Source: Myxococcales bacterium (GTDB lineage: Bacteria; Myxococcota_A; Polyangia; Polyangiales; Polyangiaceae). Taken from it: 41,623 bases of DNA. The first letter of the stretch is position 1, and each line of letters starts with the position of its first letter. This document shows, piece after piece, positions 1-41,623 of the stretch. The notes below the pieces were generated by a model that was not told where the DNA came from, did not search any database, and was given only the letters and a program-made list of their open reading frames with translations. Location: assembly GCA_025354825.1 (NCBI GenBank), contig JANXMC010000034.1, forward strand, positions 1 to 41,623, read 5' to 3'. The translations under genes were made by a program, and so were the position numbers.

Positions 1-485
1 CACGGAAGAACGGCGACGCGCGCGCCGACCTCGATCGCTCGCGCGAGCACGTCGTCGGTCAACGCGCCGCACGCGTGGACGGAGACGACGAGATCGTTCG
101 CGGTGAGCGCGACGTCGGTGAGCTCGCCTTCGATCGACGCGATGCGATCGCGTAGCCGTGGCCACTCGTCGGTGAGCGCGGCGGCCAGCTTGGCGGCGCT
201 CTGCGGCAGACGGCGATCGACGGCCAGCGCGGTTTCACTGGTGTCGTCGAGTAGCAGCATGAGATGCGCGAGCAACCCGTGACCGCACGCGAGATCGACC
301 ACGCGGCCACCGCGGAATCGGCGGCGCGTGCGGCGCGCGACCTCCCACGCTTCGTAGAGCTCTTTGCGCGGCAGGCACTCGGCCTCACACACCACGCGCC
401 CGACTTTGTCGAAGAGCGAATCGCTTGGGAACCGCCCGAGATCAACGTGGGTGAGCCTCGAGCGACTTCGCAAATGAAAGGTCAC
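1..485 (-). CDS. SAM-dependent methyltransferase, 3' end outside window
   Basis: This open frame runs off the left edge, so only the N-terminal ~161 residues are present. It has a class I methyltransferase core: a SAM-binding motif I reading VVDLACGHGLLAHL, then a VDR acidic turn, then HACGALTD, which resembles the HxCGxxTD segment of Methyltransf_32-like enzymes. The substrate cannot be told. I chose the GTG at 483-485 because it overlaps the stop of the upstream ABC-F gene in a 4-nt GTGA junction, which implies translational coupling and co-expression. An ATG start at the same place is not available. Fold confidence is high; target (rRNA, protein or small molecule) is unknown. Confidence 0.75.
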   Translation of the reverse strand, partial: MTFHLRSRSRLTHVDLGRFPSDSLFDKVGRVVCEAECLPRKELYEAWEVARRTRRRFRGGRVVDLACGHGLLAHLMLLLDDTSETALAVDRRLPQSAAKLAAALTDEWPRLRDRIASIEGELTDVALTANDLVVSVHACGALTDDVLARAIEVGARVAVLP

Positions 486-2476
486 GCGCTCGCGCCTTCG
501 CCGCCCGCGTTCAGCTCTTTCTCGATCTCCTCCCACTCCGTCATCCACTGATCGACCTTCGATCCTAGCTCGGCATCCTCTTTTTCGAATCTGGACACAT
601 CGGCCTTCGACGTCCTTTCGAAAAAGCCCGGCTGCGCGTAAATCTCGGCAATCGCCTTACGGCGCGCTTCGGCCGCCTCGATGCTCGCCATCACCTTGTC
701 GCGGCGCGCAGGAAGCGCATTGAGGCGATTGCGCAGCTTCTTCTTCTCTTCCCACGACAGCCCCTCTTCCGCCGCCAATGCGGCGCTCGCCTTGGCTGCG
801 CCGTTCCCGTTCTTCGCAGGAAGCGCGGCCCCCGCGGCCTTGTCCTTCTGTTTGTCGACCTTCGTCTTGAGCACGACGGCGTCGGCGTCGAGGTGGTCGT
901 CGCCGCAGCGCTCGAGATATTCGGCATAGGTGCCGGGGAAATCCCGCGGCCCTTCGGGCGTGACTTCGAGGATGCGCGTCGCGAGTTGGGAGACGAACCA
1001 GCGGTCGTGGGAGACGAACAGCACAGTCCCCTCGAACGCTTTGAGGCCGTCCACGAGGGCGGCGATGGCTTCCATGTCGAGGTGGTTGGTGGGCTCGTCG
1101 AGGACCAACACGTTCGGCTTCTCGACGATGATCCGGCCGAAAATAAGGCGCGCGGCCTCGCCTCCCGAGAGCGACCCAATGGGCTTCTCGACGTCCTGCC
1201 CCGAGAAGAGCACGCGCCCAAGCTGCCCACGAACGAAGCTCGTCCCCTCTGTAGGCGCACCCTCCCAAATGAAGTCGAGGGGCGTCTGCGCCTCGTTGCG
1301 AAGAACCTCGTGGTGATCCTGCGCGAAGTAGCCCGCGCGCACTTCGTGGCCAAACTTCACAGTCCCTTCGTCGGCCTGGAGCTTATCCATCACGATCTTG
1401 AGGAGCGTCGATTTGCCGAGACCGTTGGGGCCGATGACGGCCACCTTCTCGCCGCGCCGAACTGTGAGAGACACGTTGCGCAGCACCTGTTTCGCGCCGT
1501 AGGCCTTCGAAACGCCGGTGACCTCGAGTACCTCGCGCCCGCTCGCCCGCTCGGGCGTGAAGCGAAACAGCGGCGTGCGGCGCGACGTGGCGGCGAGCTC
1601 TTCGACTTCGATCTTCTCGATTTGCTTCAGCCGGCTCTGCGCCTGCTTGGCCTTCGTGGCCTTTGCACCGAACCTGTCTACGAAGGCACGCTTCTCGGCG
1701 ATGATCTTCTCGGCGCGGGCAATTTCAGCCTCTTTGCGCTCGCGAATCGCGCCTTTCTCGACGACGAAGCGCGAATAGTTTCCCGTATAAGGGGTAATCG
1801 TCTCGTAATCGACATCCAAAATATGGGTCGCGACGTTGTCGAGAAAGCGCTGATCGTGGGAGATCACGAGGGCGGTTCCGCGATAGCCGGCGAGGAACTT
1901 CTCGAGCCAGCGAATCGAGAGAATGTCGAGGTGGTTGGTAGGCTCGTCGAGGAGAACGACGTCGGCGCCGCCGACGAGAACCTGCGCGAGCAGCACGCGG
2001 AGCTTGAAGCCGCCGGAGAGCGTCGAGAGCGGGCGCCGATGGCCGGCGATCGGAATCCCGAGCCCCTCGAGAACGGCCGTCGCGCGCGCTTCGAGCGTGT
2101 ACCCCTCGCCGTGGGCGATGATGTCTTCGAGGTCGGCGAGGCGGGCGACATCCCCCTCGCCGTGGTCGATGATTTGCGCGCGCTCCTGGAGCGCCTTGAA
2201 GACGGCGGCCTCGCCCATCATCGCGAGATCCAAGATGATCTGCGCGTCGTCGAGAGACAAATCCTGCCGCAAAACGCCCACGCGGGCCCGGCTCGGGATC
2301 GTGACCTGACCGTCGGAGGCCGGCTCGTCCCCCGCGACCACCTTTAAAAACGTGGTCTTTCCCGAGCCATTGGCGCCGACGAGGCCGTACCGCGACCCGG
2401 GGTTGAGCTGGAGGGAGACCCCCTCGAAAAGCGTGCGTCCGCCGAAGGATTTGCCGAGCTGAGAGGTGCTGATCAT
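482..2476 (-). CDS. ABC-F family ATPase (Uup/YheS-like)
   Basis: A 664-residue soluble protein with two ABC ATPase domains and no membrane segment, which defines the ABC-F family of ribosome-associated factors. The first Walker A is GANGSGKTT (residues 34-42, Lys40), followed by LSGGF and LLDEPTNHLD. The second site has GPNGLGKST, LSGGEAAR and VLDEPTNHLD. Between them lies the charged linker expected for ABC-F proteins. The last ~100 residues are rich in Lys/Glu and predicted coiled coil, like the Uup C-terminal extension. These proteins act on the ribosomal E site or in stress translation; some give antibiotic resistance, but nothing here shows that. Its stop overlaps the start of the downstream methyltransferase gene. 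Confidence 0.95.
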   Translation of the reverse strand: MISTSQLGKSFGGRTLFEGVSLQLNPGSRYGLVGANGSGKTTFLKVVAGDEPASDGQVTIPSRARVGVLRQDLSLDDAQIILDLAMMGEAAVFKALQERAQIIDHGEGDVARLADLEDIIAHGEGYTLEARATAVLEGLGIPIAGHRRPLSTLSGGFKLRVLLAQVLVGGADVVLLDEPTNHLDILSIRWLEKFLAGYRGTALVISHDQRFLDNVATHILDVDYETITPYTGNYSRFVVEKGAIRERKEAEIARAEKIIAEKRAFVDRFGAKATKAKQAQSRLKQIEKIEVEELAATSRRTPLFRFTPERASGREVLEVTGVSKAYGAKQVLRNVSLTVRRGEKVAVIGPNGLGKSTLLKIVMDKLQADEGTVKFGHEVRAGYFAQDHHEVLRNEAQTPLDFIWEGAPTEGTSFVRGQLGRVLFSGQDVEKPIGSLSGGEAARLIFGRIIVEKPNVLVLDEPTNHLDMEAIAALVDGLKAFEGTVLFVSHDRWFVSQLATRILEVTPEGPRDFPGTYAEYLERCGDDHLDADAVVLKTKVDKQKDKAAGAALPAKNGNGAAKASAALAAEEGLSWEEKKKLRNRLNALPARRDKVMASIEAAEARRKAIAEIYAQPGFFERTSKADVSRFEKEDAELGSKVDQWMTEWEEIEKELNAGGEGASA

Positions 2477-2547
2477 GGCTGCGCGCCGGAACGTAGGGGG
2501 TTTCGGCCGAAGCGCAACGTGACGCGGTACTTACGCCGCGTCTGCGG

Positions 2548-2943
2548 TTACCCCAGAGGCTGCCAAAGCTCGATGCGGTTCCCCTCCGGGTCCATGACCC
2601 AGCCGAAGCGGCCCCACGGGGCTTCGTCGACCTTGGGATCGACGTCGGCGCCCGCCGCGCGCAGCTGTGCGAGCATCGCGTCGAGATCGCGCACGCGGAA
2701 GTTCACCATGAAGCTCGCCTCGCTCGGCGCGAAGTACGTCGTCGTGGTGGGGAAGGTGGACCAGATGGTCATGCCTTCGCCTCGCGGAGCCGGCGCGTTC
2801 TCCACGCCTTCGTCGTCCTTCCACTTGAACATCGCGCTCTCGTCGTCCCCCCCGATGCCGAGCATGTCGCGGTACCAGGCGCGGAGCGCCTTCGGGTCGC
2901 GAGCCTTGAAGAAGATGCCACCAATGCCGGTTACGCGTTCCAT
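2548..2943 (-). CDS. VOC (glyoxalase/bleomycin-resistance) family protein
   Basis: A 131-residue single-domain vicinal oxygen chelate protein. It begins MERVTGIGGIFFKARDP, the usual first beta strand, has AWYRDMLGI in the middle and ends with the typical VMDPEGNRIELWQP strand carrying the metal-ligand Glu. VOC proteins are metal-dependent isomerases, dioxygenases or resistance proteins; the substrate cannot be read. An upstream ATG at 2991 would add 16 residues, but the start at 2943 matches the family N-terminus. No strong ribosome binding site is visible at either. It stands alone between the ABC-F gene and the peptidase. Confidence 0.85.
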   Translation of the reverse strand: MERVTGIGGIFFKARDPKALRAWYRDMLGIGGDDESAMFKWKDDEGVENAPAPRGEGMTIWSTFPTTTTYFAPSEASFMVNFRVRDLDAMLAQLRAAGADVDPKVDEAPWGRFGWVMDPEGNRIELWQPLG

Positions 2944-3028
2944 GCCACGAAGGGTCTCACAGCTCGCGCGAAGAGCGAACAGAGATTCCACGCCGCGCCA
3001 CGAGGGACGGAAACGGCTCAGTCGCGAG

Positions 3029-5254
3029 CTACTTTAAGTGGGAAAGAAGGAACGCGTAGTTGTCCGCGCTCGCTTCGATGCTCTTTTGGATCATGTCGCC
3101 ACCGCCGTGACCTGCGTTCTTCTCGATGCGCAGAAGCACCGGGCTATTCGACGCGGCCTGCATCGCAGCTGCGAATTTGCGCGCGTGGAACGGATCGACC
3201 CGGTCGTCGCTGTCGGCGCTCGCGAGAAGAAGCGGAGGGTACTTCATCCCGGCTCTAACGTGGTGGTAGGGCGAATAGGCAAGAAGCGCCGGAAAGTCGG
3301 CGGCGTTATCCGCCGTACCGTACTCGTCAATCCAGGTTTTGCCCGCGCCAAGCTTGGTGTACCGAATCATATCGAGGAGCGGGACTGCACATACCACTGC
3401 GCCGAAGAGCTCGGGGCGTTGCGTTATGGCGGCCCCCATCAGGAGACCACCGTTCGAGCCGCCGAAAATACCAAGATGTGGCGGCGAGGTGACCCCAGTA
3501 GCGATCAGGTCTTCGGCCACAGCGAAGAAATCGTCGAACACGTTCTGCTTGTGACCTCGCATTCCCGCTTCGTGCCACGGCTTTCCGTACTCATCGCCGC
3601 CGCGGAGCGCCGTGGTGACCATGATGCCGCCGCTTTCGAGGAACGCCATGCGCATGGGGTTGAACGTCGGGCTCGTGGAAATCGCAAAGCCGCCGTAGCC
3701 CGTGATAAGCGTCACGGCTTTGCCGTCCTTCACGAGGTCCTTGGGGCGGGTCACGAAATAGGGGACCTTGGTGCCGTCCTTCGAGGTCGCAAACCGCGCC
3801 TCGACTTCGTACTTCGACGTGTCGACGGGTATTTCGCGCTTCCAATAGAGCTTCGAAGTGCCTACCTTAATGCTCGTCTGGAAGATTTGCGGAGGCGTGC
3901 TGTACGACTCGAAGGAATAGTAGGCCTCGTCGTCTTCGGGCAGCCCGAACATGCCGGCAACGCCGCCGACACCGGGCAGCGCAACCTTGCGAACCAGCTT
4001 CCCATCGAGCTCATGGAGCTCGAGCTCCTCCAGCGCGTCTTTGCTGTAGACCATCGAGAGTCGCCCGCCGACGATGTCGATGAACTTGAGCGTCGCGTCC
4101 TTCCGCTCGGGGACGATTTCCTTCCATGAGGCGCGATCCATCTTCGCCGGGTCGACCACGTAAACGTGGTACCGCGCGGCGCCGTCGTTCGTCCGAACGT
4201 AGAATTTGTCCTTGTAGACATTGATTGCGAAGTTTGCCTCGACCCCGGTGACGAGAGGTTTCCACTCGTGAGGTCCGTTCACACGCATATCCTGCACGAA
4301 GACGTCGTGTTGGGACCGCCCACGCTCGATGCGCAGTGTGAGGAAGTGACCGTCACGGGAGAGGTCGATATCGAAATATCTCGAAGGATCTCCCAAGTGC
4401 GCGCGCACGATGGGGTCTGCCTTAGGGTCCGTACCAAGCGAGTGGTAACGGACTTCGGAATAGCCGGGGAGGAGGTCGACAGGGATGGAGGGATCCGTGG
4501 GGAGGCCCACGTAGTAGAAGCCGTCCCCTTTCGGAGTCCACGACGCATAGGCGTAGCGCGCTCCCGGAATCACGTCGATCGTCGAGTCTTTGCCACTGGT
4601 GACGTCACGCACGTACAGCGTTGCGTCGTCGGCGTTGTTCTCGGATTTGCCATAAGCAAACTTCGACCCGTCCTGCGAGATGCTCACAGCGTGTACGGAA
4701 ACACTCCCATCCTTTGAGAGCGCGCTCGGGTCCAGCACCAGCTGCTCTTTTCCGGTTTTCCCTTCGCGCATCCAGTAGCTGAACTTCTCGTCCTTTGCGC
4801 CGCGTCGCGAGGTGAAGTACCGCTTGCCGTGACGCGACGGGGGCTGCTCGGAAGCGCCGTAGGCGAAGCGCGTGAGCTTCTCCACCAACCCCGCCTTCTC
4901 AGGTATCGCCGAAAGCGTCGTCCGCGCGAGGGCGTCTTGCGCGGCCATCCACGCTTTCACACGGGGCGCCTTCGCGTCTTCGAGCCAGCGGTACGGGTCG
5001 TCCACCGCGACGCCGTGAATCGTCTCGCGCAGCTCTTCGCGCGGCGACGCGGGGTACGCGAGCGCGCCGTGAACGACATTGACGTTCGCGTCGACGCTGG
5101 CCGACGAAGCTGCAGACGGCGACGGGGGCCTGCTCGTGCTCACGGGAGGTGCTCCTTGGGAGCTTCCGCCGCCCGCGCACGCGGGGAGCGCGGCGGCGAG
5201 CGCAATGGCGCGGATACGGCTGGAATTGCGGTGCGAAACGCGTGCGATGGCCAT
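3029..5254 (-). CDS. Prolyl oligopeptidase family (S9A) serine peptidase, putative lipoprotein
   Basis: A 741-residue peptidase of the S9A type, which cleaves after proline in short peptides. The N-terminal propeller domain opens with the family motif HGVAVDDPYRWLED. The C-terminal alpha/beta hydrolase domain carries the nucleophile in GGSNGG (Ser ~600), the acid in DSDDRVDP (Asp ~684) and His ~716 in NAGHGGGD. A basic N-terminus and hydrophobic segment end in LPACAGGG, a plausible although non-ideal lipobox, so the enzyme is probably exported and tethered. The length is normal for the family. It is monocistronic as far as can be seen, and a plus-strand gene remnant begins about 100 nt upstream. 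Confidence 0.93.
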   Translation of the reverse strand: MAIARVSHRNSSRIRAIALAAALPACAGGGSSQGAPPVSTSRPPSPSAASSASVDANVNVVHGALAYPASPREELRETIHGVAVDDPYRWLEDAKAPRVKAWMAAQDALARTTLSAIPEKAGLVEKLTRFAYGASEQPPSRHGKRYFTSRRGAKDEKFSYWMREGKTGKEQLVLDPSALSKDGSVSVHAVSISQDGSKFAYGKSENNADDATLYVRDVTSGKDSTIDVIPGARYAYASWTPKGDGFYYVGLPTDPSIPVDLLPGYSEVRYHSLGTDPKADPIVRAHLGDPSRYFDIDLSRDGHFLTLRIERGRSQHDVFVQDMRVNGPHEWKPLVTGVEANFAINVYKDKFYVRTNDGAARYHVYVVDPAKMDRASWKEIVPERKDATLKFIDIVGGRLSMVYSKDALEELELHELDGKLVRKVALPGVGGVAGMFGLPEDDEAYYSFESYSTPPQIFQTSIKVGTSKLYWKREIPVDTSKYEVEARFATSKDGTKVPYFVTRPKDLVKDGKAVTLITGYGGFAISTSPTFNPMRMAFLESGGIMVTTALRGGDEYGKPWHEAGMRGHKQNVFDDFFAVAEDLIATGVTSPPHLGIFGGSNGGLLMGAAITQRPELFGAVVCAVPLLDMIRYTKLGAGKTWIDEYGTADNAADFPALLAYSPYHHVRAGMKYPPLLLASADSDDRVDPFHARKFAAAMQAASNSPVLLRIEKNAGHGGGDMIQKSIEASADNYAFLLSHLK

Positions 5255-5354
5255 GGAAAAAGCGGTACTTCAACTTGCTCGACGTCGCACCGTCGATGTC
5301 ATCCGAACGGCGTCTGGTGCGACTCCTCGCGCGCGGTCGTGCTCATCCCTGCGA

Positions 5355-5918
5355 ATGTGGCTGTTCGACAACAAGACCCACTACGCCGCGGGGCGTAATT
5401 GGGTTCGCGACAAAACCGGGCAACACCACTGGCTCGTGGCCGTGAAAGCCACGTTCACCATCGCCCCGTCGGGCGCGCTCGCTCTCGCGGACGAACAGCC
5501 CCTCCCCTGTTTGGCGCCCGAGTATTTCGGTGAGCCTGGCGTTTCGAGCCTTCGGTGCGATTCCGATCTTCTCGCCATCAAGCCGTGCACGGACGTCGTC
5601 GCCAACGCCGTCGCCTTTGCTCCAGGAGGCCGCCCCGCCAACACCGTCGCCGTCGGGCTTCACATCGGCGATTTGCACAAGCGCCTGCTCGTGCACGGCC
5701 CCCGTGTCTACTACAAATCTCTCACAGGTGGCGTTGCCGCAACGCGCCCGGCATCCTTCGACCCGCTCGCCATTCGGTATGAGAACGTCTTTGGCGGGAG
5801 GGACCTTCGCGACGCTGACCCGCGCGCTCATCGAATGAGTTTGGGACATGGAACGTTATGTCCGCGAGCGAGCAGACTTAGAGGACAAGAAAAAGGCTCT
5901 CGGAGCGATCATTCGTGA
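5355..5918 (+). pseudogene. Truncated DUF2169-domain gene
   Basis: The reading frame starts with a recognisable DUF2169 N-terminus (MWLFDNKTHYAAGRNWV, then WLVAVKATFTI) and keeps the family pattern up to RYENVFGG near residue 145. About fifteen codons later it loses similarity and ends after a short arginine- and serine-rich tail, for ~187 residues in total. A full DUF2169 domain is close to 300 residues, so roughly half is missing. DUF2169 proteins are commonly found beside type VI secretion VgrG/PAAR genes; none is visible here. I see no Shine-Dalgarno before this ATG. The likeliest reading is a decayed or deletion-truncated gene; an upstream in-frame ATG at 5079 lies inside the opposing peptidase gene and is unlikely. 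Confidence 0.6.
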
Positions 5919-6426
5919 GCGCAGCGCCGAGCTGCAAGCGCTGGATACCGCGCCCCCCGCCGCCCCTCTCGACGTCGACCCAGATGCGCCAACCTTCGTG
6001 CGATTTTCCCGCGTTTCCGGCGATATCGACGGTTTGCTCGCGGGGCTAGCAAACGTTTACGAGGCCTGGGGGTGCCGGCTGAGAAGGGTCATCCAGCTCG
6101 CGCCGTCCTCCGGCGAGAACGACGGCGGGCTCGCCCACGCCGCGCCCCCTACGGAGCATCGGAAGCTCGAGACGGCGCTCGCTCTCCTCCCTCCCCATGC
6201 CGCCTTTGGTCTCATCTCGCTCGCATCCGACGCCGGCGCGCTCCCGTGCGTCAGTAGGCGACGATGGCGACGGTTTTCATCCTTCTTTTTTAAACGGATC
6301 GGAACCGGGGGCCAAGCGACGTTGCCCGCGCCACCGCCGCCCTATGGAAAACCCGTGGTAACCACGAATGCGCCTCGCTACCGAATCGTCACTTCAAAAT
6401 GGTCGGGCTCGCGTTGTACGCGGTAA
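5848..6426 (+). CDS. Uncharacterised ORF, possible remnant
   Basis: I do not recognise this 192-codon frame. Its first ~35 residues are charged and helical, possibly a short coiled coil. A segment near residues 50-85 (VRFSRVSGDIDGLL, then NVYEAWG) looks protein-like. The last ~45 residues are basic and proline-rich and run into the 3' end of the opposing lipoprotein gene, so the true product, if any, probably ends earlier or is frameshifted. It overlaps the tail of the truncated DUF2169 frame by 71 nt. It may be part of the same degraded locus. No ribosome binding site is evident. Confidence 0.3.
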   Translation: MERYVRERADLEDKKKALGAIIRERSAELQALDTAPPAAPLDVDPDAPTFVRFSRVSGDIDGLLAGLANVYEAWGCRLRRVIQLAPSSGENDGGLAHAAPPTEHRKLETALALLPPHAAFGLISLASDAGALPCVSRRRWRRFSSFFFKRIGTGGQATLPAPPPPYGKPVVTTNAPRYRIVTSKWSGSRCTR

Positions 6427-7702
6427 GCAGGCGCTCGAACTGGCCGCCGTCCGTGTCGATCGTCGTCTGCCCCGACGCCCCGGGGCCGAAGGCGACGCCC
6501 ACGGCCCCCGCGGCGATGAGCTCCGCCGGGTGCGCGAAGAAGTAGCTCACACGGTTGTCGCGGTACTTGTTGGGCGAGCCCCCCGGGGTGGCGCTTGGCA
6601 CGCCCATCGGCACTTGCCATAGGAGAACGGGAACGCCGGCGCCGGCGTGCATCGCCGACATCCAGGCTTGGTGCTGATGGAAGTTGGGAGTCTTCACATT
6701 GGCCTCGTCCCAATACCAACCCGTCGTACCGCCACGCCCACAGTCGAACTGTGAGGGCTTTGCCTCGAAGCACCCCGCGTCGCGATCGAGAACGTCGGTC
6801 GCGACGAAGTCAGCCATGCCGTTCGTGAGCTTTCGCAAGAACGCTCCAACGGCCTTTCCGTCGGGATTTCCGCTTGCGTCGTAGGCGCCGAAAGTGGAGG
6901 CGTGAAAGCCAACGACGACCTTCGGTGCCGTGTGCAGCGTGCGCACGGCGCACTGGCCGAGTCCTGTGAGATCGTCGGGCAGGTCGGTGCAGGCCGTGTT
7001 GATCTTCACCTTCGCGGCGAATTTGGCAGGGTCACCCCCGGCCGAGTTCTGTTGGGCGTACCCCCAAAAGTCGGGCTCGAGGTGGACGATGGCCGGCTTG
7101 TCGAAGGCCTTGAGCTTGTCGGCGAGGAGCTTGAGATCCGCCCAGAAAAACTTCATGTAGTCGGCGTTCTGCACGACTGTGTAGTTCCCATCTCCCAGGG
7201 CTGCGAGCTCGTACACCGAGAACATCGGAACAGCACCTTTGGCCGCCGCGTCGTTTGCACGAATGGTCGCGTACTGGCCGTCGGGCGAGTTGTACTTGGG
7301 CCACCCATTCGCCGGATCTTTCGCGCCGACGAGATAGGTATATTTTATATCAAGCTTCGCGCTCGTGGGGAATCGTTGATCGGACGGGCCCAAGCCCATG
7401 AGGAAGTGGTTGCGACCGAGGCGATTCACGAACTGCGCGCCTTGCGACAGCGTGCCTACGGGCGTGGTCCCGCCGTCGGCCGTGGGTGCGACGACGACGC
7501 TGCCGCCGTCGGACTGGGCCGGGGGAGGCTGCGTGCCGCCCCCATCGGCATTGGCCACTTTGGGGCCGCCATCGGAAATGGGGCCGCCGGGACTTCCCGC
7601 CGACGGTGCGTCGCCACCGCAGGCGAGCGCCGTGACGACCAACGCCGCGAGGACCGTGACTTCAACCGGTGTGCGAGCGCCGAAACTTCTGCGATTTGCC
7701 AT
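6389..7702 (-). CDS. Secreted lipoprotein, putative TIM-barrel (glycosidase-like) protein
   Basis: A 437-residue exported lipoprotein: a basic N-terminus, a hydrophobic core and a lipobox TALACGG near residue 28, then a ~60-residue Gly/Pro/Asp-rich linker. The remaining ~340 residues form a single domain with alternating strands and helices. Marker segments include HFLMGLG, KYTYLVG, VPMFSVYELAA, VHLEPDFWGYAQ, VVVGFHAS, GWYWDE and VLLWQVPMG. Acidic residues at strand ends (the EPDFWGY and WDE segments) suggest a TIM-barrel hydrolase, but that is inference. A good Shine-Dalgarno (AGGGAG, 7 nt before ATG) lies inside one arm of an inverted repeat annotated separately. The DUF6184-like gene sits just upstream in the same direction. 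Confidence 0.8.
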   Translation of the reverse strand: MANRRSFGARTPVEVTVLAALVVTALACGGDAPSAGSPGGPISDGGPKVANADGGGTQPPPAQSDGGSVVVAPTADGGTTPVGTLSQGAQFVNRLGRNHFLMGLGPSDQRFPTSAKLDIKYTYLVGAKDPANGWPKYNSPDGQYATIRANDAAAKGAVPMFSVYELAALGDGNYTVVQNADYMKFFWADLKLLADKLKAFDKPAIVHLEPDFWGYAQQNSAGGDPAKFAAKVKINTACTDLPDDLTGLGQCAVRTLHTAPKVVVGFHASTFGAYDASGNPDGKAVGAFLRKLTNGMADFVATDVLDRDAGCFEAKPSQFDCGRGGTTGWYWDEANVKTPNFHQHQAWMSAMHAGAGVPVLLWQVPMGVPSATPGGSPNKYRDNRVSYFFAHPAELIAAGAVGVAFGPGASGQTTIDTDGGQFERLLTAYNASPTILK

Positions 7703-7709
7703 TGTGTCG

Positions 7710-7748
7710 CTCCCTGCAATCCGCCTTTATCGTCGGTATTGCAGGGAG
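7710..7748 (-). promoter_or_regulatory. Inverted repeat covering the ribosome binding site of the lipoprotein gene
   Basis: Two perfect 11-nt arms, ctccctgcaat at 7710-7720 and attgcagggag at 7738-7748, flank a 17-nt spacer. In the minus-strand transcript the second arm contains AGGGAG, the Shine-Dalgarno placed 7 nt before the ATG at 7702. Folding would therefore hide the ribosome binding site. It could instead be a protein operator, or terminate the upstream gene, although no T-run follows. Confidence 0.6.
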
Positions 7749-7780
7749 TGTCACGTCATTCGAACAGATGAACCTTCGCG

Positions 7781-8194
7781 TTATTTGCCGCAAACCTTTG
7801 CGGCCGGGCATTTGTTCGCGAGGATGTTCACGAGGTCGGCTGCATTTCCGCATTCGCTCGCGCGAATCGACGAGAGGCAAATGTCGTATTGCGCCGTGTC
7901 GATGTGCCCATCACAGGTGCGGGGCGGAAGCAGGGTGTCCCATGCGGCCTGCTGCCGCGTGTCGCACTGGTTGCGCGTCTCGTAGGTTTTGCCCGCGCCG
8001 ATGTCGCCGCACGATGCGGCTTTGTCGCACGTGGCGGCCGCCGCAGAATCGCGCACGGCGATTTGGCTCGGCGTCGTCGTGGCGGTGGAGTCGTTGCTGC
8101 TGCAGCCGACCGCTCCTATCACCAGCGGCAATGCGGCTGCGACAGAGACGACGAGCTTGCGAAAAGACGCGGGGGGAAGGGCTGAATGACGCAT
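7781..8194 (-). CDS. DUF6184-type small Cys-rich lipoprotein
   Basis: A 137-residue lipoprotein with a signal peptide and the lipobox IGAVGCSSND near residue 30. The mature part has eight further Cys residues in a pattern (AATCDKAASCGDIGAGKTYETRNQC ... CLSSIRASECG ... CPAAKVCGK, given here in pieces) that I associate with DUF6184 lipoproteins of myxobacteria. Their function is not established; they are annotated as natural-product-linked only by association. I chose the ATG at 8194 because the signal peptide begins there; the longer frame to 8293 adds 33 residues unlike a leader. It is 78 nt upstream of, and codirectional with, the glycosidase-like lipoprotein gene. Confidence 0.7.
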   Translation of the reverse strand: MRHSALPPASFRKLVVSVAAALPLVIGAVGCSSNDSTATTTPSQIAVRDSAAAATCDKAASCGDIGAGKTYETRNQCDTRQQAAWDTLLPPRTCDGHIDTAQYDICLSSIRASECGNAADLVNILANKCPAAKVCGK

Positions 8195-8397
8195 AGCGGC
8201 AATACGTAGCGCACGCGCTCCGCGGCCGCCACAAGCGCCGTTTAGCGTAAACTTTTCCACAGGCGCGTCGTGCGCGCCGTCGCGCGGGCTCACGCGCGCG
8301 CCGCTGCCCGGACCTTTGACGTGGGCCTCGCGCCCCGCTAACTGCTCGCCGCATCGCCGTAGGCTCTTGGTCGCACGGGCGAAGTGGAGGTCCGCAG

Positions 8398-9024
8398 TTG
8401 GGAGCGCTCAAGGGAAACATCTCATACACACGCTTTTTCGTTCAAGGCGACACGCCGGAGGACTTTCAAGAGCGCTGGGTAAAACGCATTCAGCTTCGGG
8501 CCTTCAAGCCGCTCACGCTCGAAGACGAGGCGCTCGATCGCATCGGCTGGTGCTCCATCGAGCATCCGTTCGATCTCGAGCTGGAATACGAGAAAGTGTT
8601 CTTCAACAACTACGTGAATCTCGGACTTCGAATCGACCGTTGGGTCATTCCGGGGCCGCTCTTCAAGGCGCAATTTGCGGAGGCCGAGAAGGTCTACTTG
8701 CAAAAGCGCGGGCGTGAGCGCCTTTCGCGGGCCGAGAAAGAAGAGCTCAAAATGGCGGTGTCGAAGAAGCTGCGAAAGCAGCTCGTTCCCGCCATGCAAG
8801 TCGTCGATGTCTCGTGGAACATGGAGACGGGAATCGCCCGCGTCTTCTCCGGTTCCCAAAAGACGTTGGGCGCCTTCGAAGAGATCTTCGAGAAGACGTT
8901 CGAGCTCAAGGTCGTCCCTGAGAGCCCCTATACCGCCGCCGAGCGCCGAGGCCTCTCACCGCGCGAATCCCAGGCTGTCGATCGCCTCGAGCCGAGCCCG
9001 TTCACCACCGCCTTCATCAACTGA
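8398..9024 (+). CDS. rdgC: RdgC-like protein (short myxobacterial form)
   Basis: A 208-residue protein beginning GALKGNISYTRFFVQGDTPEDF, with conserved segments GWCSIEHPFDLELE, NLGLRIDRWVIP, LSRAEKEELK and DVSWNMETGIARVFSGS. These fit the family that genomes of this group label recombination-associated RdgC, a DNA-binding ring protein that in Escherichia coli modulates RecA. E. coli RdgC is 303 residues, so this is clearly shorter, and the functional transfer is uncertain. Translation starts at TTG 8398, supported by GGAGG at 8386-8390 with a 7-nt spacer. The next gene starts 11 nt after its stop, so the two form an operon. Confidence 0.75.
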   Translation: MGALKGNISYTRFFVQGDTPEDFQERWVKRIQLRAFKPLTLEDEALDRIGWCSIEHPFDLELEYEKVFFNNYVNLGLRIDRWVIPGPLFKAQFAEAEKVYLQKRGRERLSRAEKEELKMAVSKKLRKQLVPAMQVVDVSWNMETGIARVFSGSQKTLGAFEEIFEKTFELKVVPESPYTAAERRGLSPRESQAVDRLEPSPFTTAFIN

Positions 9025-9035
9025 CGGGAGACCGA

Positions 9036-9677
9036 ATGCCGAAAGAAGAAGTATCTCCCGCGACCATCGCGCCGGCCCCGTCCGATCTCGTCGACCGCAT
9101 TGGCCGCGGCCGGTTTCTGGGGCGGGAGTTTTTAGTATGGCTCTGGTTCGAGAGCGAAGTGTTCGACGGCGAGCTCGAGCTCGCGGGGACCGGTGTGTTC
9201 GAGATTCATCTCGATACCCAAATCGTTCTCTGCCTCGACAAAGAACAGAGCCGACTCAAAGGGCGCGCGCCGAGCGGCGGCCGTGAGGCGCGCGAAGCGC
9301 TTCGTCAGGGGAAAACGCCCACCAACGCGCGCCTTCGCCTCACGAAGGGTGAGCACGACTACGCCTTTCAGCTCGCGGCCGACAAGCTCGGACTGTCTGC
9401 CGTGAAAATCCCCACCCACGTGAAGGACGAGAAGCACGACCAGTTCTACGAGCGGATGTACCTCATCGAGGAGCTCGAGGTTCTGCTCGACGGTTTGTAC
9501 TCGGACTTCCTCGCGTTGCGCCTTGGAAAGGCGTGGAACGAGTCGATCCTTCCGATGATCCAAACGTGGGTGCGCGAAGAAGAGGTCGACTCCGAGGCCT
9601 ACGGCCGCGCGCGCACGGCGGCTCTCAAAAAGAGGAAGCCGAAGGCCACGCAGATGGGCGACGAGGCAGGGGCTTAA
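9036..9677 (+). CDS. Conserved protein paired with the RdgC-like gene
   Basis: A 213-residue soluble protein with no signal peptide or membrane segment. It has an N-terminal helical LGREFLVWLWFESE segment, a central region with HDYAFQLAADKLGLSAVKIP, and an acidic helix ERMYLIEELEVLLDGLYSDFLALRLG. The C-terminus is basic (KKRKPK). I do not recognise a named family. It is preceded by GGGAG 7 nt before the ATG and lies 11 nt behind the RdgC-like gene, so the products are probably co-translated and may act together on DNA or with a nucleoid factor. The convergent neighbour ends 9 nt away. Confidence 0.75.
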   Translation: MPKEEVSPATIAPAPSDLVDRIGRGRFLGREFLVWLWFESEVFDGELELAGTGVFEIHLDTQIVLCLDKEQSRLKGRAPSGGREAREALRQGKTPTNARLRLTKGEHDYAFQLAADKLGLSAVKIPTHVKDEKHDQFYERMYLIEELEVLLDGLYSDFLALRLGKAWNESILPMIQTWVREEEVDSEAYGRARTAALKKRKPKATQMGDEAGA

Positions 9678-9686
9678 TAGTACCCA

Positions 9687-10877
9687 TTACAATCGCACGA
9701 GGGTGGTCTCGAGCACGCGGATCAAGCGGGCGACCTCCTCGTGCGAATTGTAGTGCACCATCGAGACGCGGACCACGCCGCCGGTGGCTGTGAGACCGAG
9801 GCGTTCGATGAGGCGGCGCGCGTAGAAGTCACCGAAGCGAATCCCCATTCGGTGGGGATCGACGGCGCGGACGATGGCCTCGGACCGCAAGCCGTCGGCG
9901 ACGAAGCTTATGGTCGGCACGCGGAGCGCCGCGTCGGCGGTGGGCTCGCCAAGGACGCGAATGCCCTTGGTATCGGCTAGAAACGCGAGGAGCGGCGCGG
10001 CGAGCGCCTCCTCGTGGGCGGAGATGTCGGCGAACGCCTGCTCAGCGCCCCCCTGATCGTCGAAGTACTCGAAGATGCCTCCAATTCCGTAGGTGAGCTC
10101 GAAGTTCAAATTTCCAGGTTGGAGTTTGTAGGGGACGACAGTCTCGCCAATGAATCCGTGGTTGATCCCCGAAAGCGCGAGGAGATGCCCCCGCTTTCCA
10201 TAAAGCATGGCCGCGTGGGGGCCGTAGACCTTGTAGAAGCTGAAAACATAGTAATCGACGTCCAAGGTCTGTACATCGATGCGGCGGTGCGGCGCGTAGG
10301 CTACGCCGTCAACGCAGACTTGGGCGCCGCGGGCGTGCACGAAGCGCGTGATCTCGGCGACCGGGTGAATCGAGCCGATCACGTTCGATGCGTGGGTGAA
10401 GCATACGAGGCGCGTGCGCGGCGTCATGAGAGGCTCGAGATCGGATAGCTCGAGGCGCAACGTCGAGATGCGCCACTCTTTCACAACGACGCCGCGCGCT
10501 TCGAGGCGCCGCCACGGCCCGATGTTCGCCTCGTGATCGCAATCGGTGACGATGATCTCATCCCCCGGCGAGAGCGACGGCGCCATTGCGAGCGCGAGGT
10601 TCTGGAGAAGCTGCGTCGTCGACGAACCGAGGACGACCTCGCTCGGGTCCGCAGCGTTCACGAAGCTCGCCGCGCCCCGCGCCCCTTCCGCCACGCGCTC
10701 GCCGGCTGCATGGGAGATGGCGTAGCTCGCCCCGAGCTGCACGTTCGTCGTGAGGAGGTAATCGCGAATGCGATTGGCTACGACACCGAGCGTTTGTGAG
10801 CCACCCGCGTTGTCGAAGTAGGTGAAGCCCTCGGCGAGGGCGGGAAATGCAGCGCGAACGGATGCAAGGTCGAGCAT
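9687..10877 (-). CDS. Cysteine desulfurase-like class V aminotransferase
   Basis: A 396-residue PLP enzyme starting MLDLASVRAAFPAL, then YFDNAGGSQT, the cofactor-phosphate segment SSTTQLLQNLA, DCDHEANIGPW, VDGVAYAPHR and SFYKVYGPHAA, in which the Lys is the expected Schiff-base residue. This matches the cysteine-desulfurase-like family (the TIGR01976 type) rather than housekeeping IscS or SufS: no isc or suf genes are near. The longer frame up to 11111 adds 78 residues of low quality that would cover the intergenic space behind panB, so I prefer the ATG at 10877. Substrate may be cysteine, selenocysteine or another amino acid; not determined. Confidence 0.88.
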   Translation of the reverse strand: MLDLASVRAAFPALAEGFTYFDNAGGSQTLGVVANRIRDYLLTTNVQLGASYAISHAAGERVAEGARGAASFVNAADPSEVVLGSSTTQLLQNLALAMAPSLSPGDEIIVTDCDHEANIGPWRRLEARGVVVKEWRISTLRLELSDLEPLMTPRTRLVCFTHASNVIGSIHPVAEITRFVHARGAQVCVDGVAYAPHRRIDVQTLDVDYYVFSFYKVYGPHAAMLYGKRGHLLALSGINHGFIGETVVPYKLQPGNLNFELTYGIGGIFEYFDDQGGAEQAFADISAHEEALAAPLLAFLADTKGIRVLGEPTADAALRVPTISFVADGLRSEAIVRAVDPHRMGIRFGDFYARRLIERLGLTATGGVVRVSMVHYNSHEEVARLIRVLETTLVRL

Positions 10878-11072
10878 GGGACGGGAGAGTACACGGGAGC
10901 GCACGGGAACCGTGGCAGAGAGCATCCTGCACCCGGCGGTTACGTTTTTGGTAGGTGAGAACGGTTCGGGAAAAGCCGGATCACGACCGCCGCCCGGCTC
11001 CGAAACATGAAGCGCGTACCGTATTAAGCTAAGCTCCACGCTGGAGCCCGCTTTGCAAACGATCGCCCATCG

Positions 11073-11100
11073 CTGCACGCCGACCGATGCCGGCGTGCAG
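11073..11100 (-). terminator. Hairpin just downstream of panB
   Basis: Two perfect 10-nt arms, ctgcacgccg (11073-11082) and cggcgtgcag (11091-11100), enclose an 8-nt loop and lie 7 nt beyond the panB stop. No U-run follows on the minus transcript, so this is a GC-rich hairpin that may terminate with help or protect the 3' end. The rest of the 230-nt gap to 10878 shows only a weak 6-bp hairpin near 11033-11047. Confidence 0.6.
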
Positions 11101-11107
11101 GCGCGCC

Positions 11108-11995
11108 TCACGGCTTCGTCTTCTTCGGGTCGGCGGGCTCTTCTTCCGCCGGCTTTCCGTAGACCGATTTGACGACCTCGCCGCCGCCGAACGAGTGCTC
11201 GGGGCCGGGGAACGTGCCCGCGCGCACTTCGTCGAGATACTGCTTCGCTGCACCACGAATCACGGGCGCGAGGTTGGCGTAGCGCTTCGCATGTCGGGGG
11301 CTGAAGTCTTCGAACATCCCCATCGCGTCGTGGAACACTTGCACCTGGCCGTCGCAGTCGGGGCCGGCGCCAATGCCAATGGTGGGGATGGTGAGCATCT
11401 TCGAAATCTTCTGCGCCAAGTCGGCGGGAACGAGCTCGAGCACCAACGCGAAGGCGCCCGCCTTCTCGAGGGCCTGGGCGGCCAAAATAAGCCGATTCGC
11501 CGCCTCTTCATCGCGCCCTTGAACGCGGTATCCGCCAATCATATGAATCGATTGTGGCGTAAGGCCAATATGGCCCATCACGGGAATACCCGATGCGACG
11601 AGCGTCCCCACGACGGGCGCCATGCGCCTACCACCTTCGACCTTCACGGCCTGCGCTTCGCCCTCGGCCATGGCGCGCGCCGCCGTGCGGAGCGACAGCG
11701 GCAAGTCCGACGACGAGTACGTTGCGAACGGGAGATCGATCACGATCATCGCCTTTTTCGCCGCGCGCGATACCGCTTGGGAGTGATGAATCATCATCTC
11801 CAAGGTGACCCGAAGGGTCGACTCGTGGCCGAGCACGACCATTCCGAGAGAGTCGCCCACCAGGAGGATCGGCACGCCGATCTCGTCCAAGATCTTCGCC
11901 GACGTGTAGTCGTAACACGTGAGCATGGGGATCTTCTCCCCGCGCTTCTTCATGCTCCAGATGTCGTGGACCGTCGTGCGCTTGGGCATAGCCAC
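11108..11995 (-). CDS. panB: 3-methyl-2-oxobutanoate hydroxymethyltransferase
   Basis: PanB transfers a hydroxymethyl group from methylene-tetrahydrofolate to 2-oxoisovalerate to give ketopantoate, the first committed step of pantothenate and CoA synthesis in the cytoplasm. At 295 residues it is slightly longer than usual owing to a charged C-terminal tail rich in Pro, Glu and Lys. Family motifs are present in order: MLTCYDYTSAKILDE, LLVGDSLGMVVLGH, VIDLPF, KVEGG, VMGHIGLTPQS and IGIGAGPDCDGQVQVFHD. The start is a GTG at 11995; a second in-frame ATG follows two codons later. panC and panD are not adjacent. It is 42 nt behind the zinc-ribbon membrane protein gene. Confidence 0.96.
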   Translation of the reverse strand: MAMPKRTTVHDIWSMKKRGEKIPMLTCYDYTSAKILDEIGVPILLVGDSLGMVVLGHESTLRVTLEMMIHHSQAVSRAAKKAMIVIDLPFATYSSSDLPLSLRTAARAMAEGEAQAVKVEGGRRMAPVVGTLVASGIPVMGHIGLTPQSIHMIGGYRVQGRDEEAANRLILAAQALEKAGAFALVLELVPADLAQKISKMLTIPTIGIGAGPDCDGQVQVFHDAMGMFEDFSPRHAKRYANLAPVIRGAAKQYLDEVRAGTFPGPEHSFGGGEVVKSVYGKPAEEEPADPKKTKP

Positions 11996-12037
11996 GAAGG
12001 GTAGCGGGTCTGGCGCGATGCTCCTCGTCTCAATTCT

Positions 12038-12514
12038 TCAAAGGCGGCGGCCGGGCAGCGGAGCGCCCTTCGCCCGTCGCTCGATTCGCACCGCATTGCC
12101 GAGCGCCTCGGGGATGGCGACGCGCCACGCGTAGCGAAAGACCGCGGCATAGGCCGCAAAGACGACTACCCAAACGTAAAAACGAACTTTGAAGATGAGG
12201 TAAACCGCCATCCCCATCGCGGCGACGAACGTCCACCCCGCGAGGAGCACGAGACCGAAGAGCAGCCAACGCGGTCGCGCGGTGTCGACGATGGCGTTGC
12301 CACACGGCTCGCACCACGCGTCGCCGTTCACCATGAACACCGCGCAGGCGTCGCAGAAGGCTGCGCGGCACCGCGGGCAGCGTACGGCCGAGGGCCAGTT
12401 GGCGTGGTTGACACAAGGGGTTAGGGCACGCGCGAGCCGGATGTCGACCGCCCTCGTGTAGCTCCCTCGAACGCGCTCGAGCAGGGCATCGCGGTTCTCC
12501 GGCGCAGGGGTCAT
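12038..12514 (-). CDS. Zinc-ribbon/B-box-like two-helix membrane protein
   Basis: A 158-residue protein with a Cys/His-rich N-terminal half (C-x2-H ... C-x2-C ... C-x2-C ... C-x2-C between about residues 34 and 74; markers CVNHANW, CPRCRAAFCDAC and CEPCG) that should bind one or two zinc ions, like a degenerate B-box. Two hydrophobic helices follow (LLFGLVLLAGWTFVAAMGMAV and FYVWVVVFAAYAAVFRYA), then a basic tail. It is probably an inner-membrane protein with a cytoplasmic zinc finger. The role is unknown. It lies 80 nt after the serpin gene and 42 nt before panB in the same direction. Confidence 0.8.
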   Translation of the reverse strand: MTPAPENRDALLERVRGSYTRAVDIRLARALTPCVNHANWPSAVRCPRCRAAFCDACAVFMVNGDAWCEPCGNAIVDTARPRWLLFGLVLLAGWTFVAAMGMAVYLIFKVRFYVWVVVFAAYAAVFRYAWRVAIPEALGNAVRIERRAKGAPLPGRRL

Positions 12515-12594
12515 CGGGCCGTCCTCATGAGAAAGAGGTTCGACCCGAGAGCGCCGTCGGTTGCGCGGTTTCCGCGCGCCAGGAACGTTGGGCC

Positions 12595-13917
12595 TTAAGC
12601 CTTCGGGGCGGCGAAGCGCCCTGCAAATAGGATTTCGCCGCTTTTCGTATTACGAATGAAAAATAGGAACGGTCGGTCGACCTTCATTTCGTGTTTCCTC
12701 GGCAACGACCGGAGCATCACAACGCCGCCCGTTGCGGCGGCCGCTTCCGTCCCCGTCTCGTCGACGAGGATGAACGCCTTGTGAAACACGTCGCTGAGCG
12801 CCAGGCCGGACGCCCTGCCGCCCGTGAAGCCGCTGAAGTCAGCGCCGTTGCCAAAGGCCTCGTGAATGCCGAGAGCCTCGAGAGCCGGCTTCACCGAATG
12901 CCCCCAGCTAAACGTGAACTTGGGGAGCGAGAGGTCGATCTTCCACGCGTGGAGCGCCTGTGTCCAACCGTCTATCTGCGCAGAAGTGAGCCCCTGTTCG
13001 AGGGCGTCGAGCCCCTCGCGCTTCGACGGAAGCACGACGAGCATCGCGAGATCGCTCCCCTTATACGGAAGCTGCACAACCTTACCATCGGGCGTTTCGG
13101 CAAACTGCATCTCGGCGCTGCGATGCATCGTGGCGATTGTGACGTCGCCCCCATCGGCGTGGAACGGCTCGCTCTTCGTCGCTTTCGCGTCGAAGGCGTC
13201 GGCCCAATTCCCCTTGAAATAGATGGCATTCGTAAGCACCAAACGGGTATCGGCGCTCACCGAGCCCTTGGGAAGGAGGTCTTTGATCTTGCCCTTGGTC
13301 TGATCGCTCACCCAGCCGTTGATCGTCGTGCGGCTCGCCTCGGCGGCTTTGACGAAATCGAGGGGTGTGGACGTTGCGCCGTATCCCGATTGGGCATTTT
13401 CCAGGAACGTCTTCTCGAACGTCGTCTTCTTCTCGACCCAGAGGCGATTGGCGATAGCGAGCTCGGCGCTCCCCGCGGCGGCCTTCCACGCATCGCGGCT
13501 CGCGTGGGCCGCGGCCGCATTTTTCGCGGGGTCGGCGTCGACACCAAGGGTCCTCGCCATTTCGCTGAGCGTCGTCCCCTGGGCACCGAGGGCCGTCATT
13601 CCGAGAGCGCCGCGGAGGCTCTCGCCCGAGAAGAAGAGATTCCCCTTCTCCGTGCGAAGAACCTTGAACGTGTTGAGCGCGAAGTCGTTCACGGCTTTGC
13701 CCGGCGTGGGCGCCAAGGACGTAGCCGGCGCGGCCGCGTCGGCGAGCACGGGCGACGGAACGGCCTCGGCAGCCGCAACGCCGCTGTCGACGCTCTGGGG
13801 CGCGGGCGTGGGCGCGGGCGACGCTTCGACGGCGACGGCAGCAGGAGGCGACGTGCGCGCGCAGCCGAAGAGGGAGAGAGCGAGCGTGGCCTTTGTGAAA
13901 CGGGAAAGTAGGCGCAT
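12595..13917 (-). CDS. Serpin-family protease inhibitor lipoprotein
   Basis: A 440-residue lipoprotein (lipobox SLFGC, Cys19) with a ~60-residue Ala/Pro-rich linker and then a full serpin domain. Signature segments are NDFALNTFKVL, GNLFFSGESLRGALGM, NRLWVEKKTTFEKTFL, TRLVLTNAIYFKGNWADAFD, LPKFTFSW and VDRPFLFFIRN. The reactive-centre loop has an inhibitory-type hinge (GTEAAAATGG, P15-P6) and the scissile bond can be placed at Arg403-Ser404, so the predicted targets are trypsin-like proteases. Serpins trap a target covalently after cleavage of the loop. Anchoring at the envelope suggests protection from self or prey proteases; that is inference. A divergent SDR gene lies across a 170-nt region. 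Confidence 0.93.
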   Translation of the reverse strand: MRLLSRFTKATLALSLFGCARTSPPAAVAVEASPAPTPAPQSVDSGVAAAEAVPSPVLADAAAPATSLAPTPGKAVNDFALNTFKVLRTEKGNLFFSGESLRGALGMTALGAQGTTLSEMARTLGVDADPAKNAAAAHASRDAWKAAAGSAELAIANRLWVEKKTTFEKTFLENAQSGYGATSTPLDFVKAAEASRTTINGWVSDQTKGKIKDLLPKGSVSADTRLVLTNAIYFKGNWADAFDAKATKSEPFHADGGDVTIATMHRSAEMQFAETPDGKVVQLPYKGSDLAMLVVLPSKREGLDALEQGLTSAQIDGWTQALHAWKIDLSLPKFTFSWGHSVKPALEALGIHEAFGNGADFSGFTGGRASGLALSDVFHKAFILVDETGTEAAAATGGVVMLRSLPRKHEMKVDRPFLFFIRNTKSGEILFAGRFAAPKA

Positions 13918-14087
13918 TTGAATGGGTTCTCGAGGGGCTCTTCGATTCGACGCGGCAGAACGTGAGACGGTCTTTTACGCGTCTTCTTCATCGTCGCCTC
14001 GTGAGAAACGCCTCCGTGGGGCCGCGCGCGGCAGCTAGCGTCGACGGGCGACGTAGGCGAGCCCATCTCGAGATTGGGGAACAGCGA

Positions 14088-14870
14088 ATGGCATTCCGCG
14101 GAAAAGTGGCGATGATCACGGGAGGCGCGAGCGGCCTCGGGCGCATTTGCGCGCAGCGACTGGCGAAGGGCGGCGCCCACGTCGCCATCGTCGACATCGA
14201 CGAGGCGGGCCTTGTAGAGACGGCGAAGGATCACCCTACCATCGACCGCTACGTCTGCGATGTGACGGACGACGCGCAGGTCGTCGAGACCGTGCGGCAG
14301 ATCGAAGACCGCAGGGGGCCTCTCGATCGCGTGACGCACGCCGCGGGGATCATGCCGACCTCGCCGCTCCTCGCGTCCACGTCCGAGCGTATCAAGCGGC
14401 TAATGCGAATCAATTACGATGGAACCGTCAACGTCGCGATGGCGACGCTGCCCGCGATGGTGAAACGCGGAGCGGGCGACTTCATCGTGTTCGGCTCGGT
14501 CGCGGGCCACGCGCTGACGCCCCACATGGGGGCGTACTGCGCCAGCAAAGCCGCAGTGAACGCGTTCGTCGAAGTGCTCATATGGGAGAATCGTGGCAGC
14601 GGCGTGAGGATTCACCTCACGTGCCCGCCTCTCACGAAGACGCCCCTTTTAAAGCAAGCGCTGGAGAGCTCGAACCCCCGCACGATTCAGCAGGGGATCG
14701 AGAAGAACATCGCCGCCGATGCGGATCACGTCGTCGACCTCATCGAAGATGCGGTGGAGCGAGGCGCGCGTATCAGCTTTCCCACGCCGATGGCCAAAGG
14801 GCTCTTCGCCATGCGACGGCTCGCGCCGAAGCTGCTCTGGAACATCATCCTTCGATCCGAGGCCTCGTAG
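14088..14870 (+). CDS. Short-chain dehydrogenase/reductase
   Basis: A 260-residue classical SDR: the cofactor motif TGGASGLG near residues 11-18, the adenine-site D at VDID and CDVTD, THAAGI in place of NAG, catalytic Ser in VFGSVAG and the pair YCASK. The acidic residue after the second strand favours NAD(H) over NADP(H). The substrate is unknown; PPLTKTPLL in the substrate loop does not point to one. The ATG at 14088 is preceded by GGGGA with a 7-nt spacer; the longer frame to 13962 is rejected because it starts inside the divergent promoter region. It stands alone before the convergent pirin gene. Confidence 0.9.
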   Translation: MAFRGKVAMITGGASGLGRICAQRLAKGGAHVAIVDIDEAGLVETAKDHPTIDRYVCDVTDDAQVVETVRQIEDRRGPLDRVTHAAGIMPTSPLLASTSERIKRLMRINYDGTVNVAMATLPAMVKRGAGDFIVFGSVAGHALTPHMGAYCASKAAVNAFVEVLIWENRGSGVRIHLTCPPLTKTPLLKQALESSNPRTIQQGIEKNIAADADHVVDLIEDAVERGARISFPTPMAKGLFAMRRLAPKLLWNIILRSEAS

Positions 14871-14910
14871 GCGAGGCCCCGTTCTCGAAAGTTGGCAATC
14901 GCATAACGAA

Positions 14911-15609
14911 TTACGCAAGGTCGAAGACGAGCACTGCGGCCTTCTCGAGCCCTTCGACGTGAAGCGCGGTCTCGTTGGAGAGCGCCGCGCCGTCGCCGGC
15001 CTTGAGCTCTTGCCCGTTCACGCGGGCAGAGCCTCGAGCGACTTGAACCCACGCATGCCGCCCGTCGGCAAGCGTGAGATCGGCCGCTTCGCCTTTGTCG
15101 AAGAGGCCCGCGCGAAGAACGACATCGGCGTGGATCGTGACGCTTCCGTCGCGCCCGTCCGGGGATGCGACGACGCGCAGGCGCCCCCGCTTTTCCGCAT
15201 CGACGAACGTCTTCTGCTCGTAGCTCGGCGCGATGCCGCGCTCGCCGGGCATGATCCAGATTTGCAGGAAGTGAACAGCATCGCTCTGCGACGCGTTCTG
15301 CTCACTGTGCGCGACGCCGGTGCCCGCGCTCATGCGCTGCACGTCGCCGGGCTTGATCACCGAGCCCGTGCCCATCGAGTCGCTGTGGGAGAGCGCGCCG
15401 TCGAGCACATAGGAGATGATCTCCATGTCCTTGTGCGGGTGGCGACCAAACCCTTGGGACGCCGCGACGCGGTCTTCATTGATGACACGCAGGGAGCGAA
15501 AGCCCATTTGTGCGGGGTCGTGGTAGTCCGCAAACGAGAAGGTGTGGTGCGAATCGAGCCACCCGTGGTTTGCGTGGCCGCGCTTGTCGGCGGGACGAAT
15601 CGTCATCAT
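14911..15609 (-). CDS. Pirin family protein (YhaK/quercetinase-like)
   Basis: A 232-residue bicupin. The N-terminal cupin carries the metal-ligand set seen in pirins, in FGRHPHKDMEIISYVLDG and GVAHSEQNA, and the C-terminal cupin is shorter. Diagnostic segments are GHANHGWLDSHHTFSFADY near the start and QIWIMPGERGIAPSYEQ. Family members bind iron or other metals; some dioxygenate quercetin, others respond to redox state. Two ATGs lie in tandem at the start; the first is used. There is no obvious operon partner: the next gene in the same direction starts about 790 nt upstream and ends 154 nt away. Confidence 0.92.
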   Translation of the reverse strand: MMTIRPADKRGHANHGWLDSHHTFSFADYHDPAQMGFRSLRVINEDRVAASQGFGRHPHKDMEIISYVLDGALSHSDSMGTGSVIKPGDVQRMSAGTGVAHSEQNASQSDAVHFLQIWIMPGERGIAPSYEQKTFVDAEKRGRLRVVASPDGRDGSVTIHADVVLRAGLFDKGEAADLTLADGRHAWVQVARGSARVNGQELKAGDGAALSNETALHVEGLEKAAVLVFDLA

Positions 15610-15763
15610 GGCTGTCCTCGGTTCCTTGAGCGCCGGCGAGCTCTCTTGCCCGCCGACACGTCAAAGGATGGGCGCCCGAAGCCATCTTGCAAATCGGCAA
15701 ACGGTTGACGACCATCATCTCCGAAAGTGATGGCCGTACCGTACCCACCGGGGGTGAACGGCC

Positions 15764-16402
15764 CTATTTCGCGATGAATTTCTGCACGAGCGACAGCGAG
15801 TACTGCGCTTGGACCTTGCAGCTGCCGCTCCCGATGTCGATCGTCTCGACGAAGTTGCCCGCCTGAACGTCGGCCGTCGTGAGCGGAATGGCGCGCGCGC
15901 CGACGAAGTCGTCTTTGCCGTTCATGAAGTCGTCCTGCTCGGAGACTCCGAAGTTGAGCTTGAAGACTTCGCCCTCGTCGACGAAAAACACGCGCTTCGC
16001 GTTGACGCCGATCGACTCGCCATAGCCGGCGTTGGTCGTGTGGCTCGAGTCGCGGCGCGCGATTGCGCGGCCGTTCACGTCGATTTGATAATAAAACTCC
16101 CCCTGCTCTTCGTCGCTGGGCTCACAGTTTCCCATGACGACCATGTCGTAAAGCTCGACGCGGAGCCCCTGCATCGTCGTCGTGAGCGGAACGGCGACGC
16201 CGTTCGCATTGGGGACCATGGTGCCGGCCGCGATGGGGTACGCCGCTTCGTCGCGGGCGATGGCGCCGACCGACGGCGTGTTCTCGTCGGCGGTGTAGAC
16301 GTCGTCCGTGGGGGTGGACGAACAGCCCGCGAGGCCGAGGCCGAGGGCAGAAAGAGCGAATGTAAGAGCGAACGAAAGCGACTTGGAGGTCGTGCGGTTC
16401 AT
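15764..16402 (-). CDS. Lipoprotein with a C2-like beta domain
   Basis: A 212-residue lipoprotein with a clear signal peptide and lipobox LAGCSS near residue 27. The mature chain has a ~40-residue acidic spacer and then a beta-rich domain: LRVELYDMVVMG, GEFYYQIDVNGRAIARR, RVFFVDEGEVFKLNFGV and a final strand around VQAQYSLSL. The arrangement and Asp/Glu-rich loops recall C2-like calcium-binding sandwiches, but I would not name it. The start at 16402 is where the signal peptide begins; the longer frame from 16825 overlaps the DDAH gene in another frame and is rejected. Confidence 0.75.
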   Translation of the reverse strand: MNRTTSKSLSFALTFALSALGLGLAGCSSTPTDDVYTADENTPSVGAIARDEAAYPIAAGTMVPNANGVAVPLTTTMQGLRVELYDMVVMGNCEPSDEEQGEFYYQIDVNGRAIARRDSSHTTNAGYGESIGVNAKRVFFVDEGEVFKLNFGVSEQDDFMNGKDDFVGARAIPLTTADVQAGNFVETIDIGSGSCKVQAQYSLSLVQKFIAK

Positions 16403-16538
16403 GTTGCTTTGGGACAGTGCACCCGTCGGGCCATCGCCGAGGAGACGCCGACGAGGCGCGAAAACGGCCCGCTTTGCCCGGCAATGGCCGGCCGCTGTAG
16501 CAACGCGTTCACGCACGGCGGTGGTACACGTTTCCAAA

Positions 16539-17360
16539 TTAGGTAGACCAGGCGCCTTCGCGCGGAATTCGCAGCGAGAGGCAGGTGAGCGCGCCGTCGC
16601 CCTTGTGAATTTCGGTGAGCGCGAGGCGAACCACGTCGTGGCCGCGGGCCTCGAGATGGCCGGCCGTGGCCGGGGCCGACGCCGACACGAAGACGCGCGA
16701 GCCGATGGCGAGGACGTTGGCGCCGGCGGCCTCGAGGGCGGCGATGCAGGTGAGGCCGCTCGCGCGAAGCGATTCGAGGGCGTCGCCGTCGAGATGAGCC
16801 GCGTCGTAAACGAGCGTAGTCGCATCCACGAGCGTGCACGCCGACTTCAGATGAAGCCCCGAGGGGACGCGCAAAATGTGGGTCGTGAGGCCGTCGAGCG
16901 CGGCGACCTCGGCGAGGCGCGCGGCGCCCGCGTCGTTCGTGCGGGATGAAATTCCGACGTACAGCGCGTCGGCGACACGGAGAACGTCGCCGCCGTCGAG
17001 GGTCGCGGGCTCCGTCATGGTGTGAATGCGAACCATGCTCGCGAGGGCCGCGGCGACAGGGGCGACCTCGGCGCGGCGTGATGCGGCACCGGGCCGTGTG
17101 GCGAGGGCGTTGCGCCCCGTGACGACGACGGTGTCTTCGACGAAGCACGCGTCGGGCGACGCGTCGTCGGCCGCCACCACGGTGACGGCGACGCCGGCGG
17201 CGTGCATCGCCGCGACGTAGGCCGCGTGCTGTGCGCGCGCGGCATCGACGTCAATGGATAGTGTTTCGTCAACACGAAGGCACGACGCGTAGGACGCGGA
17301 AAGCTCTCGCACGAGAACGCGCGAGGGTGGGGCGAAGGGGAGCGGCGCGCGGATGGTCAC
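16539..17360 (-). CDS. Dimethylarginine dimethylaminohydrolase (DDAH)-like amidinohydrolase
   Basis: A 273-residue pentein-fold enzyme. Family residues are in place: FVEDTVVV with its acidic pair, LDGGDVL, catalytic His170 in GLHLKSACTLVD and nucleophilic Cys260 in GALTCLSLR. DDAH hydrolyses methylated arginines to citrulline and methylamine; bacterial relatives include arginine deiminases and other amidinohydrolases, so the exact substrate is not assured. The start is the GTG at 17360, which overlaps the stop of the upstream small lipoprotein gene in a GTGA junction. The much longer frame to 17549 is unsupported. It ends 136 nt before the next lipoprotein gene starts. Confidence 0.85.
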   Translation of the reverse strand: MTIRAPLPFAPPSRVLVRELSASYASCLRVDETLSIDVDAARAQHAAYVAAMHAAGVAVTVVAADDASPDACFVEDTVVVTGRNALATRPGAASRRAEVAPVAAALASMVRIHTMTEPATLDGGDVLRVADALYVGISSRTNDAGAARLAEVAALDGLTTHILRVPSGLHLKSACTLVDATTLVYDAAHLDGDALESLRASGLTCIAALEAAGANVLAIGSRVFVSASAPATAGHLEARGHDVVRLALTEIHKGDGALTCLSLRIPREGAWST

Positions 17361-17683
17361 TTGAGCACCGTCGCACAGAGGACGAACGCCCTGCACCCGT
17401 CCGTCGCGGCAGAGTTTTCGTCGACACACTGCACGCGCCAGCCGTTCGCCCACGGGTGGCTGCTCACCACAGTGCGGCGCTTGCCCGCCTTGAGAACGGC
17501 TTCGTCGATCTCGAAGCCGCCGCCGACCACGGTCGTGCCTTCGAGGCATTCGGCGAAACCGTTGGTGGAGCTCGATTGCGCGGCGGTGAACGCCTTCGTC
17601 GCGGGGATAGGAGGCGCAGCGCAGCCCGCGAACAGCGACACGGCGAAGAGGGAAAGCAGAGAGGCGCGCATAAGGTTCTTCAT
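17357..17683 (-). CDS. Small secreted lipoprotein
   Basis: A 108-residue lipoprotein: signal peptide with LFAGC near residue 21, then an 86-residue mature domain. The segment TVVGGGFEID ... VVSSHPWANGWRVQCVDE shows a beta-rich VVGGGF/SxPxxNGWxV pattern seen in many small secreted proteins of unknown role, with three Cys that may form a disulfide. The start was moved from 17737 to 17683, where the signal peptide begins. It is translationally coupled to the DDAH-like gene by a 4-nt overlap and is divergent from trmY with 59 nt between. Confidence 0.7.
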   Translation of the reverse strand: MKNLMRASLLSLFAVSLFAGCAAPPIPATKAFTAAQSSSTNGFAECLEGTTVVGGGFEIDEAVLKAGKRRTVVSSHPWANGWRVQCVDENSAATDGCRAFVLCATVLK

Positions 17684-17742
17684 CCGAGCAAGATACACAG
17701 CGCGCTTAGACGGGTGCGACCGCGGTGCTAGAAGCACGCGCG

Positions 17743-18363
17743 ATGCGCGCCTTCGTCGTGATTGGCCAGAAGGCCACGGCCTCGCCGGAATTTTTGCTGC
17801 ACGACGTCCCCGGCACGAGCGGTCGCCTCGACGTGCTCCTGCGCTGCGTGCGCGCCGCGATGCTCTATTCCCACGGGCTTCGGCGCGACACGAGAGTCTA
17901 CCTCGTGCTTAAGGGCGGCCCGCTCGCGCCGCGTGTTTTACGCATCGACGGGAGCGCGATCCGCTTCGTGCGCCCCGACGAGCGAAACCTCGCGTCGCTC
18001 GTGAAAAAGGCGCTGGCTCGCGCGTGTGATGCCGAGGGGTTCAACGTGATTCGCCCAGGCCTCGCCTTGGCGAAGGGCGCCCTCGACGTGGTGTTGGACG
18101 ACGTCGGCCCCGTCACGCCGTTCGTGCTTCACGAGGGGGCGACGGACGTACGCGACGCAACGCTCGAAGTCGCGAGCGCGCTGTTCTTCGTGGGCGACCA
18201 CTTGGGGTTCGACCACGAGACGCGTGCCGTGATCGAGGGGTGCAATGCGACGCCCATCGGTGTGGGGCCGGTGAGCGTTCATGCCGACGACGCCATTGCG
18301 ATCGTGACCAACGAGCTCGACAGACGGGAAGCGCGAATCCGAGCGACGCTAGGCGTTTGGTAG
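17743..18363 (+). CDS. trmY: tRNA (pseudouridine-54 N1)-methyltransferase, TrmY/DUF358 family
   Basis: A 206-residue SPOUT methyltransferase. The N-terminus MRAFVVIGQKATASPEFLLHD, the middle LVLKGGP and LRIDGSAIRFV, and the SAM-binding trefoil-knot segment ALFFVGDHLGFDHE fit the TrmY family, which makes N1-methylpseudouridine at tRNA position 54 in archaea. Bacterial members exist but their substrates are less certain. The start at 17743 removes six residues of the longest frame and matches the family start. The convergent marR gene ends 4 nt past the stop. No pseudouridine-54 synthase gene is nearby. Confidence 0.82.
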   Translation: MRAFVVIGQKATASPEFLLHDVPGTSGRLDVLLRCVRAAMLYSHGLRRDTRVYLVLKGGPLAPRVLRIDGSAIRFVRPDERNLASLVKKALARACDAEGFNVIRPGLALAKGALDVVLDDVGPVTPFVLHEGATDVRDATLEVASALFFVGDHLGFDHETRAVIEGCNATPIGVGPVSVHADDAIAIVTNELDRREARIRATLGVW

Positions 18364-18367
18364 GGGA

Positions 18368-18808
18368 CTAACCCTCCTCTACGAGCCCCGTCAGAAATCC
18401 GAGGATCTCCACGCGTGCGTCCTTCGGGACGCGGCTCACGAGGGCTTTGCGCACAGCGCGCGCGTGGACGGGGCGCGCGGTTTTGAGGGCGCGCTTGCCG
18501 GCAGCGGTAATCGCGATCTTCACGGCGGTGCCGTCGGCCTTTTTTCGAACGACCATCTCGCGCTCTTCCATTCGCGTCAGGTGGTGAGAGAGGCGACTCT
18601 TGTCCCATCCCATTTCGTTCGCGAGCTCTTGCTGGCGCAGCTCGCCGCCACCGAGATCCACCAGGCGAGAGAGCACCCCGTAGTCGGCCCCCGAGAGGCC
18701 TGTCTCCTCTGTGATGTCGCGCCCGACTTGCGCCGTGACGGCTTCGGTTGCGCGCTTCCACGCGTGCCAGATTTCGATCTCGCCTTTCGACAGCTCGGAG
18801 GTGCTCAC
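18368..18808 (-). CDS. MarR-family transcriptional regulator
   Basis: A 146-residue winged-helix regulator: helices around SGADYGVLSRLVDLGGGELRQ (in two parts), recognition helix region ELANEMGWDKSRLSHHLTRM, and a wing with VRKKADGTAVKIAIT. It is divergent from the SDR gene at 18889 and almost certainly controls it: two 16-bp palindromic sites lie in the shared upstream region. I prefer GTG 18808; the TTG at 18874 would put both palindromes inside the coding sequence. The ligand is unknown; MarR proteins usually sense phenolic or aromatic compounds, lipids or oxidants. Confidence 0.85.
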   Translation of the reverse strand: MSTSELSKGEIEIWHAWKRATEAVTAQVGRDITEETGLSGADYGVLSRLVDLGGGELRQQELANEMGWDKSRLSHHLTRMEEREMVVRKKADGTAVKIAITAAGKRALKTARPVHARAVRKALVSRVPKDARVEILGFLTGLVEEG

Positions 18809-18829
18809 CGCCTCACGGTAGGAGATGCG

Positions 18830-18845
18830 GGTTGACTTGACAACC
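18830..18845. promoter_or_regulatory. Imperfect palindrome, putative MarR operator 1
   Basis: GGTTGACTTGACAACC reads GGTTGAC on one half and GGTTGTC on the other, one mismatch per seven. It overlaps a perfect TTGACA (18837-18842), a likely -35 box for the plus-strand SDR gene. Its centre is 31 bp from operator 2, about three helical turns, so two dimers would bind the same face. Confidence 0.55.
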
Positions 18846-18864
18846 TCGTCCTCGCCGTTAGGTT
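18837..18864 (+). promoter_or_regulatory. Putative sigma70 promoter of the SDR operon
   Basis: TTGACA at 18837-18842 and TAGGTT at 18859-18864 are separated by 16 nt. The -35 box is perfect and the -10 box weak (3 of 6). The expected start site near 18871 leaves a leader of about 18 nt containing GGGAGG. Both operator palindromes overlap these boxes. Confidence 0.45.
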
Positions 18865-18876
18865 GACGCGTCAACC
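18861..18876. promoter_or_regulatory. Perfect 16-bp palindrome, putative MarR operator 2
   Basis: GGTTGACGCGTCAACC is a perfect palindrome between marR and the SDR gene, covering the predicted -10 box and start site of the SDR operon. It shares the GGTTGAC half-site with operator 1. Typical of direct repression of the divergent operon and of marR itself. Confidence 0.65.
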
Positions 18877-18888
18877 ATGGGAGGTTCG

Positions 18889-19680
18889 ATGACGTTCAAG
18901 GGGTCCCACGTCCTCATCACCGGCGGCAGCACGGGCATCGGCTTCGGCCTCGCCGCGCGCTTCGTCGCCGCAGGGGCAACGGTCCTCGTGACGGGCCGCT
19001 CGGTGGAGAAGTTGGCCGAAGCCAAGCGCGCGGTCCCCGGTCTGCTCGCAACGGTGAGCGACGTCAGTGTCCCCGACGAACGCGAAGCATTGGCCATCTA
19101 CGCAGGGGCGGCGCTCCCCTCCCTCGATGTCGTCGTCAACTGCGCGGGAATTCAGCGGCGCATCCCCCTCGCGGCCGACACGGCACCGTGGAGCGAGCGT
19201 CAGCACGAGATCGACACGCTTTTTTCGGGCGCCGTGCACTTGAATCATTTGCTCATCCCGCGCCTCCTCGCGCGCGGTGCGCCGTCCCTCCTCGTCAACG
19301 TCACGTCGGGCGGCGCCTTCGTTCCGCAAGTGTTCGCGCCGCTCTACAGCGCGTCGAAAGCGGCGCTCCATAGCTATACGGTGACCCTTCGCCACGCCCT
19401 CGCGAAAACCCAGTGTCGCGTCGTCGAGCTCATTCCCCCTGCGGTTCGCACCATGCTGGCCGACGGCGCGACGGCGCCCCACGGCGTGCCGCTCGATCCG
19501 TTCTGCAACGCCGTGTTCGATGCGCTCGTGCGCGGCGAGGCGAACGAAATTGGATACGGTCCAACGGAAGGGATCGCGAGCGCGTCGCAAAGTGATCTCG
19601 CCGGCGCCTTTGAGAAGAGCGCCGCCCGCTTCGACGTACCAGTGTACGAACCCCTTCGTTACACGCGCCAGCTCAATTAG
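18889..19680 (+). CDS. SDR oxidoreductase (DltE/YdfG-like)
   Basis: A 263-residue classical SDR: cofactor motif TGGSTGIG (residues 11-18), VVNCAGIQRRIP, catalytic Ser in NVTSGGAF and YSASK. Segments after it (LRHALAKTQCRVVELIPPAV) resemble DltE-like and short-chain acyl or polyol reductases. The residue after the second strand is Arg (TGRS), which favours NADP(H). I start at the second ATG, 18889, because GGGAGG sits 4 nt before it; the upstream ATG at 18877 overlaps the operator and lacks a ribosome site. It forms an operon with the hypothetical gene 10 nt downstream and is probably repressed by the divergent MarR. Confidence 0.88.
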   Translation: MTFKGSHVLITGGSTGIGFGLAARFVAAGATVLVTGRSVEKLAEAKRAVPGLLATVSDVSVPDEREALAIYAGAALPSLDVVVNCAGIQRRIPLAADTAPWSERQHEIDTLFSGAVHLNHLLIPRLLARGAPSLLVNVTSGGAFVPQVFAPLYSASKAALHSYTVTLRHALAKTQCRVVELIPPAVRTMLADGATAPHGVPLDPFCNAVFDALVRGEANEIGYGPTEGIASASQSDLAGAFEKSAARFDVPVYEPLRYTRQLN

Positions 19681-19690
19681 GTTCTGATCC

Positions 19691-20497
19691 ATGCGCAAAG
19701 CGTTCACGTCGACGACGATCGAGGGGCTGACGATTGAGGACGAGAAGTCCTTTCGCCATGTGGCTCTGTATGCCGATCTCAAAGAGATCCTCACGCGGTC
19801 CAAATACCCGTTTCGAGTTCTCGCGGGCGATTCCGAAGGGCGTTGGGACAGGGCGCTTCTCCTCAATCTGACGTTCTGGGGGGCCACCGCCGGGGGTGAC
19901 GTTCTCGAGAGCGCAACGATCGCGGCCGACGTCGTGGCCCACGTCGCGTGGCACAAGCTCGCGTCGGCGGCGATGCAACCTTCGCCCGGTGCGCCCCTCT
20001 CGGCCGATGCGCTGTTTCTCGGCGAAGCGATCGCCAGCGCGTTCGATGTCTACTTGGTAGGTCGGCTTTTGGGGCACGCGCCCAAGTCGACGTTTCTCGA
20101 ATCGCAGGTTCCCGCGATGGCCGATGCGGCCGACGCCGCGGGACTGTCGGAGGACGAGTTCGATACGTTGGTGCAAGAGATTGCCGACGACCCCGAGCGC
20201 GCCTTCGAAGATCTCCGCGCCCTCCTCTTCGATGCGACGACGGCGCTTCTCGCCTGCACCAGCGCCGAAGAGGGCGCGGCCGCCCTCGCGTCGTTCGACA
20301 GCCACAGGTTCGCGCCGATTTTGCACCGTTACGAGCTGTCGAATTGGGTGCTTTATGCACGCGCTTACGCGCCAACCGCCCTCGCTCAAGATGCGAGCGT
20401 CCGCGCGATCGACCGCGCGCTGCGCGACGCCGACGTTGCGATCGACTGGCTCGCCCGCACCTGGGTGAGCCCGGCACGCAAAGCGCTGCTGGCGTAG
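19691..20497 (+). CDS. Conserved hypothetical protein with an HxxxH motif
   Basis: A 268-residue soluble protein that I do not recognise. Noted features: a helical AADVVAHVAWHKLAS segment with His-x3-His, then FLGEAIASAFDVYLVGRLLG, and further helices with acidic runs (EDEFDTLVQEIADDPERAFEDL). The HxxxH plus a following Glu could be a metal site in an all-helical fold, but no family is established. Ten nucleotides separate it from the SDR stop, so it is co-transcribed and probably under MarR control. No signal peptide is present. Confidence 0.75.
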   Translation: MRKAFTSTTIEGLTIEDEKSFRHVALYADLKEILTRSKYPFRVLAGDSEGRWDRALLLNLTFWGATAGGDVLESATIAADVVAHVAWHKLASAAMQPSPGAPLSADALFLGEAIASAFDVYLVGRLLGHAPKSTFLESQVPAMADAADAAGLSEDEFDTLVQEIADDPERAFEDLRALLFDATTALLACTSAEEGAAALASFDSHRFAPILHRYELSNWVLYARAYAPTALAQDASVRAIDRALRDADVAIDWLARTWVSPARKALLA

Positions 20498-20546
20498 TCC
20501 GCGGCGCTCTGAGATCGGGGTCCCCCCTATCCGCGGGAAAGGTTTT

Positions 20547-20619
20547 GCGCGAAACCATCTGCTCTACTACGAACAGATAGTCCGTTAGTAGTTATCGAGA
20601 TCGTTCCGCGCGAAACCAT
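20547..20619. repeat. 12-bp direct repeat in the convergent intergenic space
   Basis: The sequence gcgcgaaaccat occurs at 20547-20558 and again at 20608-20619. The first copy also pairs with ggttt at 20541-20545 to form a small hairpin. The function is unknown. Confidence 0.5.
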
Positions 20620-20624
20620 TCCCG

Positions 20625-20640
20625 CGAGGGGCACCCCTCG
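20625..20640. terminator. GC-rich hairpin between convergent genes
   Basis: CGAGGGG (20625-20631) pairs perfectly with CCCCTCG (20634-20640) across a very tight loop, 6 nt before the stop end of the minus-strand oxidoreductase gene at 20647. It could end transcription from either side; no T-run is present. Confidence 0.45.
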
Positions 20641-20646
20641 CCCGTT

Positions 20647-21618
20647 TCAGGGGATCAGCACGACCTTGCCGACGGTGCCGCGTGAGGCGACGCGCGTCAT
20701 GGCGGCGGACGCGTCGCGGAGGGGGAGGCGCTCGGAGACCAACGGTTTGATTTTTCCGGAGGCGTACAAACTGTACAAGTCGCGCTGCGCCGCCTGTACA
20801 GCGGCCGGATCGACCACGTTGTACATCCCCCAATGGAGGCCGAGCACCGCGTAGTTCTTCTCGAGAACGTGGTTCGCCTTCACCTCGGGAAAACGCCCCG
20901 ACGTAAAGCCGATGACGACGATGCGACCTTCGAAGGCAATACACTTCGTCGACTTGTCGAACACGTCGCCGCCGACGGGATCGAACACGACATCGGCGCC
21001 ACGGCCGCCGGTCGCAGCCTTCACGCGCGCGACGAAATCTTCGGTCGTGTAGTCGATGGCTTCGTCGACGCCGAGCGCCTTGAGGGCCTCGACTTTTTTC
21101 GCCCCGCCCGCCGTGGCGATCACCTTTGCGCCGGCTGCCTTTCCGAGCTGTATCGCTGCGCTCCCAACGCCCCCCGCGCCGGCGTGAACGAGCAGCGTTT
21201 CCCCCGCTTTAAGGCGCGCGCGTCGGTGCAGCGCGAACCACGCGGTTTGGTAGGTCACCGTGATCGCCGCCGCGTCCTCGAAGGGCATCGCGTCGGGGAT
21301 CACATACGTGTTGTACGGCATCGCGACAGCATGGGTTGCGTAGCCGCCAGAGCCGTCGAGGGTCGACGCGACGCGCGCCCCTTCGGGCAGCTCGGGAGCA
21401 CGGCTCTCGACGACCACGCCGGCGATCTCGAAGCCCGGTACGAACGGCGGCGTGGGCTTAACCTGGTAGGTGCCGGCGGTGTACAGCACATCGGGAAAGT
21501 TGATGGCCGTTGCCCTGATCGCAACGCGCGCCTGACCCGGGTCCAGGGGCGGATCGTTCACGTCTTCCCAAACGAGCGATTCCGGGGGGCCGAATGCGTG
21601 TCCGCGCCATGCTTTCAT
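20647..21618 (-). CDS. NADPH:quinone oxidoreductase family (zinc-independent MDR)
   Basis: A 323-residue medium-chain reductase with no zinc-ligand set. Motifs are FVPGFEIAGVV, the Rossmann motif HAGAGGVGSAAIQLGK (AGGVG core), GADVVFDPVGG and GLHWGMYN. These enzymes reduce quinones or other enones with NADPH in the cytoplasm. It starts 15 nt behind the GH20 hexosaminidase gene, so it is probably the last gene of cassette A, although its cytoplasmic reaction has no clear link to the envelope genes upstream. The length is usual for the family. Confidence 0.92.
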   Translation of the reverse strand: MKAWRGHAFGPPESLVWEDVNDPPLDPGQARVAIRATAINFPDVLYTAGTYQVKPTPPFVPGFEIAGVVVESRAPELPEGARVASTLDGSGGYATHAVAMPYNTYVIPDAMPFEDAAAITVTYQTAWFALHRRARLKAGETLLVHAGAGGVGSAAIQLGKAAGAKVIATAGGAKKVEALKALGVDEAIDYTTEDFVARVKAATGGRGADVVFDPVGGDVFDKSTKCIAFEGRIVVIGFTSGRFPEVKANHVLEKNYAVLGLHWGMYNVVDPAAVQAAQRDLYSLYASGKIKPLVSERLPLRDASAAMTRVASRGTVGKVVLIP

Positions 21619-21633
21619 GGCGCGCAGCGTACC

Positions 21634-23970
21634 CTATCGCGGCGCGCGCAGGAGCATCGGAGCCGTGAGCAGACGGCGCGAAAGGCCGGGGCCCGAAAGC
21701 GCGACATCGAGGGACGCGCCGCCGTGCCGCTGAACGTAAATGAGGACGAAGGGGTGAAGCCCCGCGGCGAGCGCCGACTCGCCCGTTCGCTCGCGCGCAG
21801 CGTGGCTCCCCTCGTTGTCGACGATCCGTGTGCCGCCAACATCGAGGACGCTGCCGTCGTCGGACGTCACGGCAAAGGTGTAAACGCCCTCAACGGGAGC
21901 TTCGATATACCCACGATAGACGAGAGCGTATTCCGTCGCGCGCGCGCGAAGCGGCGCGGGGGCGGCGCTGAACATGAGAGCATTCGTGGTGCGGAGCGGC
22001 TTCGCGGCAAGCACGTCGTCGGCGTGGTCGAAGAGACCTTCGACGTACGAGATGGCGACGCCCGGCTCGAGCTTCGCGACGGCATCGGCCGGGCGAACCG
22101 CCCCCTTTTCGACGATACCTCGCACGACGTAGCTCGCCCGGCCGCCCGGCTCGAAGGTTCGCGCGGCGACGGTCGTCGTCTCGCGAAGAGTCACCGGCGA
22201 TTGCCAAAGAGGGGACTGCGCCGTTGGCGTGCTCCCATCGAGCGTATACCGAACGAGCCCCCCGGGAAGCAGCGGCGGCGGCGAGAGGACGAGCTGTGAC
22301 TCGCCGAGGAAAACGTGGCGCGGCGGGAGACCCGTCGGCGGGTCGACGAACCACGCGACGCCGCGCGCATCGAGGAGGCGGGCGTGGTCGCGAAAGCGCT
22401 CGGCGAAGGGTGGGCGATCTCCGGAAGGCGGGGGAGACCAGGCGATTTCGGCCATCGCGCTCGTTCGTGGAAACAGGAGCAGATCGAGATCGGCACGCGT
22501 CTCGGCGAGCTCGGACCAGAGCGCCGCTTCGACGCCCAACACGTGGGAGCGCCCCGCGGCGTCGAGCCCCGTGAGATTGAGCATTGGGTCGTAGGCGAGC
22601 ACCTGCGTCCACGGGAGCGTCGCCTCCCAACCGGGCTCTTCCTTCATTCCCGACTGCCCGAGATTGAAATACAGAATATCGTTGGGCACGAACACGACGT
22701 CGTGGCCCGCCTTCGCGGCGCGCTCGCCGACGTTACCTCCGCGCCAGGCCATCACGGCGGCGTCGGGCGAAATCCCAGCATCGAACGCCTCGTCCCAGGC
22801 GATCACCGTCTTTCCTCGGGCACGCGCCGTCGCCGACGCGCGCGCCATGAAGTACCGCCCTAGCTGCGACGGGCGTGTGAGCTTTTCGGCTTTCATGCGA
22901 GCGCGGCATTTGAGGCACGCGCTCCATTTCGTCGTCGGGACTTCGTCGCCTCCGAGATGCAAATAGGGGCCGGGGAAGAGAGTCGCGACCTCGCCGATAA
23001 CGTCGTCCAAGAGGGCGAACGCGCCGTCGTTCCCGGCGCAGAGCACGTCGTCGAAGATGCCCCAGGTCGTCGGTACTGGAAGCGCTTGCCCCTGGCACGA
23101 GAGCTCGGGGTGAGATGCGAGAAGGGCGCGCGCATGCCCCGGCATCTCGATTTCGGGAATGACCGTAATGAAGCGATCCTGGGCATAGGCGACGATGGCG
23201 CGAACATCGTCTTGCGAGAAGTACTTAGGAGTCGCGTCGCCGGCACGCACGGCGCCAACGGCGGTGAGCTCGGGGTGGCTTTTGATCTCGATGCGAAACC
23301 CCTGATCATCTGTGAGATGCAGGTGGAGCGCGTCGAGCTTGTAGAGCGCCATGAGATCGAGGAGCCGGAGCACCTCGTCGCGGCCGAAGAAGTGGCGCGC
23401 GACATCGAGGTGGAGGCCACGAAAGGCGAAGCGTGGGGCGTCGTCGATCTGAAGCAGCGGGAGCCTAGAGCGCCCGTGAGCGAGCTCGATGTAGGTTTGT
23501 GCGGCGTAGAAAAGGCCCCGCGCCGTGGCCGCCGAGAGGTGCGTGGCGGCGGCGTCGACACGAAGCGCATAGCGCGCGCCTTCGGTGGAAAAAGGGGCGT
23601 CGGCCGCTGCGGGCGCCGTTTGCTCGATCACGACCTCGCAGGGGGCGGCGGCCACGGATCCATGGACGGCGGCCGCGAGGTAGGCGGCGATGCGCGCGAC
23701 GTCTGCGCCCTCTGAGGCGGCCGCGCAGATCCGGGGCGACGCCGGAAGGGCGCGCGTGCCGCCGGTCATCGAGACGCGCGTTGGCCACGGGACCAGAGGG
23801 AGGGGTCGAGCGGTGGCGGCGTCTGCCGCGTCCGTCGTGTCCACGGGCGGCACGATCTCGCGTGACCGCGAGGGCGCGGGCGCACGCGGCGAATCGACTG
23901 CCTGACGCGCGCAGGCGGTCGCGAGCCCGAAGGCGACGACGCCCGCGACGGCACGGCGTCTCGCGATCAT
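21634..23970 (-). CDS. GH20 beta-N-acetylhexosaminidase lipoprotein with PA14 domain
   Basis: A 778-residue exported hydrolase. N-terminus: signal peptide with LATAC near residue 20. Then a GH20b-type N-terminal domain (~60-165) and the GH20 barrel with FRGLHLDVARHF, LHLTDDQGFRIEIKSHP, IPEIEMPGHARALL and the catalytic pair Asp342-Glu343 in HLGGDEVP. After the barrel come a chitobiase C-terminal-like strand domain (YTLDGSTPT) and a PA14-like domain (YRGYIEAPVEGVYTFAVTSDDGS). It removes terminal GlcNAc/GalNAc from chitin- or peptidoglycan-type glycans by substrate-assisted catalysis. Its start overlaps the stop of the receptor-like lipoprotein gene by 4 nt (ATGA). Part of cassette A. Confidence 0.95.
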   Translation of the reverse strand: MIARRRAVAGVVAFGLATACARQAVDSPRAPAPSRSREIVPPVDTTDAADAATARPLPLVPWPTRVSMTGGTRALPASPRICAAASEGADVARIAAYLAAAVHGSVAAAPCEVVIEQTAPAAADAPFSTEGARYALRVDAAATHLSAATARGLFYAAQTYIELAHGRSRLPLLQIDDAPRFAFRGLHLDVARHFFGRDEVLRLLDLMALYKLDALHLHLTDDQGFRIEIKSHPELTAVGAVRAGDATPKYFSQDDVRAIVAYAQDRFITVIPEIEMPGHARALLASHPELSCQGQALPVPTTWGIFDDVLCAGNDGAFALLDDVIGEVATLFPGPYLHLGGDEVPTTKWSACLKCRARMKAEKLTRPSQLGRYFMARASATARARGKTVIAWDEAFDAGISPDAAVMAWRGGNVGERAAKAGHDVVFVPNDILYFNLGQSGMKEEPGWEATLPWTQVLAYDPMLNLTGLDAAGRSHVLGVEAALWSELAETRADLDLLLFPRTSAMAEIAWSPPPSGDRPPFAERFRDHARLLDARGVAWFVDPPTGLPPRHVFLGESQLVLSPPPLLPGGLVRYTLDGSTPTAQSPLWQSPVTLRETTTVAARTFEPGGRASYVVRGIVEKGAVRPADAVAKLEPGVAISYVEGLFDHADDVLAAKPLRTTNALMFSAAPAPLRARATEYALVYRGYIEAPVEGVYTFAVTSDDGSVLDVGGTRIVDNEGSHAARERTGESALAAGLHPFVLIYVQRHGGASLDVALSGPGLSRRLLTAPMLLRAPR

Positions 23971-25625
23971 TTGCAGTCGTACGCCCCTTCCATCCCGCGC
24001 GTCACCGCGTTGTAGCGGCGCCCGGAGGACTGGAAAAACGGCAATCCCGCGCCGTTCCGCGCGACGCAGAAGACATCGATGTTCGAGGGCGCTTCGCCTG
24101 TCGCGATATCGAAGTCCAGCGGGCCGCTCGCGCCGTCAAAATCGATGGGGGCGCCCGATCGGAGAATGCGAAAGGCGTCGTTGATGCCGCCGGGGCCGAC
24201 TTCGATTCGTGAGCCACCGACCATTTGCGGCATGGCCGATGCGATGGATCGGCCGTCGACCGGGACGGTGTCGCTCGACGCGCCGAGCGCCACCACGGCG
24301 TAGGCGACGAGGTACACCCCGTCGTACGCGCCGGGGACCCCGAAGATTTGCGCGGTGTCGCCGTAGCGGGCGCCGTAGCGCAAATTGAAGGAATCGGTGA
24401 GCGGCCCCTCGCTTCGCGGAACGGTGCCGCGAAGACGCTCGCGAAGCGCGTTGTCGCTCTTGCACGCGTCGAGCAGCTCGGTCACTTCGACGCCGTCCGC
24501 GAGAACGTAATAGGGGCGAGCTACCCCCGCGGGCCACGCCGCTTCGAGGGGGACGACGATGCTCGTGACCGCCTCGGTAGTGCCGACGAGAAGAACGATG
24601 TCAGGGGCGAGAGCCACGAGGCTCGAGCTCACATCGGGCGCGGACGTAGGGGCATATTCGGATTGCACGAAGGCGCCGGCGTTCTCCGGCGCGCCAACCG
24701 GATATCCGTTCAACGTGAGGCCCGCGAGGGTGAGCGACGAGAGCGCCGAGCCGTAGGCGTCCCCCTTGGAGACGACGGCAAGCTTCACGCGATCGGGCGC
24801 GCGGGTGGCCTTGACGATGGTCTCGACGGCTCCGAGCTGGTCGCGAATCGCCACCGCTTGGAGCGTGTCGGAAGGGGCCGTGCGCCATACGAGACCGTTG
24901 TCCGCGAGGCCCGTGATGACGGGGCTCGTGGCGCTCGACGAGATGAGGAATGTGCCCGTGGGGATGGCCGAGAGCTGCGCGACGCGAATCGTCTTCCCGC
25001 TGTCGCTCGCCCCCATGATTGCAGGCAGATGGAGGTCTGTCGTGATGTGGCGCGCCGCACGAACGGCATCGACCGAGTCGTCGCAGGAGAGAAATGCGAA
25101 GGGGCGCACAACGCCGCCCGCGCCGCCGGGAAGGCCTACGGCAGTCTGCGAGATTTCCGATGTCGCGAGCGCCATGGCGTTCTCGAAGGCCACTCCCGTG
25201 GATGCATTGATTCCCCGAATCCCGTTTAGGGCGCCGACCACGACGGCGTTGTCGTCGGTCGCATCTCCGAAATAGCGAGGGCAGTCTTCGGAGAGGAGAT
25301 CTGCGCAGAGCTTGGTGGTCCGGTCGCATATGCGCGGGCTCGCCCCGCCGTCGCGAGCAAGGGGCGTGCAATCAGAGCTCTTTGCGCACGACGCCCCGGT
25401 CGTGGCGGCACACGTTCGATCGGGCGTGCACACGGCGGTTGCGAACGCGCCTCCACGCGCTTGGCAGTCGGTATTGGAGACGCATTGATCGGCGCCACGG
25501 CTCACGAGGAGCGAGCAGCCCGTGCTCACGACGACGACTGCCGCGAGGGCTGCGACGAGCCGGGGGACGAAGACCATGACGAAGGAGGGTGCGGCGTCAG
25601 CGAGAGGGCGCACGTGCCGCAACAT
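23967..25625 (-). CDS. Lipoprotein with type I periplasmic binding-protein fold (LivK-like)
   Basis: A 552-residue lipoprotein (536 if the ATG at 25577 is used). The lipobox is VSTGCSLL; directly after it comes a Cys-rich segment (ADQCVSNTDC ... VCTPDRTC ... CAKSSDC). The main domain from about residue 130 is a Peripla_BP_6-like receptor: VVVGALNGIRG, FLSCDDS, IMGASDSGKT, FLISSSATSP and VWRTAPSD, as in branched-chain amino-acid receptors. No permease or ATPase gene is present, so it is more likely a ligand sensor than a transport component. The start lies 1 nt after the TPR/PEGA gene stop and its end overlaps the GH20 start, so it belongs to cassette A. Confidence 0.88.
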   Translation of the reverse strand: MLRHVRPLADAAPSFVMVFVPRLVAALAAVVVVSTGCSLLVSRGADQCVSNTDCQARGGAFATAVCTPDRTCAATTGASCAKSSDCTPLARDGGASPRICDRTTKLCADLLSEDCPRYFGDATDDNAVVVGALNGIRGINASTGVAFENAMALATSEISQTAVGLPGGAGGVVRPFAFLSCDDSVDAVRAARHITTDLHLPAIMGASDSGKTIRVAQLSAIPTGTFLISSSATSPVITGLADNGLVWRTAPSDTLQAVAIRDQLGAVETIVKATRAPDRVKLAVVSKGDAYGSALSSLTLAGLTLNGYPVGAPENAGAFVQSEYAPTSAPDVSSSLVALAPDIVLLVGTTEAVTSIVVPLEAAWPAGVARPYYVLADGVEVTELLDACKSDNALRERLRGTVPRSEGPLTDSFNLRYGARYGDTAQIFGVPGAYDGVYLVAYAVVALGASSDTVPVDGRSIASAMPQMVGGSRIEVGPGGINDAFRILRSGAPIDFDGASGPLDFDIATGEAPSNIDVFCVARNGAGLPFFQSSGRRYNAVTRGMEGAYDCK

Positions 25626-25626
25626 C

Positions 25627-26673
25627 TCAGAAGCTCGCGTCGAGGCGAAGCGCCATCAAGCCGACGGAGAGCGTTGGCGCAAGCGCCGACGAGCCCGCGA
25701 GAGACGAGCTGCGCGCAGGCGTGCGGGCAGAAGGTCGGAGGAGGGTGACGTAGACGGCGGCGCAGGCCGTGGCTGCCGTGGCGATAAGAAGAACGTCGGT
25801 GGCGGAGGCGAAGTCGCGAACGCGGCCGTCGCGCGCGACGAGGTCGTCGTGGGAGGCGCCGAGTTGGTTGCGCGCGTGGGCGAGGCGTGACGATTGATCG
25901 AGCGCAAGAACGCCGGCGACGGTGGTGGCGACGGCGAGCGCGCCAGTGCCGCCCCAGAGGACCCATGGCAGGATCGCCGGGTCCCCCTTCGGCGGCGCGT
26001 CGCGCGCGGGGTCGGCACCGGTGCCCGCGCCCTGCGGCGGCGCGGAGGACGGCGCGGCATCGGCGTCGAATGCGATCTCGACGCCGACGGTTGCGCCACC
26101 GGCGGCGGTGACAGCACGCGTGGCAACGACGCGCCCGCTCTGTATGGCCTCGAGTCGGTGGACGCCGGCGTTGACGTAGAACGCCGACGGCAACGGCGTG
26201 GTGCCGACCCGCTCGCCGTCCAACCGAACTTCGGCGCCAGATCGCGGGCACGTGACGACCAACGTCGCAACCTGCGTCCGCAACAGGGCGACCTCGCGCT
26301 CCACTTCGGCACGGCGGGCAGACGACGTCTGCCCGGTCGTGTCGCCAAGGCCGCGCTCGTAAGCGTCGAGGGCGCGCGCGCGGTCGCCGAGCTCGGCGTG
26401 CACGGCGCCGATGTTGAACAGGGTTCGCGCGTGAGGCGCGCTGGCCTGAGCGGACTCGAACTCGTGGAGCGCGATGCGAAGGTCGTTCGCCGTGAAGGCC
26501 GCGACGCCCGCGCGAAAGTGCTTGTCCGCGTCGATGGACGCGGCTGATGGCGTCGACGCCGCGACCGGCTTTGAATCGTCGCCGCTCGCTGCGAGGGGGG
26601 CGGCGATGAGGCACGCGGCGATCAGGGTCGCGACCTGTCGGCGACCGGGAGCGGTGCACCGCGACGCGTTCAT
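25627..26673 (-). CDS. Signal peptide/TPR/PEGA/two-TM membrane protein (cassette A)
   Basis: A 348-residue envelope protein. Order: signal peptide (residues ~1-30); two or so TPR repeats (residues ~45-115; HFRAGVAAFTANDLRIALHEF, TLFNIGAVHAELGD in pieces); a PEGA domain (~137-205) with GAEVRLDGERVGTTPLP and an HRLEAIQSG turn; a proline/alanine linker; then two hydrophobic helices (~238-258 and ~296-315) separated by ~35 polar residues with a short C-terminal tail. It is a close architectural match to the cassette B gene at 36698-37699. The ATG overlaps the kinase stop by 4 nt, so it should be made together with that kinase and is a candidate partner or substrate. Confidence 0.9.
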   Translation of the reverse strand: MNASRCTAPGRRQVATLIAACLIAAPLAASGDDSKPVAASTPSAASIDADKHFRAGVAAFTANDLRIALHEFESAQASAPHARTLFNIGAVHAELGDRARALDAYERGLGDTTGQTSSARRAEVEREVALLRTQVATLVVTCPRSGAEVRLDGERVGTTPLPSAFYVNAGVHRLEAIQSGRVVATRAVTAAGGATVGVEIAFDADAAPSSAPPQGAGTGADPARDAPPKGDPAILPWVLWGGTGALAVATTVAGVLALDQSSRLAHARNQLGASHDDLVARDGRVRDFASATDVLLIATAATACAAVYVTLLRPSARTPARSSSLAGSSALAPTLSVGLMALRLDASF

Positions 26674-28220
26674 CGCGCGTACGGGCTTTCGGTGTCGATG
26701 CGGTGCGAGGTGGGGGGCTGCGGCTGCCCAAGCACCGGAGCCTGCGCCGACGAGGAGGGGCTCGCCGCGACCGCGCGCGACGGGTGCGCGACACGCGGGC
26801 GGGGCGGCGCCAACGTCGGAATCGACGTCGACGTGGCGGAGGTAGTTGGCACTACGGAATTGGCCACGATCGGCGCGCGGTCCGGCGCGCTCTCCGCCGT
26901 CGTCGGTGGCGGCGAATCGACCTTCGGCGGTGGGGGATTGGGCGGCGCGGGGGCGTTCGAAGTGGCGCCCGCCGCGGTTCGTGCGAGGGTCGGCGCATCC
27001 CCCGGAAGCGCCGCGCGGAAGAGCGCCGCGATGAGCACGACACCGAGAACAGAGACCGCGACGAGGGCGAACCGCGTTACGTGGCGCGGCGGAGCCGCGG
27101 TGCTCGTAACGACCGTGCGCCGGGCACCGCCGTCGGTCACGTGCGTGAGCCGCGTAGGGCTCGGCGTCAGCTCGGGGGCCGGGAGCGTCGGCATCGCATC
27201 GCGCCCCGCCGCCGGACGGTCGCTCGTGCCGGGGTCGCTCGATTCGCGAAGGCCGCGCCGTGCCGTATCGATCCGCGCGCGGAGGGCGACGCGCTCGTCG
27301 GCAAACTCATTGGCAATCAGCAGACCGAGCGCACGCCCGCTCGCCGCCTCGGTGCCGAGGGACGTGATGTACGCATCGAGCTCGGCGGCGAAGTCGGCCG
27401 CCGTGGCGTAGCGGTCGTTGCAGTCCGGCGCGAGGGCCTGCGCGAGAATCAATTCCAGCTCGGCGGCAACGCCGGGCACCGCATCGCGGATCGACGGGAT
27501 ATCGCCCGACATGAGCCGCTTCACCTGCACGCCGCTCGGCAGGCGGCCCCAAAGCGAACCGCCCGCGACGGATTCCCAAAGCATGACGCCCACGGCGAAG
27601 ACATCGGCGCGCCGATCGAGCTCTTCGCCGCGCGCCTGCTCGGGCCCCATGTACCCGACTTTGCCTTTGATGATCCCCGTTTCGGTCTTGAACGTGGCAC
27701 TCGCGTGTTTGGCGATTCCGAAGTCCAAGAGCTTGTTCTGCCCGTCGTAGGTGACGAACACGTTGTGGGGCGACACGTCGCGATGCACGAGGCTCAAGGG
27801 CTTGCCGTCGCAGTCGGCGACCTCGTGGGCGTGGTGAAGCCCCGAGAGCACGTCGGCGAGCACGCGTAGACGGTGCGCGAGCCGCACTTTTCCCGCGAAT
27901 CCGAAGCGATTTTGAATACGAAAGAGCGTCTGCCCTTCGAGGTATTCCATCGCGATGAAGTAGGTGCCCCCCTCCACTCCCACTTCATTCGTTTGTACGA
28001 TGTTCGGGTGATTGAGCTGCGCGGCGAGGCGCGCCTCGTCGAGGAACATGGCGAGAAAATCGGCATTCTCGGCAAGGTCGGATTTGAGGACTTTGAGCAC
28101 GACGAGCTTGCTGAAGCCGTTGGGGCCGGCGACGATGGCGAGATACACGTCGCCCATTCCGCCGCTGCCAAGCTCGGCGACGATGCGGTACTTCCCAAGC
28201 TCTCTCAACGCTTCCGCCAT
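26670..28220 (-). CDS. Transmembrane Ser/Thr protein kinase (cassette A)
   Basis: A 516-residue Hanks-type kinase. Glycine loop GSGGMG (18-23), Lys43, alpha-C Glu62, catalytic HRDVSPHN (His146, Asp148, Asn153), DFG at 166-168 and PEQ at 193-195 are all present, so it should be active. A variable Ser/Thr/Pro-rich juxtamembrane part follows, then one membrane helix (~384-406) and a ~110-residue periplasmic tail rich in Pro, Ala and Ser that ends RIDTESPYAR. No recognised sensor domain is in the tail. First gene of cassette A; its stop overlaps the TPR/PEGA start by 4 nt. The promoter must lie in the 142-nt gap to the divergent phosphoesterase gene. Confidence 0.95.
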   Translation of the reverse strand: MAEALRELGKYRIVAELGSGGMGDVYLAIVAGPNGFSKLVVLKVLKSDLAENADFLAMFLDEARLAAQLNHPNIVQTNEVGVEGGTYFIAMEYLEGQTLFRIQNRFGFAGKVRLAHRLRVLADVLSGLHHAHEVADCDGKPLSLVHRDVSPHNVFVTYDGQNKLLDFGIAKHASATFKTETGIIKGKVGYMGPEQARGEELDRRADVFAVGVMLWESVAGGSLWGRLPSGVQVKRLMSGDIPSIRDAVPGVAAELELILAQALAPDCNDRYATAADFAAELDAYITSLGTEAASGRALGLLIANEFADERVALRARIDTARRGLRESSDPGTSDRPAAGRDAMPTLPAPELTPSPTRLTHVTDGGARRTVVTSTAAPPRHVTRFALVAVSVLGVVLIAALFRAALPGDAPTLARTAAGATSNAPAPPNPPPPKVDSPPPTTAESAPDRAPIVANSVVPTTSATSTSIPTLAPPRPRVAHPSRAVAASPSSSAQAPVLGQPQPPTSHRIDTESPYAR

Positions 28221-28362
28221 CGCTCAGCTCACGCTCGGCGACTGCACGCGACCAGCCCACCCCATGGGCCGAGCGTACCACCCGAGTTTCTGCGTGTCGT
28301 CGCCCTCGCTCGGGGCGATTTGCGCCTTGCGGGACCGGCGCTCTCGCTCTCATGGTGAAGGG

Positions 28363-29919
28363 ATGGGATTTTTCCGTAGAACCGCCCCTACCGCGCTGCT
28401 CGCGGTCGCGTACGCGTGCACGGGCACGGGCTCCGGCGGGGCGGGCTTCGTCGCATCGTCACCTCCTTCGGGCACCGTCGCCGCGACGGATTCGCAGACG
28501 CTCGCCGTGGTTCACGCGCTGGTGCAGCTCGAGCCACGCAAGCCAACGATCCCGGCGAACCTTGAGGCGCTCGTGGCTGAAGGGTGGGGCGCCACACGCG
28601 TGGCGGCCGGCGAGCCGCCCACGGACAAGTCGCCGCCGGGGCCGACGCATCCGGCGTCGGGCCCAAATCGCAAGCGCCTCGTTCGGTTCGCGCACGTGTC
28701 CGATCTCCAATTGGCCGACGACGAATCGCCCACGCGTCTGTGCGTTTCCGACGGTCCGCCGCCCATCGAAGGGGCATTTCGCCCGCAAGAGGGGTACGGC
28801 TGCCGCATGGTGAACGCCGTCGTGAAGACGGTGAACCGCATCCACGCGGATGCGCCCATCGACATGGTGGTCCTCGGCGGCGACAACGCGGACAACGCGC
28901 AGAAGAACGAGCTGTCGTGGGTGCTCGGCATTCTCAACGGCGGCGCGCCGATCACGTGCGATTCGGGCGACCGGAACGACCTCGTGCCGGGCCCCGACAA
29001 CGATCCGAAAGACACCTTCACGCCCGAGGGGCTCGCGATCCCGTGGCTCTGGGTCACGGGGAATCACGATATCGAAGTTCAAGGGAACCTCGTCGTCGAC
29101 GCCGCGCAGATGGCCATTGCGATTGGCAACAACGCGAGCGGCGGAACGCGGGACTATTCGCAGCCGGGCGCGCCGATCGCGCGCGGACAGGTCATAGCCG
29201 ATCCGTCGCGGGCGCTCTTAACTTCGGCAGACATGGTGGCCACGCTCCTCGCGAGCACGGGAAAAAGCGGCACGAACGGCCACGGCCTCACAGACTTCTC
29301 GAGGCGCCGCGGCAAGGCGTTTTACACCTACGACGTGCCGGGTTCGCCCATTCGTTTCATCGTGCTCGACCTCGCGTGCGAGCTTGGGGGCGCCGATGGG
29401 CTTTTGCGCCGCGAAGATCTCGACGGCTTCGTCCTCCCCGAGATCGACCGCGCGGCGGCCGACGGGAAGCTCGTCGTCCTAACCTCCCATCAGGCGGCCG
29501 ATGCCATCGGCGACGGCACCGGTGCGGGCGGGCCGCCTATCGACAACGTCCTCACCTCGAAAGAGTGGGAGCGTGTCATTGCCGACGCCAAGCCCGTCAT
29601 CGTCAATCTCGTAGGCCACGCCCACTCGTTCCGCACGCGCTACCTCGGCGATTCGCGGGGTGGCGCGTGGGAAGTGCAGAGCGACGCGATTGCCGACTTT
29701 CCCAACCAGTTTCGTCTTATCGAGATATGGGACGAGGACGACGGGTGGGTGAGCATTCGCGCGTCGGGCGTCGACTTTCTCACCGACGGCGATCCGCTCG
29801 CGGCCCAGGCACGAACCCTCGCCGTGGTCGACTACGCGTCGGGGTGGACGGGCGACGGCCTCGGCAAACGGGAAGACCGCAACGTCATCCTTTGGACGAA
29901 GAAGCCTTCGTCCCGTTGA
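28363..29919 (+). CDS. Calcineurin-like metallophosphoesterase lipoprotein (PPA1498-like)
   Basis: A 518-residue exported protein: short signal peptide with AVAYACTG near residue 19, a ~60-residue spacer and a metallophosphoesterase core. Metal motifs are HVSDLQLADDE (motif I, D-x-Q in place of D-x-H), GGDNADN, GNHDIE, SHQ and GHAHS. The Gln variant and the SDLQ...D...SP pattern are those of a known subfamily (TIGR03767/03768 type), so it is not a lesion. The phosphoester substrate is unknown. The ATG at 28363 is preferred because the signal peptide starts there; the upstream in-frame extension overlaps the divergent kinase. Its 3' end overlaps the acyl-CoA synthetase gene by 35 nt tail to tail. 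Confidence 0.88.
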   Translation: MGFFRRTAPTALLAVAYACTGTGSGGAGFVASSPPSGTVAATDSQTLAVVHALVQLEPRKPTIPANLEALVAEGWGATRVAAGEPPTDKSPPGPTHPASGPNRKRLVRFAHVSDLQLADDESPTRLCVSDGPPPIEGAFRPQEGYGCRMVNAVVKTVNRIHADAPIDMVVLGGDNADNAQKNELSWVLGILNGGAPITCDSGDRNDLVPGPDNDPKDTFTPEGLAIPWLWVTGNHDIEVQGNLVVDAAQMAIAIGNNASGGTRDYSQPGAPIARGQVIADPSRALLTSADMVATLLASTGKSGTNGHGLTDFSRRRGKAFYTYDVPGSPIRFIVLDLACELGGADGLLRREDLDGFVLPEIDRAAADGKLVVLTSHQAADAIGDGTGAGGPPIDNVLTSKEWERVIADAKPVIVNLVGHAHSFRTRYLGDSRGGAWEVQSDAIADFPNQFRLIEIWDEDDGWVSIRASGVDFLTDGDPLAAQARTLAVVDYASGWTGDGLGKREDRNVILWTKKPSSR

Positions 29920-31516
29920 CAAGCACATCGCCGTGCTCTTCGCGCAGCTTGGACTTTAGGAATTTCCCGGTCGACGTGCGGGGAATTTGCGCCATGTAAA
30001 CGTACGCGTCGGGGAGCCAGAACTTGGCGAAGCGCGTGCCGAGGTGCGCGGCGAGATCCCCATCGGTGACGCTCTCCCCCTCTTTGAGGACGATGGCCGC
30101 GACGGGACGCTCGTCCCATTTCGGGTCGCGCCCGGCGAAGACCGCGGCCTCGAGCACAGACGGGTGGCTCATGAGGGCGTTCTCGAGATCGACGCTGCTG
30201 ATCCATTCGCCGCCAGACTTGATGACGTCCTTCGAGCGATCCGTAATTCGCATATAGCCGTCGGCGTCGATCGTGACGACGTCACCCGTTTTGAACCAGC
30301 CGTCTTTCGTGAAGCGGTCGGCGCCCTCGTCACCGAAATAGGAAACTGCGACCCACGGGCCGCGCACCTCGAGCTCGCCCATCGTCTCCCCGTCCCACGG
30401 GAGCGTCTTGCCGTCGGCACCCACGTGGCGCTGCTCGACGAACGGCACCGGATACCCTTGGCTCGCGCGGATGGCGAGGCGCTCTTCCTCCGATTTGCCC
30501 GCGAGGTGATGGCGCACGCGGGCAACGGTGCCGAGTGGGTTCATCTCGGTCATTCCCCACGCGTGAATCACGTCGAGGTTGTGACGCTTGCTAAACCCGT
30601 CGATCATGGAAGGCGGAGCCGCCGCACCTCCGATGACCATCGTGCGAACGGTGCTCAAGTCCCACCGCTTCGGAGCCTTGTCGAGCTCGTTGAGAATACC
30701 GATCCAGATCGTAGGGACGCCGCCCGCGATGGTGACGCGCTCTTGCGCCATGAGATCGAGCAGCGACACGGGGTCGAGGTGGCTGCCCGGAAAAACGAGC
30801 TTCGCGCCCGTTGTCACCGCCATGTACGGCAGCCCCCACGCCGAGGCGTGGAACATTGGCACCACGGGCATGATGATGTCGTCGTTTCCCACCGAAAGCG
30901 CGTCGCGCATCGTGCCGACGAGGGCGTGGAGAATGATCGAACGGTGACTGTAAAGTACACCCTTCGGGTTCCCCGTCGTCCCGGACGTGTAGCAAAGCAT
31001 TGACGCTTCGGTCTCGGCCAAGGCCGGGTATTCGTACTCGTCGCGCGCGTCGGCGAGGAGCGCTTCGTAATCGAGCTCGCCCGCGGGGGTGGGGCCGTCG
31101 TCGGCAATGATGATCACGTGACGAAGCGTCGAGATGCGATCGCGGAATTTAGCAAAGAGCGGGAGCAGCGACCGGTCGACGATGACGACCTTGTCCTCCC
31201 CGTGATTGGCGATGTACGCAAGCTCGTTGGGGTGGAGGCGAAGGTTGAGCGTGTGGACGACCGCGCCCATCGCCGGGATACCGAAGTAGGCTTCGAGGTG
31301 GCGGTGGTGATTCCACGCGAGGGTCGCCACGCGATCGCCTCGCTGAACCCCAAGCTTGGTGAGCGCGTTCGCGAGCTTCGCGGCGCGCCGCTCCAGATCG
31401 GCATAGGTGTGCCGCCGGAGCGTCTTGTCGGGCATACGACTGACGATCTCGCTCTTCGGATGAATCTCGCGGGCGCGCTCGAGCAAATGCGTAATCGTGA
31501 GCGGGAAATCCATCAT
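29885..31516 (-). CDS. AMP-dependent fatty acyl-CoA synthetase (AlkK/FadD-like)
   Basis: A 543-residue adenylating enzyme that activates a carboxylic acid to its acyl-CoA. Markers are LCYTSGTTGNPKGVLYSH (P-loop core), GWGMTEMNP-like HAWGMTEMNP, GELEVRGPWV, DGWFKTGDV, RITDRSKDVIKSGGEWIS and PRTSTGKFLKSKL with the catalytic Lys. The N-terminus MMDFPLTITHLLERA resembles medium-chain acyl-CoA synthetases of the AlkK type, hence the start at 31516 rather than 31549. Chain length cannot be stated. It stands alone; the HD gene is divergent and its tail overlaps the phosphoesterase. Confidence 0.94.
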   Translation of the reverse strand: MMDFPLTITHLLERAREIHPKSEIVSRMPDKTLRRHTYADLERRAAKLANALTKLGVQRGDRVATLAWNHHRHLEAYFGIPAMGAVVHTLNLRLHPNELAYIANHGEDKVVIVDRSLLPLFAKFRDRISTLRHVIIIADDGPTPAGELDYEALLADARDEYEYPALAETEASMLCYTSGTTGNPKGVLYSHRSIILHALVGTMRDALSVGNDDIIMPVVPMFHASAWGLPYMAVTTGAKLVFPGSHLDPVSLLDLMAQERVTIAGGVPTIWIGILNELDKAPKRWDLSTVRTMVIGGAAAPPSMIDGFSKRHNLDVIHAWGMTEMNPLGTVARVRHHLAGKSEEERLAIRASQGYPVPFVEQRHVGADGKTLPWDGETMGELEVRGPWVAVSYFGDEGADRFTKDGWFKTGDVVTIDADGYMRITDRSKDVIKSGGEWISSVDLENALMSHPSVLEAAVFAGRDPKWDERPVAAIVLKEGESVTDGDLAAHLGTRFAKFWLPDAYVYMAQIPRTSTGKFLKSKLREEHGDVLVNGTKASSSKG

Positions 31517-31583
31517 TCGCGAAGGGAGCATCGATGACCTCGCGGCCATCCTACGCGGCGCGGTCCTATGGCATAAGCCTAAG

Positions 31584-32252
31584 ATGAGCGACCCCCCGCA
31601 CGCGACGCGTTACGCCGACCTCTTGTCTCGCCTTGCCGTCGTTGCAGAGGCGCGATGCGACGGCGTCGAACCGGCCCACGATTTTCTTCACGTGCGACGC
31701 GTCGCAGCGAACGCCGCGCGAATCGCTCGCGCCGAGGGGGCGCGCGTCGAGATCGCTATCGCTGCGGCAACGCTGCACGAGCTTTTCACCTACCCTAAAG
31801 GTCACCCCGATTCGCCCCGCTCGGGAGACGTTTGCGCAGAGCATGCGAAGGTCGTCTTGAAAGACGAAGCGTGCCCCGACGAGCTCGTCGAGCCTATTTG
31901 CTACGCCATTCGCGTGCATCCGTTCTCGCGCGGGATCGTGCCCGAAACGCTCGAGGCCAAAGTCCTTCAAGATGCCGATCGCCTCGATGCCATTGGAGCC
32001 ATCGGGATCGCGCGCTGCTTCGCGAGCTGCGCCGACATGAAGAGGCCGTTCTATTCGGCAGTCGATCCGTTCTGTGAGGCGCGCGAGCCCGACGATAAAC
32101 AGTGGGGAATCGATCACTTTTACAAGAAGCTATTGCGAATCCCAGATGGGATGCACACCAAAACCGCGCGCGATGCCGCCACCCTGCGCGTGGGTGTGAT
32201 GAGAGAGTATCTAAAAGCGCTGGCGATCGAGGTGCACGGCGCCGAAGGGTGA
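31584..32252 (+). CDS. HD-domain phosphohydrolase, YedJ-like
   Basis: A 222-residue HD-superfamily protein. It keeps the first His in HDFLHVRRVAANA, the YedJ-like segment GHPDSPRSGDVCAEHA and the last metal Asp in VLQDADRLDAIGAIGIAR. The central doublet that names the family reads His-Glu (TLHELF) rather than His-Asp, so metal binding may differ. HD proteins hydrolyse phosphate esters such as nucleotides. The ATG at 31584 starts the homologous region; the longer frame from 31497 reads into the acyl-CoA synthetase start. No partner gene is evident. Confidence 0.85.
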   Translation: MSDPPHATRYADLLSRLAVVAEARCDGVEPAHDFLHVRRVAANAARIARAEGARVEIAIAAATLHELFTYPKGHPDSPRSGDVCAEHAKVVLKDEACPDELVEPICYAIRVHPFSRGIVPETLEAKVLQDADRLDAIGAIGIARCFASCADMKRPFYSAVDPFCEAREPDDKQWGIDHFYKKLLRIPDGMHTKTARDAATLRVGVMREYLKALAIEVHGAEG

Positions 32253-32375
32253 GCGGAGAGCGGGGGGCGACCATTGGCGCGCCTCGCGTGCGCTATGCCT
32301 GGCCGCAGCAGGCGCATTTTGCGTAGCAGCTGCGTCGGGAGGCGTCGTTCGTGACGGTGGCGCCGCGCCGTAGGC

Positions 32376-33167
32376 TCAGCACCCGCCCGTCGACACGTTG
32401 GTCGACCCCGTCACCGAGCACGCGGCCGATGCGCAGCAGACTCCCGAGGCGCACGACGGCGTCCCTCCGCATCCGACGGAGCAGGCCGCCGCCCGGCAGG
32501 TGACTTTCCCCGCGCACGCTTGAACCCCTCCGCAGTCGAGCGCGCATTGCGAGGCGATGCAGGTGACGCCGCCGGAGCAGCTCGACGACGCGGAGCAGCT
32601 GACTTGGCACGAGGTGCCGCCGCACGCGATGGGCCCGCTGCAGGCGCTGCCGCCGGTGCAACCGATGGTGCAGCTCGTTGCAGCCGCGCAGTCGATGCCG
32701 CCCGCGCACGAGCTCGCGCCGTTGCAGTTCACCGAACAGGGCATTCCCGCCGGGCACTTCACCACCGAGTCTTTGCACGCGCTGGGAGCACTGCAGTCGA
32801 TCACGCACCGGCCCGCGACGCAGGTGCCGATCCCCGTCGCTTCGCAGCGCTGGGCGCACAGGTCGCCGCCGTCGCCGCTCGCGCCATCGTGCCCCGCGTC
32901 CATCGGCGTCGTCGTCGTCGCGTCGCTCGCGCCGCCTGCGTCGACAGCCCCCTGCACCCCCGCATCGGCGCCGGGCGTCGTCGCATCGCGCTCGCCGTCG
33001 CCCGGTGGATCGATGACGCTGCTGTCGCCGATCGTGCACGGCTCCGCGGCGCACTCGACCTTGTTGAGGTCCTCGAGGGCAATGAGCGCGCCGCAGCCGG
33101 AGAGCGCCGCGAGAACGGCGACCGATCCGCCGATTGTCACCACGGCCGCGCCTCGAGGGAAGTTCAC
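32376..33167 (-). CDS. Lipoprotein with tandem Cys-rich repeats
   Basis: A 263-residue lipoprotein with lipobox LSGCGAL near residue 25. A low-complexity Ala/Asp/Thr/Gly linker (~50-100) leads to a Cys-rich region that contains about 30 Cys residues. From residue 121 to the end, Cys repeat as C-x3-C-x5-C-x5-C-x4-5, a 21-23-residue unit present about five and a half times. The spacing suggests a disulfide-stabilised repeat rod on the cell surface. I do not know a named family. Residues 25-45 share the C-x4-6-acidic-...-C pattern of the two cassette lipoproteins. No operon partner is visible; the next plus-strand gene starts 140 nt upstream and is divergent. Confidence 0.8.
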   Translation of the reverse strand: MNFPRGAAVVTIGGSVAVLAALSGCGALIALEDLNKVECAAEPCTIGDSSVIDPPGDGERDATTPGADAGVQGAVDAGGASDATTTTPMDAGHDGASGDGGDLCAQRCEATGIGTCVAGRCVIDCSAPSACKDSVVKCPAGMPCSVNCNGASSCAGGIDCAAATSCTIGCTGGSACSGPIACGGTSCQVSCSASSSCSGGVTCIASQCALDCGGVQACAGKVTCRAAACSVGCGGTPSCASGVCCASAACSVTGSTNVSTGGC

Positions 33168-33306
33168 GGCGTGAAGGTAGCCCGCCGCCTCTGCCTCGGC
33201 AAAGACAGCTCCGGCGACATGTGCGCAAGCTTGACGGAAGGCTCGCGGCGTGACGTCCTACCGATGGCGGCGATCGATGGGGTCGACGCGGAGCATGGCC
33301 TAAGCG

Positions 33307-34122
33307 ATGTGCAGACTCGTCGGCGTCGTCGCGTCGGAAAGTACACAGTTCTCCATCGCGCTGCGGGACGCCCCGCGGAGCATGGCGCACCTGTCGAAAG
33401 AGCACCGCGACGGGTGGGGCATTGCCATCTACGAAAGCGGTGACGGCGCGGGAAGAGCCGGCGCGTGGCAAGTGCACCACGGCGTCGAGTCGGCCTTTCA
33501 CGACGACCGCTACCACGCGCTGGCAGGCGGCGCGCACGGCGAGGTACTGATTGCCCACGTGCGACGGCGCACGGTCGGTCCGGTGACGGTGGAGAACACG
33601 CACCCCTTTCGCGGCGACCCGTGGATCTTTGCCCACAACGGAACAATCGACGACCTCGCGTTCGTGCGCAACGGCGTCTCGAAGCGACGCCTCGATGCGC
33701 TTCGCGGCGAGACCGACAGCGAGCTCTTTTTTGCCTATCTCTTATCCCGTTTCGACGAAGCGGGGATTACCGATCACGCGCCGTCCGAGGTGACCGACGA
33801 GCTCCTCGCGAACGTGATGCGCACCGTCCGCGCGCACCCCGGCGCAGGGGCCATCAGCTTCCTCTTGGGCACCAGCGACGTGCTCTATGCACACCGCTTC
33901 GGCCGCACGCTCCACGTCCTCGAGCGGCGCCCCGGCGACCCCGTCGTCACCGTACGCGAGAGCTCCGAGCACGTCGCCGTCGGCACCGGCTGGACGAAGC
34001 GGCGGCAGGCCGTGCTCATCGCCTCCGAACGCCTCACCGACGAGCCATGGGTCGACGTCGAGGAGGGGGCGCTCCTACGCGTCGACCGCCTCCCCGAGCC
34101 GACCTGGCGAGTGATCCGGTAA
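33307..34122 (+). CDS. Class II glutamine amidotransferase
   Basis: A 271-residue Ntn-hydrolase domain protein. It starts MCRLVGVVASES, where Cys2 becomes the N-terminal nucleophile after Met removal. Family segments are HRDGWGIAIY, IAHVRRRTVG, NTHPFRGDPWIFAHNGTIDD and GETDSELFFAYLLS. It hydrolyses glutamine or a related gamma-glutamyl amide and may hand on ammonia, but no synthase partner is fused or adjacent. It resembles EgtC/YafJ-type single-domain proteins, so its substrate need not be free glutamine. It is convergent with the M28 peptidase gene, 25 nt away. Confidence 0.9.
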   Translation: MCRLVGVVASESTQFSIALRDAPRSMAHLSKEHRDGWGIAIYESGDGAGRAGAWQVHHGVESAFHDDRYHALAGGAHGEVLIAHVRRRTVGPVTVENTHPFRGDPWIFAHNGTIDDLAFVRNGVSKRRLDALRGETDSELFFAYLLSRFDEAGITDHAPSEVTDELLANVMRTVRAHPGAGAISFLLGTSDVLYAHRFGRTLHVLERRPGDPVVTVRESSEHVAVGTGWTKRRQAVLIASERLTDEPWVDVEEGALLRVDRLPEPTWRVIR

Positions 34123-34147
34123 AAGACCGCCCGCTTCTTCGCCGTCG

Positions 34148-35686
34148 CTACTTGGCAATCACCCCTTCGATGACGAGCGATTCGTAGAGCTTCCCCTCTT
34201 TCGCGTGGGCGATGACGGTGTCGTGATCGAGGCGCGGGGCGAACCGCTCGGAAAGGTCGGCGAGGGCGAACGCCGTCACAGCAACGACCGCGGCGCTGCT
34301 CGAGAGCGCTGCCGGGTCGACCTTGTCGTACGTGTCGCCGGCTTGGTGGTGAATTTCGAAATATTTCGAATTATCGACATCCAAGTTCAGCGTCGGCACA
34401 CCTTCGAGCCAGAAGGGGCAGTGGTCTGTGTCGCAGCGCGTCTCGTCGCCCAACGTCGCCCCGCCGAGACCTGTGAGGAGCGCCTTTGCGAACGGCTCGA
34501 AGCGCTTCACGACTTCGGGCCGGCCGTCGGCGGTCCACCCCTTCGGGGCCCCCGCGCCGTAATCGGTATTGAGCATCACGACGGTTTTCTCGAGCTCCGC
34601 GGCGTGGGCCTTCACGTAGGCGCGCGAGCCCAAGAGCCCCTGCTCTTCGCCGCCGAACAGGGCGAAACGAATCGTCCGCTTGGGGGCGCGGCCGAGGGCG
34701 TGAATGGCGCGCGCGACTTCGAGCACCGTGACCGTGCCCGAGCCGTTGTCCTGCGCGCCCGCACCGAAGTCCCACGCGTCGAGGTGCGCGCCGACGACGA
34801 CGATTTCGTCGGGGAGTGACGCGCCGCGAATGTCGGCCGTCACGTTGGGCACTTGGGTCGGCCCCGAGACTGGGCTCGTGTTGATGACCTCGACGGTGAC
34901 CGCCCCCTTGTCGAGAGTGCGCTTCAAGAGCTTCGCGTCCTCCATGCCGACGTCCAGAAGCGGAATGGGCGCGACGAGCTCGGGGCAGAGCGGGCACGAG
35001 TGAGCGACGGGCGCATTGTTCGGCGCGTGACCTTCGAAGAGGATCGCGGCGACGCCCGCTTTGCGCATCGGCTCGAGGGCGTGGGAGAACTTTACGCGCG
35101 GGTTGTCGGTCGAGTGCGAAAGGCTCGACTGCTTGAAAAGAATTTTGCCATTGAGCTCTTCGCGGCGCATCACCGCGACGGCGTCCCAGTCGCGAACGAC
35201 GACGACCTCGCCCTGGATTCCTGCGGCAGGTGTCGGCGGCGTCCACGCGACAGCGCTCACGTGGAGCGGGCGCGCCGTGGGCGTGAGGATACGCGCCGTC
35301 GCCTCGCGGCGCTGCCAGCCGTTCGTAATGGTGAACGGCTCGACCTTCGCATTCTCGAGCCCCGCTTTTTTGAATTCCCCCACGGCCCACTGCGCCGCGG
35401 CGTCGAGCACGGGCGACCCCGTGAGGCGCGGACCGTAGCCGTCGGAGAGGTCGCGCAGATACTCCATGACGTGCCCGCCAAGGAGCACGCTCCCCGCGAG
35501 GCGCTGCATCTCGGGGTCCGGTTTCGCGGGGGCGGCGATCACGGGAAGCGGCGCGGGCTTCGGCGCGGCGGCGGCCGCTTTCGGCCCGGCGGCGAGGGCC
35601 GATTTCGGCGTCGACCCCGCGCATCCGAGGCCTACGGCGAGGGTCAACGCAAACGGCAGTACAAGGGGCGAAAGGCGATGTCGCAT
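34148..35686 (-). CDS. M28-family zinc aminopeptidase lipoprotein (cassette B)
   Basis: A 512-residue lipoprotein: lipobox VGLGCAG near residue 22, an Ala/Pro linker, then a protease-associated insert and the M28 catalytic domain. Di-zinc ligands and catalytic residues are visible in VGAHLDAWDFGAGAQDNGSG (His, Asp), FGGEEQGLLGS (Glu-Glu), LNTDYGAG (Asp) and EIHHQAGDTYDKVD (His). The enzyme is expected to remove N-terminal residues from peptides outside the cytoplasm. The ATG at 35686 is the signal-peptide start. It follows the Cys-rich lipoprotein gene by 70 nt in the same direction and looks like the hydrolase member of cassette B. Confidence 0.93.
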   Translation of the reverse strand: MRHRLSPLVLPFALTLAVGLGCAGSTPKSALAAGPKAAAAAPKPAPLPVIAAPAKPDPEMQRLAGSVLLGGHVMEYLRDLSDGYGPRLTGSPVLDAAAQWAVGEFKKAGLENAKVEPFTITNGWQRREATARILTPTARPLHVSAVAWTPPTPAAGIQGEVVVVRDWDAVAVMRREELNGKILFKQSSLSHSTDNPRVKFSHALEPMRKAGVAAILFEGHAPNNAPVAHSCPLCPELVAPIPLLDVGMEDAKLLKRTLDKGAVTVEVINTSPVSGPTQVPNVTADIRGASLPDEIVVVGAHLDAWDFGAGAQDNGSGTVTVLEVARAIHALGRAPKRTIRFALFGGEEQGLLGSRAYVKAHAAELEKTVVMLNTDYGAGAPKGWTADGRPEVVKRFEPFAKALLTGLGGATLGDETRCDTDHCPFWLEGVPTLNLDVDNSKYFEIHHQAGDTYDKVDPAALSSSAAVVAVTAFALADLSERFAPRLDHDTVIAHAKEGKLYESLVIEGVIAK

Positions 35687-35756
35687 GGGCGCGACGCTAC
35701 GACGCTCGCCTGGGTGCACGCCAGCGCGCTCCACCAAATTCGATGGGGGCGAAGCG

Positions 35757-36698
35757 CTAATTCGACGTCGGTGCGATCTCCACGGTCGTGATCCAGCCTG
35801 CCCGCACGATGGCGGTCGATTTTCCGATTTCCTGGGCGTTCGAGGCGAATGCGCCGTGCACCGTAAGAAGGCCCACGGGCGCATTCGCGAGGCCGCCGAG
35901 GCCGTCCTTGTCCGTCGACGTAGCCGAGAGCGAAGGGACGCCGTCGGCCAAGTAAAAGAGTTTCGTCGTCGGCCCCGACTGCTCGTTCAGGAACGTCACG
36001 CCGGCGACTTGCGTGCGGTTGCCCGTGCAGTCGATGATTCGCGTGAGCACCATGGCGAGCGTCGGGTCTTGCGTCGTGCCGGCGAAGCTTGCCAGGCCGT
36101 CGATGTCCGAAGGCTTCAGCGTGCCCAAGTAGATCGGGTGATTCAGGCGTCGTGTGCCGTCGCCCGGAAGCGAAGGGACCACCAGCATCGGGGTGACGCC
36201 GTCTTTCTTCCCCTCCACATAAAAGTCGCGCGTCGTCGGCATATCGAACTCGACGAGGCCGGTCGCGTCCGACTGGACTTCTGCCGTGAGTGGCGTGAGG
36301 CACGTGGGGTCGCGACGCGCGCAGAGCCTCATCTTCACGCCCGGCGTCGGCGTGAACGGCTGCGTATCCGGCTCGAGCGTCGAGATGCCGTCGAAGGCGT
36401 AGAGTTTCAGCTTCGGGGACAGCTCTTCGGACGGCGGCGCCCACCCTGCGACGCCGACGCAGCTCCACGGCTGGCCGTCGTTGCCGGGCGAGACGTTGCC
36501 GGAATCGCCGGTGGAGCCCGAGGTGCTCGCCAGGCAGACGTTGGCGGTGCAGACCATGTTGCCGCCGCAGTCGGCCGCAACGTTGCACTGCACACCATCG
36601 AACTTTTGAATGAACGAGCAGGCCGCTCCGAACGACGTGATCAGCCCGAGGCCGACGGCCCACGATGCCATGCCGAAAATGCGTGCGCGCGTCGTCAT
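35757..36698 (-). CDS. Lipoprotein with N-terminal Cys-rich segment (cassette B)
   Basis: A 313-residue lipoprotein: signal peptide ending TSFGAACSFI, then IQKFDGVQCNVAADC and GGNMVCTANVC, a Cys-rich segment like the one after the lipid anchor of the cassette A receptor. The remaining ~240 residues are beta-rich with MRLCARRDPTCLTPL and a transthyretin-like AEVQSDATGLVEFDMP segment; I do not recognise a family, and it is not the binding-protein fold of cassette A. The ATG overlaps the stop of the TPR/PEGA gene by one base (TGATG). It fills the same cassette position as the receptor in cassette A. Confidence 0.85.
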   Translation of the reverse strand: MTTRARIFGMASWAVGLGLITSFGAACSFIQKFDGVQCNVAADCGGNMVCTANVCLASTSGSTGDSGNVSPGNDGQPWSCVGVAGWAPPSEELSPKLKLYAFDGISTLEPDTQPFTPTPGVKMRLCARRDPTCLTPLTAEVQSDATGLVEFDMPTTRDFYVEGKKDGVTPMLVVPSLPGDGTRRLNHPIYLGTLKPSDIDGLASFAGTTQDPTLAMVLTRIIDCTGNRTQVAGVTFLNEQSGPTTKLFYLADGVPSLSATSTDKDGLGGLANAPVGLLTVHGAFASNAQEIGKSTAIVRAGWITTVEIAPTSN

Positions 36699-37699
36699 CA
36701 GAACCTCCCCGTGGCAAAGGCGCCAGTGGGAGAGACCGCAACGTCGACGGAGAGCGAGGGCGCGCGTGTCGCGGTGGTGGGGCTGCTCGAATAGGCCCGA
36801 ACGGTGAGGTACGTCGATATCCCCGCGGCGACGATGGCGGCAGCGCCGAGCGCGTCCGTCACGCCCGCGAGGGTCTTCGCCTTGCTGCGCGACGAGTCGA
36901 TGTCGGACGGGTTACCCGGACGCGCGGCGAGGGCATCTTTGAGATCGCCCTTCGCACCCAATTGTAGAATACCAACGGTCGTTGCGGATAGGGCAAGGAC
37001 GCCCGTTGCCGTCCAGCCGATCCACATGGGGACGTGAGACGGGCCTTCGGGCGGAGGCGGCGTGCTGCTGAACGCGCCGGCGGGTGCGGACGCGACCTTC
37101 GACTCGGGAACGAGAGGCAGCTCGAGATTCAGAACCTGGACGTCGCCGCCGACGATTTCGATCGTTCGCTGCGCCGCCACGTGCCCTTCGAGCGTCGCGC
37201 CCACGCGGTGCCGCCCGACGGATACGACGACCGGCCCCGTGAGCGGCGTCGTTCCGATGACTTCGTCGTCGACACGAACTTGCGCGCCGCTCGCGTCGGT
37301 CTTGATATCGAGCTTCGCCACCCGCTGTTTCAGTTTTTCGATATCGGAGCTGACCTGCGCGCGGCGGTCTTTCGGCACGTCGTCACCGACGCCTGTCAGG
37401 TAGTCTTCGAAGGCTTTCAGCGCGTCGGGGTAGCGCTGCATTTCGAAGTACGTTTGACCGATATTGTAAAGTACACGTGGATTCGGCGCGACCTGCTGGG
37501 CGCGGCGAAACTCGGCCAGCGCGCCGTTGAAGTCGGTCTCTTTGAACAGCTCGACGCCGCGGCGGAAGTGCCGCGCGCCCTCGTCGCGAGCTTCGTTCGA
37601 GACGGGCGCGACCGGGCTCTGCGCCGACGCAAGCGTCGGAGCGAGCGCGATGGCGCCGAGCGCCGAAACCGAAAAAAGGAATCGTAAGGCGTGTCTCAT
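36698..37699 (-). CDS. Signal peptide/TPR/PEGA/two-TM membrane protein (cassette B)
   Basis: A 333-residue envelope protein with the same order as its cassette A paralogue: cleavable signal peptide (cut near ASAQS, residue ~26), TPR repeats (~35-110; HFRRGVELFKETDFNGALAEF, YNIGQTYFEMQRYPDAL), PEGA (~128-200) with GAQVRVDDEVIGTTPL and HRVGATLEGHVA, a linker, then two helices (~230-250, ~288-308) separated by a polar loop. The TPR and PEGA parts should face the periplasm. PEGA domains are often surface or cell-wall associated. It starts 30 nt behind kinase B and overlaps the lipoprotein gene by 1 nt. Confidence 0.9.
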   Translation of the reverse strand: MRHALRFLFSVSALGAIALAPTLASAQSPVAPVSNEARDEGARHFRRGVELFKETDFNGALAEFRRAQQVAPNPRVLYNIGQTYFEMQRYPDALKAFEDYLTGVGDDVPKDRRAQVSSDIEKLKQRVAKLDIKTDASGAQVRVDDEVIGTTPLTGPVVVSVGRHRVGATLEGHVAAQRTIEIVGGDVQVLNLELPLVPESKVASAPAGAFSSTPPPPEGPSHVPMWIGWTATGVLALSATTVGILQLGAKGDLKDALAARPGNPSDIDSSRSKAKTLAGVTDALGAAAIVAAGISTYLTVRAYSSSPTTATRAPSLSVDVAVSPTGAFATGRF

Positions 37700-37729
37700 G
37701 GACCCCCGAGGCTACGATGGATCGAAACG

Positions 37730-39376
37730 CTAGCGGTGATACGGATCGTCTTCGTCGACTTGGCGTCGCGTGCGCGAGGTCGTCGTGGGTGTGGCCGCCG
37801 GCGCAGGCGTAGGGCGAGAGGGGGGTGGCGTCGCAGCGGCAATGCGCGGCGGCGGCGGCGCGACCTTCGACGCGAGTGGTGCAAGCTCGAGAACGAGGTC
37901 GAGATCGCGATCGAGCGTCACCGGCACGCTCCGCTCCTTGTACCCTTTTGCACGCGCGACGAGGGGCAGCGGGCGGTCGCTCCGCGGGCGCACGCCATCG
38001 AACGGATTGCCCGCGAGGAGCGCGCCATCGATGAGAATTTCAGAGGTCGGCGGGTCGACGCGAATACGAACGTGCACGTCCTTCGAAGCGGCCCCGGAGG
38101 CGGGCGTGGGCGCCGAAACGGCGGCAGGGGAGACAGGCGCGCTGCTAGCCGTAGCGGGCTCGGGAAGCGCGGCCGACGCGGTCGCCGTGGTCGACTTCGA
38201 CACGCGCGCGACGAAGACGACGATGCCCAGTACCACCGCAGCGACAACTGCATAGAGCGCCGGCGGAATCGCGCGACTGGGGCGCGGCACGGTGGCGGAG
38301 CGCTCCTGCACCATCTCGGACGTCGTCGTCACGGCCGTCACGCCGCCGGTCACGGCCATGGGGTCCATCGCGCGGTGTCCGCCGCTCGCGCCGAGCTCGT
38401 CGCGGCGCGCGCGCATGCCGGTCTCGATGCGCTCGCGCATGGTCGCGCGCTCTCGCTCAAACACCTGCTGTAGCCACGCGCCGAGCCCCGCGGAAACGCC
38501 GCGCTGCGACCGCGTCTCGATGTACGCGAGAAGGTCTTTGCGCATCTCGTCGGCCGTCGCGTACCGCTGATCGGGCATTACGGCGAGAGCCTTATTGCAA
38601 ATAGCCTCAATCTGCGGATCGACGTGGGGCGCGGCCTCGCGAAGGCTCGGAACGTGGCCGGTTCCGAGCTTCAGCAGAATTGCGGTATCGGGCATATCGG
38701 GCCACATCCGCTTTTCGGCGAGGACTTCCCAAAGCACGATACCGACGGCGAACAGATCGACGCGGCGATCGCACGGGCGGCCGGCCGCCTGCTCGGGCGC
38801 GCAATAACGAATCTTCCCCTTGAGAAGCCCGGCGGCCGTGGCGGTGCTCGCGTCCCCCGCTTTCGCGACACCGAAGTCGACGAGCTTCACGACGCCGTCG
38901 TAGGTGACGAAGATGTTGTGCGGGCTCACGTCGCGGTGGACGACGTGAAGCGGTGTCCCGTCGTAGTCGCGCAGCTCGTGGGCGTAGTGAAGCCCTGCGA
39001 GCGTGTCGGCGAGAATTTGAAAAAGGAGAATGGGGTCGGTCTTCGCGCCCTTTTTGCGGGCGGCGAGAATCGTGTGAAGCGGCTGCCCGTCGAGGTACTC
39101 CATCGTGAGGTACATCGACTCGTCTTCGTCGTTCACGTCGTACAGCTGCACCACGTTGGGGTGATTGAGCCGTGTCGAGAGGCGCGCCTCGTCGAGGAAC
39201 ATCCCGCGCGCTGCCGGGTCGGCCGCGAGGTCGGACCGCAGCTCTTTCACGACAATGAGCTTGTTCACACCGGCCCGGCCGGAGCTCACCGTGAGATAGA
39301 CGCGTGCCATGCCCCCGTGACCGAGGGAACAGATGACCGAGTACTTCCCGAAATTCTTAGGCTGCTCGCCGCTCAT
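37730..39376 (-). CDS. Transmembrane Ser/Thr protein kinase with periplasmic PEGA domain (cassette B)
   Basis: A 548-residue Hanks-type kinase: glycine loop GHGGMA (19-24), Lys44, Glu63, HRDVSPHN (Asp149, Asn154), DFG (167-169) and PEQ, all intact. A helical juxtamembrane part (RERIETGMRARRDEL) precedes a membrane helix (~371-393). Outside lies a PEGA domain (~434-501; VRIRVDPPTSEILIDG and ARAKGYKERSVPV) and a Pro/Thr tail ending QVDEDDPYHR. The ATG at 39376 leaves the usual short lead into the kinase; the very long open frame to 40162 is a GC shadow crossing the intergenic region. It is the first gene of cassette B. Confidence 0.94.
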   Translation of the reverse strand: MSGEQPKNFGKYSVICSLGHGGMARVYLTVSSGRAGVNKLIVVKELRSDLAADPAARGMFLDEARLSTRLNHPNVVQLYDVNDEDESMYLTMEYLDGQPLHTILAARKKGAKTDPILLFQILADTLAGLHYAHELRDYDGTPLHVVHRDVSPHNIFVTYDGVVKLVDFGVAKAGDASTATAAGLLKGKIRYCAPEQAAGRPCDRRVDLFAVGIVLWEVLAEKRMWPDMPDTAILLKLGTGHVPSLREAAPHVDPQIEAICNKALAVMPDQRYATADEMRKDLLAYIETRSQRGVSAGLGAWLQQVFERERATMRERIETGMRARRDELGASGGHRAMDPMAVTGGVTAVTTTSEMVQERSATVPRPSRAIPPALYAVVAAVVLGIVVFVARVSKSTTATASAALPEPATASSAPVSPAAVSAPTPASGAASKDVHVRIRVDPPTSEILIDGALLAGNPFDGVRPRSDRPLPLVARAKGYKERSVPVTLDRDLDLVLELAPLASKVAPPPPRIAAATPPPSRPTPAPAATPTTTSRTRRQVDEDDPYHR

Positions 39377-40004
39377 TGCCGATTTCGCTCCACTGCCAAG
39401 ATCCTCCGAGTCTAAGGCGAGACTCGCGAGGGACGCCAACGAAACCCCTAAAAAGGCCGCCTTTTTAGAGCAGGCCGTCACACATGCCGTACGCATGAGA
39501 CGGTATCCCGCGGGACCAATTGCCGCGCTGGAGACGGCCTGATTTTGCCATTCACGATGCGCTGCTAACGCGCGCCTACCGAGCGTGCATCGCCGCGTTT
39601 TCGTGCCTTGTCGCACGAGGTGATCGGGAGCGCGGCCGTAGATAATTCTATATCGCCAAGCGGCGTGTCCACGTGGATTTGCGAGATCCTCGCGGGGATC
39701 CGCGGGATCCACCGATGTAACGCTTGGCAGCAATCGGACGTTTTGGGATCCAGCGCGATCCCCCAGCCCACCGAGCGGTCGCACGAATTCGCCGGACGTT
39801 CCGCGTGTTAGGTCACGGCACGCACCGTGCTGAATCCGGCATGTCACGCAGCCGCGGTGCTTTCCGGAGAGCGTTCCCACGCTCCGTCCAGGCGTAGCGC
39901 CGCCCACCCTTCGACCTCTGAACCGCCGGAGCGCCGTTCGTGCGCCGTCGCCCACACGCGTGAGGTGCGTCGGCCCGCGGGCACGCGCTCTTTTGGAGCT
40001 CCTG
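39377..40004. other. 628-nt intergenic region without a supported gene
   Basis: This stretch lies between the divergent kinase B and GH5 genes. Frames crossing it have poor composition and no recognisable domain. It contains a perfect 9-bp hairpin at 39448-39468 and a cluster of five GATC-centred sites, two of them full GGATCC, at 39685-39760. Promoters for both flanking genes must be here, but I could not place convincing -35/-10 boxes. Confidence 0.6.
39448..39468. repeat. Perfect 9-bp inverted repeat upstream of kinase B
   Basis: CTAAAAAGG and CCTTTTTAG flank the 3-nt loop CCG, in a sequence otherwise very GC-rich. It starts 71 nt upstream of the kinase start codon. The A-run and T-run on either side of a short GC core resemble a bidirectional terminator, but the position before a gene also suits a regulatory hairpin or operator. 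Confidence 0.6.
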
Positions 40005-41342
40005 ATGATGAAGACCGCCCCTTTCCTTCGCCTCCTCGCGCTCGCCGTCGCGCTCCCCATCCCGCTCGCCGTCGCGGGCTGCTCGTCGCCGGCGGAGACC
40101 GACGCGCAGGCGACGAGCACCGAAGCCGCATCAGCGGGAACGCCGGTGCAGGCGCACGGCAAGCTTTCGATTGTCGGCTCGGAGCTTCGCGACGAGCACG
40201 GCGCCGTCGTTCAGCTTCGCGGAATGAGCCTCTTTTGGAGCCAGTGGTCGGGCCAATTTTGGAATGACGGCGTCGTCGGCACGCTCGCGAAAGACTTCAA
40301 ATCGAGCGTCGTGCGCGCGGCCATGGGGGTCGAGAGCGGCGGCTATTTAGAGAATCCGAATGCCGAAAAGCAGCGCGTGACGACCGTGGTCGACGCGGCG
40401 GTGGCGCAGGGGATTTACGTCATCATCGATTGGCACGATCACAACGCGACCCAGCACACCGAGCAGTCGAAGGCGTTCTTTCGTGAGATGGCGCAGCGTT
40501 ATGCCACTACGCCGAATGTGCTTTTCGAGCTTTTCAACGAGCCCGACAACGAGTCGTGGCCCGAAGTGAAAAACTACGCCGAGCAGGTTCTGGGAGAGAT
40601 TCGCGGCGCCGGTGCGAGCAACGTCGTCATCGTAGGCACGCCCACGTGGTCGCAAGACGTCGACGTGGCGGCGAACAGCCCGATCACGCGCTATTCGAAC
40701 GTGGCGTACACGCTCCATTTTTACGCCGGATCGCACAAACAGTCGCTTCGCGACAAGGCAACCTACGCCATCAACAAGGGCCTCCCCCTCTTCGTCACGG
40801 AATGGGGCACGTGCGATGCGTCGGGCAACGGCGGACAAGATCTCAACGAGTCACAAACGTGGATATCGTTTTTGAATGATCACAAATTGAGCTGGGCCAA
40901 CTGGTCGCTCTTCGACAAGAACGAGAGCGCGTCGGCGCTCGTGCCCGGCGCGAGCCAACAGGGGGCCTGGCCCGATTCCCAGCTAACGGCCTCGGGTCGC
41001 TGGGTGAAAACGCACATCCTCGAAGGCGCAGCGTCGTCACCGGCGCCGGCGCCCACGCCGCCCACGCCGCCGCCGTCGGGCGGGAATGCGACGATGGCCA
41101 TTACGGTGTCGCCGAACATCAACCCCTATTGGATTCAAGTTCACGTCGACGAGGCGGGGCACTCCATCAAAAGCGTTTCTGCCAATGTGGCCGGGCGCGT
41201 GATCGCGCTGCCCCTGCAGTCGTGGGGCGACTGGGCGATGAGCCCACAGCCGCCCGTTCCTGGCGGGACGCGCGTGGTCTTCACCGCGGTCGACGACCAG
41301 GGGCGCTCCGCGACGTCGACGTCGCAGCCGTGGCCGGGCTGA
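40005..41342 (+). CDS. GH5 endoglucanase-type lipoprotein with C-terminal beta domain
   Basis: A 445-residue exported hydrolase. Signal peptide with LAVAGCSS near residue 25, a short Ala/Thr spacer, and a GH5 barrel from ~50 to 345: QLRGMSLFWSQW, VVRAAMGVE, VIIDWHDHN, acid/base Glu179 in ELFNEPDNE, YTLHFYAGSH and nucleophile Glu266 in FVTEWGTCD. This is the Cel5A (subfamily 2) pattern, so cellulose or another beta-1,4-glucan is likely. A Pro/Thr linker (APAPTPPTPP) leads to a ~85-residue beta domain (NPYWIQVHVDE, WGDWAMSP) that looks like an expansin-type carbohydrate-binding module; that call is tentative. GGAG lies 6 nt before the first of two tandem ATGs. Confidence 0.93.
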   Translation: MMKTAPFLRLLALAVALPIPLAVAGCSSPAETDAQATSTEAASAGTPVQAHGKLSIVGSELRDEHGAVVQLRGMSLFWSQWSGQFWNDGVVGTLAKDFKSSVVRAAMGVESGGYLENPNAEKQRVTTVVDAAVAQGIYVIIDWHDHNATQHTEQSKAFFREMAQRYATTPNVLFELFNEPDNESWPEVKNYAEQVLGEIRGAGASNVVIVGTPTWSQDVDVAANSPITRYSNVAYTLHFYAGSHKQSLRDKATYAINKGLPLFVTEWGTCDASGNGGQDLNESQTWISFLNDHKLSWANWSLFDKNESASALVPGASQQGAWPDSQLTASGRWVKTHILEGAASSPAPAPTPPTPPPSGGNATMAITVSPNINPYWIQVHVDEAGHSIKSVSANVAGRVIALPLQSWGDWAMSPQPPVPGGTRVVFTAVDDQGRSATSTSQPWPG

Positions 41343-41380
41343 TGCCGCAGCGCCTGTCGTAACGAATCGCGCGCGCGCTC

Positions 41381-41623
41381 TCAGCCGGGCGCGAGGCTAC
41401 GTAGCAAATCGTGGAGCTCCGGCGCGGCCATATAGGTCATCTCGACGTCGCCGAACGCGACGGTGTCGAACATCACGAGGCGCACCCGATCCTTGCGCGA
41501 GAGCCGCGCTCCGTTGATGCGCGTGCCGTTGCGCGACGGGGCGTCCGCGATAGAGGTGCCGTCGTCGCGGAGGAACAGATGCGCATGAACGTGGGAGATC
41601 GAAGGGTGCTCGAGGGCGATATC
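41381..41623 (-). CDS. FHA-domain protein, 5' end outside window
   Basis: The last 80 residues of a protein whose start lies beyond the right edge. The frame stays open to the edge and carries a C-terminal forkhead-associated domain: HPSISHVHAHLFL, then DAPSRNGTRINGARL, FDTVAFGDVEMTYM and a short tail ending at TGA (41381-41383). The SISHxHA and SRNGTxING signatures contain the residues that bind phosphothreonine. In this setting it is a plausible reader of Ser/Thr kinase phosphorylation, but it is separated from kinase B by the GH5 gene and lies in its own unit. Confidence 0.82.
   Translation of the reverse strand, partial: DIALEHPSISHVHAHLFLRDDGTSIADAPSRNGTRINGARLSRKDRVRLVMFDTVAFGDVEMTYMAAPELHDLLRSLAPG

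Follow-up and report, generated by a model that had tools for sequence, protein, structure and literature searches.

The window, by which is meant the whole stretch of 41,623 nucleotides that was analysed, carries a stop-free trmY-like open reading frame whose translation is 206 amino acids long; a longer form starting at a GTG at 17725 is also possible. The gene and its immediate neighbours are listed in Table 1, together with the signature segments of the protein. Other genes flanking trmY, named by Pfam matches, encode an arginine-deiminase/DDAH-like protein and a short-chain dehydrogenase, and no flanking gene has an evident tie to RNA. With a GC content of 0.670 and a GC3 of 0.836, the gene resembles its surroundings in composition, as the original prediction had stated (window GC 0.659; GC3 of 0.787-0.833 in eight other measured window genes). 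The host, described there as a probable myxobacterium, is confirmed as one, and its relatives in the same family include Labilithrix sp. Its assembly comprises 8.98 Mb in 859 contigs, with 96.3% completeness and 4.59% contamination.

Table 1. Features at the trmY-like locus and signature segments of its product
Feature	Position	Strand	Basis or remark
Short ORF, no Pfam match, lipoprotein-like start	17357-17737	-	divergent from trmY; start judged by eye
trmY-like gene, PF04013/COG1901 SPOUT methyltransferase	17743-18363	+	206 aa; stands alone by position
G27-R28-L29-D30 signature, start of helix 28-40	17821-17832	+	alignment and model
SHGLRRD signature, residues 43-49	17869-17889	+	alignment
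RPDER signature, residues 77-81	17971-17985	+	alignment
Knot segment FVGDHLGF, residues 149-156	18187-18210	+	alignment
GPVSVHADD, residues 175-183, loop into C-terminal helix 181-203	18265-18291	+	alignment and model
MarR-type regulator	18368-18874	-	convergent with trmY

The window gene is a real member of COG1901. The profile of PF04013 (TrmY/DUF358/COG1901) matched residues 1-196 of the protein at 165.4 bits (E = 1.7e-48), far over the curated cut-off of 25.5, and this is the single match in its own genome; the E-values exclude a match by chance. Both the family and the FVGDHLGF knot segment, to which we presume a SAM-binding role, had been named in the original prediction and were recovered here. 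Regarding the narrower NCBIfam TrmY equivalog (NF002560), the protein was matched over its full length with a score of 179.6, just below the cut-off of 183; the gene is assigned here to PF04013/COG1901 and not to the equivalog. Seven of the eight myxobacterial proteins scanned fell under this cut-off, the exception being L024 with 184.0, whereas a protein from the Vibrio scophthalmi plasmid pVS127 (L114) was accepted at 208 bits despite missing much of the archaeal signature. The solved structures nearest by sequence are AF_1056 (124 bits) and MJ1640 (110 bits), followed by VC_A1059 (40 bits).

The fold was predicted with AlphaFold2 from an input of 22 sequences (pLDDT 89.7, pTM 0.90), and the model displays the SPOUT alpha/beta-knot fold found in 2qmm and 3aia. 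Structural comparison by VIA-align placed the model closest to archaeal TrmY, with Z = 28.2 and an rmsd of 1.8 Å over 193 residues for AF_1056 (2qmm), and Z = 26.6 and 2.1 Å over 193 residues for MJ1640 (3aia), a second alignment to MJ1640 giving Z = 26.4. The Vibrio protein VC_A1059 (2qwv) ranked below both with Z = 23.3. Next came entries of Nep1/Emg1, the N1-pseudouridine methylase of small-subunit rRNA (Z = 13.8-15.2), which belongs to a different family with 12-17% identity. One of these entries, 5fai, carries an N1-pseudouridine methylase title, and the Nep1 matches are presumably all of this function. Entries of the RsmE/TrmH type followed from Z = 11.1 downwards; RsmE itself, which makes m3U1498 of 16S rRNA, has the SPOUT fold in common with the window protein (Z = 9.8-11.1; 10-16% identity). 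An extra N-terminal domain is given for RsmE in a table of PMC9508554. Judged by the predicted model, then, the two nearest groups of known function, TrmY and Nep1, are both N1-pseudouridine methylases.

The relationships of the protein were examined in a tree of 90 rows, comprising 18 myxobacterial, 58 euryarchaeal-labelled (mostly from the phylum to which a Methanosaeta MAG belongs), 11 DPANN or other archaeal and three Vibrio sequences. A duplicate of L005 (L025), a fragment of 139 aa (L032), a sequence of 150 aa (L050) and repeats of loci already represented (L001, L013-L023 and L051-L064) were left out. All 18 myxobacterial rows form one clade with UFBoot/SH-aLRT support of 100/100. In the best tree, this clade lies inside Euryarchaeota, where 33 euryarchaeal rows group with it (97/92) and seven rows that include Methanosaeta join more weakly (71/86). 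The Methanosaeta sp. PtaB.Bin018 MAG holds two near-alike TrmY copies (L031 and L033) on two contigs, a case of either duplication or strain mixture. The Vibrio rows, which share the Pfam-level family and a bacterial host with the myxobacterial proteins, formed a separate branch, each group being supported at 100/100. Nevertheless, AU tests rejected neither a joint myxobacterial-Vibrio clade (p = 0.227) nor a topology in which the 52 core euryarchaeal rows form one clade that excludes the myxobacteria (p = 0.293), and a single transfer from archaea into the ancestor of these myxobacteria is for that reason favoured but not proven. The archaeal affinity raised in the original prediction is supported. 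In that prediction, placement in a separate SPOUT clade with a known, different target was named as the outcome that would speak against it; a separate clade with fixed substitutions of its own was indeed obtained, which is one half of that outcome, the known target being the other.

The archaeal signature is largely retained in the myxobacterial clade, and the motifs GRxD..R, SHGxRRD, PDER and GDHxG of archaeal TrmY (MJ1640, HVO_1989, AF_1056) are all present in the window protein. Across the 31 columns that are at least 85% conserved in the 58 euryarchaeal-labelled rows, 85% of cells are kept in the myxobacterial rows, compared with 67% in the 11 other archaeal rows and 51% in the three Vibrio rows. 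Residues G27, R28, D30, R34, S43, R47, P78, D79, E80, R81, G106, D152, D193 and L19, all invariant in the euryarchaeal rows, are present in the window protein. Eleven of them (G27, R28, D30, R34, S43, R47, P78, E80, G106, D152 and D193) are kept in every myxobacterial row, and the other three are kept in part (L19 in 15, D79 in 16 and R81 in 17 of the 18). By contrast, G27, R28 and D30, found in 58/58 euryarchaeal-labelled rows, occur in none of the three Vibrio rows, which also lack R34, P78, D79 and R81.

The myxobacterial clade also differs from archaeal TrmY at a few fixed positions. Threonine at residue 13, present in 57/58 euryarchaeal rows and 71/72 non-myxobacterial rows, is replaced by A, S or G in 18/18 myxobacterial rows. 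Aspartate at 183 is likewise found in 18/18, compared with H or Q in 68 of the 72 other rows and D in none. The L032 fragment likewise reads E-D-V instead of D-D-A. Moreover, R37 (18/18; R in 0/72 others), R/K104 (18/18; 0/72) and R/K161 (17/18; 3/72) add basic side chains, and A62 is present in 17/18 rows. In the model, residue 183 lies close to where the C-terminal helix begins, behind the last knot loop, and residue 13 just beyond strand 2-12; by analogy with SPOUT topology, both would border the SAM pocket. The substitutions R37, R/K104, R/K161 and D183 could reflect changed specificity, and the clade-specific arginines could in part be a GC-driven gain. The loss of a catalytic cysteine was also considered, the cysteine that follows this loop (HANHC in Mj) being A or V in 18/18 myxobacterial rows. 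This idea was dropped because several euryarchaeal-labelled rows have T or A at the same place, so that the cysteine is not a family requirement. Changes at residues 13 and 183 would suit a TrmY fold that has taken up different chemistry, the methyl group going to a different base or atom such as N3 of uridine or pseudouridine, in the manner of RsmE or RlmH. Weak partial matches to the NCBIfam RsmE model point the same way, obtained for two of ten sequences, one archaeal (L031, 22.3 bits) and one myxobacterial (L003, 19.3 bits), far below the cut-off of 210. However, such a change of chemistry is unlikely, since the TrmY signature is largely conserved and the predicted structure resembles TrmY and Nep1 clearly more than it does RsmE.

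Regarding the substrate, archaeal TrmY needs a pseudouridine at tRNA position 54 that is made by Pus10, according to PMC9508554 and PMC7912444, and the original prediction had called for a search for a pseudouridine-54 synthase. No Pus10 match at E ≤ 10 was obtained in the own genome, although an assembly of 859 contigs at 96.3% completeness may lack a gene that the organism has. Among 12 TrmY+ genomes, with 25 further TrmY+ genomes of the family lying outside this set, none gave a Pus10 match over the cut-off. Stray matches at E ≤ 10 appeared in five of the 12, the best with E = 0.002 over 56 residues (G177); the same model produced matches in 5/14 control genomes, three of them over the cut-off. 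TrmFO, which makes m5U54, was found in the own genome at 491.7 bits and over the cut-off in 12/12 TrmY+ genomes and 29/32 genomes overall, in answer to the check for an m5U54 enzyme that had been proposed. The determinants of TrmFO are given as G53-C61 and T54-T55-C56 in PMC4033218. In the own genome, both are present in 34/34 of the tRNA genes found outside an array on contig C620, an incomplete set from which the genes for Thr, Trp and Tyr are missing. Since Pus10 was not found, TrmFO is present and the T-arms are of the TrmFO type, bulk position 54 should carry m5U and not pseudouridine. Consequently, the designation "pseudouridine-54 methyltransferase" is not supported, whereas the substrate, which the original prediction had put forward as the key question, was rightly singled out.

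The array on contig C620 is a dense cluster of eight tRNA genes detected by ARAGORN (6592-7520, + strand), with Infernal adding 6592-6673. Five of its tRNAs share anticodons with other tRNA genes of the assembly, and some have odd T-loops; four of the eight lack TTC at 54-56 and two have G55. An RNA ligase gene (PF09414, 64.5 bits; 5229-6197, + strand) lies approximately 0.4-0.5 kb upstream, and the array may be a tRNA-repair or decoy cassette.

Candidate sources of pseudouridine other than Pus10 were compared across 12 genomes with and without TrmY. The 104 matches to PF00849 synthases fell into nine multi-genome groups and three singletons from TrmY- genomes. No group was confined to TrmY+ genomes, all nine also occurring in TrmY- ones, and the most uneven was present in 5/5 TrmY+ and 4/7 TrmY- genomes. 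The mean PF00849 copy number was slightly higher in TrmY+ genomes, which was put down to genome size. TruD was represented by one gene, matched in two adjacent stretches, in 23/24 genomes irrespective of TrmY. These results bear on the reading in which the protein is a true TrmY, with a synthase that escaped recognition making pseudouridine 54 in certain tRNAs missed by TrmFO, such as those of the C620 array, for conversion to m1-pseudouridine 54. Such a reading would draw on the retained signature residues and on the four array tRNAs without TTC, hence without the TrmFO determinant. It is quite unlikely, however, given the Pus10, TrmFO and T-arm results above, the lack of any synthase group specific to TrmY+ genomes, and the two array tRNAs with G55, a pyrimidine at 55 being a positive determinant for archaeal TrmY according to PMC5372735.

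The distribution of the gene is patchy. PF04013 was present in 30/108 genomes of the own family and in 12/377 genomes of the phylum sample, all 12 from the same order and spread over several families. A lossy scan of genome contigs, the one search to cover bacterial phyla beyond Myxococcota and Vibrionaceae, yielded 170 stretches and 27 relatives from myxobacteria, from MAGs labelled Delta- or Proteobacteria that fall in the same clade, and from archaea. Five matches were obtained among 72,556 plasmid records, all from Vibrionaceae with 19-23% identity, and none among 50,697 phage records. Plasmid pVS127 was typed as conjugative, and its gene annotated as trmY has recX and hypothetical genes as neighbours. 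Neighbourhoods were compared at 12 loci, up to 10 kb where the contig allowed (L016 and L017 being short), with a crude gene caller that clustered trmY itself in 8/12. The remaining clusters comprised one of protein-kinase-type genes (by eye) in six loci, two of an adjacent pair in three loci, one of short-chain dehydrogenases in three and the rest in two. Their position and strand varied among loci, and they were provisionally read as widespread gene families or as gene order shared by related genomes. In this crude comparison, in which nine proteins were named by Pfam, no linked partner gene stood out. A patchy gene would suit an antibiotic producer in which the protein conferred resistance or self-protection by methylating rRNA at N1 of a pseudouridine close to a drug site. 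Two SPOUT enzymes are structural matches to the model in this regard, namely AviRb (Z = 10.4), whose role we take to be in resistance, and the nosiheptide-resistance enzyme (Z = 9.7). Without a partner gene standing out in the crude comparison of 12 loci, and with trmY both spread over several families of the order and under purifying selection, a resistance role is very improbable.

The trmY-like gene is under purifying selection. By the NG86 method, computed with an experimental Biopython module, dN/dS was 0.17 (L010/L012), 0.25 (L007/L009) and 0.19 (L027/L029) among closer relatives. Three comparisons of the window gene with sequences further removed gave 0.30-0.39, dS being 0.78-1.0 in these. 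Patchy presence and the missing Pus10 might suggest a decaying, functionless relic of a transferred archaeal gene, a reading that can be largely dismissed in view of the dN/dS values of the closer pairs, the absence of internal stops from every row of the phylum-sample and family searches, and the signature residues kept over a deep clade.

The reading somewhat favoured here is that of an archaeal-type N1-pseudouridine methylase which has become detached from Pus10 and modifies a pseudouridine supplied by one of the usual bacterial synthases. The protein would be a SAM-dependent RNA methyltransferase of the SPOUT fold, expected to work as a homodimer, and would place a methyl group on N1 of a pseudouridine. 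Its gene was most likely acquired once, by an ancestor of these myxobacteria, from an archaeon of the methanogen or haloarchaeal type, and would have been retained patchily thereafter, the enzyme being uncoupled from Pus10. Bulk tRNA position 54, where TrmFO should make m5U, would not be its substrate. Since neither PF00849, TruD nor the gene neighbourhood revealed a partner, a pseudouridine from a standard synthase is the simplest candidate, probably one that TruA, TruB, TruD or a synthase of the RluA/RsuA family introduces into an element of tRNA or rRNA. Furthermore, it is tentatively suggested, with a little less confidence, that some myxobacteria make N1-methylpseudouridine at an RNA site where this methylation has never been seen, an archaeal enzyme having been re-aimed from pseudouridine 54 by way of D183 and the new arginines.

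N1-methylpseudouridine occurs in archaeal tRNA and, in the rRNA of both archaea and eukaryotes, at the Nep1 site. The TrmY family is described as restricted to archaea in a review (PMC5372735), and bacterial COG1901 appears as "unknown methylase" in a table of PMC5041015. PMC1829167 mentions a few bacterial members, suggests their transfer from archaea and names a Vibrio protein for testing. Neither a myxobacterial TrmY nor bacterial m1-pseudouridine made by COG1901 is treated in the available text of the literature matches listed. The gene described here is a COG1901 member of archaeal type that selection maintains, in bacteria that should seldom contain the known substrate. Our results suggest that automatic annotation of bacterial proteins as "pseudouridine(54) methyltransferase" is unsafe. 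With most of the archaeal signature retained and no detectable Pus10, the myxobacterial clade provides a clean natural case for finding the substrate of bacterial COG1901.
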